Part shown: in pieces, positions 1 to 64,000 of the stretch | Numbering within the stretch: position 1 is the stretch's first letter | Layout of the letters: each line of letters begins with the position of its first letter | Source of the DNA: Roseomonas gilardii subsp. gilardii | GTDB taxonomy: Bacteria > Pseudomonadota > Alphaproteobacteria > Acetobacterales > Acetobacteraceae | Length of the DNA: 64,000 bases | Direction of reading: 5' to 3' | Assembly: GCF_023078375.1 (NCBI RefSeq) | Contig: NZ_CP095554.1 | Span: 499,001-563,000 of the forward strand | Translations under genes and position numbers: made by a program | The notes under the pieces: generated by a model | Seen by the model: the letters and a program-made list of their open reading frames with translations, nothing else | Told to the model about the DNA's origin: nothing | Database searches by the model: none

Positions 1-48
1 GCCATGGGGACGAGCATCGCGCCGGAACTGCTCCTGCCGAAGCGCTGA
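1..48 (+). CDS. 3' end of an unidentified coding region (partial)
   Basis: A frame is open from the first base and ends in SIAPELLLPKR followed by TGA at 46-48. Only about 15 codons are visible, so no family can be named. It is called because the next gene on the same strand starts about 90 bases later and no other reading fits this edge. It could equally be a chance open stretch. Confidence 0.3.
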   Translation, partial: AMGTSIAPELLLPKR

Positions 49-141
49 CACGCGCGGCCCGCCGGAGGGCGGGCGGCGGGGTTCACGGGCGGGGAGACCG
101 GGCTAGGCTCCCCTCCCCCATCACACGGAGGCCAGAAGACC

Positions 142-684
142 ATGACGAACCGATCCATGCCGCGCGGCCGCGCCGCGTTCCTGGCTGTCGCGGCGAGCGG
201 GCTGCTCGGCCTCGCCGCCTGTGCCGCGCCGCCCTCCGGCACCACCCAATCTGGCACCACCCCGCCTGGGGCGCAGGCCGGTTCCGCGACATCGCCGGGA
301 GCCCGCCCCGTGGCCGCCACGCCGGACCAGCCCCTGGAAGGCGTCGCCTGGCGCCTGACGCAACTGGACGGGCAGCCCGTCCCCCCTGCGCAGGACCAGC
401 GCGCGCCCTATCTGCAGTTCGATGCGCAGAACAAGCGGGTCTCCGGCTCCGGAGGCTGCAACCGCCTGACCGGCGCCTATCTGTCCGGCCCGGGCACGCT
501 GCGGATCGGCCCCGTGGCCAGCACCCGCATGGCCTGCCTCGGCCAGGGCGCGGGACAGCGCGAGACGCGCTTCTTCGCCGTGCTGGAAGCGACCACCGGC
601 TACCGCATCACGGGGCGCGAGCTGACCCTGACCGATGGCAGCGGCCAGGCCCTGGCCGTGCTGGAGGAAGCGACGCTGCGCTGA
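142..684 (+). CDS. META-domain (HslJ-like) lipoprotein
   Basis: 180-residue predicted lipoprotein. Residues 1-27 form a lipoprotein signal: basic MPRGR, a hydrophobic stretch, then the lipobox LAAC with Cys27 as the lipidation site. A Pro/Gly/Thr-rich linker follows to about residue 60. Residues 65-178 are a META domain, with the typical start LEGVAWRLTQLDGQPV, the GGCNRLTGAY core and TRMAC. META proteins such as E. coli HslJ are small envelope proteins linked to heat shock and novobiocin tolerance; the biochemical role is unknown. It sits next to dnaJ-dnaK but is convergent with dnaJ, so shared control is not shown. The ATG at 142 is chosen because it opens directly into the signal peptide. 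Confidence 0.85.
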   Translation: MTNRSMPRGRAAFLAVAASGLLGLAACAAPPSGTTQSGTTPPGAQAGSATSPGARPVAATPDQPLEGVAWRLTQLDGQPVPPAQDQRAPYLQFDAQNKRVSGSGGCNRLTGAYLSGPGTLRIGPVASTRMACLGQGAGQRETRFFAVLEATTGYRITGRELTLTDGSGQALAVLEEATLR

Positions 685-742
685 GGCGGATACAGGCCGC
701 TTTCAGGACCGGCCGGGCGTTTCCGCCCAGCCGGGTCCGGCC

Positions 743-1903
743 TTAGCGGCCCAGGCCGTCCCAGAACTCCTTCACCTTGGCGAAGAAGCCCTCGGATTCC
801 GGCGAGGACCGGTCGCCCTCCCGCGCCTCAGCCTCGAACTGCTCCAGCAGCTCGCGCTGGCGAGGGGAGAGGTTCTGCGGCGTCTCGACGCTGACCTGGA
901 CATACATGTCGCCGCGCGCCGCCGAGCGGAGCACGGAGAAGCCCTTGCCGCGCAGGCGGAACTGATCGCCCGCCTGGGTTCCCTGCGGGATGGTGACGCG
1001 GGCGCGGCCGCCGTCGATGGTCGGCACCTCGACCGCCCCGCCCAGCGCCGCCTGGGTCATGCGCAGCGGCACGCGGACGAAGATGTTGTTGCCGTCGCGC
1101 ACGAAGAGCGGATGCGTGCGCACGCCGATATCCACATAGAGGTCGCCCGAGGGCGCGCCACGCAGCCCCGCCTCGCCCTCGCCGGACAGGCGGATGCGCG
1201 TGCCGTCCTCGACACCCGCCGGGACGGTGACGTTCAGGGTGCGGTCGCGCTGCACGCGGCCGGCGCCCTGGCAGACCTTGCAGGGGTTCTTCACCGTGCG
1301 GCCGGTGCCGCCGCAGGTCGGGCAGGTGCGCTCCACCAGGAAGAAGCCCTGCTGCGCCCGGACCTTGCCCGCGCCATGGCAGGTCGCGCAGGTCTGCACG
1401 GAGGCCTTGCCGCCCTCGGCGCCCGAGCCGTCGCAGGCCTCGCAGGCCACGGAGCTGGGCACGCGGATGGTCTTCTTGACCCCGGCGAAGGCTTCCTCGA
1501 GGGTGATCTCGATGCTGGTGCGCAGGTCCGAGCCACGGCCCGCCGCCGCGCCGCCCCGGCCACGGGCGCCGCCGGCACCGCCGCCGAAATTGGCGCCGAA
1601 CATCTGCTCGAAGATGTCCTCAAAGGGCGAGCCGGAGAAGCCGCCGCCGAAGCCCCCGGCCCCGCCGCCACCGCCGCCCTCGAAGGCGGCATGGCCATAG
1701 CGGTCATAGGCGGCGCGCTTCTCGGCATCCTTGAGGACGTCGTAAGCCTCGTTGAGCTCCTTGAACCGCGTCTCGGCGCTCTTGTCGCCCTGGTTGCGGT
1801 CCGGATGGTACTTCATGGCGAGCTTGCGATAGGCCTTCTTCAGCTCGTCCTCGCCCGCGTCACGGGCGCAACCCAGAATCTCGTAGTAATCGCGCTTTGC
1901 CAT
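743..1903 (-). CDS. dnaJ: molecular chaperone DnaJ
   Basis: 386-residue type I Hsp40 that stimulates the ATPase of DnaK and delivers unfolded clients to it in the cytoplasm. An N-terminal J domain (residues 4-70) carries the HPD motif in YHPDRN. A very Gly/Phe-rich linker follows, then a zinc-binding region with four CxxCxGxG repeats: [24 protein letters not shown] and CKVCQGAG. The C-terminal beta-sandwich client-binding domains complete a normal-length protein. It lies downstream of dnaK on the same strand, but a strong terminator lies between them, so dnaJ probably has its own promoter or depends on read-through. The start opens straight into [11 protein letters not shown], as expected for the family. 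Confidence 0.97.
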
Positions 1904-2023
1904 CGTTGTCCCGTTCGCAGGGCGTGCCCGGCCCGGTGATGCCGATCACCGGACCAGCCAATTTTCCCCATGGCCTGCCAATCCGCGGCTGCCGCAGGCA
2001 GGACACCAGGGGCGCTTCATAGC

Positions 2024-2065
2024 AAAACGCCCGGCCCGGGGGGCGAAATCCCCACGGGCCGGGCG
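2024..2065 (-). terminator. Rho-independent terminator after dnaK
   Basis: On the minus strand an 11-bp perfect GC stem (arms 2055-2065 and 2028-2038) is followed by TTTTGCT at 2027-2021. It lies in the dnaK-dnaJ gap. If the dnaK frame is corrected its stop falls at 2101-2103, some 35 bases before the hairpin, a normal spacing. The uncorrected frame runs to within a few bases of the stem. Confidence 0.75.
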
Positions 2066-2072
2066 CCGTGCC

Positions 2073-4055
<1,983 letters not shown>

Positions 4056-4240
4056 CCGTCTCTCCTCTGCGGCGGATCGGGACGGCCCTGCTCAGGCGCC
4101 GTGCCGGTCCCCATTTTCTCGGATGTGGGGAATTGGTTCGGACCGGGGCCGGTCCGCGACCCAGGATGTATTGTTCCAGGGCTTTGGCAACAAGAGGGCA
4201 ACACCCGCAAAGCGGCCCCTCTTCGCGCGCTCCCCGCGAG

Positions 4241-4810
4241 TCAGCCCCCCGGATTCCGCCGGGAAACCGCCGGTCCGGGCCGGGGCGGCACCCCGGAAGG
4301 CGGGGAAAGGGCCATGCCGGGCCCGGCCTCGCGGAACAGGTAGAGGACGCGCTTGCCGTTCCGCGGGTCCCGCGCCTCCCCCACCGGGCGGAAGCCCAGC
4401 CTCGCATGGAAGGCGAGGCTGCCGGGGTTGGGCGGGTCCAGGTTGACCTCGCAGGCCAGCCCGCCGCGTCCGGAGGCCAGCACGGCCGCCGCCAGATCCT
4501 CGTAGAGGCGGCGGGCGATGCCCTGGCCGCGGGCGGCGGCGGCGACGGCCACGCGATCGACATAGACCGCGCCCCGCCGGTGGCGACGCACCCAGCCATG
4601 GTTCGGCCCGCGCAGGGGCAGGCCGCCGAAGGCGAGGAGGAAGCCCAGGCACCTCCCCCCATCCTCCACCGCGGCACGGGCGCGGAAGGCGCCCCGGGCC
4701 AGCGCCGCGAAGCCCGCCTCCCCGACCGCGTTCAGCTCCGCCGCATGGGCGTCGTTCAGCGCGGCCAGAACGGGGATGTCGGCGGCCCGGATGTCGCGGA
4801 GGCGGATCAG
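4241..4810 (-). CDS. GNAT-family N-acetyltransferase
   Basis: Probable acetyltransferase using acetyl-CoA; substrate unknown. The acetyl-CoA pyrophosphate loop is visible as the VAAAARGQGIARRL stretch after YVDRV, followed by CEVNLDPPNPGSLAFHARLGF, the usual GNAT C-terminal strand and helix. The first ATG/GTG/TTG in frame is the GTG at 4669, which would remove strand 1. The coherent N terminus IRLRDIRAADIPVLAALND begins at a CTG at 4810-4808 that overlaps the TGA of grpE, so I extend to that codon. Either this is a rare CTG start with translational coupling to grpE, or the true ATG is damaged. The C-terminal 20 residues are Pro/Gly-rich and have no family counterpart that I know. Confidence 0.7.
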   Translation of the reverse strand: MIRLRDIRAADIPVLAALNDAHAAELNAVGEAGFAALARGAFRARAAVEDGGRCLGFLLAFGGLPLRGPNHGWVRRHRRGAVYVDRVAVAAAARGQGIARRLYEDLAAAVLASGRGGLACEVNLDPPNPGSLAFHARLGFRPVGEARDPRNGKRVLYLFREAGPGMALSPPSGVPPRPGPAVSRRNPGG

Positions 4811-5439
4811 CCCGGCTTGCCCGCGACCACCACCATGGCGGGGCGGAGCAGGCGGCCGTTCAGCGTCCAGGCGGGGGTCCAGGCCTGGATCACCGTGCCC
4901 GGCTCCACGCCCGGCGGGGCGGGCTGCTCGGCCATGGCCTGGTGCAGCGCCGGGTCGAAGGGCTGGCCGGCCGCCTCCACGCGCTGCACCCCATGCCGCT
5001 CCAGGATGGAGAGGAAGGAGCGTTCCACGCCCTCGAAGCCGCCGCGCAGCTTGCTCAGCAGCTCAGGCTCGCCCGGCTCGGGCTGCGGCAGGGCGTCGAG
5101 GCCCCGGCGCAGGTTGTCGGCGGCCTCGGCGACGTCGGTGGCGAATTTCTGGATGGCGAAGTTGCGGGCGTCCTCCACCTCCTTGCGCTGGCGGTTGCGG
5201 GTGTTCTGGGCCTCGGCCTCCGCCCGCATCCACTTGTCGCGCAGGGCGGCCAGCTCCTCCTCCAGCGCCGCGACGCGCTCCGATTCCGGCTGGGGCGCGA
5301 AGGCTTCCACCGTCTCCCCGGCCTCCGGGGCGGTGCCCTGGGCCGGCGCTTCGTGGGCAGGAATGGCGATGTCGTCCTCGGGGTGGGCCGGGCCGGGCCG
5401 CTCAGCCTCGGAAGGGTGCTTCCAGTTCGAATTGTTCAT
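4807..5439 (-). CDS. grpE: nucleotide exchange factor GrpE
   Basis: 210-residue co-chaperone that releases ADP from DnaK. An acidic, disordered N terminus (about residues 1-55) leads into a long coiled coil around EELAALRDKWMRAEAEAQNTR. The conserved GrpE beta-wing follows, with VEAAGQPFDPALHQAM and PGTVIQAWTPAWTLNGRLLRPAMVVV. The length and final strands are normal for the family. It is co-directional with dnaK, and its stop overlaps the proposed start of the GNAT gene, suggesting those two are co-transcribed. I see no hrcA gene or CIRCE element in the window, so heat control would have to come from elsewhere. Confidence 0.96.
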   Translation of the reverse strand: MNNSNWKHPSEAERPGPAHPEDDIAIPAHEAPAQGTAPEAGETVEAFAPQPESERVAALEEELAALRDKWMRAEAEAQNTRNRQRKEVEDARNFAIQKFATDVAEAADNLRRGLDALPQPEPGEPELLSKLRGGFEGVERSFLSILERHGVQRVEAAGQPFDPALHQAMAEQPAPPGVEPGTVIQAWTPAWTLNGRLLRPAMVVVAGKPG

Positions 5440-5578
5440 GAAGAATCCAAGTCATCCGTGTGGGGCACCGGTCCATGCGGGACCGGAAACATGTCCCGTC
5501 CCACCTAGGGTCCGGAAGCCTTCGCGGCAAGGCACGGGCTTGGCGGAGCGGGGTGGCGGGCTCATCTTCCTGGTCCGC

Positions 5579-6004
5579 ATGACCGAGCCTTCCCCCGAGA
5601 TTTCCCCGATGGCCGAGCAGATCGAGGCGAGGCTGGAGCGCCTGGACCTCGACCCCGCCAGCGCCACGAAGAAGGCGGGCCTGCCGCCGGGGAGCATCGA
5701 GCGCATCCTGACGGGACAGGCGCCCAGCCCGCGCGGCACGCCGCTGCGCAAGCTGGCGGAGGTGCTGGAATGCTCGGTCTCCTACCTCGTGGGCCTGGAC
5801 CCGGACGTGCCGCCCCCGCCCGAGCTGCTGGCGGAGGAACAGGGGGATTTCGGCCTGCTGTCCGGCGACCAGGAGGCGCTGCTGCGGGCCTATGGCCGGC
5901 TGGACATGGCCTCGAAGCAGGCCCTGCTGCGCGTCGCCCAGAAGATGGCCGGGCCGGAGCCGGAACCGGAGGCGAAGCCGGCCAGGGGGAAGCGCAAGGG
6001 CTGA
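5579..6004 (+). CDS. XRE-type helix-turn-helix protein
   Basis: About 141 residues. Residues 10-65 read as a small Cro/CI-like helix-turn-helix: an N-terminal helix MAEQIEARLERLDL, then ASATKKAGLPPGSIERILTG and LRKLAEVLECSVSYLVGL, the usual pattern in which a short recognition helix is followed by an SYL-type helix. The C terminus is a Pro/Glu/Lys tail ending GKRKG. The start at 5579 is the first ATG giving the domain without an implausible leader; the frame stays open far upstream only because of GC bias. It is divergent from grpE and convergent with msrQ. Target genes are unknown. Confidence 0.75.
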   Translation: MTEPSPEISPMAEQIEARLERLDLDPASATKKAGLPPGSIERILTGQAPSPRGTPLRKLAEVLECSVSYLVGLDPDVPPPPELLAEEQGDFGLLSGDQEALLRAYGRLDMASKQALLRVAQKMAGPEPEPEAKPARGKRKG

Positions 6005-6045
6005 TCCCCAAGGGCTGAACCACTGGCCGCCCCGTCGGCCATCTT

Positions 6046-6966
6046 TCAGGCCGGGCGGAAGCGCCGGAGGAGGCGGGCCAGGACCGGCAGGACGGCGGCG
6101 GCCAGGGCCGCCACGGCCACCCACTGGGCGGGGCGCGGGCCATGGTCGATGCCCAGATTGGCCCGCAGCACCAGCGCGGCCGGGACACGGGTGGCCAGGG
6201 CGTACCAGCCATATTCGATCGCGGCGGCCCCGAGGGCGGACAGGGGCACGAGGGCGAGCAGGGCCAGGAAGCCGGTCCGCCGCGTGGCGGGCAGCAGGCG
6301 CCAGAGGATCAGCCAGAGCAGGAAGCCGGCCATCAGCACGGCCTCCGAGACATCGACCTTCGACTGCATGAAGAAGTGCAGCGCGCCGAGGGCGGCGATC
6401 GGGAAGACCAGCCGGTGCAGGCGCTTCCAGTTCCGGCCCATGCGGCGGATCGCGCCGTCGGTGGAGGTCCAGCCCAGGACGCAGAGGCCGAGCACCGCCG
6501 CGAAGCCGATGGTGAGGTAGGTGCGCCGCAGGATCTCCCCGGCCACGTGGAGCAGGTCGAAGCGCTGGTCCACCACGTAGAGCAGCAGATGGGCCAGGGC
6601 ATAGGCCAGAGCGGCGAGGCCCAGCATCCGCCGCAGCACCACGACCCCGGGCCAGTCGAGCAGATGGCGCAGCGGCGTGACCGCCAGGGAGATCAGCAGG
6701 AAGCGGATGGCCCAGAGCCCGGTCTGGTGCGTCGCCTCCATATAGGGCTCGGCCCCCAGCGTGCCCGTGCTCCAGCGCAGCCCGGCGATCAGGCCGGGCA
6801 GCAGCGTGGCCAGGAAGACGGCGGTCTTGAAGGGCGAGACGCGGCCGCCCCGGTCCAGCCAGGGCCAGGGTCCCGGGCGGGCCGCCCCGGAACGGTTGCC
6901 CCCCGGGCCACCGCCCGCGCGCGGGCGGCGCGGGCGGGTGGCGCCGGAGGAAAGGTCGGAGGGCAT
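6046..6966 (-). CDS. msrQ: protein-methionine-sulfoxide reductase heme-binding subunit MsrQ
   Basis: 306-residue inner-membrane b-type cytochrome that passes quinol-derived electrons to the periplasmic molybdoenzyme MsrP, which repairs oxidised methionines. After a Gly/Pro/Arg-rich leader of about 40 residues there are six hydrophobic segments. Heme-ligand histidines are plausible in ALAHLLLYV, in RLHRLVF and in GALHFFMQSK, and the family signature GRNWKRLHRLVF is clear. The leader is long for MsrQ, so a start near residue 43 is possible. The usual partner msrP is not adjacent on either side, which is unusual because msrPQ is normally an operon. Confidence 0.9.
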   Translation of the reverse strand: MPSDLSSGATRPRRPRAGGGPGGNRSGAARPGPWPWLDRGGRVSPFKTAVFLATLLPGLIAGLRWSTGTLGAEPYMEATHQTGLWAIRFLLISLAVTPLRHLLDWPGVVVLRRMLGLAALAYALAHLLLYVVDQRFDLLHVAGEILRRTYLTIGFAAVLGLCVLGWTSTDGAIRRMGRNWKRLHRLVFPIAALGALHFFMQSKVDVSEAVLMAGFLLWLILWRLLPATRRTGFLALLALVPLSALGAAAIEYGWYALATRVPAALVLRANLGIDHGPRPAQWVAVAALAAAVLPVLARLLRRFRPA

Positions 6967-6975
6967 GAGGCGGTC

Positions 6976-7650
6976 TCAGTTCGGCGGGGAGACGCCATCC
7001 TTGGCGACCATGACGCGGGTGGCGGTGAGGTGCCCTTCGGCGTCGCGGGTGGCGGTGAGCATCACGGCCGCGCCGGGTTTCAGGTCCGCGCGCGAGGCCG
7101 GGACCGGGGTGACGACCGGCGTGCCGGGCGGCACATGGATGCGGAGCGTCTGGCCCTTGTAGGACATGGTGAGGTCACGGCCGGAGGTGGCGGCGACCGC
7201 CGCATCGACCGTGGCATTGGTCATGCTGGTGCCGGGCAGGTCCCAGGGCCGGTGGCCCTCGCCGACGCCGCGCATCGCCTCGGGAAAGACCTGGACCGCG
7301 CGGGCCTCCAGCCCCCCGCCCTCGGCCGGCGCGCCGACGATGCCGAGATAGTCGCCGGGCTTGATGTCGGACAATTCGACCGGTTTGGGGGATACGACGG
7401 CCACGTCGCCGGACAGGGTCACCGGCAGTGTTTCGCCCTCCCGGGTCTTCACCACCATCACGGAACCATCGATTGAGGCGATCGTGCCACGGATGCGGGC
7501 GGACGCGGCCTGCGAGGCGGGGTTCTGGGTTGCCCCCTGGACTGTCCCCTGGTTTGTCCCTTGGGCCAGGGCCGGCAGCGGCAGGGTCTGGGCCAGGGCG
7601 GCCAGCGAGGCGGCCAGGACCATGGGCAGGATGCGGGAGGGATGGGTCAT
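6976..7650 (-). CDS. secreted protein of unknown function (DUF5666-like repeats)
   Basis: 224 residues. The ATG at 7650 gives a signal peptide, with a hydrophobic stretch after MTHPSRILP and likely cleavage after PALA. The mature part has three small beta-strand units that begin RIRGTIASIDGSVMVVKTREGE, DIKPGDYLGIVGAP and DLKPGAAVMLTATRDAEGHL. Such repeats of the kind G-x-I-x2-I-D-G are typical of DUF5666-like periplasmic proteins. It ends 9 bases before the msrQ start on the same strand, so the two may be co-transcribed, and an envelope or metal-stress role is possible but not shown. Confidence 0.7.
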   Translation of the reverse strand: MTHPSRILPMVLAASLAALAQTLPLPALAQGTNQGTVQGATQNPASQAASARIRGTIASIDGSVMVVKTREGETLPVTLSGDVAVVSPKPVELSDIKPGDYLGIVGAPAEGGGLEARAVQVFPEAMRGVGEGHRPWDLPGTSMTNATVDAAVAATSGRDLTMSYKGQTLRIHVPPGTPVVTPVPASRADLKPGAAVMLTATRDAEGHLTATRVMVAKDGVSPPN

Positions 7651-7865
7651 CGGGCTCAGGGCTCCAGCGGCAGGCGCCGCGCATGCCGGCCCGGAGGTTC
7701 CGGCGGGATGCCACGGGTCGGCCAGGCCGCGCCACCCGCCGGGGATCGGCGTGCTTCGCGGACCAGGCGTAGGTGTTGGGAACCCCGCGGGATGCAAGGC
7801 CGGTTTCCCGGGGCTGTCGGCTTTTTCACCTTCCGGCCGGCCCGCCGGCCGGAAGGGGCGGCGGG

Positions 7866-8297
7866 TCAGCCGCAGCCGCACCCCCCGGTCCCGCAACCGC
7901 CCTTCGGCGCATCCTGTTCCGGCCGGGCGGAGGGATCGCGCGAAAGCCCCCTGGCCGCCAACTCGGCCTCGTAGGCGGGCCACCAGGCTTCCTGCTCCTC
8001 GCCCATCCGGCGCAGCACCGTCCAACTGTAGATGCCGGTGTCGTGCAGGTCGTCGAAGACGATCCGGACGGCGTAATGGCCGACCGGCTCCAGCGCCATG
8101 ATGCCGACATGGCGGCGGCCCGAGACCAGCTTCTTCTGCCCCGGCCCATGGCCCTGCACCTCGGCGGAGGGGCTTTCCGCCCGCAGGTACTCGGCCGGCA
8201 GGCTGTGGCGCACCCCGTCGGGCCAGGCGACCTCCAGCCGCCGCTCGGCCCGGCGGAGGCGCAGCTCCGTCGGGACCAGGGACGCGGTGACGCTCAT
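7866..8297 (-). CDS. DUF971-domain protein with Cys/Gly-rich tail
   Basis: 143 residues. Residues 10-100 match the DUF971 fold (the N-terminal domain of gamma-butyrobetaine hydroxylase), seen in [37 protein letters not shown] and [17 protein letters not shown]. In many bacteria this domain stands alone in front of iron-sulfur or maturation functions. The last residues, GGCGTGGCGCG, are an unusual Cys/Gly tail that could bind metal. Its ATG overlaps the stop of the Trm112-family gene by four bases, so the two are translationally coupled. The next genes upstream on this strand are the LON-domain and thioredoxin proteins. Confidence 0.85.
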
Positions 8298-8488
8298 CCG
8301 TCGAGCCGGCGCGCCTCGTCCGGCAGCATGATCGGGATGCCGTCGCGGATCGGATAGGCCAGCCCGGCCTTGTCACTGATCAGTTCGCCACGCTCGCGGT
8401 CATAGCGCAGCGGGCCCTTGGTCACGGGGCAGACCAGGATCTCCAGCAGGCGGGGATCGACCGGGGCGGATGTCTTGGTGTCGTTCAT
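8294..8488 (-). CDS. Trm112 family zinc-ribbon-like protein
   Basis: 64 residues. It carries the family core [17 protein letters not shown], then [34 protein letters not shown]. Bacterial Trm112-like proteins are small partners of methyltransferases; no partner is identifiable here. Only the first of the usual cysteines is visible (ILVCP), so metal binding is uncertain. The ATG at 8488 gives the standard length; a longer frame upstream is a shadow of the LON gene. Confidence 0.88.
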
Positions 8489-8502
8489 CGTCTCGTTCTC
8501 GT

Positions 8503-9102
8503 TCAGCTCGGCCTGCCGGACGGCGAGGCGTCCGGCCCGCCGAGGGCATTCATCTGCAACAGGGTCACCAGCGTCCTTGCCCGGTCTTCCGGGGTCGGGG
8601 CCTCCAGCAGCGCCTGCTTCTCGCGCGGATCGAAGGGACAGACCATGGCCAGGGTGGTGACCAGCATCGGATCGGGCAGTTTCCCGATCGCCTCCCAGTT
8701 CGCCTCGATCCGCCGCGCCTGGAAATAGGGGCGCAGGGCCGACATCAGCGCCGGGCGGTCGATCGGAGGCTCCGCGCCGCCGCCCAGGTCGGCGAGCCAG
8801 CGGCTGTAATCCGCCCGGACCCGCCGGTAGCCGCCCGGATGCAGGGGCAGTTCCTGCCGGACCTGGAAGCGGAGGAGGCCGGTGAGGGTGATCAGCAGGC
8901 GTCCGTCCTCCGTCTCGGCGAAGGAGGAGACACGGCCCAGGCAGCCCATGCCATAAAGGACGGACGGGCTGGCCTTCGCCGCGGCGGGGTCGGGCTGGAT
9001 CATGCCGAAGAACCGTCCCTGGCCCAGGCTGTCCTGCACCAGGGCGAGGTAACGGGGCTCGAAGATGTTCAGCGGCAGCCGGCCTTGCGGCAGCAGCAGC
9101 AC
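8503..9102 (-). CDS. LON N-terminal substrate-binding domain protein
   Basis: About 199 residues from the GTG at 9102. It is the stand-alone LON substrate-binding domain, recognised by [45 protein letters not shown] and [13 protein letters not shown]. It lacks the ATPase and protease parts of Lon. The family N terminus [14 protein letters not shown] is readable upstream in the same frame but has no ATG, GTG or TTG. A GTG at 9178 in another frame would give a normal start if one base were removed from the CCC run (plus-strand GGG at 9168-9170), so the 5' end may hold an indel. It follows the thioredoxin gene closely. Confidence 0.88.
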
Positions 9103-9181
9103 GCCCGTGAGCGGAAAGACCGCGATCTCTTCCGGCAGGCTGTCGGGCCTGGGATGGAAGGGGGCACGGGCGCGCCACCGG

Positions 9182-10153
9182 TCAGCTGAACAGCAGGGTC
9201 GAGAGCTTGCGCCGCGCCGCGACCGAGGCCGGGTCGGCGAAGCCCCAGGCTTCCAGGAACTTCAGCAACTGCTTGCGGGCCGCCTGCTCGTTCCACTCGC
9301 GGTCGCGCTTGATCGAATCGATCAGCGCATCCACGGCGGCAGCCTTCTCCCCGGCGGCATTCAGCGCCACGGCGAGGTCGATCCGGGCGGCATGGTCGTC
9401 CGGATCGGCGGCCACGCGCTGCTCGAACTCTGCCAGCCGGGCCCGGGCCTCGCGGCCCTGCCGCGACAGTTCCAGGGCGGAGCGGACCGAGGCAATCTCG
9501 GCATGCGCGGCGATCTTGGCCGGGATCTGGCCCAGCACGGCCTCCGCCTGGTCTTCCTCCCCCAGGGCCATGAGGGCGCGCACCAGCCCGGCATAGGCGT
9601 CCGGATTCTCGGGCTCCGCCTGGACCAGCTCGCCAAAGAGCTGCAGGGCGCCGGCATGGTCGCCCTCCTCGGCGGCGGCCTTGGCCTCGCCCAGCAGGTC
9701 GGCCGCGGGCATCTGCCCCCCGGCCATCTTCAGCAGCGCCTCGACGAAGCGCTTGACCTCGCTTTCCGGCAGGGCGCCCTGGAAGAGGTCGGCGATCTGG
9801 CCCTTCCAGAAGGCCACGACCGTCGGCACCGACTGCAGCGGCAGGCCCATCTGGGCGAGTTGCCGGACCAGGGCCTGGTTCTTGTCGATGTCGATCTTGA
9901 CCAGCTTCACCCGGCCGCCGGCGGCGCGGATGACCTTCTCCAGCGTGGGCGTGAGTTGCTTGCACGGGCCGCACCAGGTCGCCCAGAAATCCACCAGGAT
10001 GGGGGTCTGGCGCGAGGCCTCGACCACATCCTGCATGAAGCTGTTCTGGTCGCTGTCGCGGATGATATCGGCGTCACCGCCGCCCGCGGCGGGGCGGTTC
10101 GGGTCCAGGATGGTATCCATGCGGGCGGGTTCCCCAACTTCGGTTGTGTTCAT
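9182..10153 (-). CDS. thioredoxin-TPR co-chaperone (CnoX/YbbN-like)
   Basis: 323 residues. Residues 40-140 are a thioredoxin fold with the active site WATWCGPCKQ and the cis-proline loop SVPTVVAF. The rest is alpha-helical with tetratricopeptide-like repeats, including AAAEEGDHAGALQLFGELVQ and a YbbN-type C-terminal region ending SVAARRKLSTLLFS. E. coli CnoX has the same layout and guards proteins during oxidative stress, handing them to GroEL or DnaK. The CGPC motif here, unlike E. coli SQHC, predicts reductase activity. The ATG at 10153 has AGGAGC upstream. It heads the minus-strand run with the LON, Trm112 and DUF971 genes. Confidence 0.92.
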   Translation of the reverse strand: MNTTEVGEPARMDTILDPNRPAAGGGDADIIRDSDQNSFMQDVVEASRQTPILVDFWATWCGPCKQLTPTLEKVIRAAGGRVKLVKIDIDKNQALVRQLAQMGLPLQSVPTVVAFWKGQIADLFQGALPESEVKRFVEALLKMAGGQMPAADLLGEAKAAAEEGDHAGALQLFGELVQAEPENPDAYAGLVRALMALGEEDQAEAVLGQIPAKIAAHAEIASVRSALELSRQGREARARLAEFEQRVAADPDDHAARIDLAVALNAAGEKAAAVDALIDSIKRDREWNEQAARKQLLKFLEAWGFADPASVAARRKLSTLLFS

Positions 10154-10331
10154 AGATGCTCCTGTGGCGCCTGGACGCAATGGCCCCCGGCGCAGATCGC
10201 CCTCCCGCCCCTGGGTTCCGGGTGGCGGAACATCGCGGGGAAATGGCCGGATGGCAGCCTTGCGAAAAACTGGGAGGAGGGCCCTTGTCAGCCTGTCACC
10301 GGCATGTCAAAAGCCCGCTCACCGACGGAGC

Positions 10332-10406
10332 GCGGGCGTAGCTCAGGGGTAGAGCACAACCTTGCCAAGGTTGGGGTCGAGGGTTCGAATCCCTTCGCCC
10401 GCTCCA
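10332..10406 (+). tRNA. tRNA-Gly (GCC anticodon)
   Basis: A full cloverleaf folds here. The acceptor stem is GCGGGCG with CGCCCGC, the D arm is GCTCAGGGGTAGAGC, the anticodon stem is CAACC/GGTTG around loop TTGCCAA with anticodon GCC at 10364-10366, and the T arm contains GGTTCGAATC. CCA is encoded at 10404-10406. A patch of broken and foreign-looking genes starts right after it, and tRNA genes are common integration sites. Confidence 0.97.
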
Positions 10407-10749
10407 GTCTTCTCTCTCACAACCTGTCTCTCCTAGTCAGGACACCGTGCTGAGGCGCAGGTTTCCTGCGGTTTTCGGCCGCGACTTCGATGGTGCAAGG
10501 CCGGAACGAGGGCGGCTTTTCTCTCCGAGATGCCGGAGACTCTCCCCGCGTTGAGGGTAGGCTGATTTAACCTTCAACCTTTATCGCATTAAATAAAAAT
10601 GCATGATCTTTGGACGGGGCACCGGCTCTTCGTTCAGTTTGTCCACCGCCTGCCGGTCAAAGCTGCGAACAGAATCGGTGTCTCCGCGCCCAAGCTCTTG
10701 CCAATCGCGGATCCACGATAGACCACGCGGCCCCCGATGGGAGGCGGTC
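10407..10749. other. gene-free stretch after tRNA-Gly
   Basis: I see no gene here. The stretch includes a relatively AT-rich patch around 10565-10605, the most AT-rich part of this neighbourhood, which could be promoter or junction DNA. No repeat of the tRNA 3' end is visible in it. Confidence 0.5.
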
Positions 10750-11449
10750 GCCCTGCCCACGCCGCATGACATCGCCGGACTGATCGCCTGGGCCAAGCGA
10801 GAGGAGTGTCGCGGGACTCTGGCCGAGCTGCTGGACCGCCACAGTGCCCAGGCTTGCGCGGCCGCAGATATCGAAAGGCAGGAGATCGCGGATGTCCTCG
10901 GCGACGATGCCGTCACGGTCCTTTTTGGTGCCGCCTTCGAGGACCTGGTTGCCACCGACCTGCCTGGCGGCCGCAACATCGCGGACGACTACCTTCGCCG
11001 GCGCGGGTGGAAGGAGAGCGCTTCCACGCGCGAGTACATTGCCGGGCTGCGCCGATCGGTCATCAGTCTCTATGAGGTGAGCGGGCTCGTGCCGGGTCAA
11101 TCCATGCAACTGCGCGACCTGGTTCGCGGCGGCGAACCGGTGCGCGTATCCGAGAAGCTCGGCTCCCAGAGGCTGCGGCAGTGGGACCGCGTCGCCACGC
11201 GGGTGATCCCGCTGCGCGAGGGGGCCGTGATCAGCGGCACGCTGATGCTGTTCGAGCACGAAGGCGCCCAGGGAGGTCGCTGCGGCCGTGCGCGAGTTCG
11301 GCGTCGAGACGGACGCCAAGGCCCTGGCCGACATGGTGACGCCGGACCTGCTGCTCGCCCAGGCTGCCTTCATGTTCACCAATGCCTGGCTCGATGCGGC
11401 ACTGAGGGCGGAAAAAGGGCGGGATAGGGCGATTGCGCCCAGCACGTAG
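10750..11449 (+). pseudogene. broken gene of unknown function
   Basis: The first part reads LPTPHDIAGLIAWAKREE through GTLMLFEHE, a soluble, charged protein that I cannot assign to a family. At about 11267-11272 the frame shifts. A coherent continuation, from APREVAAAVREFGVETDAKAL to FMFTNAWLDAAL, is in another frame and stops at the TAG at 11447. The text after DAALRAEKG no longer looks protein-like, so the natural 3' end is probably lost where the dnaE2 fragment begins. The uninterrupted frame extends to 10603 but has no clear start before about 10750. It is most likely a decayed gene at the edge of an inserted or deleted segment. Confidence 0.6.
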
Positions 11450-12330
11450 ACCAGGGCCGCCACGTCGAAGGCGCCGATCTCGCGCTGGACGAGCAACGCG
11501 CTGCTGGCGACCCCGAGCTCAACCTGGACCGGACCGATCGACGCCTGCGGCTGGCGCTGAACCTGGCCCGAGAGCTGATCGGCTTTCCGCGCCAGCTCGG
11601 CACCCATCCCGGCGGCTTCGTGCTGACCAGCGACCGTCTCGACAGCTTGGTCCCGATCGTGCCCGTCGCCATGGCGGACCGGCAGGTCGTCGAGTGGGGC
11701 AAGGACGATATCGAGACGCTCGGCTTCATGAAGGTGGATGTGCTCGGCCTCGGCATGCTGGGCTGTCTGCGCCGCGCCTTCGACCTGTTGGAAGACCACA
11801 AGGGCATTGCCCTTGGCCTGGCGTCGGTCCCGCCCGAGGATCCGGCGACCTATGCGATGATTCGAAAGGCCGACACGCTCGGCACCTTCCAGATCGAAAG
11901 CCGGGCGCAGATGGCGATGCTGCCACGCCTGCGCCCCACCACCTTCTATGATCTCGTCATTCAGCTGGCGATCGTCCGGCCCGGGCCGATCCAGGGCGAC
12001 GTGGTGCCCTCTACCTGCGGCGGCATGAGGGGATCGAGGCGGTGAACCACCCCCGCCCCGAGCTGCGGCGCGTGCTCGGCAAGACGCTGGGTGTTCCCCT
12101 GTTCCAGGAGCAGGCGATGCAGGTCGCGATCCACTGCGCGGGCTTCAACCCGGGTGAGGTCGACCAGCTCCGGCGCAGCATGGCCACCTTCCAGTTCAAG
12201 GGGGCGTCTCGGTGTTCCGTGACAGGCTCGTCAAAGGGATGATCGCGCGGCTCCGACCACGACTTCGCAGAGCGCGCCTTCGCCCAGATCGAGGGCTTCG
12301 GCAGCTACGGCTTGGCCGCCGGCCATGGCC
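11449..12330 (+). pseudogene. dnaE2: internal fragment of error-prone DNA polymerase DnaE2 (ImuC)
   Basis: The translation matches the middle of DnaE2, the catalytic subunit of the ImuA-ImuB-DnaE2 mutagenic repair system. Visible blocks are [61 protein letters not shown], then in shifted frames [51 protein letters not shown] and DFAERAFAQIEGFGSYG. Both ends are missing: no N-terminal PHP domain precedes it, and it stops at GSYG before the rest of the C-terminal part. There are at least three frame breaks, near 12003, in the GGGGG run at about 12202-12206, and near 12250. No imuA or imuB lies nearby, so this is a dead remnant. Confidence 0.85.
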
Positions 12331-12344
12331 GCGGAGGAGAGCGA

Positions 12345-13532
12345 CTACCGATCCAGGATGCCGCTCAGCAGTCCCCGTATCGCGACACGCGGGTCGGGCA
12401 GGCCGTCCTCGTCACCCTCCCGGTCAGCATCGTCGAAGAACTCGGACCAGCCCTGAGCCTGGGCGGGATCCACCAGGGCCGCCAGTATGGCATGTGCCAT
12501 GGCCGTTGCGAGATCCCGCCGCCTGACCAGCCCCTGGAACCTGACCTCCGGCCCGTCGCGGTCGGTCGCCAGCAGCAGCAGGAGATCCCCCTCGCCGGTG
12601 GGAAGCGCCGTGAGGGCGACGACGCTGCCTTCCTCGTCGATCTCGACCTGCAGGGGCAGGTCGCCTCGCGCGATCAGCGCCGTCCATTCCGCCAGGTCTT
12701 CCAGCGGCGGGTAGACGTTCGAGAGGGCGATCCGCGCCTGCTGCGCCTCGTCGCCCAGCACCAGCTCCGCCCAGCCATAGCGGTCGGCGGTCACCCGCAC
12801 GGACACCGTCCCCCGGGCGACGTCGGCCCGCGGACGCAGGAGCTGGTCGAGCCGAAGCTCCGGCCGGCTGAGGCGCGAGAAGGGCTGGTCGGACAACGAC
12901 CACATCCCGATCGCAGCCGCGCCATCGCGCAGGAGGTAAGGGACAGGGAGCCACCACTGCCTGTGCTCCGGCGCGTGGAGCCACTCCATGAAGTCCACGG
13001 GCCGGGGCCAGCGGAAGGGGAGCGTCTCGGCGATGCCGGGGACACCACCGGGGTCGTCCATGACCGCCGAAACATAGCGGAAGCCGGCCGAGAGCATGCA
13101 GAAGAGGCCGACATCGGGGTTCAGAACGACGCGACCACCCGGCGGCCCCAGTTCCTGCGCCAGGAGAGGCAGGCCACTGCCGGCCATGGCCGCCCTCACG
13201 CGCGCCGCATCCGCCTCGGTCACGGCCTCTCCGTAACGCGGCAGCGCCTCCGCCACCCGGCCCAGGGCCGCGGCGAGCGGCGCATTGGTGCAGGCGGACA
13301 GCGGCAGGATCAGGCCCTGCACGGCACCGGAGCCCCTCTGGCCGTCGCGCAGGCCGAGGGCGAAGACGCCGTCACGGCCTCGCCGCCGGTCCTCGGCGTG
13401 GCGCGCCATATCCCACCCGACCTTCGCCAGCAGGATCATCGGTCCGATGGCGTCGAGGTTGCCACTGATCGCGCCCGCCGTCAGGCGGCGGCGAGCGGCC
13501 ACGCGCCACGGACGTGCCGGCAGGTCTTCCAA
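12345..13532 (-). CDS. conserved-looking protein of unknown family
   Basis: 395 residues with an intact frame; I do not recognise a family. It reads as a soluble globular protein with no signal peptide or clear membrane segment. It is Trp-rich in the middle (EWLHAPEHRQWWLPVPYLL) and has an alternating beta pattern around TVSVRVTADRYGWAELVLGD. Its acidic C terminus is DDADREGDEDGLPD. The start is a TTG at 13532 preceded by GGAAGG, and no better start is nearby. It is the only long intact gene in the patch downstream of tRNA-Gly. Its stop lies about 15 bases from the end of the dnaE2 fragment, and a truncated tail of another gene lies just upstream on the same strand. Confidence 0.55.
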   Translation of the reverse strand: MEDLPARPWRVAARRRLTAGAISGNLDAIGPMILLAKVGWDMARHAEDRRRGRDGVFALGLRDGQRGSGAVQGLILPLSACTNAPLAAALGRVAEALPRYGEAVTEADAARVRAAMAGSGLPLLAQELGPPGGRVVLNPDVGLFCMLSAGFRYVSAVMDDPGGVPGIAETLPFRWPRPVDFMEWLHAPEHRQWWLPVPYLLRDGAAAIGMWSLSDQPFSRLSRPELRLDQLLRPRADVARGTVSVRVTADRYGWAELVLGDEAQQARIALSNVYPPLEDLAEWTALIARGDLPLQVEIDEEGSVVALTALPTGEGDLLLLLATDRDGPEVRFQGLVRRRDLATAMAHAILAALVDPAQAQGWSEFFDDADREGDEDGLPDPRVAIRGLLSGILDR

Positions 13533-13568
13533 ACTCGTCGCCTTCCGTGGTTTTCGCAGTGGGGCGCG

Positions 13569-13707
13569 CTACTCGCTCAGCTCAGCGTTCAGCCGATCCG
13601 CGTCCATAGGACCCAGTTGCGGGTTCCGCAACGGATCGTGGCGCCAGCCCTGGCCGAGAGGCGGGTCGTCGGCTGCGAAGCGACGCAGCTGCAAGCCGGC
13701 CCGCCTG
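13569..13707 (-). pseudogene. truncated 3' tail of an unknown gene
   Basis: The minus frame ending at 13569 reads LQLRRFAADDPPLGQGWRHD to PMDADRLNAELSE and stops 36 bases before the next gene start. It looks like the tail of a real protein in one operon with that gene. The same frame runs on upstream only as an out-of-frame shadow of the effector-binding gene, whose stop is at 13708-13710. The rest of the gene therefore seems to have been replaced at about 13706. The parent protein is not recognised. Confidence 0.4.
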
Positions 13708-14142
13708 TCAAGCGCCCAGTCCGATTTGGATCTCGATCCGATTGTCCATGGCCTCCGGATCCTGCCAGCGGTGGTACACTTCGCGGCTTTCTCCGCTGGC
13801 CTGTAGCCCAGCGGCGGCGATGGCTTGGAGCAGCGGTTCGTAGCCGTGAATGAACAGCCCGCTGATCGGCCCTTCGTAGATGGCTGCGGCACAGCGCAGC
13901 GGCGGCAGCTCGTGGTCTCCGCCAGCCACCGGCAGGCAGAAGGCCAACTCGAACTCGGTCTGGGCGTCCTGGGGCATGCCCCAGGCCTGGAAGATCGGCG
14001 GTCCGTTCAGCTTCAAGCCGCGTGCAGAGGCTTCAGCGTGCAGCTCGGCATAGGCGGGAGCGGCGCGCCCTGCAATCTGCGAAATGCTCAGGCGCTGGCG
14101 TCTTTGCAGCACGGTCAGGGGTTCCACGGTGCGGATATGCAT
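13708..14142 (-). CDS. GyrI-like / AraC effector-binding domain protein
   Basis: 144 residues. A stand-alone small-molecule-binding domain of the GyrI/AraC_E type: it starts with beta-strand VEPLTVLQRRQRLS, has a helix ISQIAGRAAPAYAELHAEASARG, then LNGPPIFQAWGM, FELAFCLPVAG and the final strand NRIEIQIGLGA. Family members bind cationic drugs or other small ligands, as regulator domains or as gyrase inhibitors. No DNA-binding part is present. The start has GAGAGGGCG upstream. It lies just after the CPBP protease gene on the same strand, and both seem to belong to one inserted segment. Confidence 0.75.
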   Translation of the reverse strand: MHIRTVEPLTVLQRRQRLSISQIAGRAAPAYAELHAEASARGLKLNGPPIFQAWGMPQDAQTEFELAFCLPVAGGDHELPPLRCAAAIYEGPISGLFIHGYEPLLQAIAAAGLQASGESREVYHRWQDPEAMDNRIEIQIGLGA

Positions 14143-14956
14143 GTCGCCCTCTCTTGAAGGTGGTGGATGGGACCTGGAGTGTCAGAACCCTGCGCTGCGC
14201 AGCAAGGCCCAGATGCGTGCTGGCGTGGGCGGTCATCGCCGCTTCCAGGTGGTGGCGCCAGAACAGCCAGCCATAAGCGATGCCGCCCAGGCCGTTGAGC
14301 AGCAGGGTGCGCATGACCAGGGGGGTATCCATCTCGAACCGGGTCGCCAACAGCGGCAGGTGGGCTGCGCCAAAGGCGAGTGCCGACAGCGCGATGGCGC
14401 ATGGTACCGCGATGTTTCGTGTCGCCCGACTGCCGCGGGGCGTCAGGAGACGGAGCAGCAGGACCATCAATCCCCAGCGACACAGGATCTCCTCGCCGAT
14501 GCCTCCATAGAGCAGGTTCATCAGCAGTTCGCGCCAGCCTGGCCGGCTGGACGCGCCATGGCGCCAGGTCTCGCCGAGCCAGAGGGCCAGAGCTGCATCC
14601 AGGCCAAAGACCATCACGGCGACGAGCAGACCCGGACCGCATCCCGAGGCCAGCAGAGGGCGCAGACCCCGCCATTCCGCGGTGCCGGCCAGCAGACTGT
14701 GCAGGCCGACCCGATGGGCGAGGGCCGCACCTGTCAGGCTGGCGATCAGCATCAGCGCCAAGGGGTTCATCGCCAGCATCAGGCGCTGCAAGCTCACCGG
14801 CAGACCGGCCAGGGAGGGAGCCTGTTCCAGCAGAGCGGGAGGCAAAGGTTGCAGCAGCAAGGTGGCAACGCCAAGCAACCCGCAGGTCAGGACAGGAAGC
14901 AAGCGACGGGTGAAACCCGGAGGACGGGCGGCGTTTGAAGAATCGGGCCTATCCAT
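14033..14956 (-). CDS. CPBP-family intramembrane metalloprotease, 3' end probably frameshifted
   Basis: 307 residues as read, with seven or eight hydrophobic segments. The CPBP motifs are present: GGIGEEILCRWGLM (the EExxxR site), FGAAHLPLL, and a third motif around HHLEAAMTAHAS. Members include Rce1-like CAAX proteases and bacteriocin-immunity proteins. As read, the C terminus runs 110 bases into the next gene with no sensible sequence after HLGLAAQRR. Removing one base near 14190-14197 would give a short ending such as LLRSAGF with a TGA at 14184-14182, leaving a normal 40-base gap to the next gene. The function here is unknown; physical pairing with the GyrI-like gene suggests joint transfer. 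Confidence 0.8.
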   Translation of the reverse strand: MDRPDSSNAARPPGFTRRLLPVLTCGLLGVATLLLQPLPPALLEQAPSLAGLPVSLQRLMLAMNPLALMLIASLTGAALAHRVGLHSLLAGTAEWRGLRPLLASGCGPGLLVAVMVFGLDAALALWLGETWRHGASSRPGWRELLMNLLYGGIGEEILCRWGLMVLLLRLLTPRGSRATRNIAVPCAIALSALAFGAAHLPLLATRFEMDTPLVMRTLLLNGLGGIAYGWLFWRHHLEAAMTAHASTHLGLAAQRRVLTLQVPSTTFKRGRHAYPHRGTPDRAAKTPAPEHFADCRARRSRLCRAAR

Positions 14957-15222
14957 CGGAAAGGTCTCATTGAATCGCCTCGGCTTTGGCGGAGGCTGCT
15001 TCTCGTGGGTTAAGCCACCATGGCCCCGGCTTCAAGACCTGTGGGGGGAGCATGCCTTGGCGTCGGCAGGCAGGAAGGCACCGCTAAAAGGCCCGCTTCG
15101 CCATGCGGATCAAGAGGGCCGGAGAATCAGCGACAAGGCACGGGACAGGAGGCACAATGAGCACCCCCTGCACGACCGGAACGAGATCCCGCTCCCTTCC
15201 GCCTACGGGCGCATCTGGATCC

Positions 15223-17579
15223 TCACAGATGCAGATGCGCACCACCATCCATGGACTGGACCGCCGTTCCTGGCCCGACCCGCCGCAGTGCCATCCCGGT
15301 GAAGGCGGGCTTGTAACGCCCTTCCGTCCGCAGTCTCAGCACGGTCTTGCCGCCTTCCTCGCGACGCGTCACATGCAGCCGCAGCCCGGTCTCGCGCCAA
15401 GCCATGGTGTCGCCGTTGTCCTCGTAAAGGACAACCTCGCCCTCCCCTTCGCCGAAGACGAGGAGGCCGCGCTCGCTGTCGTGGGCCGGATCGACGCGGT
15501 CGAGCTGCCCGGTGACCGGCACCATGGCGCCGGCGCGGACGAAGACCGGCAGGTGACCCAGCGGTGCCTCCACCGTGATCTCCTCGCCGCCCGGGAAGGC
15601 CGCTCCGGTGCGGAAATCATGCCAGCCGCCGGGATGCTGCGGCAGATAGACGCGCCGCGACACCGCCCCTTCCTCCAGGACAGGCGCGACGAGCAGATCG
15701 CGGCCGAGCAGAAAGACGTCGTCCTGGCCCCTGCAACGCGCATCGGCGGGGAAGTCATAGAAGGTCGGCCGGATCACAGGCTCGTTCTCCGCTGCCGCGC
15801 GCCACATCTGCGTGTAGAGATAGGGCATCAGGCGATAGCGGAGCGCCATCGCCTCGCGCACCTGCGGCAACACCTCCGGGTGCATCCAGGGCAGGTTGAC
15901 GATGCCGTCGTCGTTCCAGGAATTCATCACGAAGCGCGGCCAGAGCGAGCAGAACTCGACGAAACGGCAGAACAGCTCCGGCCCCGGGCTGGGTCCGTGG
16001 AAGCCACCCACGTCGTGCCCCGTGTTGTACATCCCGGACAGGCTCATGGTGATGCCCTGCGCCAGGTTGAAGCGCAGTGTCTTCCAGGCCGTCTCGTTGT
16101 CACCCGTCCAGCTCTGGCCATAGCGCGCGATGCCGGCGCAGCCGCCGCGCGTGACGGCATAGACCCGCTTGTCCGGCGTGCGTGCCTGCTGGGTCTCATG
16201 CGACAGCTTGGTCATCAGCAGGGCCTGGGACGGCCGCGCCAGGGCCTGACGGTAGGGCCGCCCGTCGCCGTTGCAGAGCGCGTCCTCGTCCCAGATCTCG
16301 TACTCGTTGTTGTCGTTCCAGACAGTGGTGACGCCATAGTCGAGCAGTGCCGTTTCCAGCCCTTTACGCCACCAGGCACGACCCTGCGGATGGGTGAAAT
16401 CGAGGTGGTAGCCGAGCCCGTCCCAGAATTGCGCCACGGCAGGCTTCCCGGTGTCGCCATCCTGCACCAGGAAACCACCTTCCAGCGTTTCCGCGAGGCG
16501 CGGGTGATCGTCCAGCAGACAAGGCTTAAGGTTGGTGACCGGCTGCATGCCTGCTTCCTTCAGCCGGCGCATGGTCGCCGCCGGGTCAGGGAACTTGCTG
16601 CGGTTCCAGTTGAAGGCATAGCGCTTGCCGTTGATCGAGGTGTAACCCGAACCGAAATGGAAGCTGGAGCAGGCGATGCCTTCCTGACGGCAGCGCTCGA
16701 TGTAGTCCATGATCCGCGCATCCGCGTCATCCGCATCGGCGATGGCCATGGAGGTGGTGGCGAAGCCCAGCGTCCATTTCGGTGGAAAAGCCTGGCCGCC
16801 CACCATCCAGGAGAAGCGCCGCACCACATCCGGCACGCCGGGTCCGGCGAGGACGGTATAGTCGAGATCCCCGTCCTGCGCCGCGTAGGAGCGGAACAGG
16901 CCGTGGTAGTTGTCGATGGTGCAGCCGAGATCGACCTCCGCCACAGCGAGGTTGTCGTAATAGACACCGTGCGCGCCGCGCGGTCCGTCCACGATGAAGA
17001 ACGGCACCATCTTGTAGAGCGGATCGCTCAGCTCCGCGTCGAAGCCGCACGGGTCCACCGCATCGATGCGGAAGCGGCGACCGGTATGGTCCACGGGTCC
17101 GGCCTTGTCCCCCAGCCCGTAATGGCTTTCGCCCTCATGGCGCAGCATGAAGTGCTGCAGGGCGCCCGTGCGGGGAGAAACGGCATAGGCCTGGGTCGGG
17201 CGGTCGGCCAGGAAGGGATCGGCCTCGCCGGGGCGGTGCCAGGCGATGCCGAAGGGTTCCAGTCTCACCAGGGCGGTCAGGCCGCCCTCGGCGGAGACGG
17301 TCACGGCCCCCGCGCCTTCCTCCACCGTGACGGAAGGGCATGAGAAGCCGGAAAGATCCTCGCGCGGGCGGCCCTCATAGGGCGGCTCCAGCCCTCCGGG
17401 GGCGATCGACCAGCCGCGGTCGAGGCGGTAGCCCTCGGCGCCCTTCAGGATGACGCGGCCCATGTCGCACTCCGGCATGGCGATCCGGATCTGGGCGGAC
17501 ACCCGCCCCAGCCGTTCCGCGACCTCGAAGACCGCCCAATCCCCATCCCGGCCGATATAGCGGCCCTTGGTCAAAGCCT

Positions 17580-17583
<4 letters not shown>
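15223..17583 (-). CDS. glycoside hydrolase family 31 alpha-glycosidase
   Basis: 786-residue cytoplasmic enzyme (no signal peptide) expected to cleave alpha-glucosidic or alpha-xylosidic bonds of imported sugars. The N-terminal beta domain contains [14 protein letters not shown], a GH31 marker. The catalytic barrel shows the nucleophile region [11 protein letters not shown] (Asp in WND) and the acid/base region [11 protein letters not shown] (Asp in GDN). [15 protein letters not shown] and [10 protein letters not shown] are also family hallmarks. Its start overlaps the stop of the ABC ATPase gene by 4 bases, so it is the last gene of the binding-protein, permease, permease, ATPase operon and acts on what that transporter imports. 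The exact linkage cannot be told from sequence. Confidence 0.93.
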
Positions 17584-18677
<1,094 letters not shown>

Positions 18678-18695
18678 GGGCGGATCTCCCAATGC

Positions 18696-19757
18696 TCATT
18701 TCATTCCCGTCGAACCGATCCCGGTCGTGATGAAGCGCTGAAGGAAGACGAAGACGAGCGCGACCGGCAGCAGCGTTACGACCGTCATGGCGAGGAGGTA
18801 GTGCCATTGTGTCTGCAACTCGCCCTGAAAGGCATTGAGCCCGATCTGGAGGGTGTAGCTCTCGGTCTTGGTCAGCACGGCCAGCGGCCAAAGGAACTCG
18901 TTCCAGCGCCACATCACCGAGAAGATGCCGAGTACCGCCAGAGCCGGCGCCGTCAGCGGCATGACGATGCGCCAGTAGATCTGCCATTCGGACGCCTTGT
19001 CCATGCGTGCCGCCTCCACGAGGTCGCGCGGCAGGGTCAGCATGTACTGGCGCAGCAGGAAGACGCCTGTCGGCGTGGCGGCGCCGGGCAGGATCACCGC
19101 CCAGAGCGAATTCACCAGCCCGAGCTTCGTGATCACCAGATAGACCGGGACCAGCACGATGGTGATCGGAATCATCAGCGTGCCGATCACCGCCAGGACG
19201 GCGAGGCCCTTGCCGCGGAACTCGTAGAGCGAGAGGGCATAGGCGGCCATGGAGTTGATCAGCAGGGTGATCAGCGTCGCCACCACGGTGACGAAGACCG
19301 AATTGCCAAGGAAGCGCAGGAAGTCGAACTGCCGCAGCGGCTCGATGTAGTTGGAGATGGCGAGCGAGAAAGCGCGCACCGGTTCGCGCCGGTCCACCGG
19401 CACGCGGACGGTCTGGCCCGGATCGGCCGGGTCCACCATCTGCGCCTGCAGCCCGACGCGGCGGACCTGCGCCATCTCTTTCACGCTGCCGTCCGGCAGG
19501 GTGACCTTGAAGAGCGGCAGTGGGTTGGGCTGCCCCGGCACCGTCACCTCGACCTGCGAGAGCGGAAGCAGGGTGGGCGGGAATTCCAGCAGCCCCGCCG
19601 GGGTCTTGAAGGAGGACAGCAGCAGCCAGAGCACGGGACCGAACATCAGCAGGGTGCCGAGGGCCAGGTAGAGATAGCTGGCAACGTCGCTCCAGTGCAG
19701 CGGCTGCCCGGGGTTGCGGCGGCGCGCGAGGAAGCGCAGGGCGCGGGTGGCCACCAT
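18696..19757 (-). CDS. sugar ABC transporter permease (MalG family)
   Basis: 353 residues, six membrane segments, with the EAA loop DLVEAARMDKASEWQIYWRI that docks the ATPase. Between the first two membrane segments is a large periplasmic loop of roughly 90 residues, containing LPLFKVTLPDGSVKEMAQVR. This is longer than in MalG itself and resembles that of some alpha-glucoside and trehalose permeases. It begins two bases after the stop of the other permease, so the genes are translationally linked. Confidence 0.93.
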   Translation of the reverse strand: MVATRALRFLARRRNPGQPLHWSDVASYLYLALGTLLMFGPVLWLLLSSFKTPAGLLEFPPTLLPLSQVEVTVPGQPNPLPLFKVTLPDGSVKEMAQVRRVGLQAQMVDPADPGQTVRVPVDRREPVRAFSLAISNYIEPLRQFDFLRFLGNSVFVTVVATLITLLINSMAAYALSLYEFRGKGLAVLAVIGTLMIPITIVLVPVYLVITKLGLVNSLWAVILPGAATPTGVFLLRQYMLTLPRDLVEAARMDKASEWQIYWRIVMPLTAPALAVLGIFSVMWRWNEFLWPLAVLTKTESYTLQIGLNAFQGELQTQWHYLLAMTVVTLLPVALVFVFLQRFITTGIGSTGMK

Positions 19758-19759
19758 GG

Positions 19760-20815
19760 TCAGTCCCTCCGCCGCCCGGCGACGCCGAGCTGGATCAGGG
19801 TGAGGATGAAGAGCACGGCGCCCAGCAGCACCGAGGCCGCGGCGGCAAGGCCGAAATTCTGCACCTGATTCGCGAAGGCGGTTTCGTAGATGTACTGCAC
19901 CACCATCATCGTCGCCGTGCCGGGGCCGCCGCCGGTCAGCACGAAGACCTCGTCGAAGGTCTGCACGCCCTTGATCAGCGCGAGCACGATGACCACGATC
20001 ATGTTCGGCCAGAGCAGTGGCAGGGTGATGCGCCAGAAGATGCGGTGCGTGGGCGTGCGGTCCATCGCCGCCGCCTCGTAGAGATCGGCCGGAATGGCCT
20101 GCAGCCCGGCGAGCAGGATCAGCGTGTAGAAGCCCATATGGGCCCAGACGGACACGAAGATCGCCCAGAACATCGCCCAGCCGGGCTCGTTCAGGAACAG
20201 GACGCGGTCGCCACCCAGCCCCATGATGATGGCGTTCAGCAGGCCGTCGCGCTGCAGGATCCATTTCCAGATCAGCGCCACCACCACCGGCGACAGCAGC
20301 ACGGGGAAGAAGAAGACCGCGCGGAAGAAGCCCCGGGCCCGGATCTTGCGGTTGAGCACCAGCGCGGTGACCAGAGAGGCCAGCACCGTTCCCACGACGT
20401 TGAACAGCGTGAAGGTGCCGGTATTGGCGACGCCGCGCCAGAAATGGTCCTCGCGGCAGGAGCCGGGATCGATGAAGGAACCGCAGTCGAGCAGGTAGGC
20501 GTATTGCTGCGTCCCCACATAGGGCCGCTCCGCGGGGAACAGCGCGGCGCCGCCGGTCAGCGAGAACCAGAGGTTGATCGCCAGCGGCAGGAAGACGAAG
20601 AGCCCGAAGAAGGCGGCGTTGGGGAGGAGGAAGACATAGGGCATGCCCCGCTCGCCGATCAGCCTCTGCACGCCGCGCATCGGCGCGTCGATGAGGCGCA
20701 GCGGCAGCGCGGCGGCCCAGCCCAGGGCGCGCAGGGCGCCTCCTTCCTCCAGGCGCGGCACGGCCGGGGCGGTTGCCGTGCCCGCGGCGGGCACAGCGGT
20801 CTCGACGGAGCTCAT
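19760..20815 (-). CDS. sugar ABC transporter permease (MalF family)
   Basis: 351 residues with a cytoplasmic N terminus of about 55 residues followed by six membrane segments. The EAA loop is DLYEAAAMDRTPTHRIFWRI, and GYVFLLPNAAFFGLFVFLPL-type text marks the first membrane segment (YVFLLPNAAFFGLFVF here). The short periplasmic loop contains two cysteines (YLLDCGSFIDPGSCRED), perhaps a disulfide. It forms the channel together with the MalG-type subunit downstream. Confidence 0.93.
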   Translation of the reverse strand: MSSVETAVPAAGTATAPAVPRLEEGGALRALGWAAALPLRLIDAPMRGVQRLIGERGMPYVFLLPNAAFFGLFVFLPLAINLWFSLTGGAALFPAERPYVGTQQYAYLLDCGSFIDPGSCREDHFWRGVANTGTFTLFNVVGTVLASLVTALVLNRKIRARGFFRAVFFFPVLLSPVVVALIWKWILQRDGLLNAIIMGLGGDRVLFLNEPGWAMFWAIFVSVWAHMGFYTLILLAGLQAIPADLYEAAAMDRTPTHRIFWRITLPLLWPNMIVVIVLALIKGVQTFDEVFVLTGGGPGTATMMVVQYIYETAFANQVQNFGLAAAASVLLGAVLFILTLIQLGVAGRRRD

Positions 20816-20841
20816 TCTGGCGATCCCGGTCCGGGGAGGGG

Positions 20842-22122
20842 CTATTTCTTGTCGCGCTCGGCGATCTGCTGCGTCACGTCATCCGTGATGCGGCGATAGG
20901 CTTCGTCCAGCCCGATCTCGCCGGCCACGGCCTGGCCGAGGCGGCTGATGGCGGCGTTGAAGATGATGCGCGACCCGGAATAGCCCTGGAGGCGATAGGC
21001 CGCCGGCGAGATCTGCCTCACCTCCTCGGTGAAGACCTTCAATGCCGCCCGTGCCGCCTCGGAGCCGGACTTGTACTCCAGACCTTTGGCCGCGATCCCG
21101 ACATGACCGGGCACGAAGAGGGCGCGGCTATAGAACTCCGTCATCACCTCCTCGCTGGCGAGGTATTCCATGACCTTCGCCACCTCGGCGGGATGCTTGC
21201 TGGACTTGAAGGCCATCAGGGCGGCGCCGCCCGGCATGGGGGAGCAGTTGGCCGGTCCGCAGGGTGTCGGCACCGCCACCCAGTCGAAGGCATCGCCGAT
21301 GGTCTTGTCGAACTGGGCGATCTGCCAGGAACCGGACAGGTACATCACGACCTGCGCGTTCTTGAACTCGTCATTGGCACCGCGATAGGCCGAGCCCGCC
21401 ACCGAGCCCCAGATCTCCTTGGACATGATGCCCTTGCGGTGCCAGTCCACGACCAGGGAGGCGGCTCGCTTGAATCCTTCATCCACCACGGCGGGCCTGC
21501 CGGCCTCGTCGATACCCGTGGCGCCCTGTGACACGGCCAGACTGAAGAAGCGGTGCCCCGAACGGTCCAGCGCCAGCGGGAAAGGCGCGCCCACCTTGGC
21601 CGCCACCGCCTTGACCGCTTCCGCCCACTGCTCCCAGGTCGCGCCGGGACCGGGCATCGCGATGCCGGCCTGCTCAAAGAGGGTCTTGTTGACGAAGGGG
21701 CCCGTGATGGTGAGCTGGGTCATGAAGCCGGGGATGGAACCCGTGTCGCCGGCGACCCGCATCCAGGGCAGGAACGGGCCGTAGCCTGCCTCCCAGGCTG
21801 CCGCATCCTTCAGATGGGGTCTGAGGTCCAGCCCGTAGCGCGCCAGCCCGCCCATGTCGGCGACGCGCGCCATGTCCGGTCCCTGCCCCGAGGCGAGCTG
21901 CACCGGCAGGTTCTCGCTGATCGCCTTGAACGGCACCTGGTCCAGAACCACGCGGATATCGGGATTCCGGCTTTCGAAGCGGCGAAGCAGGTCGTTCATG
22001 ACCTCGCCCTCGTTGCCGTCCGAGTACCAGGCCATGCGAAGGGTGGTCTGGGCCATCGCCGGCCCGAAGGCCGTCGCCGCGAGGCTCAGCCCGGCGGCGA
22101 AAGCATAAGCAAGCACCTTCAT
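20842..22122 (-). CDS. sugar ABC transporter substrate-binding protein
   Basis: 426 residues. The ATG at 22122, with AGGAAGT upstream, gives a signal peptide: MKVLAYAFAAGLSL then cleavage near AMAQT. The mature protein is a family 1 extracellular binding protein: TLRMAWYSDGNEGEVMNDLL, the hinge region ASGQGPDMARVADMG and GGAALMAFKSSKHPAEVAKVM. It delivers a periplasmic sugar to the two permeases. First gene of the operon; the LacI gene is divergent about 150 bases away with operator-like palindromes between them. Confidence 0.94.
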   Translation of the reverse strand: MKVLAYAFAAGLSLAATAFGPAMAQTTLRMAWYSDGNEGEVMNDLLRRFESRNPDIRVVLDQVPFKAISENLPVQLASGQGPDMARVADMGGLARYGLDLRPHLKDAAAWEAGYGPFLPWMRVAGDTGSIPGFMTQLTITGPFVNKTLFEQAGIAMPGPGATWEQWAEAVKAVAAKVGAPFPLALDRSGHRFFSLAVSQGATGIDEAGRPAVVDEGFKRAASLVVDWHRKGIMSKEIWGSVAGSAYRGANDEFKNAQVVMYLSGSWQIAQFDKTIGDAFDWVAVPTPCGPANCSPMPGGAALMAFKSSKHPAEVAKVMEYLASEEVMTEFYSRALFVPGHVGIAAKGLEYKSGSEAARAALKVFTEEVRQISPAAYRLQGYSGSRIIFNAAISRLGQAVAGEIGLDEAYRRITDDVTQQIAERDKK

Positions 22123-22186
22123 GAACTTCCTCCCTGATGCGGTAACGGGCACATCCCAGTCGGCGCCTCTTGTTCCGAGATGGTTT

Positions 22187-22200
22187 GGCAAACGTTTGCC
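22187..22200. promoter_or_regulatory. LacI-family operator (perfect 14-bp palindrome)
   Basis: GGCAAACGTTTGCC is a perfect palindrome centred on AAACGTTT, the classic centre of LacI/PurR-type operators with a central CpG. It lies 65 bases upstream of the transporter operon start and 72 bases upstream of the LacI gene, so one bound repressor could control both. Confidence 0.75.
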
Positions 22201-22208
22201 CAACCTGT

Positions 22209-22218
22209 CAAACGGTTT
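22209..22218. promoter_or_regulatory. second, imperfect LacI-type half-palindrome
   Basis: CAAACGGTTT resembles the palindrome at 22187-22200, with a centre-to-centre distance of about 20 bases, two helical turns. It is followed by TTATAAG, a possible -10 box for the LacI gene. This may be a second, weaker operator. Confidence 0.4.
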
Positions 22219-22271
22219 TATAAGACAGAGATGTGGTGGGATAATCCCGGGTCAGTCCTCAGGGGAACCAA

Positions 22272-23291
22272 GTGAGAGATCCCGATAACGACGCATCGGG
22301 TGAGGTTCGGCCGGTCTCCCTGGCGACCATCGCCGCCGCTGCCGGAGTCTCGATTTCGACCGTCTCCCGGATCGTCAATGGCGAGACCCGCAGAGCCTCG
22401 GCAGAAACGGTGAAACGGGTCCGGAAAGCGATCGAGGCGACCGGCTATCGGCCGAATTCCATCGGGCGGGCCCTCCGCAGCGGGGAAAGCCGCCTTGTGG
22501 CGATGCTTGTGGCCAATCTGGACAATCCAGCCATGGCGACCATTGCGGCTTCCACCGAGGCCGCATTGCGGACGGCAGGCTATGTGATGATCCTTTGCGA
22601 CACGCATGACCGTGCCGCGCTCCAGGATGAATATCTTGCGGCCATGCGTGCACAGGCGGTCCAGGGCTATGTGATGGTGGTGGCCCGTTCCAGCCCCGGG
22701 CTCGCCGAAATGATCGGCCACGGCACGCCGATGGTGTTCGTCGGGCGGCGCAACCCCCTGGGTGGCGGCGCCTTCGTCGGGATCGACAACACCGGGGCGG
22801 GTGCGTTGGTCGCCGATTATCTGTGGCAAGCCGGAATCCGGGAACCCGGCATCCTTTCCCCGCTGGAAGGCTCATCCTCTGCCACACGGGAGCGGATGGA
22901 AGGTTTTCGGTCCCGCTATGCCGCGCTTGGCCTGGACCCGGCGAGAATCCCGGAGTGGCGGGCGCCGGGCCTGGCTCATGTCGAAATCGGCTATCACGCC
23001 GCCCGGTTGATCGGGCGCCGTGATGCCTGGCCCCGTGGCCTGCTCTGCGTCAGCGATCAGCTGGCCTATGGCGCCTACCGCGCGGCACGCGAAACGGGGT
23101 TGCATGTGCCGGATGATTGCCGCCTGGTGGGAATCGATGGCAGCACGCTCAATCCCTGGCTTGCACCATGGCTTGCATCTGTCCGTGTCCCTTATGACAG
23201 ATTTGGTCCCGCGATCCTGCAACAGCTTCAGCGCATCTGGTCTGGCACACGTCCAGCAGAGCAGCTTCTGACTTACGGTCCCGTCCTGTGA
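22272..23291 (+). CDS. LacI-family transcriptional regulator
   Basis: 339 residues. The N-terminal helix-turn-helix and hinge read VSLATIAAAAGVSISTVSRIVNGE and YRPNSIGRALRSGESRLVAM. The periplasmic-binding-protein-like effector domain follows (AMLVANLDNPAMATIAAS, GYVMVVARSSP, FVGRRNPLGGGAFVGIDN). GTG start at 22272 with AGGGGAA upstream. Divergent from the sugar transport and GH31 operon, so it is the likely local repressor, released by the transported sugar or its hydrolysis product. Confidence 0.92.
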   Translation: MRDPDNDASGEVRPVSLATIAAAAGVSISTVSRIVNGETRRASAETVKRVRKAIEATGYRPNSIGRALRSGESRLVAMLVANLDNPAMATIAASTEAALRTAGYVMILCDTHDRAALQDEYLAAMRAQAVQGYVMVVARSSPGLAEMIGHGTPMVFVGRRNPLGGGAFVGIDNTGAGALVADYLWQAGIREPGILSPLEGSSSATRERMEGFRSRYAALGLDPARIPEWRAPGLAHVEIGYHAARLIGRRDAWPRGLLCVSDQLAYGAYRAARETGLHVPDDCRLVGIDGSTLNPWLAPWLASVRVPYDRFGPAILQQLQRIWSGTRPAEQLLTYGPVL

Positions 23292-23326
23292 CCATGGCCA
23301 CAATCACGATTGTTTAGTCCCGGGAT

Positions 23327-23824
23327 TTGGTGGAGCGGGTTGAGTCTGAATCGTTCCGGCTCTGCGGCCCACTGTTTGCAGATGAACTCGTAAGGGTTCA
23401 GGCCCTGTTGCCAAGGGCGGAGCGGCTCGGCGGGTTGCTCAAGCGCCGTGGGGAAACCATCGCCGTGGCCGAATCCTCTGCCGGCGGCCTGGTGTCGGCG
23501 GCCCTTCTCGCCATCACGGAGAAGGGGATGGCTGGCCTTCGCCCCGCCACCGAACCTTATGCCACGCTGCTGGCCCGCACCGCCCGGGAGCGCTTCGCCG
23601 TGGATTGGGGCATCGCCGAAACCGCTGCGGCCGGACCGGGCGGCAACCGCTATGGCGATGCCGCTGGCCATGTCTGCCTTGCCATCGCCGGCCCGGAGAG
23701 CCTGACGAGGACGCTGGCAACCGGGGACCAGGACCGCAAACAATATGCGGGCCTTCGCGGCCGCCCTGCTGGATCTCCTCGCCGAAGCCAAGGAGAGGGA
23801 TCAGGCGCGGGCGACCGGCCCTGA
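23327..23824 (+). pseudogene. degraded CinA-family nicotinamide-nucleotide amidase
   Basis: The family start LGGLLKRRGETIAVAESSAGGLVSAALLA is intact. About 25-30 residues that normally follow (containing GxxVYT and the next helix) are missing: LLAI runs straight into MAGLRPATEPYATLLARTARERF. The later part GPGGNRYGDAAGHVCLAIAGPESLTRTL is normal, then the frame shifts at about 23740 (CAATATG) and the expected tail MRAFAAALLDLLAEA continues in another frame. The internal loss may have arisen between the similar coding segments for LLA(I) and LLG(I). CinA C-terminal domains deamidate NMN; this copy is unlikely to fold. A single-gene unit between LacI and DUF3597. Confidence 0.7.
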
Positions 23825-23844
23825 CCGCCCGGTCCTGCACACGG

Positions 23845-23880
23845 CGAAGGAGGGAGAGGCCCGCGCCTCTCTCCCCTTCG
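23845..23880. terminator. hairpin between convergent cinA remnant and DUF3597 gene
   Basis: Arms CGAAGGAGGGAGAGGC (23845-23860) and its near-complement ending CTTCG at 23880 form a long stem with about two mismatches and a minimal loop. It lies 9 bases after the DUF3597 stop on the minus strand and 20 bases after the cinA stop on the plus strand. There is no clear T-run, so it is a probable bidirectional terminator or transcript-end hairpin. Confidence 0.45.
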
Positions 23881-23888
23881 TGCCTTCG

Positions 23889-24329
23889 TCAGTTCCTCAG
23901 GCTGTCGGGCACCTTTCCGCCATTCTGGGCGAGCTGCTGCCACACGGCCTTCGACAAGGCGATGTTCTGCTCGGCGCTGCCATCCGCGCCCGCATGCACG
24001 TTGAGCTCGTTGGCGAGCTGCTTGCGCGCATCCAGGCTGGAATCGAGGTCCAGCATCTTCAGCAGATCGACGATCGAGGTCCGCCAGTTGCCGCCGCCGC
24101 CCTTCCGCGCCGCGATGCCCTCCAGCACCGACTCGACATCCACCTCCTGCCCAGAGGCCGGGGCACCGCCGGCACCCGCTGGCGTGCCGGCCGTGCCCGG
24201 ATTGCCCCCCGGCGCTGCGTTCGGGGTGGCATTCGGGTCTGGCGCCTGATCGGAACCGGCCGGGGCGGCAGGCTGCGCCGCGCCGGCGGGATGGAAGATC
24301 TTGTTCAGGATCGAGCTGAAAATGCTCAT
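23889..24329 (-). CDS. DUF3597 family protein
   Basis: 146 residues. The N terminus [14 protein letters not shown] is followed by a Pro/Ala/Gly-rich linker (about residues 15-58). The conserved DUF3597 domain covers about residues 60-146 and includes [48 protein letters not shown] and the ending GGKVPDSLR. The fold is known from structural genomics; the function is not. The ATG at 24329 is preceded by AAGGAAGCAAG. Stand-alone gene. Confidence 0.88.
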
Positions 24330-24538
24330 CTTGCTTCCTTTCGAGAAGACGGACAGGGAACGGGCAGGCCCGGCCGGAGTTCCGCCGCCCTGGACGGAGC
24401 CGGCGCCGCATCCCGGGGAAATCCACCGCCTCAGCCCGCTCCGGCCAAACGGCTGCGACGGGTAACGCAGGATTTCCGGCCGTGTTGCGACGGTCACACC
24501 AGGAAAGGGCGCATCAGGAAGCTCTCCGCGGCGCGGCG

Positions 24539-25237
24539 TCAGCGATGGCTCGTCACCCCGGCCTGCTGGCACAGGCTCAGCAGCAGGCAGGCCGAACAGC
24601 GCGGCCGCTCGCCCGTGCAGACATGCTTGCCGAAGGGCACGAGGCGCTCGTTGATCTCCACCCAGTAGCGGCGCGGCAGGATCGCGGCGAGGGCGGCCCG
24701 GGTGCGGTCCGGCGTGCTGGTCGCGACGATGCCCCAGCGGTTGGTCACGCGATGGACATGGATGTCCACGGCGATATGCGCCTGCCCCAGCGCCACGCCG
24801 AGGGCGAGCGAGGCGATCTTCGGCCCGACGCCGCGGAAGGCCATCAGCCCCTCGACCGTGTCGGGGACGGCGCCGCCGAACTCCTCCACGATCCGCCGCG
24901 ACAGGGCGATCAGGTCGCGCGCCTTCGGTTCGGGAAAGGTGGCCCCGTGCAGGAGCCGCACGAGCTCCGCCTCCTCCAGCGCCGCCAGCGCTGCCGGAGT
25001 GCGCGCCACGGCGAAGAGCCGGAGGCAGACCGGGATCGTCGTCTCGTCGCGGGTGCGGGCGGAGATGAGGCTCGCCACGAGCTGCTCGAACAGGCTGCCA
25101 TAGCCCCGGTCCCGCAGTTCGAACATCGCCGCCTTCGGCACGTCGGCGACGGCCCGCCGGAGGCGCCGGAAGGCCTCGTCGAAGTCGAAGGGTTCCTTCG
25201 GCGCGGCTTCCGCCGCGATCGGGGCTGCGAGGGGCAT
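24539..25237 (-). CDS. endonuclease III-like DNA glycosylase
   Basis: 232-residue HhH-GPD base-excision repair enzyme. The helix-hairpin-helix is at [18 protein letters not shown], followed by the catalytic-Asp region [17 protein letters not shown] [4Fe-4S] cluster loop closes the protein with spacing C-x6-C-x2-C-x5-C ([17 protein letters not shown]). In E. coli Nth, Lys120 lies in the HhH (GVGRKTA); here the same position reads GVGPKIA, so lysine is kept. The start at 25237 gives a short leader; an in-frame ORF running far upstream is an antisense shadow of htpG. It is divergent from htpG. Confidence 0.85.
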
Positions 25238-25310
25238 GACCACAGGAACGCCGTCCAGCCGCGCGGGTTCGCCGTCCGGCCCGCCACAGCCGGGGTGCCC
25301 TTTGGACCCC

Positions 25311-25360
25311 CCCTGGGGAAAATCCCTGGGGAAAACCCCTGGGAAAACCCCTGGGAAAAC
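25311..25360 (+). repeat. four-copy 12/13-bp tandem repeat
   Basis: Four units in a row: CCCTGGGGAAAAT, CCCTGGGGAAAAC, CCCTGGGAAAAC and CCCTGGGAAAAC, then a degenerate CCTTG. It lies in the divergent gap between the endonuclease III-like gene and htpG, 80 bases upstream of htpG. It may be a slippage-prone spacer or a binding array. Confidence 0.85.
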
Positions 25361-25441
25361 CCTTGTCCCAACCCGTTGAAACGATCCGCTATTCCCCGCA
25401 TATCGCGCGCCAGCTTGAACCCCCGACCGAGAGGACTGACG

Positions 25442-27268
25442 GTGAGCGAGACGCTGGAGCGGCACGAATTCGGCGCCGAGGTGGGGCGCCTTCTCGATCT
25501 GGTCGTGCACGCGCTCTATTCCGACCGCGAGATCTTCCTGCGCGAGCTGGTGGCCAATGCCGCCGATGCCGTGGACCGGCGCCGCTTCGAGGCGCTGACC
25601 GACAACAGCCTGGGCCTGCCGGCCGAGGCCAAGGTCCGGATTGTGCCGGACAAGGCGGCGCGGACGCTGACCATCTCCGATCCCGGCATCGGCATGAGCA
25701 AGGCCGAGCTGGCGCAGCACCTGGGCACCATCGCCCGCTCCGGCACGCTGGCCTTCACCCGCTCCCTCGCCGAGGCCCCCACGGCGGAGAAGCCCAGCCT
25801 GATCGGCCAGTTCGGCGTCGGCTTCTACTCCGCCTTCATGGTGGCGGAGCGGGTCGAGGTGACCTCCCGCCGCGCCGGCGGCGAGGAAGCCTGGTGCTGG
25901 GCCTCGGAGGGCCAGGGCAGCTACACGCTCGCCCCCGCCGAACGGGCGGAACCCGGCACCGACATCGTGCTGCACATGAAGGCGGATGCGGAGGAGTTCC
26001 TGGAGCCCTTCCGGCTGCAGGCGATCATCCGCAAATGGGCGGACCACATCACCATCCCCATCACCGTGGCGCGGGACGGCCAGGACGAGCCGGCGAACGA
26101 GGGCACCGCGCTCTGGCGCAAGCCGAAAGCCGAGGTGACGGAGGAGCAGTACACCGAGTTCTACCGCCACGTCGCCCATGCCTTCGACGAGCCCTGGGCC
26201 ACGCTGCACTGGCGCGCGGAAGGCACGCTGGACTACAGCGCACTGCTCTTCATCCCCGGCATGAAGCCCTTCCAGGCGGTGGAGGACGAACGGCAGAGCC
26301 GCGTGCGCCTGCATGTCCGGCGCATGTTCATCACCGACGAGGCCGGGCTGCTGCCGCCCTGGCTGCGCTTCGTGCAAGGCGTGGTGGATACCGAGGACCT
26401 GCCGCTGAACGTCAGCCGGGAGATGCTGCAATCCACCCCCGTCCTGGCGCGCATCCGCAAGGCGGTGACGAACCGCGTCCTGTCCGACCTCAAGGCGCGC
26501 GCCAGGGATGAGGAGGACTACGCGAAGTTCTGGGAGAATTTCGGCCCGGTCCTGAAGGAAGGCGCCTGGGAGGATGCCGGGCACCGCCAGGAGGTGGCGG
26601 CGCTGCTGCGCTTCCGCTCCTCGGCGGTGGAGGGCTGGACCTCGCTCGCCGATTATGTCGGGCGGATGAAGGAGGGGCAGGAGGCGATCCACTTCCTGCT
26701 CGGCGACGATCCGGCCGCCCTCGCGCGCTCGCCGCAACTGGAGGGCTTCCGCGCCAAGGGCGTGGAGGTGCTGCTGCTGTCCGACGGCATCGATGCCTTC
26801 TGGCCGGAGCGCCTCGCGGAGTTCGAGGGCAAGCCGATCCGCAGCATCACCCAGGGCGTGGTGGACCTCTCGAAGATCGCGGGCGGCGCGGAGGCGGGCG
26901 AGGCCGCCGATGTCGCCGAGCTGCTCGCCCGGCTGAAGGAGGCGCTGAAGGACGAGGTCGGCGAGGTCCGCGCGACGGACCGGCTGGTGGAAAGCGCCGT
27001 GGTCCTGGCCGCCCCGCCATACGGCCCCGACCTGCAGATGCAGCGCATGCTGCGCCGCGCCGGGCGGGGCAGCGGCGCCGGCCTGCCGGTGCTGGAGATC
27101 AACCCGCGCCATCCGCTGATCCGCAGGCTGGCCGAGGGCGCGGCGACGGACACGGCGCTGGCGGAGAAGGCTGGCCTGCTGCTCGACCTCGCCCGGGTGC
27201 AGGATGGCGACACGCCCCGCGATCCGGCCGGCTTCGCCCGGCGCGTCGCCGCCGCGCTCGCCTTCTGA
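25442..27268 (+). CDS. htpG: molecular chaperone HtpG (Hsp90)
   Basis: 608-residue cytoplasmic Hsp90. The GHKL ATPase domain shows [29 protein letters not shown], the lid region GTIARSGT and [14 protein letters not shown]. The middle domain contains [16 protein letters not shown] and FIPGMKPFQ, with [16 protein letters not shown] typical of HtpG. The C-terminal dimerisation domain ends normally. The GTG at 25442 follows GAGAGGACTGACG and opens into [13 protein letters not shown]. The frame remains open for about 1 kb upstream, but that text is an antisense shadow. One position worth noting: the common NASDA motif reads NAADA here. Confidence 0.96.
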
Positions 27269-27302
27269 ACGCGGCCCGGCCCGTCTCCCGGCGGGCCGGC
27301 CC

Positions 27303-27791
27303 TCACCGCGGCAGTTGCGCGGCGTGCCGGTGCAGCTTGGTCAGGATCGCATCCAGCGCGGCCAGTTCCGCCGGGTCGAGCGCCTCGGCCAGCTCGGCCT
27401 GCAACGCGCAGGCGCGCGGCACGATGCGGCGGTACAGCGACAACCCGCGCGGCGACAGGCGCAGGCTCTGCGCGCGCTGGTCGCCCGGCAGCGGCTCGCG
27501 CAGCAGCAGGCCCTTGTCGTCCAGGCGGATCACGGCGCGGCTGACCTTCACACGGTCCATCTCCGTCCGTCCGATCACGGCCTGGGTGGACAGGCGTTCG
27601 CTCTCCCCCAGCACCGCCATGACGCGCCATTCGGCGACGCCGAGGCCGAACTCCTCCGCATAGCGCGCCGCGAAGGCCTGGCTGACGCTCTCCGCCACCA
27701 CCGAGAGGCGATAGGGCAGGAACTCGGCCAGCCGCAGCGGGCCACATTGCTGGCACAGCGCCGTCGCGGCACAGGAGTTCGGGTCCGGCAT
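27303..27791 (-). CDS. MarR-family transcriptional regulator
   Basis: 162 residues. The winged helix is visible in EWRVMAVLGESERLSTQAVIG, MDRVKVSRAVIRLDDKGLLLREP and the wing GDQRAQSLRLSPRG. The N terminus carries CAATALCQQC, a small Cys cluster (C-x5-C-x2-C) that could sense metal or redox; this is unusual for MarR. It is divergent from the Bug/TctC gene with a perfect AT-rich palindrome between them, so it probably represses itself and that gene. Confidence 0.9.
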   Translation of the reverse strand: MPDPNSCAATALCQQCGPLRLAEFLPYRLSVVAESVSQAFAARYAEEFGLGVAEWRVMAVLGESERLSTQAVIGRTEMDRVKVSRAVIRLDDKGLLLREPLPGDQRAQSLRLSPRGLSLYRRIVPRACALQAELAEALDPAELAALDAILTKLHRHAAQLPR

Positions 27792-27813
27792 CGGGAATCC
27801 CCTATATCATGTC

Positions 27814-27827
27814 ATATGATATCATAT
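27814..27827. promoter_or_regulatory. MarR operator (14-bp perfect palindrome)
   Basis: ATATGATATCATAT is perfectly palindromic. Just upstream, ATATCATGTCATATGAT forms an overlapping imperfect copy. The site lies 22 bases from the MarR start and about 108 bases from the Bug gene, and its AT content stands out sharply from the surrounding DNA. Confidence 0.75.
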
Positions 27828-27935
27828 AGAAACCCCGGCAATACCGCACCCGCCCTCCGCCGTGACGGAGCGGCCAACGATCCCGGCACCAGGAAAGGGC
27901 CGGGCCAGAAAAACGGGCCAGAAAAGAGGATGTCC

Positions 27936-28943
27936 ATGAACGACCACCGCATCACGCGCCGGACCGCCCTGAGGGCAGGGCTGGGAGGCGGCCTCGCCCT
28001 GCTACCGCTGGGTATGCTGCCGCTGGGACGCGCCTTCGCCGCCTATCCCGACCGGCCGATCAAGTGGATCGTGCCCTATGCCGCCGGCGGCGGGTCCGAC
28101 GTGATCGCGCGGCTGGTCTCCACCGGCCTGTCGCAACGGCTCGGGCAGTCCTTCGTGATCGACAACCGTCCGGGCGGCGCCACCAATATCGGCGCCGAGG
28201 CCGCGGCGAAATCGGCGCCGGACGGCTATACCGTGCTGACCGCCGACAACGGCACGCTGGTCTTCAACCCGGCCCTGTTCAGGAAGCTGCCCTATGACGT
28301 GGACCGCGACTTCCGCCCCGTCGGGCTGCTCGCCCGCTTCCAGATGCTGCTCGCCGTCACGAAGGAAGCCCCGGCCCGCAGCGCCCGCGACTTCATCGGG
28401 CGAGCCAGGGCCATACCGCGCGGCATCAACTATGGTTCCGCCGGGATCGGCTCGCCGCACCACCTGACCATGGCCCGCCTGGCGCGCGAGACCGGGATCG
28501 AGCTGACCCATGTCCCCTATCGCGGCATCGCGCCGGCGCTGAACGACCTGCTGTCCGGCAATGTGGAGGCGATGGTGGTGGACTACGCCGCCGGCGGCGA
28601 ATACCTGCGCTCCGGCCAGATCAGGCCGCTGGCGGTCTTCTCGGACACCCGCATCCAGGGCCTGCCGGACGTGCCGACGGCACAGGAGGCACTGGATCTG
28701 CGCGGCTTCGAATCCTATGCATGGCAGGGCCTCGTCCTGCCGAAGCGCACGCCCGACGCGGAAGCCATCCGCCTCTCCACGGCGCTCGCCGCGACGCTGC
28801 AGGACCCGGCGACCGCCACGCGCATGCGGGACATCGGCGTCGAGCCGCTTCCGGGCGGGCCGGATGCCTTCCAGTCGCTGCTCGCCAGCGAACGGAAGAT
28901 CTGGGTGCCGCTGATCCGTGAACTCGGCGTCTCGCTCGATTGA
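27936..28943 (+). CDS. Bug/TctC-family tripartite transporter substrate-binding protein
   Basis: 335 residues. The N terminus MNDHRITRRTALRAGLGGG suggests a twin-arginine signal, with cleavage after AFA. The mature domain begins YPDRPIKWIVPYAAGGGSDVIAR, the hallmark of Bug proteins, followed by NRPGGATNIGAEAAAKSAPDGYT. These are periplasmic binders of carboxylates or amino acids, often without adjacent TctA/TctB membrane genes, as here. The ATG at 27936 is preferred because AAGAGG lies 6 bases before it. Confidence 0.92.
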   Translation: MNDHRITRRTALRAGLGGGLALLPLGMLPLGRAFAAYPDRPIKWIVPYAAGGGSDVIARLVSTGLSQRLGQSFVIDNRPGGATNIGAEAAAKSAPDGYTVLTADNGTLVFNPALFRKLPYDVDRDFRPVGLLARFQMLLAVTKEAPARSARDFIGRARAIPRGINYGSAGIGSPHHLTMARLARETGIELTHVPYRGIAPALNDLLSGNVEAMVVDYAAGGEYLRSGQIRPLAVFSDTRIQGLPDVPTAQEALDLRGFESYAWQGLVLPKRTPDAEAIRLSTALAATLQDPATATRMRDIGVEPLPGGPDAFQSLLASERKIWVPLIRELGVSLD

Positions 28944-29069
28944 TCCGGACGAACGGTGCTGGGGCGTTGCTCCTGGTGGCCGGCCCCGGGCGGAGGCGGA
29001 GCCTTGCTCCCGGGAGCGACGAATGCTCCAAAGCCAAGGCTCCAGCCTGTCCCGCCGTCGTGGCGCAGG

Positions 29070-30668
29070 TCAGACCGTCTTCTCCATGTTCCAGAAGAAC
29101 TGCACCGGCGAGAGCACCATGCCCTTGAGGTTGTCGCGATAGGCCATGGGCTGCTGCACCAGGCCGCCCGGGGCATAGGGCACCACCTCGAAGGCGCGGC
29201 GCTCGATCTGTGCCGCGATCTCCTTCTGCTTCGCGGCATTGGCGGTGGCGATCCACTGGTCGCGCAGCCCTTCCAGCGCCTCATCCTTCGGCCAGCCGAA
29301 CCAGGCGGCCTCGCCATTGGCGCGGATCAAGGGATGCAACGCCGGATTCAGCACATCGGCACCGGACCAGAGCGTGTGGAAGACCGACCAACCGCCCTGC
29401 TCCACCGGGCCGCGATTGGAACGGCGGCCGATGAAAGTGGCCCAGTCGGTGGAGACCAGGTCCACCGTCATGCCAAGATTCTTCAGCAGTTCCTGCGTCA
29501 CCAGCGACTGGTTGTAGGCGATGGGCTGATCCGCCGGGGCGAGCAGGACGACCTTCTCGCCCTTGTAGCCCGCCTCCTTCAGCATGGCCCGGCCCTTCTC
29601 CAGATCGCCCCGGATCGCCTCGGCCCCGCCGGCGCCGGTGGACATGGGGGAACCCGGGGTGAAGAAGGTCTTCGCCTCCTTGTAATATTCCGCGCTGCCG
29701 ACCACCGCCTGCATGTAGTCGTCCTGCTTCATCGCCATCATCACGGCGCGCCGGACCCCCGGATTGTCGAAAGGCGGCTGCTGGTGGTTGAAGCGCATCA
29801 GCAGGATCAGGCCGAGCGGCACGTTCTGGATGCGGATGTTCCGGTTCTGCTTCAGCACCGGCAGCAGGTCGATCGGCGGCTGCTCGTACCAGTCCACCTC
29901 GCCCTGCATCATCGCGCCCACGGCGGCGGCGGGCTCGGTCAGCGCCAGCCATTCGATGCGGTCGATCTTCGCCACCTTGCCACCCGCGGCCCAGGAGGGC
30001 GCTTCCTCGCGCGGGCGATAGGCCGCGTTGCGGGTGTAGATGGCGTTCTGCCCCGGGATCCACTCCTTCGCCTCGAAGCGCCAGGGGCCGGAGCCGGTGG
30101 CGTCGGCGATGGGCTTGCTGGCATCCGTCAGGGCGACACGCTCGGGCATGATGAAGGGCACGTTGGAGGACAGCTTGCCCAGCGCCGCCGGCAGCATCGG
30201 GAAAGGCTTCTTCAGCCGCACGGAGAAGGTGCGCGCGTCGTCCGCACCGTAGCCCTCGACGAAAGCGGCGAAGGTCTGGCCGAAGGCGTCGCGCTTCGAC
30301 CAGCGCTGGATCGAGGCGATGCAATCCTGCGCCCGCACCGGCTGCCCGTCATGGAAGGCGAGGCCGTCGCGCAGGTGGAAGGTCCATGCCAGGCCGTCCG
30401 GCGCGGTCTGCCACTCGCTCACCATCTGCGGCCGGATCGCGAACGTCTCGTCAGTGGCGAAGAGCGTGTCGTAGATCAGGTAGCCATGGTTGCGGATGAC
30501 ATAGCTGGTCGCGACGACCGGATCGAGCGAGGGCAGCGGGGTCGAAGGGATGAAGCGCAGCGTGGCGCTCTTCCCGCCCTGCGCCCGCGCGAAATGCGGC
30601 CGGGCAAGGCTGGCGGCGCCGGCGAGGCCGGCGGCACCGGAAAGAAGCGTACGGCGGTGCAGTGTCAT
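29070..30668 (-). CDS. family 5 (peptide/nickel type) ABC substrate-binding protein
   Basis: 532 residues. A twin-arginine-like signal (MTLHRRTLLSGAAGLAGAAS, cleavage near ARAQ) precedes an SBP_bac_5 domain: LPSLDPVVATSYVIRNHGY, YDTLFATDETFAIRPQMVSEW, PDGLAWTFHLRDGLAFHDG, GQNAIYTRNAAY and VRRAVMMAMKQDDYMQAV. No permease or ATPase genes lie beside it, so it works with a transporter elsewhere, or as an orphan binder. Downstream of the DapA-family gene on the same strand, and probably co-transcribed with it. Confidence 0.9.
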   Translation of the reverse strand: MTLHRRTLLSGAAGLAGAASLARPHFARAQGGKSATLRFIPSTPLPSLDPVVATSYVIRNHGYLIYDTLFATDETFAIRPQMVSEWQTAPDGLAWTFHLRDGLAFHDGQPVRAQDCIASIQRWSKRDAFGQTFAAFVEGYGADDARTFSVRLKKPFPMLPAALGKLSSNVPFIMPERVALTDASKPIADATGSGPWRFEAKEWIPGQNAIYTRNAAYRPREEAPSWAAGGKVAKIDRIEWLALTEPAAAVGAMMQGEVDWYEQPPIDLLPVLKQNRNIRIQNVPLGLILLMRFNHQQPPFDNPGVRRAVMMAMKQDDYMQAVVGSAEYYKEAKTFFTPGSPMSTGAGGAEAIRGDLEKGRAMLKEAGYKGEKVVLLAPADQPIAYNQSLVTQELLKNLGMTVDLVSTDWATFIGRRSNRGPVEQGGWSVFHTLWSGADVLNPALHPLIRANGEAAWFGWPKDEALEGLRDQWIATANAAKQKEIAAQIERRAFEVVPYAPGGLVQQPMAYRDNLKGMVLSPVQFFWNMEKTV

Positions 30669-30766
30669 GGCGGACGGCTCCTTCGCGGCCGGTCCGTCCC
30701 GGCACGCGCCTGATCTGGGCTGTGTCGGGGGCTGTGTCGGGGGCTGTGCCGGGACGGGGCGGCGGA

Positions 30767-31699
30767 TCAGGCTGCCTGGGGCAAGGCGAGGTCCGCCGGC
30801 AGCTTCGGCCGCTTCGCCAGCGCCGCCCGCATCAGCGCCTCGACCTCGGCGCGCTCGCCCTCCGGCAGTTCCAGGCGCGGCGGCCGCGTCAGATGGGTGC
30901 CACGGCCCATGATATGCTCGCAGAGCTTGATGCACTGCACGAGGTCGGGGCGCGCATCGAGGTGCAGCAGCGGCATGAACCAGTCGTAGAGCGCCCGCGC
31001 CTCGTCATAGCGGCCCGCCTTCGCCAGTCGGAACAGCGCCTCACCCTCGGCCGGGAAGGCGTTGGACATGCCGGAGACCCAGCCCTCGGCACCAAGCATC
31101 ACGCTTTCCAGCACGGTGTCGTCGAGCCCCGCGAACATGCGGAAGCGGTCGCCCACCATGTTGCGCAGGTCGGTGAAGCGGCGCGCGTCGCCCGAGGATT
31201 CCTTGAAGCAGACGATGGTCTCGCAATCCGCCAGCGAGGCCAGGATCGCGGGCGTCACGTCGTTCTTGTAGATGGGCGGGTTGTTGTAGACCATCACCGG
31301 CAGGTCGGTGGCCTTGGCCACGCCGCGGAAATGCGCAGCCGTCTCGTGCGGCTTGGAGGAATAGACCAGCGCCGGCATCACCATGATGCCGTCCAGCCCA
31401 ATCCGCGCGGCCTCCTTCGCCATCTCCGCCGCGAAGGGTGTGGTGAACTCGGCGATGCCGGCGACCACCGGCACGCGGCCGACGGCGGCATCCTTGGCCG
31501 CCTCCATCACCGCCACCTTCTCCTCCTTCGAGAGGGAGCAGTTCTCGCCCACCGTGCCGCAGACGATCAGGCCGGAAACGCCGTCGCGGATCAGCGCCTG
31601 CATCACGCGATGCGTCGCCTGGACGTCCAGGCTGTAGTCATCGCGGAACTGGGTGGTCACGGCGGGGAAGACGCCCTGCCAGTCGATCTTGGCGGTCAT
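30767..31699 (-). CDS. dihydrodipicolinate synthase-family aldolase/lyase
   Basis: 310-residue TIM-barrel enzyme of the DapA/NanA superfamily. Visible marks are GVFPAVTTQF, ICGTVGENCSLSKEEK (the GTTGE-type loop), VMVYNNPPIYKNDVTP (the Tyr of the catalytic triad) and the Schiff-base lysine in ETIVCFKESSGD. The family spans DapA, N-acetylneuraminate lyase and sugar-acid aldolases. The position beside a GntR regulator and a substrate-binding protein argues for catabolism of an imported compound rather than lysine synthesis. Confidence 0.9.
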   Translation of the reverse strand: MTAKIDWQGVFPAVTTQFRDDYSLDVQATHRVMQALIRDGVSGLIVCGTVGENCSLSKEEKVAVMEAAKDAAVGRVPVVAGIAEFTTPFAAEMAKEAARIGLDGIMVMPALVYSSKPHETAAHFRGVAKATDLPVMVYNNPPIYKNDVTPAILASLADCETIVCFKESSGDARRFTDLRNMVGDRFRMFAGLDDTVLESVMLGAEGWVSGMSNAFPAEGEALFRLAKAGRYDEARALYDWFMPLLHLDARPDLVQCIKLCEHIMGRGTHLTRPPRLELPEGERAEVEALMRAALAKRPKLPADLALPQAA

Positions 31700-31863
31700 G
31701 GCTTGGTTCCGGCGGTCGCGGGATTGCGGGTGGCGTCTTCGTAGATTTTATACAATATCCGAGTCAATAGGTTTCTGTACCGGATGACAGGCCCCCGCCC
31801 CGGTGCCACATCCGGCACTCCACCCGCCGGGTGTCAGGCCAGGGCGGTGGGAGAGGAGAGTGG

Positions 31864-32544
31864 ATGAACGCGCCGCTGAAGCACCGCACCGTCTCGGCCG
31901 CCGTGCTGGAGGAGATCCGCCGCCGCGTGCTCGATGGGCGCTACCCGGCCGGCGCGCAGCTTCGCCAGGACAGCTTGGCCGAGGAATTCGGCGTCAGCCG
32001 CATCCCCGTGCGCGAGGCACTGTTCCAGTTGGAGGCCGAGGGCTTCGTGCGGATCTCGCCGCACAAGGGCGCCACCGTCGCCGCCCTCTCGGCGGAGGAG
32101 GTGGGCGAAGCCTTCGAACTGCGCGCCCTGCTGGAACCGCGCCTGCTGGAACATTCCGCGCCGCGCCTGACGGAGGCGGATTTCGCCGCGCTGGACCGCA
32201 TCCTGGCCGAGTATTCCCATGCCCTGGCACAGGGCGAGACCGGCCGCTGGGGGGAGCTGAACACCCAGCTCCACCGCCTGCTCTACAGCCGCGCCGGCAA
32301 GCCGCGCACCGAGGCGCTGGTCGCCAACCTGCTGCAGGAATGCGACCGCTACACGCGGTTGCAGCTTTCCGCCGACCCGTCGGAGCTGGCGCGTGCCGAC
32401 CGCGAGCACCGCGAGATGGTGCGCCTCTGCCGCGAGGGCGCGGTGGCGGAGGCCGTCACCCTGCTCCGCGCGCATGTGGCGCATGTGGCCGAAGCTCTGG
32501 AAGACTTCCTGCGCGAACGCCCCCTGCCCGCCGCCCCGGCCTAA
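31864..32544 (+). CDS. GntR-family regulator with FCD domain
   Basis: 226 residues. Winged helix: ILEEIRRR-type start (VLEEIRRRVLDGRYPAGAQL), LAEEFGVSRIPVREALFQLEAEG. The C-terminal FCD ligand domain includes FELRALLEPRLLEHSAPRL and the metal-type histidines in LNTQLHRLLY and DREHREMV. The ATG at 31864 follows GAGAGGAGAG. It is divergent from the DapA-family gene, and the 165-base gap holds an AT-rich patch (TTTATACAATAT near 31746-31758) that could be its operator. Confidence 0.92.
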   Translation: MNAPLKHRTVSAAVLEEIRRRVLDGRYPAGAQLRQDSLAEEFGVSRIPVREALFQLEAEGFVRISPHKGATVAALSAEEVGEAFELRALLEPRLLEHSAPRLTEADFAALDRILAEYSHALAQGETGRWGELNTQLHRLLYSRAGKPRTEALVANLLQECDRYTRLQLSADPSELARADREHREMVRLCREGAVAEAVTLLRAHVAHVAEALEDFLRERPLPAAPA

Positions 32545-32598
32545 GCGCCTGACCCTTCCAGGATCGGCGCATCTGATCCCACCGGGCCGGACCGTCGC

Positions 32599-33939
32599 TC
32601 AGACCGCCACGCCCAGCCCCAGCAGAGCCGCCAGCACAAGGCCACCCCAGAGCGGCAGCAGGGCCGGGCGGCCGGAAGCATTGGGCAGTTCCCCGGCCAG
32701 CCGTTCCGCCTGTCGCGCCAGGGCGGGCAGGGCCAGAGCCAGGGCCAGGCCGAAGGGGAGCAGCAGCAGGGGATGCTGCCGCGCCAGCGCCATGGCCACG
32801 GCGAGGATGGCGGCGAAGCCCGGAAAGGGCGGCAGCCCGGCCAGCCCCGCCAGGGCGAGGAGCAGCCCCCAGCGCCCGGCGCGAAGACCCGCCGCGTCAC
32901 CCGGTGCCGTGCTTCGTGGCGCCCCACCTTCCAGAGTCAGACTCGCCGCGCAGCGTGACAGCGCCTGCCCTGCCAGCGCCAGGAGGCCCGCCAGCGGCAG
33001 GTCCAGCCCGAAGCAGAGCGCGGCCAGCCCGGTCTGGCCGAGGCCGGTCCAGCCGAGCAGCCGCCCCGGCTCCTGCCGCCGCCACAGGGCCAGGGCCGCC
33101 GCCAGCAGCGACAGCAGCCCCGCCGCCACCAGCAGGCCGCCCAGCGGCAGGCCCCCGGGGGCGGCCCCCGTCACCCGCCCGGCGCGCCACAGCATGGGCA
33201 GCACCATGCCCGGCAGCAGGCCCAGGCACAGTGCGGAAAAGACGGCCGGCCCGCGCGCCGAGGCGGCCATGCCCCAGCCCTGCCAGGGCACCAGTCCCGA
33301 CAATGGCCCATAGCCGGCCAGCAGCAGCACGGCCCCCAGCCGCAGCAGCCCCGCCTCCCCCATGGGGGCGGACAGGATCAGCCCCGGCCAGGACCCCGTC
33401 CCCACCCCGCCCGAGGCACTGCCCAGGAGAAGCAGCACCACCCCCAGCAGCGCGGTGGCGAGCCCGGCGCCGCAGGGCAGCAGCATCCGCCAGGACAGGG
33501 ACCAGGATGGAACCCGCCCCTCCCCCACCCCCGACAGGATCGCCGCCGCGGCCAGGAGGGCGGGCACGAAGCCGATCCAGCCCAGCACGGGGCCATCCGC
33601 CAGGACCGCCAGCTGGTATCCGCCCAGGAAGAGCTGCACGGCCAGCGGCAGGCCCGGCGAGAGAGGGCCACGGCCGGCCAGCGCGCCGGACACCAGCAGG
33701 CCGACAGCCCCGCCCAGGGCCGGCAGGAGGCGGTTCACCGCATCCAGCCGCATCACGCCGTCGCCACCTTCCGGCCGCGCCAACAGGGCAAGGCCGAGCA
33801 GGAAACCCAGCGCCGAGGCCAGCAGCCCGGCCTTCGCCGCCATGCCGGGGCGGGACAGCGACAGGGCCAGCAGCAGCGCCGCCAGGAAGGGCAAGGCCAC
33901 GGGGCTCCAGAGCGGCAGGGTGGCAAGCAGTCCGGTCAT
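32599..33939 (-). CDS. HyfF-like antiporter subunit lacking proton-channel residues
   Basis: 446 residues, almost entirely hydrophobic, about 13-14 membrane segments, of the NuoM/NuoN/HyfF type. Where HyfF has GYGTKxGLAPMHTWLPDAHSEAPSP, this protein reads GYGPLSGLVPWQGWGMAASA (residues 209-228). The membrane lysine, the histidine and the Asp/Glu are absent. The usual transmembrane Glu (as in IELTTL of HyfF) is also missing in GWIGFVPALLAAAAI (about residues 120-134). The frame is otherwise intact, so it seems maintained. It starts at an ATGA overlap with hyfE. It is the last gene of a four-gene operon with no hydrogenase subunit. Confidence 0.75.
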   Translation of the reverse strand: MTGLLATLPLWSPVALPFLAALLLALSLSRPGMAAKAGLLASALGFLLGLALLARPEGGDGVMRLDAVNRLLPALGGAVGLLVSGALAGRGPLSPGLPLAVQLFLGGYQLAVLADGPVLGWIGFVPALLAAAAILSGVGEGRVPSWSLSWRMLLPCGAGLATALLGVVLLLLGSASGGVGTGSWPGLILSAPMGEAGLLRLGAVLLLAGYGPLSGLVPWQGWGMAASARGPAVFSALCLGLLPGMVLPMLWRAGRVTGAAPGGLPLGGLLVAAGLLSLLAAALALWRRQEPGRLLGWTGLGQTGLAALCFGLDLPLAGLLALAGQALSRCAASLTLEGGAPRSTAPGDAAGLRAGRWGLLLALAGLAGLPPFPGFAAILAVAMALARQHPLLLLPFGLALALALPALARQAERLAGELPNASGRPALLPLWGGLVLAALLGLGVAV

Positions 33940-34601
33940 CACGCCCCCTCCGGCCCACGAGGCCGCCATCCCGCCAGGTCGAAGCGGAGGCGGAACAGGA
34001 AGGCCCCCGCCACCATGGCCAGGGCAAGGAGCAGGCTGGCCAGGGTGAGTTCCAGCACTTCCGGCAGCCCCGGCACCGCCAGGGCCGCCAGAACCAGCCC
34101 GTTCTCCAGGCTGAGGACCCCGAGCCCCTGGCTCAGCGGGTCGCCGCGCAGCAGCACCGTCGCCAGCCCCAGCAGCAGCAGCGCCAGCGCGACCGCCAGG
34201 GTGGCGCGCGCCGCCATGCCACCCGGCCCCATGGCGGCGGGCCAAACCACCACCGTGGCGAAGCCCAGCAGCACGGTACCCAGGATCAGCGAGGCGCCGA
34301 TGCCGAGACGCAGCTCCGCCTCTCCCGGCAGGCCGAGGCGGCGCGAAAGCCGTCGCAGCCCCAGCGGCACAGCCAGGGCCCGCCCCAGCAGCGCCACCGC
34401 GGCCACGGCCAGGAGCTCCGCGCTCCACATCCCCCCACGACGGGACAGGCAGCCGGCGAGCAGGGCCAGCAGCAGGGATTGCAGCGCATAGGCCAGGATC
34501 GCCCCACCGCCGCGGCGCAGGCAGAGCAGCGCGAAGCCGCAGAGCAGCATGCCGCCGGCCAGGAGCTGCGGCAGATCGCCGGACACCGGCTCGAACCTCA
34601 T
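33939..34601 (-). CDS. HyfE-like membrane subunit
   Basis: 220 residues with six or seven membrane segments, starting MRFEPVSGDLPQLLAGGMLL. It has the HyfE character: a first half resembling the tail of HyfE and a NuoK-like part, with LSLENGLVLAALAVPGLPEV near residues 165-185. The LENG glutamate corresponds to the conserved membrane Glu of NuoK/HyfE, so this subunit keeps a charged residue. It overlaps the HyfF-like start by 4 bases and begins about 10 bases after the HyfC-like stop. Confidence 0.75.
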   Translation of the reverse strand: MRFEPVSGDLPQLLAGGMLLCGFALLCLRRGGGAILAYALQSLLLALLAGCLSRRGGMWSAELLAVAAVALLGRALAVPLGLRRLSRRLGLPGEAELRLGIGASLILGTVLLGFATVVVWPAAMGPGGMAARATLAVALALLLLGLATVLLRGDPLSQGLGVLSLENGLVLAALAVPGLPEVLELTLASLLLALAMVAGAFLFRLRFDLAGWRPRGPEGA

Positions 34602-34611
34602 GGGTCCTCCC

Positions 34612-35555
34612 TCATGCGACGCGGGCGCCCAGGAAGAGCAGCACCGCCCCGAGCACCGCCAGCAGCAGCGCCGCACCCAGCAGTTCCGGCAGGCGCTGCC
34701 GCCGCATCCCGGCCACCAGCACCCCCGCCAGGGCGAAGACGGCGCCGACGGCCAGCAGCTTGGCGATCCAGGCCAGCAGGCCGAGCGGCCAGGCCAGCCA
34801 GGGCGCCTCCACCATGTCCGGCGCCAGGCCGAAGGGCAGGAAGACCGCCGCCAGCAGGTCCAGCCAGAACAGCAGCCAGAGATCGCGGGCCAGGGACCAC
34901 AGGGCCAGATGCCGCCCGGAGGCCTCGGCCGGCAGCATGGCGCCGGTCTCGGCCCCGCATTCCACCTGCGCCACCGCCAGCAGCGCCCCCAGGCAGAGCA
35001 GCAGCGAGAGCTGCAGCCCCACCCCGCCATCCCGCACCCCGGAGGCGATGGTGGCGAGGCCGGTGCCGCCCGCCAGCATGGACAGGACCAGCACCACCGC
35101 CAGCATCGCCGGCCCGGCCAGCACCGCATCGGCCAGCAGCCGCGAGGCCGCCAGCCCGCCCTGGGCCCGCCCGGCCTCCAGCCCCGCCAGGGCCAGGAAG
35201 GCCCGCCCCAGCCCGACCAGCCCGGCGAGCAGGACCAGATCGGCCAGCGGCGCCAGGAGCATCCCGGTGGTGAAGGCGGGCACCAGCCCGGCCGCCGCCA
35301 GCGCCGTGGCGAAGCTGGCATAGGGGAGTAGGCGCGACAGGGCGGAGGCATCCTCCGGCAGGTTCGGCTGCTTCACCACCAGGCGCCGCAGGTCGCGCCA
35401 TTCCTGCCAGGGCGGCGCCCCCGCCGCCCGGCGAGGCGCAGGCGCAGCCAGCGCGCCCCGCCGGCCAGCAGCGGCGCGGCGAGCAGGATGAGGGCCCCAT
35501 GCAGGAGCTGCGCCAGCAGGGCGAGCAGCAGGCTCATCCAGGCCCCCTCATTCAT
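34612..35555 (-). CDS. HyfC-like (NuoH-type) membrane subunit, frameshifted
   Basis: The membrane anchor of the module, about 315 residues when repaired. The N-terminal frame from 35555 gives MSLLLALLAQLLHGALILLA then RLAGRRG and stops early. The continuation APPWQEWRDLRRLVVKQPN leads into the long frame LPEDASALSRLLPYASFATA. One G restored to the run at 35418-35422 (CCCCC on the plus strand) joins them. HyfC features are seen in VECGAETGAML, EASGRHLALWSLARDLWLLF and WPLGLLAWIAKLLAVG. I consider the break a base-call loss rather than decay, because both halves are well preserved. Confidence 0.8.
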
Positions 35556-37605
35556 GTCCCGCGGGCCAGGCGGCGAGCAGCAGCAGCACCAGGGTCAGCA
35601 GCAGGCCCAGCGCCAGCTCGCCCCGTGCCGAAAGGCGCCGGGGGCGGCGCAGGAAGGGGGCCGTCGCCAGCCAGGGGCCAAGGCCCGCCAGGGTGGCGGG
35701 AATCCGGCGCCAGCGCGCGAGACTGTCCGCGATCCCCGTCTCGCCCGGCGCCGGCGACAGGCCGAGCAGCCGGCGCATCGGCTGCGCGAAGCCGCGCCCG
35801 CCGGGCTGCGTGGCCGGATCGCCGAAGGGCAGATGCGGCGGCGGGGCCATGAAGCCGTCATCCCAGACCGGCCCGGTCACCGGCGCCGGGCCGAGGGCGC
35901 GCAGCGCCAGCGCCGCGATCCCACCCGGCAACAGCAGCAGCGCCGCCACCGCCAGGGGCTGATAGGAGGCCGCGCCATCCCCCGCCTGCACCGACAGCCA
36001 CCCGGCCCGCCCATCCAGATCCGCCCGCACCAGCAGGCGCAGGGCCAGGCCCATCAGCTCCAGCAGCGGTCCCGGCAGCAGGCCGCCCAGCAGCAGCAGC
36101 CCCGCCAGCACCGCCAGGGTGCCGCGCATCGCCCCCGTCGCGTCGCCACCGCCCAGGGTCCGCGGATGCCGTGGCCGGCCCAGGAAGGCGAGGCCCAGGA
36201 AGCGCAGCGCCGCCAGCGCCAGCAGGGCCAGCACTGCCCCCGCCGCCGCCAGCACCGCCAGGGTCGCGAGTTGCGTCCCGATCTCCCCGACCCTCCAGGC
36301 GGCCAGCAGGGCCTGGAGCAGTACCCAGGCCGGGGCGAAGCCCGCGAAGGGCGGCAGGGCGGCGAGCGCCAGCACCGCCAGCGCCGCGCAGCCGGTGGCC
36401 CAGGGCATCACCCGCACCAGCCCGCCGAGCCGTTCCAGCGAGCGGAAGCCGGTCATCCGCCGCACCTCCTCCGCCACCAGGACCAGCACCAGCGTGGCCG
36501 GCAGGCCGAGCCCGGCCTGCAGCAGCGCCCCGCCCGAGGCCAGCGCCGCCAGCGCGCTCAGATCGGCGGCCCGGAAGACCGCGGCCAGGCCCAGGCCGAG
36601 CACGGCCAGCCCCGCCTGCCCGCCCGCCAGCCAGCCCGGCAGGAGGCGGAGGTCGTCCTCCAGGCTGGCCCGCAGGCCGCACCAGAAGGCCATCGCCGCC
36701 CCGGCCAGCAGCGGCGGCAGGCCCCACCAGCCCGGCTGGGCCGGCCCGGTCAGGTCCAGCAGCAGCCGGGCCAGGAGATAGAGCCCGGTGGCCACCATCA
36801 GCGCCGGCATGGCCGCACAGGCCCGCCCCGGCCGGGCCGTGGCCAGCAGCGGCATCCAGCCCAGGGCGGAGGCCGCGCCCAGCAGCGGCGCGGCCCCGGC
36901 CAGGGCCAGCACGAGCAGCAGCCCGGCCCGCCAGCCCTCGGGCGGCGTCTGGCGCAGGACGTCGAAGGACCAGCCGTCCGGTGCTGGCGATGTCGCGGGC
37001 AGCAGCAGCGCGAAGGCGAGCAGCAGCGCCACCCAGCCGGCCAGGGCCAGGGCCAGGACCCGCCGGGCCGCGCCCCGCCCCCCGGGATGGGCCAGATCCG
37101 CGCTGGAGAAGACCAGGACCGGCAAAGCCAGCCCCAGGGCCAGAAGCAGCCCCGCCGAATCCGCCGCCGAAAGCGCGAGGGCCAGGGCCGCCGGGCCGAC
37201 CGGGGAAAGGGCACGCCGCAGCGCATCCGGCTCCTCCGGGTCCGGGCCGGAGGCGGCGGCCAGCAACCCCAGCAGCATCAGAAACCACCCCGACAGCCCG
37301 TCGGGCCGCAGCAGGACCACGCCGCCCGGCAGCACCGGCAGCGCCAGGGCCGGAGAAGGCTCTCCCCGGAGAGCCATCGCCCCGGCCGCCATGAGCAGGA
37401 GCCCGGCCAGCAGGCCCAGGAACGGCGCCATCCGGGCCAGCAGGGTGACGGGCGAGGCCGGGGGAGCCAGAGTGCGGGAGGCACGGCCGGGCGGAAACGG
37501 CGGCAACGGACCCGGCGCGGAGCCGGCCGCCGTGGCACGCGGCAGCGCCCCGGCCAGGACGGCGAGCCCGGACAGGGCCAGGAAGGCGAGTAGCAGGATG
37601 GTCAC
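35548..37605 (-). CDS. HyfB-like antiporter subunit lacking proton-channel residues
   Basis: 685 residues, about 16 membrane segments. Family marks are LLRPDGLSGWFLMLLGLLAA (compare VDGLSAFFL) and the C-terminal TGPVWDDGFMAPPPH, matching the WDCGF region of HyfB, then GGRGFAQPMRRLLG. The helix that normally holds Lys-His (GAKAGIVPLHVWLPRAHPEAP in HyfB) reads AGAAPLLGAASALGWMPLLA at about residues 236-255. The TM5 Glu is absent from GLLLALGLALPVLVFSSADL (about residues 152-171). First gene of the module. The HyfC-like start codon lies only 3-5 bases before its stop codon, so translation is coupled. Confidence 0.78.
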   Translation of the reverse strand: MTILLLAFLALSGLAVLAGALPRATAAGSAPGPLPPFPPGRASRTLAPPASPVTLLARMAPFLGLLAGLLLMAAGAMALRGEPSPALALPVLPGGVVLLRPDGLSGWFLMLLGLLAAASGPDPEEPDALRRALSPVGPAALALALSAADSAGLLLALGLALPVLVFSSADLAHPGGRGAARRVLALALAGWVALLLAFALLLPATSPAPDGWSFDVLRQTPPEGWRAGLLLVLALAGAAPLLGAASALGWMPLLATARPGRACAAMPALMVATGLYLLARLLLDLTGPAQPGWWGLPPLLAGAAMAFWCGLRASLEDDLRLLPGWLAGGQAGLAVLGLGLAAVFRAADLSALAALASGGALLQAGLGLPATLVLVLVAEEVRRMTGFRSLERLGGLVRVMPWATGCAALAVLALAALPPFAGFAPAWVLLQALLAAWRVGEIGTQLATLAVLAAAGAVLALLALAALRFLGLAFLGRPRHPRTLGGGDATGAMRGTLAVLAGLLLLGGLLPGPLLELMGLALRLLVRADLDGRAGWLSVQAGDGAASYQPLAVAALLLLPGGIAALALRALGPAPVTGPVWDDGFMAPPPHLPFGDPATQPGGRGFAQPMRRLLGLSPAPGETGIADSLARWRRIPATLAGLGPWLATAPFLRRPRRLSARGELALGLLLTLVLLLLAAWPAGHE

Positions 37606-37690
37606 GGCGCCGGACGATAGCAGCCGGACTCCTCGCGACCAGGGGCCGGCGCCGGGAGAATCCCGTGGTGGCGAGGACCGCGGCCGGGTG

Positions 37691-37948
37691 TCAGGCCGTG
37701 GCGAACATCACGTTCAGGCGAAAGCGCTCCGCGACACCGGGCGGCATGGCGACCCGGCCATGGTAGCGGGCGCGGCGCAGATCCTGGGGCGACAGCACGG
37801 AGAAGCCATCCCGCCAGCCATGGCGGTCCACCGCATCCGGCCAGTCCTCGCCCCGCCACATCAGGGGGCGCAGGCCGTCGCCATCCTCCACCCAGTGCCA
37901 GCCGCTTTCCTCAGGGTCGTCGGGGATACCGTTCCAGGTCTCGCTCAT
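37691..37948 (-). CDS. small hypothetical protein, Trp-rich
   Basis: 85 residues, starting MSETWNGIPDDPEESGWHWV. It is Trp- and Asp-rich in its first half, with a basic second half RRARYHGRVAMPPGVAERFR. I do not recognise a family. The ATG at 37948 has AGGAGTT upstream at a good distance, the best start signal in this area, which supports a real gene. It is a single gene upstream of the Hyf-like operon, with about 85 bases between. Confidence 0.65.
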   Translation of the reverse strand: MSETWNGIPDDPEESGWHWVEDGDGLRPLMWRGEDWPDAVDRHGWRDGFSVLSPQDLRRARYHGRVAMPPGVAERFRLNVMFATA

Positions 37949-38078
37949 CGACCAACTCCTCAACCGGACAAACCATATCGTTTGCGAGATAATGCCGCCT
38001 TTCTAGACGAAGCCACGGCCATGTGTGCGATTTTTTCCGGCTCCGCCATCCGGCACCCGGCCTGTTCCGTGTTCCGGG

Positions 38079-38908
38079 TCACAGCATCTCCAGCGCCTGC
38101 TTGCGTTGCGGCGGCGGGAAGACCCGGTCCAGCGCCCGCAGATCCGCCTCGTCCAGCGTGATCTCGGCGGCCCCCGCATTGTGCCGCAGATGCGCCGGGT
38201 CGGCGGATTTCGGGATGGCCACCACGCCGGGCTGGCGCAGCACCCAGGCGAGCGCGATCTGCGCCGGCAGCCGCCCGTGGCGCTCGGCCACCTGTTGCAG
38301 CACCGGATGGCGCAGCAGCCGCCCACCCTGGCCCAATGGGGAATAGGCCATCACCGGCATGCGCCGCTCGCCGCAGAAGGGGAGCAGGTCGAATTCCACG
38401 CCCCGGGCGTCCAGGTTGTAGAGGACCTGGTCCGTGGCGCAGTCCGCCAGCGCGCCGCCCAGTTCCCGCAGATCGGCCACGTCGAGGTTGCTGACGCCCC
38501 AGCGGCGGATCTTCCCGGCTTCGCGCAGCCGCTCGAAGGCCTCCACCGTCTCGGCCAGGGGCACGCTGCCGCGCCAGTGCAGCAGATAGAGGTCGATGCT
38601 TTCCACCCCCAGGCGCCGCAGGCTCGCCTCGCAGGCCGCCGCCATGCGGGTGCGGGAGGCGTTGTGGGGATAGACCTTGCTGACCAGGAAGACCTCGTCG
38701 CGGCGCCCGCGATGGCCTCCCCCACGACCTGCTCCGCGCCGCCTTCCGCATACATTTCCGCCGTGTCGATCAGCGTCATGCCGAGATCGAGGCCGAGGCG
38801 CAGCGCCCGGGCCTCGGCCCCGCGATCCGCCCCACGTTCCCCCAGATGCCAGGTGCCCTGGCCGAGCACCGGGATCTCCGTCTCGTCCGCGAGCCGCAGC
38901 TGCCGCAT
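38079..38908 (-). CDS. aldo/keto reductase, frameshifted
   Basis: About 276 residues when repaired. The N-terminal part MRQLRLADETEIPVLGQGTW and TLIDTAEMYAEGGAEQVVGEA carries the catalytic Asp and Tyr. The catalytic Lys and His are in the second frame: RRDEVFLVSKVYPHNASR, then SIDLYLLHWRG. NADPH-binding text VVAIPKSADPAHLRHNAGA follows. The frame change needs one extra G at 38706-38708 (CCC on the plus strand). The start at 38908 has AAGGAGAAG upstream. It acts on an unknown carbonyl substrate. Both halves are well conserved, so I think the break is a base-call loss. Confidence 0.85.
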
Positions 38909-39260
38909 GCGCTTCTCCTTACTTTCGGTCCTGTGCCGCCCCTGTCGCGCTCCCTGCCCCGTCGGAATAGGGAGGCCGGAGATGGCCGCCCCGGCCGGGC
39001 ATGCTTTCGGATGCGCCCTCCATCCCCTGTCGGGCCGGATGCACCGGCCGGTGGCAGACCAGGAGGCAGGCCGGCAAGGCACTAGAGCGGATCGGTCCCC
39101 GGTGAAAACTCGCAACCCCGTGAGGCAGACCAGCGGCCCATGATGTCCTCTCCGGCCCCCCCCACACGTCTCCTGGTAGCTTCCGGTCAATTCGCTGGCG
39201 ACTCGCGCCCGCCAGAGATGCGTCACCAGATGCGCCACTCCCATGTTGGGGCGGGAACTT
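38909..39260. other. gene-free stretch between aldo/keto reductase gene and IS element
   Basis: No gene can be supported here. The text contains short minus-strand open stretches but none with family-like sequence or a start signal. It may be the old upstream region of the reductase gene and of the gene now on the far side of the IS. Confidence 0.4.
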
Positions 39261-40073
39261 CTAGAGGCTGTTGTGGACCTGGGCGATTGAGGTGAGGTGC
39301 TTGAGCATGAGGCAAGCGAAGGCGACGAGGTGGAGGCCTGCGAGTGTTTCGGGGAGGCGTTCATAGTCGCGGACGAGGCGTCGGAAGCGGGTAGCCCAGG
39401 CGAAGGAGCGCTCAATGACCCAGCGCCTGGGCAGGAGGACGAAGCCGCGCTTGGCCTCGTGGTGGCGGACGACCTCAAGCTGGATGCCGTGCCTGGCGGC
39501 AGCCTCGGAGGGCTTCGGACCGGTATAGCCCTGGTCCACGAAGGCGATCTCGACGCTCTCGCCGGTGGCATTCTGGACGGCGTCGGCCAGGCGCCCGACC
39601 TCGGCACGGTCGTCGGCGGTGGCGGGCGTGACGTGCAGCGCCAGCAGGTGGCCGAGCGTGTCGACGGCCGCATGCACCTTCGAGCCCCGCTTGCGCTTGG
39701 CCCCGTCGTAGCCCGCCCTGGCTCCACTCTCGGGGGTGGAACGGAGCGTCCGGCTGTCCAGCACCGCCGCCGTCGGCTCGGCCGCGCGGCCTGCCTCCAG
39801 CCGCAGCACGACCCGCAGGTCGTGCACGATCGCCTCGAACACCCCGGCCGCCAGCCAGCGCCGGGCCTGGGCGTAGACGATGTCCCATGGTGGCAGGTCA
39901 TTGGGCATCCAGCGCCAGGGCGCGCCCGTCCTGACCACATAGCGCAGCCCGTTGAACACCTCGCGCAAGGCGTGGCGCCGCTGCCCCGCCGCCTCGGGCA
40001 GCAGCACAAGATAGGGCGCAACCAGCGCCCATTCCTCATCAGATACGTCGGACGGATAGGACTTGCGGGTCAT
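39261..40073 (-). CDS. IS5-family DDE transposase
   Basis: 270 residues. The N-terminal domain begins YPSDVSDEEWALVAPYL and GLRYVVRTGAPWRWMPNDLP, typical for the IS427 group. The RNase-H core has AVLDSRTLRS (first Asp), IAFVDQGYTGPKPSEAA (second Asp) and the Y-x2-R-x-E-like region RWVIERSFAWATRFRRLVRDYERLPET (Glu). The frame has no break. The stop TAG at 39263-39261 lies in the flanking CTAG repeat rather than inside the element, so termination is supplied by the target. Confidence 0.95.
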   Translation of the reverse strand: MTRKSYPSDVSDEEWALVAPYLVLLPEAAGQRRHALREVFNGLRYVVRTGAPWRWMPNDLPPWDIVYAQARRWLAAGVFEAIVHDLRVVLRLEAGRAAEPTAAVLDSRTLRSTPESGARAGYDGAKRKRGSKVHAAVDTLGHLLALHVTPATADDRAEVGRLADAVQNATGESVEIAFVDQGYTGPKPSEAAARHGIQLEVVRHHEAKRGFVLLPRRWVIERSFAWATRFRRLVRDYERLPETLAGLHLVAFACLMLKHLTSIAQVHNSL

Positions 40074-40111
40074 CCCGCAAATCTGGCCCTCCCATCAGTC
40101 CACAACAGCCT
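39265..40111 (-). mobile_element. IS5-family insertion sequence (IS427/IS1031-like)
   Basis: Complete 847-bp element. Perfect terminal inverted repeats of 14 bp, AGGCTGTTGTGGAC at 39265-39278 and its complement at 40098-40111, enclose one transposase gene. The 4-bp direct repeat CTAG flanks it at 39261-39264 and 40112-40115, matching the YTAR target preference of this group. Intact ends, target duplication and reading frame indicate recent insertion. Confidence 0.93.
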
Positions 40112-40126
40112 CTAGATAATGCCGGG

Positions 40127-40852
40127 ATGCGCCCGCCCGCCCCGCTTTTCCCCCGCCTCGCATCCGGCGCCGGATTCGCCACCCGGCCCTTGCCCACCGC
40201 GCTCCTGCTTCTCTCCTTCCTGTCGGCTCCCTTTGCCGCGGGCAAGGCCGGGGCGCAGGGCCAGCTCCAGAACCAGCCCCAGAACAGGCCGGAGGCAGGC
40301 GCGGAGGAGATCGGCTCCTGGATCCTCACCTGCGCCGCCGACCGGATGACGGACCAGACGAGCTGCCGCCTGCTGAACCGGCGCCCGGCGGTGCCGGCCT
40401 CCGCGGGGCAGGCCGCCCTGACGCTGGAGGTGGTGCGGCGTGGCGGCAGGCTGGTGCCGGCCGTCACCGCGCGGGACCTGACGATCGAGGGGATCGGGCG
40501 TGGCCTGCTGGCCTTCACCGGCACGGCGCAATTGCGCTTCCCGCCGAACCGCTTCTTCGAGATGCCCTGCGGTCTGGAGGGCCGCTCCGTGGTCTGCGCG
40601 CCGCGGGCGGAGGATGTGGAGCGCGCGGCCGCCGAACTGCCGGCGGCGGAGCGCGCCCTGGTGCGGATCGCCGGACTGGTGCCGGAGGAATCGGACTCGG
40701 TCGAGCCCACGGATCTGCACCTGTCCCGCACGGGCGAGGCCCTGGCCCGCTTCCGTGCCCGTGCGCCGGAAGGACCGGGCACGGCCGAGCCTTCCGGCGG
40801 CTTCGACCTGCGGGACATGCTGGGCCGCGTGATGCGCTTCCTGAATCCCTGA
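40127..40852 (+). CDS. secreted IalB-like (invasion-associated locus B family) protein
   Basis: 241 residues. The N-terminal signal has a hydrophobic run LPTALLLLSFLSAPFAAG, with cleavage near AGAQG. The domain shows GSWILTCAADRMTDQTSCRL, a pattern of an early Trp and paired cysteines seen in IalB-type proteins, then LRFPPNRFFEMPCGLEGRSVVC with two more cysteines. IalB family proteins are periplasmic and small; the role is unclear. The IS ends 11 bases before the ATG, so the natural promoter has been displaced and expression now depends on the IS or is lost. Confidence 0.65.
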   Translation: MRPPAPLFPRLASGAGFATRPLPTALLLLSFLSAPFAAGKAGAQGQLQNQPQNRPEAGAEEIGSWILTCAADRMTDQTSCRLLNRRPAVPASAGQAALTLEVVRRGGRLVPAVTARDLTIEGIGRGLLAFTGTAQLRFPPNRFFEMPCGLEGRSVVCAPRAEDVERAAAELPAAERALVRIAGLVPEESDSVEPTDLHLSRTGEALARFRARAPEGPGTAEPSGGFDLRDMLGRVMRFLNP

Positions 40853-40927
40853 TCCGCCCGCTCGCCCCCCTGCTTGCCCTGGGCGGGGCCGCTTGCGAGC
40901 CTCTTGTGACGCCTCAGCCCTCAGCCC

Positions 40928-41434
40928 ATGGAACCTCGCCGAATGAGCTCTCGTGACAGGGTGGTGCTGGACGCCTTCGACAAGCGGATTCTCGCGGCCT
41001 TGCAGGCCGATGCCACCCTGCCCGTGGCCAAGGTGGCGGAGATGGCGGGGCTTTCCCCCACCCCCTGCTGGCGGCGCATCCAGAAGCTCGAACAGGCGGG
41101 GGTGATCCGCAAGCGGGTGGCGCTGCTCGACCGCCGCAAGCTGAATGTCGGCGTCACGGTCTTCATCGCCATCCGCACCAGCCAGCACAACGCCGCCTGG
41201 CTGGAGCGATTCCGCCGCGCTCTCGCGGACATACCGGAGATCGTGGATTTCTATCGGATGAGCGGCGAGATCGACTACCTGATCCGGGCCGTCGTGCCGG
41301 ATATCGAGGCTTATGACGGCGTCTACAAGCGGCTGATCTCCGCCGTGGACCTCACCGACGTCACCTCCATGTTCGCCATGGAGGAGCTGAAATCCACCAC
41401 CGAGGTTCCACTGGACTACGCCGCCGAGGAGTGA
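40928..41434 (+). CDS. Lrp/AsnC-family transcriptional regulator
   Basis: 168 residues. Helix-turn-helix: DAFDKRILAALQADATLPVAK, VAEMAGLSPTPCWRRIQKLEQAGVIRKRVALLD. The C-terminal RAM domain covers about residues 80-155 and includes VTVFIAIRTSQHNAAWLERF, RMSGEIDYLIRAVVPDIEAY and TSMFAMEELKSTTEVPL. It probably senses an amino acid. The target is not obvious because no gene is divergent from it; the cupin gene downstream is the nearest candidate. Confidence 0.92.
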   Translation: MEPRRMSSRDRVVLDAFDKRILAALQADATLPVAKVAEMAGLSPTPCWRRIQKLEQAGVIRKRVALLDRRKLNVGVTVFIAIRTSQHNAAWLERFRRALADIPEIVDFYRMSGEIDYLIRAVVPDIEAYDGVYKRLISAVDLTDVTSMFAMEELKSTTEVPLDYAAEE

Positions 41435-41759
41435 GCCGCCGGCGCGCGGTCCGGGACGGGACGCGAGAACGCAGCGCCGAAAGAAAAGAGAGGTGTTCAC
41501 CGCCATGGCGTGGGGAAGAAAAACCCCATCCATATGCCGCAACCGGGATCATTTTCGCTGACATTCCGACCGATTCGATATTTACATCCAAATTCCGGCC
41601 TTTTGTGGGTACAATTTTCCAGGACACTCCCTATTCGGGCGGAACTTGGCAAAAATCCACCCTTCCGCTGCGCCTAGGATCACTCGTCCGGGTTGTCCCG
41701 CGCCGTCGGCTCGCGTCCGACGGCATGGGACGTCCGATGCCGAGCAGGATCACCGCCAC
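41435..41759. other. gap between Lrp and cupin genes
   Basis: About 325 bases, with an AT-richer stretch from 41510 to 41620 that stands out against the background (for example GATATTTACATCCAAATT). It may hold a promoter for the cupin gene. I see no inverted repeat or small gene. Confidence 0.4.
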
Positions 41760-42280
41760 ATGTTCATCGCCCAGACCCGCACCGCCCTGGACCGTCTCCT
41801 GGCCGAGATCGCCCTGGCCGCGCGGGCGCCACTGGAAGCGCGCCCCGCCGCGGTGGCGGAGGTGCTGGGCGAGGCGATGGCCGACCCGCAGCTCCTGCTC
41901 GGCCGGCACCTTCCGGGCCGGGCCGAGGGCTATACCCGGCATCTGCTGCAGGCCGATCCCGCCGGGGAATACGCCGTGGTGGCGCTGGTCTGGCGCCCCG
42001 GGCAGATGAGCCCGGTGCATGCCCACCGCACCTGGTGCGCGCTCGGCATCCATGGCGGCATCCTGACCGAGAGCTTCTACACGCTGGAGGAGGATGGCGA
42101 CCCTGTCCCGGCGGCGACCTTCCTGCGCCGCCCCGGTGAGACCAGCCATGGCCCGGCCGACCCGAAGCTGGTGCACCGCCTGGCCAATCTCGGCTGCCGG
42201 GACGCTCCCTGTCCATCCATGTCTATGGCGTGTCCTTCGACCGCTTCGGCGATGGGGTGAACCTCGTCTACGCGCATTGA
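41760..42280 (+). CDS. cysteine dioxygenase-type cupin, frameshifted near the C terminus
   Basis: About 173 residues when repaired; a thiol-dioxygenase-like cupin. The metal site is visible: VALVWRPGQMSPVHAHRTWC supplies two histidines and LVHRLANLGCRDA the third (positions near 86, 88 and 140). This three-His facial triad binds iron in cysteine and 3-mercaptopropionate dioxygenases. As read, the frame runs into CPSMSMACPS and stops at 42260. One C added to the run at 42207-42209 gives LSIHVYGVSFDRFGDG with stop at 42278-42280, a proper cupin ending. The substrate cannot be told; oxidation of a thiol amino acid fits the upstream Lrp gene. Confidence 0.78.
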
Positions 42281-42516
42281 TGCGGCGCAGCGTGAAAACG
42301 TCCTTTTTTCTGGACAGATCGACGCTTTGAGGACAGTTTGCGCCCAAGGCCCGGCTCCAGCCGAGCGGCTGCCGGGAATTTGACGCGCATCCGACGCAGG
42401 ACTGCCCGCCAAGCTTTCGGTTGACCCCTCCTGGGACGGCTGCGAAACACACTCGCCCGCCGGTGACCCGGGGTGGCGCCGTGCAACCAATCGCGACAAG
42501 AGGACGAATCCACGCC
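42281..42516 (+). promoter_or_regulatory. long metK leader, possible SAM-responsive element
   Basis: The 236 bases before metK contain no gene. Near the end, a GC hairpin region CCGGTGACCCGGGGTGGC (42461-42478) is followed by GCAACCAATCGCGACAAGAGG. A C/G-rich stem close to the ribosome site of metK is reminiscent of SAM-sensing leaders in alphaproteobacteria, but I cannot match it to a named riboswitch class. Repression of metK by SAM would be the expected role. Confidence 0.3.
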
Positions 42517-43704
42517 ATGCGCGACAAGGGCGAATACCTTTTTACCTCCGAATCCGTTTCGGAAGGCCACCCCGACAAGGTTGCCGACCGCATCAGCGAC
42601 ACCGTCCTGGACGCCTATCTCACGGCGGACCCCTACGCGCGCGTCGCGTGCGAGACGCTGGTCACCACCAACCGCATCATCCTGGCCGGCGAGACCCGTG
42701 GCCCCGGTTCGGTGACGCCGGAATACCTGATGCACCTCGCCCGCCTCGCGGTGCAGGACATTGGCTATGACCAGGAAGGCTTCTCCTGGCGCAACGCGCA
42801 TGTCGAGTGCCACCTGCATGCCCAGTCCGCGCATATCGCGCAGGGCGTGGACGCCTCCGGCAACAAGGACGAGGGCGCCGGCGACCAGGGCATCATGTTC
42901 GGCTATGCCTGCACCGAGACGCCCGACCTGATGCCGGCCCCGCTGTACTACGCGCACCTCATCCTGCGCCGGATCAGCGAGCTGCGCCGCAACAACGACA
43001 AGTCGGTCGCCGGCCTGCTGCCGGACGCCAAGTCCCAGGTCACGCTGCGCTATGTCGATGGCAAGCCGGTCGGCGTCACTTCCGTGGTGGTCTCCACCCA
43101 GCATGAGGATGGGCTGACGCAGGAGCAGGTCCGCGAGCTGGTCGCGCCGATCGTCGCCTCCTCCCTCCCCGCCGGCTGGACGGTGCCCGAGGACGAGCTC
43201 TACGTGAACCCGACGGGCACCTTCGTGATCGGCGGCCCGGATGGCGACTGCGGCCTGACCGGCCGCAAGATCATCGTGGACACCTATGGCGGCGCGGCTC
43301 CGCATGGCGGCGGTGCCTTCTCGGGCAAGGACCCGACCAAGGTGGACCGCTCGGCGGCCTATGCCTGCCGCTACCTGGCCAAGAACGTCGTCGCCGCCGG
43401 CCTGGCCGACAAGTGCACGATCCAGGTCTCCTACGCCATCGGCGTGAGCAAGCCGCTCTCGGTCTATTTCGACCTGCACGGCACCGGCCGCGACATCGAC
43501 GAGACGAAGCTGGCCAAGGTCGTGAACGAGATGGTGAACCTGACGCCGCGCGGCATCCGGGAGCACCTGCAGCTCAACCGGGCGATCTATGTGCCGACCT
43601 CGGCCTATGGCCATTTCGGCCGCACCCCGGACGAGGACAAGGGCACCTTCACCTGGGAGCGGACGGATATCGCCAGCGACCTCAAGCGCGCCTTCGGCCG
43701 CTGA
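42517..43704 (+). CDS. metK: S-adenosylmethionine synthase
   Basis: 395 residues; makes SAM from methionine and ATP in the cytoplasm. Marks are [19 protein letters not shown], the hexapeptide-like [12 protein letters not shown], and the P-loop-like [20 protein letters not shown] with conserved Lys and Asp. C-terminal [19 protein letters not shown] is typical. Length is normal. The ATG at 42517 is preferred; an in-frame GTG at 42481 would add 12 residues. trmB follows after a single base (TGA-G-ATG), so a SAM producer and a SAM user share a transcript. Confidence 0.97.
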
Positions 43705-43705
43705 G

Positions 43706-44464
43706 ATGACGGCCCCGGTCCTGGAGGACGGGGTCGCGGACCCCGCCTCCGGGGCCGCGGACCCGCATGACCCGCCCGTCGAGGGTGTTCCCAACCGGCT
43801 CTATGGCCGGCGCCGGGGGCATCCGCTGCGGGCGAGGCAGGAGCGGCTGCTGCAGCTCGCGGCGCCGCGCCTTTCCGCCGATCCCGGCCGCCTTGCCGAT
43901 CCGGGCGCGCTTTTCGCGGCCCGGCCGGAGGAGATCTGGGCCGAGGTCGGCTTCGGTGGCGGCGAGCATGCAGAGGCTCTGGCCCGTGCCAATCCGCGAA
44001 CCGGGCTGATCGCTTCCGAGGTTTTCGAGAACGGCATCTGCGCCCTCCTGTCCCGGCTGGTGCCGGAGGGAGAGGAAGCGGCGGCCCCTGGCCTGCCCAA
44101 TCTCCGCCTCTGGACGCGCGATGCGCGCCACCTCCTGGCCAACCTGCCGGAAGGGGCGCTCTCCCGCCTCTACCTGATGTTCCCCGATCCCTGGCCGAAG
44201 TCCCGCCACGCCAAGCGGCGCTTCGTCCATCCCGCCATGCTGCCCCTCGTGGCCCGCGTGCTGCGCCCCGGTGGCGAATGGCGCATGGCCAGCGACCACC
44301 CGGTCTATCAGGCCTGGGTCGAGGAGGTCTTCGCGCCGCAGGATCTGTTCGAGCCCGTGCTCGATGTCTGGGAACGCCCCGCCGACTGGCCCGGCACCCG
44401 CTACGAGGCCAAGGCCCATCGCGAAGGCCGCCACCCGCGCTACTGGATCTGGCGCCGGCGCTGA
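43706..44464 (+). CDS. trmB: tRNA (guanine-N7-)-methyltransferase
   Basis: 252 residues; methylates G46 in the variable loop of tRNAs using SAM. A disordered Pro/Asp-rich N terminus precedes NRLYGRRRGHPLRARQERLL. The SAM-binding loop is AEVGFGGGEHAEAL, and the family signature LMFPDPWPKSRHAKRRFVH is complete. The end KAHREGRHPRYWIW matches the family. Coupled to metK, which lies directly upstream. Confidence 0.95.
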   Translation: MTAPVLEDGVADPASGAADPHDPPVEGVPNRLYGRRRGHPLRARQERLLQLAAPRLSADPGRLADPGALFAARPEEIWAEVGFGGGEHAEALARANPRTGLIASEVFENGICALLSRLVPEGEEAAAPGLPNLRLWTRDARHLLANLPEGALSRLYLMFPDPWPKSRHAKRRFVHPAMLPLVARVLRPGGEWRMASDHPVYQAWVEEVFAPQDLFEPVLDVWERPADWPGTRYEAKAHREGRHPRYWIWRRR

Positions 44465-44511
44465 GCGTCGTTCCGGCGTTGTTCTGTCCCTCCGGGGGAC
44501 AAGGCTCCGCC

Positions 44512-44530
44512 GTCGACGCAGTGCGTCGAC
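44512..44530. repeat. GC hairpin (9-bp stem, 1-base centre)
   Basis: GTCGACGCA at 44512-44520 pairs with TGCGTCGAC at 44522-44530 around a single G. It lies about 50 bases after the trmB stop, in a cluster of three palindromes. It could act as part of a terminator or a cruciform element; there is no T-run. Confidence 0.6.
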
Positions 44531-44560
44531 CCCCCGGACCCCCTTATCAGCCAGGAAACT

Positions 44561-44582
44561 GGTCAAACGTATACGTTTGACC
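44561..44582. promoter_or_regulatory. 22-bp perfect palindrome
   Basis: GGTCAAACGTATACGTTTGACC reads the same on both strands across all 22 positions. Its centre GTATAC and AAACGT arms resemble operators of dimeric regulators, and it is AT-rich compared with flanking DNA. It lies in the 380-base gap between trmB and hpd, which are convergent, so it is not at an obvious promoter. Confidence 0.55.
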
Positions 44583-44622
44583 CTGGACCTTCCGTTCGTT
44601 GGCGCCTGCTGACACCGGATCG

Positions 44623-44647
44623 CGCCGGAGAGCATCGCTCTCCGGCG
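44623..44647. terminator. 10-bp stem hairpin, possible terminator
   Basis: CGCCGGAGAG and CTCTCCGGCG pair perfectly around CATCG. It lies between convergent trmB and hpd and could end transcription. The next clear T-run (GTTTTTCTTCTTT) starts about 30 bases further on at 44677, rather far for a standard terminator. Confidence 0.4.
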
Positions 44648-44846
44648 ACCACGGGTGCCGCCAGCGCGGAGAAGGTGTTTTTCTTCTTTACGGGAGCCCT
44701 GCTGATCCGCCTGCTCTCAGGGATGGGGCGCCAGGCTGACGGCCACCACCAGCGCCAACGAAAGCCCGGGGTCCGGCGGGAGAGGCAGGGCCTCTCCCCC
44801 GGCGGGTCGCCACGAAGCGCGACGGCGAGCGAGACTGCCGCCCGGA

Positions 44847-45968
44847 TCAGGTCGCCGCGTGTGCCGCGGAGAGGACGCCGCGGCGGAGCTGGTCTTCCTC
44901 GATGCTCTCGAACAGGGCGCGGAAATTGCCTTCGCCGAAGCCGTCATCGCCCTTGCGCTCGATGAACTCGAAGAAGACCGGGCCGATGACGTTGCCGGAG
45001 AAGATCTGCAGCAGCAGCCGCGCCTTCTTGTGCTCCACCACGCCTTCGCCATCCACCAGGATGCCGTTCCTCTTCAGCCGGGCGAGGTCCTCGCCATGGC
45101 CTGGCAGGCGCGCGTCCACCTTCTCGTAATAGGTGTCGGGCGGCGCGGGCATGAAGCTCAGCCCGGCCTCCCGCAGCCCCTCGATCGTGCCGTAGATGTC
45201 GTTGCAGCCACAGGCGATGTGCTGGATGCCCTCGCCCTTGTAGGCGCGCAGGTATTCTTCGATCTGGCTCTCGTCGTCGGCGCTCTCGTTCAGCGGGATG
45301 CGGATGCGCCCGTCGGGGCTGGTCAGCGCGCGGGAGAAGAGGCCCGTGTACTCGCCCTTGATGTCGAAGTAGCGGATCTGCCGGAAGTTGAAGAGCTTGC
45401 TGTAGAACGCGTACCAGTGGTCCATCCGGCCGCGATAGACATTGTGCGTCAGGTGGTCGATGTAGAAGAGCCCGGCCCCCTTCGGGAAGGGCTCGCGCTC
45501 GCCCAGCCAGTCGAACTCGGCGTCATAGACCGAGCCGTTCTCGCCATACCGGTCGATGAAGTAGAGCAAGGACCCGCCGATGCCCTTGATCGCCGGGATG
45601 CCGATGGTCTTCGCGCCATCGGCGGGGTCGGCCGGCTCCGCACCCAGTTCCAGCGCGCGGCGATAGGCGTGCTGTGCGTCCACCACGCGGAAGGCCATGG
45701 ACGGCACGCTCGGCCCATGGCTGGCCGCGAAACGCGTGGCGTGGCTGCCGGGCTCCTCGGTCAGCAGGTAGTTGATGTCGCCCTGGCGGTAGAGGGTGCT
45801 GCGCTTCGTCCTGTGCTTCGCGACGGCGCTGAAGCCCATCTGGCGGAACAGGGCGTGCAGCTTCTCCGGCTCCGGATGCGCGTATTCGACGAAGCCGAAG
45901 CCGTCCGTGCCCATCGGGTTCTGCGCGCTGATCTCGGCACGCGGCGCGTCATGCGGGAAAGGTCCCAT
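44847..45968 (-). CDS. hpd: 4-hydroxyphenylpyruvate dioxygenase
   Basis: 373 residues; iron enzyme converting 4-hydroxyphenylpyruvate to homogentisate in tyrosine breakdown. The C-terminal half shows the iron ligands: His in FYIDHLTHNVYRGRMDHWYA, His in GIQHIACGCNDIY, and Glu in PVFFEFIERKGDDGFGEGNF. The N-terminal half MGTDGFGFVEYAHPEPEKLH is the structural repeat. The ATG at 45968 gives a short leader (MGPFPHDAPRAEI). It is divergent from an Lrp-type gene, and repeat sites lie between them. Confidence 0.96.
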   Translation of the reverse strand: MGPFPHDAPRAEISAQNPMGTDGFGFVEYAHPEPEKLHALFRQMGFSAVAKHRTKRSTLYRQGDINYLLTEEPGSHATRFAASHGPSVPSMAFRVVDAQHAYRRALELGAEPADPADGAKTIGIPAIKGIGGSLLYFIDRYGENGSVYDAEFDWLGEREPFPKGAGLFYIDHLTHNVYRGRMDHWYAFYSKLFNFRQIRYFDIKGEYTGLFSRALTSPDGRIRIPLNESADDESQIEEYLRAYKGEGIQHIACGCNDIYGTIEGLREAGLSFMPAPPDTYYEKVDARLPGHGEDLARLKRNGILVDGEGVVEHKKARLLLQIFSGNVIGPVFFEFIERKGDDGFGEGNFRALFESIEEDQLRRGVLSAAHAAT

Positions 45969-46060
45969 TCCTGGATATCCTCCGTTCTGACACGGAGTGT
46001 GCCGCCGGGAAGGCGCAAGCTGCTTGCGAAGCCGCGCCGACAGCCCTTTACCGATGCACG

Positions 46061-46093
46061 ATTCATGCGCGAAGATCCGCATTCATGCACGAA
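46061..46093. promoter_or_regulatory. paired direct repeats, likely Lrp binding sites
   Basis: ATTCATGCGCGAA (46061-46073) and ATTCATGCACGAA (46081-46093) differ at one base and start exactly 20 bases apart, about two turns of the helix, so both face the same side. The second overlaps the start codon of the Lrp-type gene. The pair lies between hpd and the regulator and could serve both. Confidence 0.65.
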
Positions 46094-46567
46094 TCTCCCT
46101 CCATGGATGCGCTCGACCTCCGCCTGCTGCGGGCTTTGCAGGAGGATGCGCGGCTGACCAACCAGCAGGTCGGGGAGCGGATCGGCCTGTCCGCCTCGCA
46201 ATGCTCGCGCCGACGGGCGGCGCTGGAGGCGGCCGGACTGATCCGCGGCTACCATGCCGAGCTGGATGCGGAGCGGCTGGGGCTGCACCTGCTGGTCTTC
46301 ATCCAGGTCACGCTGGCCAGCCACAGCGGCGACAATGCGCGCCGCTTCCGCGACCTCGTCTCGCGGCTGGAGGAGGTGCAGGAAGCCTATGCCATGACCG
46401 GCGATGCCGACTACCTGATCAAGGCGGTGGTGCCGGACCTCAAGGGCCTCTCGGTGCTGGTGAATGACGTGCTGCTGCCGCATGAGAGTGTGGCGCGGGT
46501 CCGCTCCTCCATCGTGCTCGACCGGCTCAAGGCTTCCGGCAGCCTGCCCCTCGGCCGGCGCGGCTGA
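46085..46567 (+). CDS. Lrp/AsnC-family regulator, likely of hpd
   Basis: 160 residues. Helix-turn-helix: DALDLRLLRALQEDARLTNQ, VGERIGLSASQCSRRRAALEAAG; RAM domain with LLVFIQVTLASHSGDNARRF and AMTGDADYLIKAVVPDLKGL, then VRSSIVLDRLKASGSLPL. Divergent from hpd, with two repeats in the gap, one covering its own start. This is the usual arrangement for a phenylalanine/tyrosine-responsive regulator of the homogentisate pathway (inference). Its end overlaps the converging LysR gene by 41 bases. Confidence 0.9.
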   Translation: MHESPSMDALDLRLLRALQEDARLTNQQVGERIGLSASQCSRRRAALEAAGLIRGYHAELDAERLGLHLLVFIQVTLASHSGDNARRFRDLVSRLEEVQEAYAMTGDADYLIKAVVPDLKGLSVLVNDVLLPHESVARVRSSIVLDRLKASGSLPLGRRG

Positions 46568-47522
46568 GGGGCGGCCGCTCGCGGGGCTCAGGGCTGCTGC
46601 CCGCCGCCGCCAGATCGTCCCAGGGCCAGCCGGTGCGAAGCTTCCCGCGCAGGAAATCCAGGAAGAGGCTGAGCCGGGGTGTGGCGAGGCGCCCATGCGC
46701 GTGCACCGCCTGCAAGGGCGGCCCGGGGACGTGCCAGCCGGGCAGGACGATCTGCAACCTCCCCTGCTTCACCTCCGGCCCGACCTCCCAGATGGATTTC
46801 ACCAGCAGCCCGGCCCCGGCCAGGGCAAGGGCCTGGGCGACCTCGCCATGGTCGGCGCTGGCCACGCCCGTGACCTGCACCGGTACCTCCTCGCCCTCCC
46901 GCGACCGGAAGCGCCAGTGGTCCTGGGGCGCGTCGCCGGACAGGATGCAGTCATGCTGCTCCAGATCCCGCGGATGCGCCGGCTGGCCCCGCCGCGCCAG
47001 ATAGGCGGGGGCGCCGCAGACGACGCGGTGGTTCGGGGCGAGCGGATGCGCCAGGATCTGGGAATCGGGCATGGCACCGAAGCGGATGGCCAGGTCGAAG
47101 CCACCGGTCATCAGGTCCACCATCGTATCCGTGGCGGCGAGGTGGATGCGCATTGCCGGGTGCAGGCACAGGAACTCCGCGATCAGGGGAGCCAGGATGC
47201 GCGTCCCGAAGGCGACGGTGGAGGTGATGCGCAACTGCCCGATCACCTCGCCCCGGCGCAGGGCCAGGGCAGCCTCCATCTCGTCGATCTGGGCCAGGAT
47301 CCGCCGGCAATGGGCCTGGAAGTCGCGCCCATCCTCGGTGAGGGCGAGATGCCGTGTGGTGCGGCTCACCAGCCGCATGCCGAGGCGCTGCTCCAGCCGC
47401 GCCAGGCGCTTGCTGACGACCGGCAGCGACATGCCGAGCTCACGGGCCGCCGCGGTCAGGCTGCCCATCTCGGCGACCCGGGCGAAGACCGTGATATCGA
47501 CGAGATTCTCGACGATGCGCAT
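46527..47522 (-). CDS. LysR-family transcriptional regulator
   Basis: 331 residues. The helix-turn-helix is MSLPVVSKRLARLEQRLGMRL following DITVFARVAEMGSLTAAARE. The effector domain follows (TSTVAFGTRILAPLIAEF, DLMTGGFDLAIRFG, LAGAGLLVKSIWEVGPEVKQ). It looks like the CrgA/GcvA-like group of activators. The final 25-30 residues (SPEPRERPPLSRAG) exceed the family end and overlap the convergent Lrp gene, so the true end may be an artefact of GC bias. Divergent from hutI, about 260 bases away, so histidine catabolism is a candidate target. Confidence 0.88.
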   Translation of the reverse strand: MRIVENLVDITVFARVAEMGSLTAAARELGMSLPVVSKRLARLEQRLGMRLVSRTTRHLALTEDGRDFQAHCRRILAQIDEMEAALALRRGEVIGQLRITSTVAFGTRILAPLIAEFLCLHPAMRIHLAATDTMVDLMTGGFDLAIRFGAMPDSQILAHPLAPNHRVVCGAPAYLARRGQPAHPRDLEQHDCILSGDAPQDHWRFRSREGEEVPVQVTGVASADHGEVAQALALAGAGLLVKSIWEVGPEVKQGRLQIVLPGWHVPGPPLQAVHAHGRLATPRLSLFLDFLRGKLRTGWPWDDLAAAGSSPEPRERPPLSRAGRGAGCRKP

Positions 47523-47782
47523 GCCGGTCGTTCCTCCCCTTGCGGCGGCCCCGCAAGAGGCGGGCCTGCGTTTTTACCCCGTAACGACGCGAGGGCCGTA
47601 TTGTCACCCTGTCACCCGCGATCTGTCCCTGCCTGTGTCAGGCAGCCTCCCGCGGCATGGGCCGGGAGGAGGCCGGCGGGCCGGAAATGCTCTAGCTTCC
47701 CCTTTCCAGGTCCTCGCCACTCCAGGGCGGGGGCGCAGGGCCGGGGCCCGGGCGGTGTTCCAGGGGGAAAGGACAGGATGCG

Positions 47783-49030
47783 ATGACCGAAGGGCGCCGT
47801 TTCGATCGCGTGTGGCTGGGGGGCAGGCTGCTGACCATGGCGCCGGACAGCCGTGGCGCGGCTGCGGGAGAGGCCGCCACCCTGGCGGGCTGCGGCGTGG
47901 TGGAGCGGGGCGCCATCGCCAGCCGGGACGGGCGGATCGCCTTCGCGGGGCCGGAGGACGGGCTTCCCTCCGGCTGGGAGGCCGGGGAGGTCCTGCGCCT
48001 GGAAGGCCGCTGGGTCACGCCAGGGCTGGTGGATTGCCACACCCATCTCGTCCATGGCGGCGACCGCGCGGCGGAGTTCGAGGCACGGCTCGCCGGCGCC
48101 ACCTATGCCGAGATCGCCCGCGCCGGGGGCGGCATCCTGTCCACCGTGCGCGCCACGCGGGCGGCGGATGAGGACGCGCTGGTGGCAGGCGCCCTGCCCC
48201 GGCTCGACCGCCTGCTCGCCGAGGGCGTGACCACGGTGGAGGTGAAGTCCGGCTATGGGCTGGAGACGGAGACCGAGCTGCGGATGCTGCGCGCCGCGCG
48301 GCGGCTGGGCGCGGCGCGCGATGTCGGCGTGGCCACCAGCTTCCTCGGCGCCCATGCGGTGCCGCCGGGGATGGAGGCGGAGGACTACACCACCCTGGTC
48401 TGCGGCACGATGCTACCCGCCGTGGCGGCGTCCGGGCTGGCCGATGCGGTGGATGTGTTCCACGAGAGCATTGCCTTCTCCGCCGCGCAGACTGAACGGG
48501 TCTTCGCCGCCGCGCGGGCCCATGGCCTGCCGGTGAAGCTGCATGCCGACCAGTTGGAGAATGGTGGCGGGGCGGCGCTGGCGGCACGCTGGGGGGCGCT
48601 CTCGGCGGATCACCTGGAATGCGCGGACGAGGCGGGGGCCGACGCCCTGGCACGCGCGGGCACCGTGGCGGTGCTGCTGCCCGGCGCCGCCTATACGCTG
48701 CGCGAGACCAGCCGCCCGCCGGTCAAGGCGCTGCGGCGGCATGGCGCCCACATCGCCGTGGCAACGGACTGCAATCCGGGAAGTTCGCCGCTCACCTCGA
48801 TCCTGCTGGCGATGAACATGGCGGCGGTGCTGTTCCGCCTGACCGTGCCGGAATGCCTGGCCGGGGTGACGCGCGAGGCGGCGCGGGCGCTGGGCCTGCT
48901 GGACCGGATCGGCACGCTGGAGGCGGGCAAGCGCTGCGACCTCGCCATCTGGGACATCGAGCGGCCGGCGGAGCTGGTCTACCGCCTGGGCTTCAACCCG
49001 CTCCACAGCCGCGTCCGGGGAGGAAAGTGA
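47783..49030 (+). CDS. hutI: imidazolonepropionase
   Basis: 415 residues; opens the ring of imidazolone-5-propionate to N-formimidoyl-L-glutamate in histidine breakdown. Metal ligands are in [29 protein letters not shown] and [14 protein letters not shown]; the last motif is diagnostic for HutI. The ATG at 47783 is preceded by AAAGGACAGG. The stop overlaps the start of hutF (TGATG). hutH and hutU are not in the window, so the first two steps must be encoded elsewhere. Confidence 0.95.
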
Positions 49031-50397
49031 TGCGCCTTCTGGCCGAAGCCGCCTTGCTGGACGGCGAGATCCGTCGCGACGTCGCCATCACGCTCGATAC
49101 GGAGGGGTGCATCGCGGGCGTGGCCGCGGAGAGCGAGGCGGCGGAAGGCGACGAGCGCCTGTCCGGCCTCGTCGTGCCGGGGATGCCCAACCTGCACTCC
49201 CATGCCTTCCAGCGCGCCATGGCGGGGCTGGCCGAGCGCGCCGGGCCGGAGGGCGACAATTTCTGGCGCTGGCGCGAGGTGATGTACCGCTTCCTCGCCG
49301 TGCTGACGCCGGAGGATGTCGAGGCCATCGCGGCGCAGCTCTACGCGGAATGCCTGCGCCAGGGCTACACCGCCGTGGCGGAGTTCCACTACCTGCACAA
49401 TGCGCCGGACGGCACGCCCTATGCCGATCCGGCGGAGATGGCGCGGCGCATCGCTGCGGCGGCCGGGGTGGCGGGGATCGGGCTGACCCTGCTGCCGGTG
49501 CTCTACCGCCACAGCCAGTTCGGCGGGGCGGAGCCGGCGCCGGGGCAGCGGCGCTTCGTCCTGCCGGTCGAGACCTGGGCGGCGATCTGCCGGGAGGCCG
49601 CCTCCTGGCCCGGTGTGACGGCCGGCGTGGCGCCGCATTCGCTGCGCGCCGTGACGCCGGAGGAACTCTCCGCCAGCCTGGCGCTCGCGGCGGAGCTGGG
49701 CCCCGGCACGCCCATCCATATCCATGTCGCGGAACAGGTGAAGGAGGTCGAGGACTGCCTCGCCTGGAGCGGCCAGCGCCCGGTGCAATGGCTGCTCGGC
49801 CATGCGCCGGTGGATGCGCGCTGGTGCCTGATCCATGCCACGCATGCCGATCCGGCGGAAACCCTGGCCCTGGCACGGAGCGGCGCCGTGGCCGGTCTCT
49901 GCCCCACCACCGAGGCCAATCTCGGCGACGGCTTCTTTCCCCTGCCGGATTTCGCCGCCGCCGGCGGGCGCTTCGGCATCGGCACGGACAGCAACGTCTC
50001 CACCAGCCCCATCGAGGAGTTGCGCTGGATGGAATACGTCCAGCGCCTGCGCCATCGCGCCCGCAACGTCACCGAGACGCGGGCCGGCGCCTCGGTGGGC
50101 CTCGCCCTGCTGGAACGCGCGGCGCGGGGCGGCGCCCAGGCGCTGGGCCAGCCCATGGGGCGCCTCGCGCCGGGCTGCCGCGCCGATCTCCTGGTGCTGG
50201 ACACGGAGCACCCGGCCCTGGTCGGACGGGAGGGCGACGCGCTGCTGGATGCCTGGGTTTTTTCCGGCAACACCACGCCGGTCCGCGACGTGATGGCTGG
50301 CGGGTGCTGGGTGGTGCGCGACGGGGTGCACCACCGTCAGGCCGAGATCGCCACCCGCTTCGCCCGGGTGATGCGGCGGATTCGGGATCTGGCCTGA
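49030..50397 (+). CDS. hutF: formimidoylglutamate deiminase
   Basis: 455 residues of the amidohydrolase family. It converts N-formimidoylglutamate to N-formylglutamate in the five-step histidine pathway. Zinc ligands: NLHSHAFQRAMAG, IHIHVAEQVKEVEDCL, LIHATHADPAETLA and GTDSNVSTSPIEELRWMEY. GDNFWRWREVMYRF is a HutF signature. Translation is coupled to hutI. The next enzyme, HutG (N-formylglutamate amidohydrolase), is not seen here. Confidence 0.95.
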   Translation: MRLLAEAALLDGEIRRDVAITLDTEGCIAGVAAESEAAEGDERLSGLVVPGMPNLHSHAFQRAMAGLAERAGPEGDNFWRWREVMYRFLAVLTPEDVEAIAAQLYAECLRQGYTAVAEFHYLHNAPDGTPYADPAEMARRIAAAAGVAGIGLTLLPVLYRHSQFGGAEPAPGQRRFVLPVETWAAICREAASWPGVTAGVAPHSLRAVTPEELSASLALAAELGPGTPIHIHVAEQVKEVEDCLAWSGQRPVQWLLGHAPVDARWCLIHATHADPAETLALARSGAVAGLCPTTEANLGDGFFPLPDFAAAGGRFGIGTDSNVSTSPIEELRWMEYVQRLRHRARNVTETRAGASVGLALLERAARGGAQALGQPMGRLAPGCRADLLVLDTEHPALVGREGDALLDAWVFSGNTTPVRDVMAGGCWVVRDGVHHRQAEIATRFARVMRRIRDLA

Positions 50398-50415
50398 GAC
50401 GGTGCGCCTGTGGCT

Positions 50416-50445
50416 GGCCCCGGGGGCAAGCCTCCGCCCGGGGCC
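50416..50445. terminator. hairpin between convergent hutF and Lrp genes
   Basis: GGCCCCGGG (50416-50424) pairs with CCCGGGGCC (50437-50445), with a 12-base loop. It lies 18 bases after the hutF stop and 18 bases from the Lrp gene end. There is no T-run, so any termination would be weak or bidirectional. Confidence 0.4.
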
Positions 50446-50462
50446 GGATACCGGCGACGGCG

Positions 50463-50951
50463 TCATGGCACCAGGGCTTGCGGACCCGGCAGCGGAAGCT
50501 CCGTCGTCGTCTTGATCTCCGACATCACGATGCTGGAGATGATCTCGCGCACGCCGGGAAGCTGCGACAGGTGGTGGCGGTAGAGACGCTCATAGGCATC
50601 GACATCCGGCACCACGATCCGCAGCAGGTAGTCCGTCCCGCCCAGCAGCGAGAAACAGTCCAGCACCTCTGGCCGGCGCCGCACCGCCTCCTCGAATCCC
50701 GGCAGCGTGTCGCGGCCATGGGTGGCGAGCTTCACCTGGGCGAAGATCATCAGCTCCAGACCAAGCAGCTTCCGGTCCAGTAGTGCCACGCGGCGCCGCA
50801 CCAGCCCCGCTTCCTCCAGCCGCCGCACGCGGCGCCAGCAGGGCGCCTGGGAAAGCCCGACCTGCTCGGCCAGTTCGGTGCTGGAGAGCGAGGCGTCGCG
50901 CTGCAATGCGGCAAGAAGCCGCAGGTCGATGGCATCCAGGGCTATGCGCAT
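50463..50951 (-). CDS. Lrp/AsnC-family regulator, likely of the indolepyruvate oxidoreductase
   Basis: 162 residues. ALDAIDLRLLAALQRDASLS, LAEQVGLSQAPCWRRVRRLEEAG and the RAM domain LMIFAQVKLATHGRDTLPGF, LLGGTDYLLRIVVPDVDAYE, ISSIVMSEIKTTTELPLP. The ATG at 50951 opens the domain; a longer frame upstream is not needed. It is divergent from the large oxidoreductase gene with an inverted repeat directly before its start, so it probably regulates both. Confidence 0.92.
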   Translation of the reverse strand: MRIALDAIDLRLLAALQRDASLSSTELAEQVGLSQAPCWRRVRRLEEAGLVRRRVALLDRKLLGLELMIFAQVKLATHGRDTLPGFEEAVRRRPEVLDCFSLLGGTDYLLRIVVPDVDAYERLYRHHLSQLPGVREIISSIVMSEIKTTTELPLPGPQALVP

Positions 50952-50954
50952 ATT

Positions 50955-50970
50955 CCAATCGCCGAATTGG
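50955..50970. promoter_or_regulatory. inverted repeat CCAAT-N6-ATTGG
   Basis: Five-base arms CCAAT (50955-50959) and ATTGG (50966-50970) flank CGCCGA. It starts three bases upstream of the Lrp gene start, so it would sit across its leader or ribosome site. Lrp-type proteins bind such short palindromes; binding here would allow autoregulation. Confidence 0.5.
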
Positions 50971-51153
50971 CTCCGGAGGGAAGAACCATGCCCGATCTTC
51001 CCGCCAGAGGCGGGTCGACGCAACGAAAGATGAGAAATACCGCTGTAAGATAAAAGTCAAAAGAAGCAGGAGAGGCGTCCATGCAGCGATCTGTCGCCCG
51101 CGTTTCACCTCTTGCCGCCAGGGGAGGATTCCTGGCCGGTGGAGACCGGCGCC

Positions 51154-54100
51154 ATGCTTGACGCGCCGCTTCCCGCAGCCGCCCCGGCCCAGGGAAAGCC
51201 CACGGGGCTCCGCTACCTTTCCGGCATCCAGGCGCTGGTGCAGCTTCCGATGCTGCAGCGCGAGCGCGATGCCGCGGCCGGGCTCGACACGGCGGGCTTC
51301 ATCTCGGGCTATCGTGGCTCGCCCCTGGGCGGGCTGGATCAGGCCCTGTGGAAAACCCGCAAGGCGCTGGAGGAGCACCGCATCCACTTCCAGCCCGGGC
51401 TCAACGAGGATCTCGCCGCCACCGCCGTCTGGGGCACGCAGCAGGTCAACCTCTTTCCCGGCGCGAAGCATGCCGGTGTCTTCGGCATGTGGTACGGCAA
51501 GGGCCCCGGCGCCGACCGCACCATGGACGTGTTCAAGCATGCCAATGCCGCCGGCACCTCGCCCTTTGGCGGCGTCATCGCCGTGGTGGGCGACGACCAC
51601 GGCGCCAAATCCTCCTCCCTGCCGCATCAGAGCGACCATATCTTCGCCGCCGCCATGATGCCGGTGCTGAATCCGGCCGGGGTGCAGGAGATCCTGGATT
51701 TCGGCCTGCATGGCTGGGCCATGTCGCGCTTCTCCGGCTGCTGGGTGGCGCTGAAGGTCGTGGCGGATACGGTGGAAACCTCCTCCGGCATCTCGCTCGA
51801 TCCCTTCCGCGTCGCCACGCGGATCCCGGAGGACTTCCCGTTGCCGCCCGACGGGCTCGGCATCCGCTGGCCGGATTCGCCGCTGGCACAGGAGATGCGG
51901 CTGCAGCGCCACAAGGCCTATGCCGCCATGGCCTATGCGCGGCTGAACGGGCTGAACCATGTGGCGATCGACAGCCCCCGCGCGCGGCTGGGCATCGTCA
52001 CCACGGGCAAGTCCTATCTCGACGTGCGGCAGGCGCTGGACCAGCTCGGCATCGATGATGCCCAGGCCGCCGCGATCGGGCTGCGCGTCTTCAAGGTCGG
52101 CATGCCCTGGCCGCTGGATGCCGAGGGCGTGCGGCACTTCGCCGAGGGGCTGGAGGAGATCCTCGTCGTCGAGGAGAAGCGGCAGGTCATCGAGTACCAG
52201 CTCAAGGAACAGCTCTACAACTGGCGCGAGGATGTGCGCCCGCGCGTCATCGGCAAGTATGACGAGAAGGGCGAGTGGGAGCTGCCTGTGCATGACTGGC
52301 AGCTTCCCGCCGCGGGCGAGCTGACGCCGGCGCTGATCGCCCGCGTCATCGCCCGCCGCATCGGCCGCTTCCACGATCTGCCCTTCTCCCTCGGCGAACG
52401 CATCCGGGAGCGCCTGGCCTTCCTGGCGGCGAAGGAGGAATCCCTCGCCCGCCCGCGCACCACGGCGCAGCGCGTGCCGCATTACTGCTCCGGCTGCCCG
52501 CACAACACCTCCACCGTGGTGCCGGAGGGCAGCCGGGCGCTGGCGGGGATCGGCTGCCACTACATGGCCACCTGGCTGCGCGCCGAAAGCACGCAGACCT
52601 TCTCCCATATGGGAGGCGAGGGCGTGGCCTGGATCGGGCAGGCGCCCTTCACCGAGACAAAGCACGTCTTCGCCAATCTCGGCGACGGCACGTATTCGCA
52701 TTCCGGCCTGCTCGCGATCCGGCAGGCGGTCACGGCGGGCGTGCCGATCACCTACAAGATCCTTTTCAACGACGCGGTGGCGATGACCGGCGGCCAGCCG
52801 GTGGAAGGCACGCTCACCGTGCCGCAGATCGTGGCGCAGGTGCGGGCCGAGGGCGTGGAGCGTGTGGTCGTCGTGGTGGACGACCTCGCCCGCTATGACG
52901 GCGTGACGCTGCCGAAGGACGTGCCGCTGTTCGAGCGCCATGCGCTGGACCGGGTGCAGCGCGACCTGCGTGAATATCCCGGCGTCTCCGTGCTGGTCTA
53001 TGACCAGACCTGCGCCGCCGAGAAGCGCCGCCGCCGCAAGCGCAAGCTGATGGCCGACCCGGCGCGCCGCGTGGTGATCAACGAGCGCGTCTGCGAGGGC
53101 TGTGGCGACTGCTCGGCCAAGTCCAACTGCATGTCCGTGGTGCCGGTGGAAACGGAGTTCGGCCGCAAGCGGCAGATCGACCAGTCCTCCTGCAACAAGG
53201 ATTTCTCCTGCCTCGACGGCTTCTGCCCCTCCTTCGTCACGGTGGAGGGCGGGCGGTTGCGCAAGGGCAAGGCGCTGGCCCCGATCGGCGGGCTGGGTGC
53301 CTCGGGCGGCCAGACCTCGGTGGAGGGCAAGGGGGATGCGCCCGCCGCCCCGGCGGAAGCCGCCGCCAGCAGCCGCTCCTGGGCGGACCTGCCCGAGCCG
53401 CCGAAGCCGGCGCTGCGCGAACCTTATGGCATCCTCGTGACCGGCGTGGGCGGCACCGGCGTCGTCACCATCGGCGCCCTGCTCGGCACGGCGGCGACGC
53501 TGGAGGGCAAGGGCATCTCCGCCCTCGACATGGCCGGGCTGGCGCAGAAGGGCGGGCCGGTCTGGTCGCATCTGCGCATCGCCGCGCGGCAGGAGGAGAT
53601 CCACGCCGCCCGCCTCGCCGCCGGGGAGGCGCATCTCGTGCTGGGCTGCGACATCGTCGTGGCCGCGGCGGAGGAAAGCCTGACGCGGATGCGCGCCGGC
53701 CTCACCCGCGCCGTGGTGAACAGCGACTTCTCCGTCACCAGCGACTTCGTGCGTGGCTTCGCGGCGCAGGCGCGCAGCGGCGACGTGGCGCGGCACCGCG
53801 ACCCGCAATTCCCGCTCGCGGAGATGGAGCGGCAGATCGCCGAAGCCTGCGGCGGCGAGGGCGCGGCGGGCTTCGTCGGTGCCACGCGGCTCGCCACCGC
53901 GTTGCTGGGCGATTCCATCGCCACCAATCTCTTCATGGTGGGCTATGCCTACCAGAAGGGGCTGATCCCGCTGGAGGCCGGCTCGATCCTCAAAGCGATC
54001 GAGATGAACGGCGCCGCGGTGGCGATGAACCAGAACGCCTTCCAGTGGGGCCGGCAGGCGGTGCTGGACCTGGAGGCGGTGGAGCGCGCCGCCGATCCGC

Positions 54101-54831
54101 CGGAGCGCCACGTGCCCTCGCTGCACCTCTCCGCCACGCTGGAGGAGCGGGTGGAGCGCCGGGTGAAGGAGCTCACCTCCTACCAGGATGCCGCCTATGC
54201 CCGCCGCTACAGGGAGCTCGTGGCGCGGATCAGGGCGGCGGAGGCGGAACGCGTGCCGGGCCATGGCGAGCTGGCCGAGGCGGTGGCGCGCTATCATCAC
54301 AAGCTCCTCGCCTTCAAGGACGAGTTCGAGGTGGCGCGGCTCTTCACCGAGACCAGCTTCCTCCGCCGTATCGAGGAGCAGTTCGAGGGCGGCTGGCGCC
54401 TGAACTTCCACCTGGCGCCGCCGCTCTGGGCGCGGAAGGACCCGGAGACCGGCGAGCCGCGCAAGCGGAGCTACGGTCCCTGGATGTTGCGTGCGCTGCG
54501 CGTCCTGGCGCGGATGCGCCGCTTGCGCGGCACGGTGCTCGATCCCTTCCGTCACAGCGCCGACGGGCGCCTGCACCGGGAGATCCTGGCCGGGTACGAG
54601 CAGGACATGGAGGAGGTGCTGCGCCGCCTCAACCCGCATAACCACGCCGTGGCGGTGGAACTTGCCGCCCTGCCGGAGCAGATCCGCGGCTATGGCCCGG
54701 TGCGGGAACGGCATCTCGCCCATGCCCGCAAGCGCCGGGTGGAACTCCTGTCGCGCCTGCGTGGCGAGGAGACTGCCCGGACCCGCCTCGGCGATCCGGT
54801 CAGGGGGCCACAGGTGGTCATGGCAGGCTGA
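51154..54831 (+). CDS. indolepyruvate ferredoxin oxidoreductase (fused alpha/beta)
   Basis: 1225 residues, a one-chain fusion of IorA and IorB type domains. It oxidatively decarboxylates aryl-pyruvates to acyl-CoA with ferredoxin as acceptor. N-terminal PYR-like domain: AGFISGYRGSPLGGLDQAL, WGTQQVNLFPGAKHAGVFG. TPP domain: HYCSGCPHNTSTVVPEGS and LGDGTYSHSGLLAIRQAV. Two 4Fe-4S type cysteine sets lie in VCEGCGDCSAKSNCMSV and SSCNKDFSCLDGFCPSF. The gamma/IorB-like part is at YGILVTGVGGTGVVTIGALL. The start at 51154 is preferred, with GGAGACC upstream; a GTG at 51139 is an alternative. Divergent from an Lrp gene. Confidence 0.95.
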   Translation: MLDAPLPAAAPAQGKPTGLRYLSGIQALVQLPMLQRERDAAAGLDTAGFISGYRGSPLGGLDQALWKTRKALEEHRIHFQPGLNEDLAATAVWGTQQVNLFPGAKHAGVFGMWYGKGPGADRTMDVFKHANAAGTSPFGGVIAVVGDDHGAKSSSLPHQSDHIFAAAMMPVLNPAGVQEILDFGLHGWAMSRFSGCWVALKVVADTVETSSGISLDPFRVATRIPEDFPLPPDGLGIRWPDSPLAQEMRLQRHKAYAAMAYARLNGLNHVAIDSPRARLGIVTTGKSYLDVRQALDQLGIDDAQAAAIGLRVFKVGMPWPLDAEGVRHFAEGLEEILVVEEKRQVIEYQLKEQLYNWREDVRPRVIGKYDEKGEWELPVHDWQLPAAGELTPALIARVIARRIGRFHDLPFSLGERIRERLAFLAAKEESLARPRTTAQRVPHYCSGCPHNTSTVVPEGSRALAGIGCHYMATWLRAESTQTFSHMGGEGVAWIGQAPFTETKHVFANLGDGTYSHSGLLAIRQAVTAGVPITYKILFNDAVAMTGGQPVEGTLTVPQIVAQVRAEGVERVVVVVDDLARYDGVTLPKDVPLFERHALDRVQRDLREYPGVSVLVYDQTCAAEKRRRRKRKLMADPARRVVINERVCEGCGDCSAKSNCMSVVPVETEFGRKRQIDQSSCNKDFSCLDGFCPSFVTVEGGRLRKGKALAPIGGLGASGGQTSVEGKGDAPAAPAEAAASSRSWADLPEPPKPALREPYGILVTGVGGTGVVTIGALLGTAATLEGKGISALDMAGLAQKGGPVWSHLRIAARQEEIHAARLAAGEAHLVLGCDIVVAAAEESLTRMRAGLTRAVVNSDFSVTSDFVRGFAAQARSGDVARHRDPQFPLAEMERQIAEACGGEGAAGFVGATRLATALLGDSIATNLFMVGYAYQKGLIPLEAGSILKAIEMNGAAVAMNQNAFQWGRQAVLDLEAVERAADPPERHVPSLHLSATLEERVERRVKELTSYQDAAYARRYRELVARIRAAEAERVPGHGELAEAVARYHHKLLAFKDEFEVARLFTETSFLRRIEEQFEGGWRLNFHLAPPLWARKDPETGEPRKRSYGPWMLRALRVLARMRRLRGTVLDPFRHSADGRLHREILAGYEQDMEEVLRRLNPHNHAVAVELAALPEQIRGYGPVRERHLAHARKRRVELLSRLRGEETARTRLGDPVRGPQVVMAG

Positions 54832-54902
54832 GCCTCCCCTAAACGGGTCCGGCGCCCGGAGGATACCCCCGGGCGCCGGATCGTACTGTCATGGGGGAAG
54901 GA

Positions 54903-55409
54903 TCAGAGCCGGTCGGAGGTCAGCCGGCCGATGACGAAGCCCAGCACCCCGACGATGGCCAGGGAGAGCAGCGGGCGTTCCTTGATCGTCTCGCCGGCCT
55001 GGCCCGCCTTCTCGCCGATCGTGTCCCGCGCCTGGTGGGCATAGTCGCTGGCCTTGTGGGCGGCGTCGCTCAGCGCGGGCTTCACGCGTTCGCGCATCAG
55101 TTCCTCGACCTGGGCGCGGAGGCGGGCGATCTCGCCACTCGCCCCTTCCGCCGCGTCGCTCACCGCGGCCTTGGCCTGCTCATAGCCCTCGCCCGCCTTC
55201 TCGGAGAGCCTGGCGGCCCCCTCCTTCGCGCTGTCCGCGGCATCGGAGACGGCGTCCTTGGCGTCGCCATAGGCCTTCTGGGCCTTGCCGGAGAGCTGGT
55301 CGGCCTTGCCCTCGGCCTGGGTCTTGGCATCGCCGGTCACCTTGCCGACGGCTTCCTCGGCCTTGCCGCCGAGGTTCCGGGCCGTGCCTTCGATCTTGTT
55401 CTCGTCCAT
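54903..55409 (-). CDS. CsbD-like stress protein fused to a DUF883-type membrane tail
   Basis: 168 residues. The CsbD-like N terminus is MDENKIEGTARNLGGKAEEA followed by VGKVTGDAKTQAEGKADQLSG. A long Ala-rich helical middle (coiled-coil-like AKEGAARLSEKAGEGYEQ) leads to a DUF883-style end: RERVKPALSDAAHKAS and a single membrane helix LLSLAIVGVLGFVIGRLTS. DUF883 proteins (ElaB/YqjD) bind ribosomes to the membrane in stationary phase. Co-directional with the GlsB-type gene upstream, a stress-gene pair. Confidence 0.88.
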   Translation of the reverse strand: MDENKIEGTARNLGGKAEEAVGKVTGDAKTQAEGKADQLSGKAQKAYGDAKDAVSDAADSAKEGAARLSEKAGEGYEQAKAAVSDAAEGASGEIARLRAQVEELMRERVKPALSDAAHKASDYAHQARDTIGEKAGQAGETIKERPLLSLAIVGVLGFVIGRLTSDRL

Positions 55410-55497
55410 GTCCGTGTCTTCTCCGGAGATCTGCTGGGAAACTTGCCTGCAGGGTTCTGGTTGCGGCCCGCCGGGGGCGCGCGGCCCCCGGCCGCCC

Positions 55498-55755
55498 TCA
55501 GACGGCCCGCCGCCCGGCTACTGCGTGGTAGATCAGCAACACGATGATCGCGCCGATCACGGCCACGATCATGCTGTAGATGTTGAAGCCGGTCACACCG
55601 GCCCCGCCGAAGGCGCTGAACAGCCAGCCACCGACCACGGCGCCGACGATGCCGAGCACGATGTCCAGCACCACACCCGAGCCGGTCTTGTTGACGATCT
55701 TGCTGGCGATGAAGCCGGCGATCAGTCCGAGGATGAGCCAGCCAATAATCGACAT
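55498..55755 (-). CDS. GlsB/YeaQ/YmgE family membrane protein
   Basis: 85 residues, three membrane helices: IIGWLILGLIAGFIASKIV, VVLDIVLGIVGAVVGGWLFS and YSMIVAVIGAIIVLLIYHAV. The GSGVVLDIVLGIVGA core is the family signature. ATG at 55755 has GGAGCGGAAC upstream. Such genes respond to general stress in many bacteria. About 90 bases separate it from the CsbD-like gene downstream. Confidence 0.9.
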   Translation of the reverse strand: MSIIGWLILGLIAGFIASKIVNKTGSGVVLDIVLGIVGAVVGGWLFSAFGGAGVTGFNIYSMIVAVIGAIIVLLIYHAVAGRRAV

Positions 55756-56022
55756 GTTCCGCTCCAGATGACTGCGCGGCGGGCCTCTCCCTGGAGGCTG
55801 CCATACCGGCAACAAGCGCGCAGGCCGCCCCGGGTTGCCATGCGGGCCATACAAAGCATGCGGGCGATCCGAGGCCGGTCCGGCTGCCGAAGGCTCACCG
55901 CCCCGGGAAGCCTCCCCTCGCGGCCGGTCCCGGAATCAGGTTGTGGAAATCCACGCTCCTCTCGCGCGATGCGCGAGGTTGCCTCTTGCGCGGCAGGGCC
56001 GGGCCATGCGACCCCCCATGCC

Positions 56023-57024
56023 ATGCGCACCGCCTTCATCGGCGCCTATGGCTACGGCAACCTGGGCGACGAACTCTGCCTCATCGAGGCGATGCAGGAA
56101 TTCCCGCCGGAGGAGGCCTTCGCCTTCACCCAGAATCCGGCCTGGACGCATCGCTGCGTGCCGGGCCTCGCGGGCACCTTCGCCACGCTGGAGGAGATGC
56201 TGGCGCTGGCCCCGCAGCGCGTCGTCTATGGCGGCGGCGGTATCGGCGGACGTGCGGATTTCGAGGAGTACCTGCCCTGGATGGCGGCCGCGATGGACCG
56301 CGGCATCCCCGTCCACATCCACAATATCGGCATCGCCCGCATCGCCGGGGCGGGCATGGAATACGGGCCGGGCGAAGGCTGGCCGCATCCGCTGCTGGGC
56401 CGGGTGCTGGAGAACCTCGCCTCCTTCACCGTGCGCGACCACCGTTCGGTGGACATGGTGGCGGAATGGGGCGTGCCGGTGGTGCCGGGCGTCACCTGCT
56501 ATCCGGAGCGTGCCATCGCGGCGGAGGGCGATCTGGCGGAGGCGATCCTGCCGCGCGGGCGGAAGCTGCTCGGCATCTCCATCATCAACACGAACCAGAT
56601 GGCGCGCTGCCTGGAGGCGGATGGCGGCACGGTGCGCGCCCTGCTCGCCCGCTTCCCGGAGCATGCGGTGGTGCCGATCTGCTCCACCCTGCATGTGGAT
56701 TCGGACGAGGAGGATGACGGCAGCGGCTTCCACCGCTTCGCCCGGATGTTCCTCCAGGACCGCGAGATCGTGGCGCCACAGCTCACCGAGCGCGGCTTCT
56801 GGGGCAGCGAGGTCACGCCACGCCGGCTGAAGGGCATCGTCGCCCGGCTGGACAGGCTGATCTCCCAGCGCAAGCACAACTGCATCCACGGGCTGGGCGC
56901 CGGGGTGCCGACCATCGGCCTCTCGCCGATGGAGGATGACAGCGTGCGCCGCGTCTTCGTGACGCTGGCCAACCAGCTTCCCCCCGGCTCGGCCTGCATC
57001 GGGCTGGAGGAGCGGCCCTCATGA
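56023..57024 (+). CDS. polysaccharide pyruvyl transferase family protein
   Basis: 333 residues. The opening MRTAFIGAYGYGNLGDELCL is the WcaK/CsaB-type motif (GYYGxxNxGDE). GVTCYPERAIAAEGDLAEA, ISQRKHNCIHGLGAGVPTIG (the R-x-H-x2-I-H-type element) and LSPMEDDSVRRVFVTL fit the family fold. These enzymes attach ketal pyruvate to sugars, using phosphoenolpyruvate. No glycosyltransferase or surface polysaccharide genes are nearby. Its end overlaps the start of a second related gene by four bases (ATGA), so they are translated together. Confidence 0.8.
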   Translation: MRTAFIGAYGYGNLGDELCLIEAMQEFPPEEAFAFTQNPAWTHRCVPGLAGTFATLEEMLALAPQRVVYGGGGIGGRADFEEYLPWMAAAMDRGIPVHIHNIGIARIAGAGMEYGPGEGWPHPLLGRVLENLASFTVRDHRSVDMVAEWGVPVVPGVTCYPERAIAAEGDLAEAILPRGRKLLGISIINTNQMARCLEADGGTVRALLARFPEHAVVPICSTLHVDSDEEDDGSGFHRFARMFLQDREIVAPQLTERGFWGSEVTPRRLKGIVARLDRLISQRKHNCIHGLGAGVPTIGLSPMEDDSVRRVFVTLANQLPPGSACIGLEERPS

Positions 57025-57992
57025 CCCAGGGCGTGATGCAGGAACCCACTCTCTTCCTCGGCGAGTTCGGGCGCGGCGACCTCGCGGGCGAGGCGCTGCA
57101 GCAGGCCGCGGCACCCCTGGGCCGGGCCGCCATCGTCGCCACCGACGATCCGGAGGCGACGGCGCGCATCCTGCCGCACGCCACCCTGCTGCCGCCCAAT
57201 ACCCCGACCCCGCCCGAGGCGCGCCGTGCCCTGCTGACCGGGCCGATGTCGGACCACAACCGGGCGGTGGACCTGATCCTGCGCCTCGGCCTGCTGCGCC
57301 AGCGGGGGCTGCGGATCGGGTTGCGCAGCCTGTCCCTCTTCCCATGGGGCCCGCTCTACCGCCCTGCCCCGGAGGTGCGCGCCGTGCTGGAGGTGCTGGA
57401 CGAGGCCAGTGCCCGTGACCACCGCACGCTGGGCTCGATGGTGGAGTGGCGCTGCCCCTGGTGGGCGGGGCTGGAGGCTTTCCCCGAGGGCGACCTGTTG
57501 CCGGAGCTGCCGCCTCCCCTCCCCGCGGACCTGCCCGCCGGCCCGAGGCTGGGCCTCTCGGTCAGCGACAGCCAGAAGACGCGCGAGGTCTTCGCGAAGC
57601 ACGAGGCGCTGGTCGCGGAATACCTCGCCCCCTATGACGGCTGGACCGTGATTCCCCTGCCGGTGGTGCGGCAGGGGGAGGGCGGCAGCGACGATCTGCG
57701 CGCCATCCGCGACTGCGCCGCCCGCTTCCTGCCCCGTTCCCCGGTCTTGGAGACCGGGCCGGAGGATGTGGCGTCCTGGCGGCGGGAGATGACGCCCGCC
57801 CGCCTCAAGGGCTGGATCGCCAGTTGCGGCCAGGTGATCGGTGGCCGCGACCTGCCCGTCGCCTTCGCCGCCAGCGCCGGCATCCCCTGCCTCGCTTTGG
57901 CGCCGCATGCCGACCACGAGGCCGGCCGCGCCGCGGGAAGCCTCGCCAACCGCCTCGCGCCCGGCAGCCGCTACCGCGTGCTGCCGAGTTGA
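57021..57992 (+). CDS. second pyruvyl-transferase-like protein, diverged
   Basis: 323 residues. It resembles the preceding gene in overall layout. EPTLFLGEFGRGDLAGEALQ replaces the AYGYGNLGDE loop, NAMMING of partners is not possible, and MTPARLKGWIASCGQVIGGR then LPVAFAASAGIPCLALAPHA fills the C-terminal region, where the conserved RxH motif of the partner reads GGRDLPVAF. The catalytic-looking His is therefore missing here. I read it as a likely non-catalytic or differently specialised partner of the first protein. It converges with rsmI, overlapping it by 22 bases. Confidence 0.6.
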   Translation: MTQGVMQEPTLFLGEFGRGDLAGEALQQAAAPLGRAAIVATDDPEATARILPHATLLPPNTPTPPEARRALLTGPMSDHNRAVDLILRLGLLRQRGLRIGLRSLSLFPWGPLYRPAPEVRAVLEVLDEASARDHRTLGSMVEWRCPWWAGLEAFPEGDLLPELPPPLPADLPAGPRLGLSVSDSQKTREVFAKHEALVAEYLAPYDGWTVIPLPVVRQGEGGSDDLRAIRDCAARFLPRSPVLETGPEDVASWRREMTPARLKGWIASCGQVIGGRDLPVAFAASAGIPCLALAPHADHEAGRAAGSLANRLAPGSRYRVLPS

Positions 57993-58930
57993 AGGGCGCG
58001 GCTGTAGACCTGCCGCCTCGGCAGGCCGGTGGCCGTCGCCACGATCGCCGCCGCGTCGCGCAGGGAGGCCCCGGTGGCCAGGGCGCGGCGGATCTGCGCA
58101 TCCAGGTCGGCTTCGCCGGGGACGGCCTCCTCCGGCGCCGGCCCGACCACCAGCACGATCTCCCCCCGCGGCGCATGCACGGCGTAATGCGCGGCGAGCT
58201 CGCCGAGGCTGGCGTGGCGTACCTCCTCGAAGCGCTTGGTCAGCTCCCGCGCCACCGCCGCCGGGCGCTCCGACCCCAGCCCCTCGGCCAGGGCGGCCAG
58301 CGATTCGGCGAGGCGGTGTGGCGATTCGTAAAGGATCAGCGTTGCCCGCAGCCCGGACCGCTCCAGCCCCGCGATGCGGCCGATCTCGACGCCGCGCGCC
58401 GCCGCCTTCGCCGGCAGGAAGCCCTGGAAGAGGAAGGGATGCGGCGGCAGGCCCGACAGCGTCAGCGCCACCAGCGCCGCGTTCGGCCCCGGGACGGCGG
58501 TGACCGGCAGGCCCGAATCGATGGCGGCGCGGGTCAGGCGGAAGCCGGGATCGCTCACCAGCGGCGTGCCGGCGTCCGAAACCAGGGCCAGCCGGGCACC
58601 GGAACGCAGCCTTTCCAGAAGCCGGGGCACCATGCTCGCCTCGTTGTGGTCGTGCAGGGGGATCAGACTGGTCCCCACCCCCTGGCGCGCGAGCATGGGT
58701 CCGGTCACCCTGGTGTCCTCGCAAAGGATGGCGTCCGCCCCCTTCAGGGTGGCGATGGCCCGTGGCGAGAGGTCCCCCAGATTGCCGATCGGGGTGGCCA
58801 CCAGAACAAGGCCCGGAGGGGTGGCGCCGGAGCCACCGCCCGGCGAGAACCCGGGGGAAGCGTCATGTGTCTCTTCAGGAGGAAGCTCAGCCGGTGAAGC
58901 CGCAACCCCCTCATCCCCGTCGCCGGCCAT
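57971..58930 (-). CDS. rsmI: 16S rRNA (cytidine(1402)-2'-O)-methyltransferase
   Basis: 319 residues from the ATG at 58930. SAM-dependent methyltransferase that modifies C1402 of 16S rRNA, near the decoding site. Motifs: LVLVATPIGNLGDLSPRAI, CEDTRVTGPML, LVSDAGTPLVSDPGFRL, VPGPNAALVALTLSGLPP and YESPHRLAESLAAL. The first about 45 residues (to GSGATPPG) are low-complexity and not family-like, so a start nearer VLVATPIGNL is possible but no start codon is evident there. Its 5' end overlaps that of the divergent LppC-type gene. Confidence 0.9.
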   Translation of the reverse strand: MAGDGDEGVAASPAELPPEETHDASPGFSPGGGSGATPPGLVLVATPIGNLGDLSPRAIATLKGADAILCEDTRVTGPMLARQGVGTSLIPLHDHNEASMVPRLLERLRSGARLALVSDAGTPLVSDPGFRLTRAAIDSGLPVTAVPGPNAALVALTLSGLPPHPFLFQGFLPAKAAARGVEIGRIAGLERSGLRATLILYESPHRLAESLAALAEGLGSERPAAVARELTKRFEEVRHASLGELAAHYAVHAPRGEIVLVVGPAPEEAVPGEADLDAQIRRALATGASLRDAAAIVATATGLPRRQVYSRALQLGSTR

Positions 58931-60177
58931 TTGGGAATTCCCCATCCCGGTCCCCGTCCTGGTCCCCATTCCGGCATCTCCCGCTGCTGGCCGCGCTCCT
59001 CGCACTCGGCGCCTGTGCCGCGCAACCCCGCAGTCCCGCCGTCGGCCCCTATGCGCCCGGCGCCACCGCCCCCGGCGCGCCCGAACCGCCGCGCGCCAGG
59101 GTCGCGCTGCTCCTGCCCCTGTCCGGCAGCCAGGCGCCGCTGGGCCAGGCCATGCTGAACGCCGCCACCCTGGCCCTGTTCGAACAGGCCAGCCCGGGCG
59201 TGGACTTCGTGCCGCACGACACGCGCGGCAGCGCGGCCGGGGCGGCCGAGGCGGCGCGGGCGGCGGTGGGCGAGGGCGCGCGGGTGATGGTCGGGCCGCT
59301 GACCTCGGGCGAGACCAACGGTGCCGCCGCCGTGTCGCGCGCCGCCAGCATCCCGATGCTGGCTTTCACCAACGATGCGAATGTCGCGGGCAACGGCGTC
59401 TGGACCCTGGGCGTGACCCCGGCGCAGCAGGTTCGCCGGCTGGTCAGCGCCGCCACCACGGCCGGGGTGCGGCGCATCGGCCTCGCCGCGCCCGGCGGGG
59501 CCTATGCGCAGCAGCTTTCCGCCGCCCTGCGCACCGCCAGCCAGGAGGCGGGGCTGCTGCCTCCGCTGATCTCCACCTATCCCGCCGGCGCCCTGCCGGC
59601 CATGGCGGCCAAGGACCTCGCCGCCCGGCTGAAGCCCGCCGCGCCGGCCGTCGCCACCGACCCCACCGCGCCGCCCCCGCCCGTGGCCGTGCCGGAGGCC
59701 GATGCGATCGGCATGCTGATCCTGGCCGAGGGCGGCAGCCGGGCGCGGCAGTTCGCCGCCGCCCTGGCCGAGGCCGGGGTGGTGGTGCCGCCGCTGCGCC
59801 TCGCCGGCACGGCGCTCTGGGCCCAGGACGCGGCCACGCTGGGGCAGGAGACCGCCCTGGCCGGCGCCGTCTTCCCCGGGCCGGACAACACGGCGCATGA
59901 GCAGTTCAACAACCGCTACCGGCAGGCTTTCGGCGACACGCCGCCGCGCCTGGCCGCCGTGGCCTATGACGCCGCGACCGTGGCGGCCCGGGCCACCCAG
60001 GCTGGGCCGAACGCCCCCGCCACCCTGCCGATCGGGGAGATCGTGCTCGGCGCCGATGGCGGCCTGCGCCTGAGCCCGGATGGCCAGACGCAGCGCGCCC
60101 TGGCCCTCTACGCGCTGCAGCCGGGTGGCGAGCCGCGCGTGGTGGAGCCGGCCACCCTGCCCGAGGCCGGGTTCTGA
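58894..60177 (+). CDS. LppC/LpoA-type penicillin-binding protein activator (lipoprotein)
   Basis: 427 residues from GTG at 58894, with AGGAGGA upstream. A basic N-terminal region is followed by HLPLLAALLALGAC, a lipobox giving the lipidated Cys. The rest is a periplasmic-binding-like domain: VALLLPLSGSQAPLGQAMLN, VMVGPLTSGETNGAAAVSRA, IPMLAFTNDANVAGNGVWTL and FPGPDNTAHEQFNNRYRQAF. LpoA activates PBP1A at the outer membrane in gamma-proteobacteria. In alphaproteobacteria the homolog often sits next to rsmI, as here. The Pro/Ala linker VATDPTAPPPPVAVPEADAI lies in the middle. Confidence 0.88.
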   Translation: MKPQPPHPRRRPFGNSPSRSPSWSPFRHLPLLAALLALGACAAQPRSPAVGPYAPGATAPGAPEPPRARVALLLPLSGSQAPLGQAMLNAATLALFEQASPGVDFVPHDTRGSAAGAAEAARAAVGEGARVMVGPLTSGETNGAAAVSRAASIPMLAFTNDANVAGNGVWTLGVTPAQQVRRLVSAATTAGVRRIGLAAPGGAYAQQLSAALRTASQEAGLLPPLISTYPAGALPAMAAKDLAARLKPAAPAVATDPTAPPPPVAVPEADAIGMLILAEGGSRARQFAAALAEAGVVVPPLRLAGTALWAQDAATLGQETALAGAVFPGPDNTAHEQFNNRYRQAFGDTPPRLAAVAYDAATVAARATQAGPNAPATLPIGEIVLGADGGLRLSPDGQTQRALALYALQPGGEPRVVEPATLPEAGF

Positions 60178-60430
60178 CCGGAGGCCGGACCGGGGGAAGA
60201 CCTCCCTGGTCCGGCTCCCGCACGGCACGGCCGGCGCACCGCGCGGCCCTTTCCTCCAGATGACCCCAGCCTGACAGATCCGTCACATCTCCTCTGCTGC
60301 CAGCGCATTCTGCTATCTGATATAGTAGTTGCGGCCATCATGGGGCGTGACCCTGCGCCCGGCGCATGAATGGACCAAGCGGGATGGCCCGGCCGAGGCG
60401 CCGGGATGTCTGGAAAGCCGGAGGAAATGG

Positions 60431-61753
60431 ATGTCGTCTGCTCTCGCAGCCGGGGCGACGCGCGTCGGCAGAGTGCGCTTCAGCATCGTGGCCATGCTGT
60501 TCGCGGTCACCATCGTGAACTATGCCGACCGCGCCACCCTGGCCATTGCCGGCCCCGTGCTATCCAAGGACCTGGGCCTCAGCGCGGTGGAAATGGGCTT
60601 CGTCTTCTCCGCCTTCGGCTGGTCCTATGTGATCGGGCAGATCCCGGGCGGCTGGCTGCTCGACCGCTTCGGCTCGAAGAAGGTCTATTTCTTCAGCATC
60701 TTCACCTGGTCGCTCTTCACCCTGCTGCAGGGCGAGGTGGCCGTGGTCGGCCTCGCCGCCGCGGCCTATGCGCTGTTCGTGCTGCGCCTGCTGGTCGGCT
60801 TCGCGGAGGCGCCGTCCTTTCCGGCCAACGGGCGCATCGTGGCCGCCTGGTTCCCGGCCAAGGAGCGCGGCACCGCCTCGGCCATCTTCAACTCGGCGCA
60901 GTACTTCGCCACGGTGCTCTTCGCCCCGGTCATGGGCTGGCTGACCTTCACCCATGGCTGGCCCTCCGTCTTCTACTTCATGGGCTTCCTCGGCATCCTG
61001 GTCAGCTTCGTCTGGCTGAAGGTGATCCACGACCCCAAGGACCACCCCCGCATCCGGCAGGGCGAGCTGGACTACCTGGAGGAAGGCGGCGCGCTGGTGA
61101 ACATGGACCAGCCGGGCCGGAAGGACGCGGGCTTCCGCTGGTCCTACCTCGTCGATCTCGTCAGCAACCGGATGATGCTCGGCATCTATCTGGGCCAGTT
61201 CTGCATCAACGCGCTGACCTACTTCTTCATCACCTGGTTCCCCGTCTATCTCGTGCAGCAGCGCGGCATGTCGATCATGAATGCCGGCTTCGTCGCCTCC
61301 ATCCCGGCGATCTGCGGCTTCCTCGGCGGCGTGCTGGGCGGCGTCTGGTCGGATGCCCTGCTGCGCCGCGGCCATTCGCTGACCGTGGCGCGCAAGGTGC
61401 CGATCGTCTGCGGCATGCTGCTGTCGATGAGCATGGTGATCTGCAACTACACCGACGAGCAGTGGCTGGTGGTGCTGATCATGGCGCTCGCCTTCTTCGG
61501 CAAGGGCATCGGCGCGCTGGGCTGGGCGGTGATCTCCGACACCGCGCCGCGCCAGATCGCCGGCGTCAGCGGCGGGCTGTTCAACATGTTCGGCAACATC
61601 TCCTCGATCACCACGCCGATCGTGATCGGCTACATCATCCAGACCACTGGCTCCTTCAACGGCGCCCTGGTCTTCGTCGGCGCCAATGCGCTGGTGGCGA
61701 TGCTCAGCTATCTCGTCATCGTCGGCCCGATCCGGCGCATGGAGCTGCGCTGA
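60431..61753 (+). CDS. MFS transporter, anion:cation symporter (GudP/hexuronate-like) family
   Basis: 440 residues, twelve membrane helices. The family opener IVNYADRATLAIAGPVLSKD lies in helix 1. GWSYVIGQIPGGWLLDRFGSKKV is the MFS loop with the DRFG motif, and RLLVGFAEAPSFPANGRIVA, then WFPAKERGTASAIFNSAQYF, match glucarate, galactonate and hexuronate carriers. It likely imports a sugar acid with protons. The ATG at 60431 has GAGGAAATGG before it. No catabolic enzymes or regulator are beside it. Confidence 0.9.
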   Translation: MSSALAAGATRVGRVRFSIVAMLFAVTIVNYADRATLAIAGPVLSKDLGLSAVEMGFVFSAFGWSYVIGQIPGGWLLDRFGSKKVYFFSIFTWSLFTLLQGEVAVVGLAAAAYALFVLRLLVGFAEAPSFPANGRIVAAWFPAKERGTASAIFNSAQYFATVLFAPVMGWLTFTHGWPSVFYFMGFLGILVSFVWLKVIHDPKDHPRIRQGELDYLEEGGALVNMDQPGRKDAGFRWSYLVDLVSNRMMLGIYLGQFCINALTYFFITWFPVYLVQQRGMSIMNAGFVASIPAICGFLGGVLGGVWSDALLRRGHSLTVARKVPIVCGMLLSMSMVICNYTDEQWLVVLIMALAFFGKGIGALGWAVISDTAPRQIAGVSGGLFNMFGNISSITTPIVIGYIIQTTGSFNGALVFVGANALVAMLSYLVIVGPIRRMELR

Positions 61754-61813
61754 GCCACCGCTCCCGGCCCCGCCGGATTGCCCGGCGCCGGCCCGCGTGA
61801 TGGGATGCCCGTC

Positions 61814-62242
61814 ATGGCAAGGCGCAGGACAGCGGCGACATCCGGGGAACCGCCCAGGGAGCAGGCCGGGGAGCAGGCCGGGGAGCAGGCAGGGCCGGGG
61901 CTGAGCATCCGCCTCGACCCCGCCCCCGGCCTGCGCATCGGGCCGGGGAAGGTGCGGCTGCTGGAGGAGATCGGCCGCAACGGCTCGATCTCGGCTGCCG
62001 GGCGGGCGCTGGGCATGTCCTACCGCCGCGCCTGGGAACTGGTGGAGGACCTGAAGCGCGGCCTGGGCCGACCCGTGGTGGAAACCTCGGCCGGCGGGGC
62101 CGGCGGCGGCGGCGCGCGGCTGACCCGGCTCGGCGAAAGGGTGATCCGGGAATACCGCGCCATCGAGGCGGAAGCCCAGGCGGCGGCCCTGCCGCGCCTC
62201 CTGGCCCTGCTCCGGGAGGATGGGGAGACCGGCGGGGCCTGA
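61814..62242 (+). CDS. ModE-type winged-helix regulator (N-terminal domain only)
   Basis: About 142 residues. A low-complexity N terminus contains three copies of EQAG, encoded by a 12-bp tandem repeat at about 61859-61894. The ModE-like DNA-binding domain follows: GKVRLLEEIGRNGSISAAGRALGMSYRRAWELVEDL then [26 protein letters not shown]. No C-terminal molybdate-binding domain is present, so this is a short ModE-type protein. Such proteins regulate molybdenum or other transport genes. The ATG at 61814 is one of two close options (61805 is the other). Confidence 0.8.
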   Translation: MARRRTAATSGEPPREQAGEQAGEQAGPGLSIRLDPAPGLRIGPGKVRLLEEIGRNGSISAAGRALGMSYRRAWELVEDLKRGLGRPVVETSAGGAGGGGARLTRLGERVIREYRAIEAEAQAAALPRLLALLREDGETGGA

Positions 62243-62353
62243 TGGGCTGTCCGGCGGCAACCGGGGCCCCGGCGCGGGCGTTTTCCTTCCACCACGGTGC
62301 TCCGCGGGCATCGTGACCCGTCATCGGCGAACGACCAAGCGGAAGGAAACAGG

Positions 62354-62788
62354 ATGAGCACCACGATCGGCGATCCCGGCCTCACCGGCATCCCTGCCGT
62401 CAGCACCCCGGCCACTCCGGACGACAGCAACGTGCCGAACCGGCTGATCTCGGCCAGCAAGGTCGAGGGCACGGCGGTCTATAACCGTGCGGGCGAGCGC
62501 CTCGGCACGGTCGAGGACATCATGCTCGACAAGGTCAGCGGCAAGGTGGCCTTCGCGGTGATGAGCTTCGGCGGCTTCCTCGGCATCGGGGAGAAGTACC
62601 ATCCGCTGCCCTGGTCCACCCTGACCTACGATATCGCCCAGGGCGGCTATGTCGTGGACATGACGCGGGAGCAGTTGCAGGACGCGCCATCCTACGGGGC
62701 GGAGGACGGCATCGACTTCAACGACGACGCCTATGGGCGCCGGGTCTACGACTACTACAAGGCGCCCTACTGGAACGTCGGCTTCTGA
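62354..62788 (+). CDS. PRC-barrel domain protein
   Basis: 144 residues. After a Thr/Pro/Asp-rich leader, the PRC barrel reads LISASKVEGTAVYNRAGERL, GTVEDIMLDKVSGKVAFAVM, SFGGFLGIGEKYHPLPWSTL. The C-terminal tail is acidic and aromatic (DDAYGRRVYDYYKAPYWNVG). Family members occur in photosynthetic reaction-centre H subunits and in RNA-processing and stress proteins. AGGAAACAGG precedes the ATG at 62354. A strong terminator follows it. Confidence 0.88.
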   Translation: MSTTIGDPGLTGIPAVSTPATPDDSNVPNRLISASKVEGTAVYNRAGERLGTVEDIMLDKVSGKVAFAVMSFGGFLGIGEKYHPLPWSTLTYDIAQGGYVVDMTREQLQDAPSYGAEDGIDFNDDAYGRRVYDYYKAPYWNVGF

Positions 62789-62815
62789 ACGGCGGCCCGG
62801 GCCGATGAGCCAGGG

Positions 62816-62843
62816 AAGGGGCGGAGGCGACTCCGCCCCTTTT
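62816..62843 (+). terminator. Rho-independent terminator of the PRC-barrel gene
   Basis: A perfect 11-bp stem (62816-62826 with 62831-62841) closed by the GCGA tetraloop is followed by TTTCC. It lies 28 bases after the PRC-barrel stop and upstream of dapB. This is the cleanest terminator in the window. Confidence 0.85.
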
Positions 62844-62963
62844 CCATGCCGGCCCTCCGGCCGGGGCGGTGATGGACGCTGCCGGGGATCTGTTGCATGA
62901 GCCGGAATCCGACGGACCATCCTCCGGATGGGCAAGGGCGGGCGGGCAATGGCGGCAGCGGGG

Positions 62964-63740
62964 ATGGACCGGATGGCGGCACGGATTGGAATCCTGGGGA
63001 TCACGGGCCGCATGGGCGCCCTGCTGGCCGAGGAAAGCGCAAGGGCCGGCGCCACCATCTCCGGCGGCACGCGGCGTTCCGGCACGGCCGGCGCATACCG
63101 CATCTTTCCCGATGCCGCCGCCCTCTGCGCGGAGAGCGACGTGGTGATCGACTTCACCCGCGCGGAAGCCGTGGAGGCGCATCTCGCCGCGGCGGTGGCG
63201 GCGGGGCGGCCGCTGGTGCTGGGCACCTCCGGCCTGTCCGTGGCGCAGGAAGCTGCCGTGGCCGAGGCGGCGAGGCGAATCCCCATCGTCTATGCCGCCA
63301 ATTTCGCGCCGGGCGTGAACCTGCTCTTCGCCCTGGCCGAGCGCATGGCGGCGGCCCTGCCGGCGGAGCAGTACGACGCCGAGATCGTCGAGATGCACCA
63401 TCGCCAGAAGGTGGATGCCCCGTCCGGCACGGCGGTGGCACTCGGCCGCGCCGTGGCGCGCGGACGCGGCACCACGCTGGAGGAAGCGGGCATCGAGAGC
63501 GGCCGCGACGGCCATACCGGCCCGCGCCGCACCGGCGCCATCGGCTTCGCCGCCCTGCGCGGCGGGCAGGTGGTGGGGGAGCACACGCTGCTCTTCGCCG
63601 CCGGTACCGAGCAGATCGCCCTGACCCACCGCTCCTTCGACCGCCGGGTCTATGCCACCGGCGCGGTGCGGGCGGCGCTCTGGCTGCTGGGCCAGCCCTC
63701 CGGCCTCTATGACATGAAGCACGTGCTGGGGATGGCGTGA
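62964..63740 (+). CDS. dapB: 4-hydroxy-tetrahydrodipicolinate reductase
   Basis: 258 residues from the ATG at 62964; starts at 62949 or 62973 are also possible. It reduces the dihydrodipicolinate precursor with NAD(P)H in lysine and meso-diaminopimelate synthesis. The Rossmann loop is RIGILGITGRMGALLAEES. The catalytic region shows IVEMHHRQKVDAPSGTAVAL (His-His and the KxDAPSGTA motif), followed by DGHTGPRRTGAIGFAALRGG and GEHTLLFA. Length is normal for the family. The downstream gene starts about 60 bases later on the same strand. Confidence 0.96.
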   Translation: MDRMAARIGILGITGRMGALLAEESARAGATISGGTRRSGTAGAYRIFPDAAALCAESDVVIDFTRAEAVEAHLAAAVAAGRPLVLGTSGLSVAQEAAVAEAARRIPIVYAANFAPGVNLLFALAERMAAALPAEQYDAEIVEMHHRQKVDAPSGTAVALGRAVARGRGTTLEEAGIESGRDGHTGPRRTGAIGFAALRGGQVVGEHTLLFAAGTEQIALTHRSFDRRVYATGAVRAALWLLGQPSGLYDMKHVLGMA

Positions 63741-63799
63741 GATGGCCTTCGCCGAACGGGATTTGACCGGGCGCCGGCGGGGCGGCATGAGCCTTCCCC

Positions 63800-64000
63800 A
63801 TGTCCCTCGACCCTGATGCCCTGATCGACCGGCGCCGCCTGAAGCGGAGCCGGGCGCTGTGGCGCGGCGGCGCCGTGCTGGCGGCCCTGGCGCTTCTGGC
63901 CGTGCTCTTCGCACCCCGGGACATGGCCCCGGACATGGCGGGTTTCGGCACCGGCTCGCCCGTGGCGCGGCTGGTGGTCAGCGGCACGATCACCGACGAC
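63800..64000 (+). CDS. sppA: signal peptide peptidase SppA (N-terminal part, truncated by window end)
   Basis: 67 residues are visible. MSLDPDALIDRRRLKRSRAL leads to a membrane anchor GGAVLAALALLAVLFAPRDM, then SPVARLVVSGTITDD, which is the start of the S49 peptidase fold. The catalytic Lys and Ser lie beyond the window. The pattern of a basic N terminus and single membrane helix is the usual SppA start in alphaproteobacteria. It reads in the same direction as dapB. Confidence 0.75.
   Translation, partial: MSLDPDALIDRRRLKRSRALWRGGAVLAALALLAVLFAPRDMAPDMAGFGTGSPVARLVVSGTITDD

Follow-up and report, generated by a model that had tools for sequence, protein, structure and literature searches.

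The window, i.e., the whole 64-kb stretch that was analysed, encodes homologs of the membrane subunits HyfB, HyfC, HyfE and HyfF (Table 1). The initial annotation described these as four overlapping genes; their number and identities hold, but the overlap is limited to hyfE and hyfF in the sequence as read because the N-terminal helix of hyfC, present in two congeners (G003 and G004), is out of frame in the window strain. The hinge of a large-subunit gene found elsewhere in this genome (see below) is also shifted out of frame when compared with G003 and G004, and both frameshifts are attributable to either assembly error or decay. The adjacent aldo-keto reductase gene of this strain is likewise frameshifted, so that local assembly indels are possible. 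In a structure-database comparison, the closest solved relatives of the window HyfB were HycC of formate hydrogenlyase (7z0s_C) and Mrp A, and HyfF had no match in the PDB at E 0.01. Hydropathy counts indicate that the helices are still hydrophobic.

Table 1. Features of the membrane-subunit block in window coordinates. The NCBIfam matches of HyfB, HyfE and HyfF all fall under the curated cut-offs.
Feature	Position	Strand	Description	Profile match
hyfB/hyqB-like	35548..37605	(-)	NuoL/MrpA-like subunit, 685 aa	NCBIfam PRK06521 (hydrogenase 4 subunit B), E 1.9e-56
hyfC/hyqC-like	34612..35379	(-)	NuoH-like	Pfam NADHdh, E 1.5e-8
hyfC N-terminal helix	35380-35547		out of frame	
hyfE/hyqE-like	33939..34601	(-)		NCBIfam PRK11492, E 1.5e-15
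hyfF/hyqF-like	32599..33939	(-)	NuoM/N-like, 446 aa	NCBIfam PRK06458, E 2.6e-28
HyfB residues 236-251	36853..36900	(-)	AGAAPLLGAASALGWM; relatives, TM7 Lys motif GAGxKAGLVPLHxWLP	
HyfB residues 365-377, TM12 region	36475..36513	(-)	window PAT; canonical relatives Lys (H..FK)	
HyfF residues 209-224	33268..33315	(-)	GYGPLSGLVPWQGWGM; relatives, TM7 Lys motif GYGTKAGLxP	

Proton-path residues in the antiporter-like subunits

Residue columns were defined by alignment with NuoL, NuoM, NuoN, HyfB and HyfF of E. coli, and five were checked: the TM5 Glu, TM7 Lys, TM8 Lys, TM12 Lys, and a later Glu. The window HyfB carries G, L, A, T, and A at these columns, i.e., all five residues are replaced. The window HyfF carries V, L, G, R, and I; the TM5 Glu, TM7 Lys, TM12 Lys, and later Glu are replaced, and the third column is of little weight since E. 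coli HyfF, like most relatives, has Asn there. The alignment columns thus confirm that path lysines and the TM5 Glu have been lost from both antiporter-like subunits, and no Lys or Glu appeared at shifted positions in the profile alignments. The same residues are lost in G003 and G004, whose HyfB proteins are 89-90% identical to that of the window; in the same alignment, the residues are kept in 14 of the 15 other HyfB rows (the exception being G019) and in all 13 other HyfF rows, including that of a third congener (G013). The TM5 Glu, TM7 Lys, and final Lys/Glu are all present in the NuoL/NuoM-like rows and the MrpD homologue of the window genome itself, indicating that a misreading of the missing residues is unlikely. 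Sequencing error as the cause can be ruled out, given the losses shared with G003 and G004 and the intact nuo and MrpD homologues.

Soluble subunits and assignment to the Hyq family

Neither a large- or small-subunit match nor a Fer4_7 ferredoxin match was found within the 64-kb window, the latter bearing out the earlier statement that HyfA/HyfH ferredoxins are missing beside the block. The parallel statement that hydrogenase-subunit genes are missing is true of the window but not of the genome: genes for a large (NuoCD/HyfG-like) and a small (NuoB/HyfI-like) subunit lie ~63 kb from the block on the same contig, such that all six structural subunit types (B, C, E, F, G, and I) are present in the genome and an orphan module is ruled out. 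Of 60 genomes sampled, 18 have the large subunit (E<1e-80), and exactly these 18 have HyfB (E<1e-30). This shared distribution, together with the distant HyfG/HyfI-like genes, supports the proposed partnership with an unlinked soluble enzyme. All six genes are located together in 11 of these 18 genomes; the catalytic genes do lie beside the block in relatives, but in the window genome they have been moved rather than lost. The Hyq genes do not form one operon in the window genome (G000), G003, and G004, where they are split, or in G024, where they are split and residues are canonical; in G013, the small subunit lies apart from the rest. Operon splitting is rejected as the cause of residue loss, since most other altered loci with enough flanking sequence have a contiguous operon and G024 is split yet canonical.

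The large subunit is homologous to NuoCD/HyfG, with both CxxC Ni motifs absent (CGIC and DPCYSC in E. coli HyfG versus RLSAVD and FGLTCSG in the window protein), and none of 18 aligned large subunits has a CxxC Ni motif. Maturation factors had also been described as missing, which holds for the one looked for, the [NiFe] maturation factor HypD: it had no match in the whole window genome, in a search that recovered it from 4 of 14 control genomes, E. coli included. A [NiFe] hydrogenase is ruled out by the absence of Ni ligands and HypD. Judged from its sequences, the complex is a Hyq ("endo-hydrogenase") of the Ehr type without Ni ligands, i.e., a variant of a known family, and the suggestion that it represents a new class of complex-I-like assembly lacks support.

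The Hyq of Azorhizobium caulinodans is described as an "endo-hydrogenase" encoded by hyqRBCEFGI (PMC2650096, PMC3357923), with six subunits, no NADH module, and a reported H2 uptake or evolution activity (PMC3357923). Relatives are found in Bradyrhizobium, Azospirillum, Mesorhizobium, and Acetobacteraceae. The window complex shares with it the six subunit types, a large subunit lacking either CxxC, and a small subunit with four FeS cysteines; it differs in the ~63-kb separation of BCEF from GI, in the loss of proton-path residues from B and F and of several residues from G and C, and in its setting, since A. caulinodans hyq is nif-regulated whereas the window genome has no nifH over the cut-off. 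The same was true of 37 other genomes tested (0 of 38), and a link to nitrogen fixation is rejected for these genomes; the stronger sub-threshold nifH matches (E about 1e-55 to 1e-64) are presumably BchL/BchX-like. Ehr (energy-converting hydrogenase-related) complexes are described as built like group-4 hydrogenases but devoid of residues that coordinate Ni,Fe (PMC6349859, citing Marreiros 2013); charge translocation is suspected in Ehr (PMC6349859), whereas the residues it would require are missing from the window variant. HyfB/E/F homology links the window to E. coli hydrogenase-4 (hyf) and formate hydrogenlyase (hyc), which differ in containing [NiFe] sites and ferredoxin-like subunits. HycC is reported to have a natural Leu in place of the Lys of its Glu/Lys pair (PMC9474812); it thus lacks one residue of the pair, whereas nearly all path residues are gone from both antiporter-like subunits of the window. 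Respiratory complex I (Nuo/Nqo), for which the window genome has separate nuo genes (six were compared with congeners), shares subunit homology, and canonical Hyq rows keep the equivalents of Thermus Nqo4 His34 and Asp139, named as key residues in PMC5552823. In contrast, the quinone-site residues Nqo4 His38 and Tyr87 are not conserved in the Hyq family, and align with A36 and A85 of the window large subunit.

Recurrence, coordination, and selection

A total of 123 loci had a HyfB-profile match; the sample included 100 extra loci picked from a listing ordered by how closely the entries resembled an altered HyfB. Four were excluded as outside the family (nuo controls L096-L098, L050) and 5 of the 123 were too incomplete to score (L199, L212, L215, L227, and L228). 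Of the 114 scorable HyfB genes, 92 were intact and 19, from 12 genera of one bacterial family, had lost at least three of the five path residues; given the ranking behind the extra loci, 19 of 114 should not be taken as an unbiased estimate of how common the loss is. A tree of the 106 of 120 candidate loci with a usable large subunit, two of them unscorable, rejected a single altered clade (AU p 0.0006). A careful tree implies four changes (bootstrap range 3-5), and one change was found in 0% of 200 bootstrap trees. Placements are unsure because of long branches: the trio of the window, G003, and G004 groups with other altered rows in one tree and with genus g71 in another. A sign test across large-subunit columns 281 and 386 was not significant (median p 0.125), there being only four independent pairs. 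Genera g1, g16, and g96 hold both canonical and altered members, and a canonical HyfB accompanied the altered one in 8 of the 20 genomes searched.

Losses were counted in 16 altered and 86 canonical rows, 3 of the latter being scored at just two HyfB columns. In altered rows, HyfF kept K211 in 0 of 14, E142 in 0 of 12, and K330 in 0 of 14, and HyfC kept K225 in 0 of 13 and R113 in 1 of 15. Large-subunit H281 and D386, the columns aligned with Nqo4 His34 and Asp139, respectively, were kept in 0 of 16 and 0 of 15 altered rows versus 85 of 86 and 84 of 85 canonical rows. Path columns were kept at 5% in HyfB and 14% in HyfF, compared to 71% and 60% for other conserved columns, and 0 and 42 of 100000 random draws, respectively, were as low; it should be noted that the altered set was itself defined by five of the HyfB path columns (nine in total), whereas the HyfF, HyfC, and soluble-subunit columns did not. 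Erasure is not total, as the HyfF TM5 Glu is still present in 5 of 14 altered rows. Other charged or His columns of HyfF were kept at 52% and Gly/Pro columns of HyfB at 87%, and the charged plus His fraction is lower in all four membrane subunits of altered rows. HyfE was detected in 11 of 16 altered rows and in all 86 canonical ones. In the small subunit, all four FeS cysteines are present in each of the 15 altered rows scored (60 of 60), the window row included; in G015, whose membership is doubtful and whose HyfB is altered, an unlinked gene resembling the small subunit reads SCCC at these columns, with one ligand lost. At small-subunit column 81, Ala is present in 81 of 81 canonical rows but in none of the 15 altered rows, 10 of which have an acidic residue instead.

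Selection on the altered genes remains purifying. Between the window and its two congeners, NG86 omega was 0.11-0.36, with bootstrap upper bounds against G003 of 0.30-0.48 (B, C, E, and F). Across four altered pairs it ranged from 0.08 to 0.60, i.e., not near 1, compared to 0.01-0.33 across ten canonical pairs and 0.00-0.15 for the nuo genes of the window genome. For G003 versus G004, values of 0.30-0.59 (NG86) and up to 0.72 (YN00) came from alignments that took in sequence upstream of the genes, and are superseded by the pairwise values above. The altered genes thus evolve faster than their canonical counterparts, and relaxed constraint accounts for part of the pattern.

A putative non-pumping complex and alternative explanations

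The best explanation, with moderate confidence, is that these loci encode a proton-decoupled Hyq complex in which electron transfer is kept and pumping has been lost, recurrently within the family. The four window genes would supply the membrane part of a Hyq-type complex (HyqBCEFGI), an Ni-free oxidoreductase of six subunits that resembles complex I, with soluble subunits encoded by the genes ~63 kb away. Many ionisable residues have been replaced in the large-subunit catalytic cavity, in the NuoH-like subunit, and in both antiporter-like subunits, while the small subunit retains the four cysteines for an N2-type 4Fe4S cluster. Most likely, electrons would pass from a donor to a membrane or cavity acceptor at a remodelled active site and protons would no longer be pumped; this decoupling would have occurred in the window lineage and several times elsewhere in its bacterial family. 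We infer that the six proteins still assemble and that electrons still flow without pumping. In formate hydrogenlyase, E391A and D354A of HycC are reported to cut H2 production by 45%, and alanine mutants of six other residues to cause no significant drop (PMC9474812). Loss of path residues therefore need not abolish catalysis and, alone, proves nothing about pumping. The earlier idea of a changed job is plausible, the more so because the losses recur and are coordinated. A more tentative proposal, quite possible but with doubt slightly prevailing, is that Hyq enzymes of one bacterial family became non-pumping redox complexes several times independently: the chain of coupling residues running from the site equivalent to Nqo4 Asp139 as far as both antiporter subunits would have been erased jointly, with FeS ligands retained and a convergent remodelling of the active site in which a small-subunit Ala became Asp/Glu.

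Slow decay, in which a split or dispensable operon lost its function and its membrane genes persist by chance in a few species as hydrophobic relics that are becoming pseudogenes, is unlikely but the most serious alternative. The frameshifts in hyfC and the large-subunit gene, the split operon of the window trio, the higher omega and long branches of altered genes, and the 5 of 16 altered rows without detectable HyfE are all consistent with it. Speaking against it are omega below 1 in four altered lineages (though up to 0.60), intact FeS cysteines and largely intact HyfB Gly/Pro columns, contiguous operons at most other altered loci with enough flank, and path columns hit far harder than other conserved columns, and the frameshifted aldo-keto reductase gene raises local assembly indels as another source of the broken frames.

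Ion movement by another route, for instance through positions that carry a charge in altered proteins alone, or with a different ion, is improbable: the trio is charged at positions unseen in canonical rows (12 HyfB and 10 HyfF columns) and HyfB D69, D120, R186, R436, and R447 are retained, but gained charged columns common to altered lineages are few (HyfB 1, HyfF 5, HyfC 0, HyfE 0), the overall charged and His content falls, and the Lys-His-Lys/Glu axis is largely absent. Equally little credence is given to a structural or regulatory anchor, with HyfBCEF merely tethering a soluble pair that has another substrate or no redox role; the lost large-subunit His/Asp/Lys columns, the convergent acidic change at column 81, and the missing CxxC motifs would fit, but a mere tether would not need the four FeS ligands kept in every scored row.

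The mechanism that links electron transfer to proton pumping across complex I is still under debate (PMC11496545). The repeated residue loss, the retained FeS ligands, and the selection on these genes suggest that versions of a complex-I-like machine without pumping may exist. Repeated joint removal of proposed coupling residues with the electron-transfer site kept could separate the requirements of coupling from those of fold and redox chemistry without mutagenesis; if the decoupled reading is true, altered complexes are natural knock-outs marking residues that serve coupling only. Canonical and altered forms can be compared directly within one of the mixed genera or even within one genome. 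A screen of 95 loci for recurrent operon neighbours gave no clue to function: genes for the TRAP-transporter subunits DctM and DctQ, mostly upstream, occurred at 23 and 15 loci, respectively.

Family assignment and location of the soluble subunits

The four genes for HyfB-, HyfC-, HyfE- and HyfF-like proteins were recovered as first described, with gene calls and family matches in agreement. The initial annotation regarded them as an orphan module, a view that is not borne out: Pfam searches of the window strain's own genome (4.62 Mb, two contigs) identified a second Complex1_49kDa and a second Oxidored_q6 protein beyond the nuo copies, and the genes for these large (NuoCD/HyfG-like) and small (NuoB/HyfI-like) subunits adjoin each other approximately 63 kb from the HyfBCEF block on the same contig. 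Next to the relocated pair are genes for a catalase and a LysR-type regulator.

Comparison with E. coli HyfG shows no Ni-binding CxxC pairs in the large subunit, and HypD had no match in the window strain's genome. The gene set corresponds to hyqBCEFGI of Azorhizobium caulinodans (PMC2650096, PMC3357923), and Ni-ligand-free relatives are labelled Ehr (energy-converting hydrogenase-related; PMC6349859). The four-gene feature is real and out of the ordinary, yet it is no new class of assembly, one of the options first proposed; it is a Hyq/Ehr complex in an altered state. A nitrogenase-linked role is reported for Hyq in A. caulinodans (PMC2650096, PMC3357923), which cannot be assumed here because nifH exceeded the curated cut-off in 0 of 38 genomes tested, the window genome included.

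Among 60 relatives, HyfB of the Hyq family (E<1e-30) and the large subunit (E<1e-80) share an identical set of 18 genomes; six additional genomes gave weaker HyfB matches (E<=0.001), and every genome of this set that bears a nuo operon gave weaker large-subunit matches. A family-wide search placed HyfB in 176 of 299 genomes (E<=1e-20). In the fetched loci all six genes occur together in 11 of the 18 genomes. The soluble pair is located elsewhere in G024 and in a trio comprising the window strain and its congeners G003 and G004; the G032 locus is interrupted by a contig end, and that of G019 holds B, C and both soluble subunits together, with F weak. A third, canonical congener (G013) has no adjacent small subunit, and its unlinked match, 2.6 Mb from the operon, includes one TAG. 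TRAP transporter DctM and DctQ genes occur near the operon, mostly upstream, in 23 and 15 of 95 loci, respectively.

Features of the window (C1 499001-563000), related genes elsewhere, and loci with altered HyfB
Feature	Location	Strand	Remarks
hyfB	window 35548-37605	-	gene order B, C, E, F; family support from profile searches
hyfC	window 34612-35379	-	as hyfB
hyfE	window 33939-34601	-	as hyfB
hyfF	window 32599-33939	-	as hyfB
aldo-keto reductase gene	window 38079-38908	-	just upstream of hyfB; frameshifted, whereas G003 and G004 have a continuous frame
IS4/5-family transposase	window 39261-40073	-	DUF4096, DDE_Tnp_1; ~1.7 kb upstream of hyfB
tRNA-Gly (GCC)	window 10332-10406	+	sole Rfam/ARAGORN match in window
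large- and small-subunit genes	C1:466353-468243		second copies
catalase and LysR-type regulator genes	C1 about 463.7-466.3 kb; L031:5723-8298		
small-subunit gene of G013	L087, C1:2997278-2997829		
TRAP transporter genes	L244:1000-2271; L036:7686-8279		examples upstream of hyqB
altered HyfB loci	window, L032, L033, L044, L049, L144, L168, L188, L190, L194, L196, L197, L198, L203, L204, L210, L213, L219, L226		

Extent of residue loss in the proton path

Column alignment with E. coli NuoL/M/N, HyfB and HyfF confirmed the reported absence of proton-path residues: all five residues checked in HyfB and all four informative residues in HyfF are missing from the window strain, and both congeners agree. 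These residues are kept in 14 of 15 other HyfB rows (the exception being G019) and in 13 of 13 other HyfF rows. A further 100 loci were then scored by profile alignments trained on the first loci, trio and G019 included. Of 123 loci with a HyfB-profile match, 4 fell outside the family, leaving 119, and 5 were truncated at the checked columns, leaving 114. The canonical EKKKE (TM5 Glu, TM7 Lys, TM8 Lys, TM12 Lys and a later Glu) is present in 92, one or two deviations occur in three (L163 of G142, L175 of G113 and L208 of G068), and at least three of the five residues are lost in 19 loci from 12 genera by genus codes, including L049 (G015), a doubtful family member by score. L175 retains the large-subunit His and has lost the Asp139 equivalent and some HyfB/F residues; it may represent an intermediate state.

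An additional 88 loci comprised 80 from named genomes, collected with search patterns that themselves favour conserved stretches, and 8 others. In 64 of the 88, B, F and both soluble subunits are all canonical, including those of Bradyrhizobium, Azospirillum, Mesorhizobium and Methylocystis, and most of the remainder are incomplete. The Cys columns read CADD in one row that is canonical elsewhere, and one further altered copy was found (G322, L235; HyfB ALPVS, with S,C,T,A at the large-subunit columns). Of 20 genomes searched, eight (G084, G120, G163, G183, G187, G212, G317 and G322) encode a canonical HyfB alongside the altered one; a second, canonical HyfB (E<=1e-25) was absent from the window genome, G003, G004 and nine others. 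Searches of a library without subscription papers found no published description of such residue loss.

Coordinated change across subunits

A total of 86 canonical and 16 altered rows were compared at columns at least 95% conserved in the canonical rows. Because the altered class is defined by five HyfB columns, only columns outside that definition provide independent evidence: H223, K288, E297 and H335 of HyfB are kept in 1, 0, 2 and 0 of 16 altered rows, respectively. K240, K339 and E394 are each retained in 0/16, K209 in 1/15 and E129 in 3/16, with R186, R436 and R447 retained in 16/16, D69 in 15/16 and Gly/Pro columns at 87%. Retention is similarly low for HyfF K211 (0/14), E142 (0/12), K330 (0/14) and E385 (2/11), the TM5 Glu (E122) still being present in 5/14. 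Of 100000 random draws of conserved columns, none matched this low retention in HyfB and 42 did in HyfF. HyfC has lost K225 (0/13 retained), R113 (1/15), E150 (2/12) and, in part, E79 (5/15), and retains K208 (14/15) and E155 (12/15). HyfE was undetected in 5/16 altered rows.

The large subunit retains 85% of its charged columns overall, with H281 (0/16), D386 (0/15), K616 (0/14) and D463 (1/16) lost. A number of these substitutions are conservative: Glu replaces D463 in five rows and D386 in three, and Arg replaces K616 in four. The FeS cysteines of the small subunit are intact at 60/60 positions (four columns in each of 15 altered rows). The remaining altered row, G015, is without a small-subunit gene at its locus, and an unlinked gene in that genome reads SCCC. 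Small-subunit column 81 is Ala in 81/81 canonical rows and D (8), T (4), E (2) or G (1) in the 15 altered ones, a sequence pattern that suggests remodelling rather than simple erosion.

A HMMER alignment pairs columns 281 and 386 of the large subunit with His34 and Asp139 of Thermus Nqo4, where the window strain has R32 and A137. The key Nqo4 residues are given as His34, His38, Tyr87 and Asp139, the proton donor being the His38/Asp139 pair (PMC5552823). The Hyq family does not conserve the His38 and Tyr87 positions, which sets even its canonical members apart from complex I. A Lys-His-Lys/Glu axis and a Glu-Lys ion pair have been described for antiporter subunits (PMC11496545). FHL HycC natively lacks one of the path residues; in that protein, H2 production fell by 45% in two alanine mutants and did not change significantly when six other residues were replaced by alanine (PMC9474812). 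Function without some path residues is therefore conceivable. The altered form is a Hyq/Ehr complex with most of the proposed proton-coupling chain removed, and by inference it would be redox-active but decoupled.

Recurrence and selective constraint

The altered state was arrived at several times. A quick tree of large and small subunits (106 rows) implied seven changes for the altered rows, five of them forced by starred branches, and a single altered clade was rejected (AU p 0.0006). A careful tree of 56 rows, with trait columns and the longest rows left out, gave four changes (bootstrap 5-95% range 3-5) and a single change in 0% of 200 trees; genera g96 and g16 each include canonical and altered members. 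The two trees give the trio different nearest relatives, and the trio has a canonical congener (G013). A sign test on independent pairs comprised only four pairs, too few for significance.

Between the window strain and G003/G004, the large subunit has an NG86 omega of 0.11-0.12, and B, C, E, F and the small subunit have values of 0.19-0.36, with codon-bootstrap upper bounds (G000, the window strain, against G003) of 0.40 (B), 0.42 (C), 0.30 (E) and 0.48 (F); the strain's own nuo genes give 0.00-0.15. Across four altered pairs (G003-G004 and one each in g107, g71 and g96) omega is 0.08-0.60, versus 0.01-0.33 in ten canonical pairs, so constraint on altered genes is weaker yet present. Counting against the redox-active, decoupled reading, as does the undetected HyfE, the window strain has frameshifts, by comparison with G003 and G004, in the hyfC N-terminal helix, the large-subunit hinge and the neighbouring aldo-keto reductase gene. 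These may reflect misassembly of G+C runs or the beginning of decay. Among G003 genes intact in G004, 29/31 are intact in the window strain, as are 26/29 of the G004 genes intact in G003.
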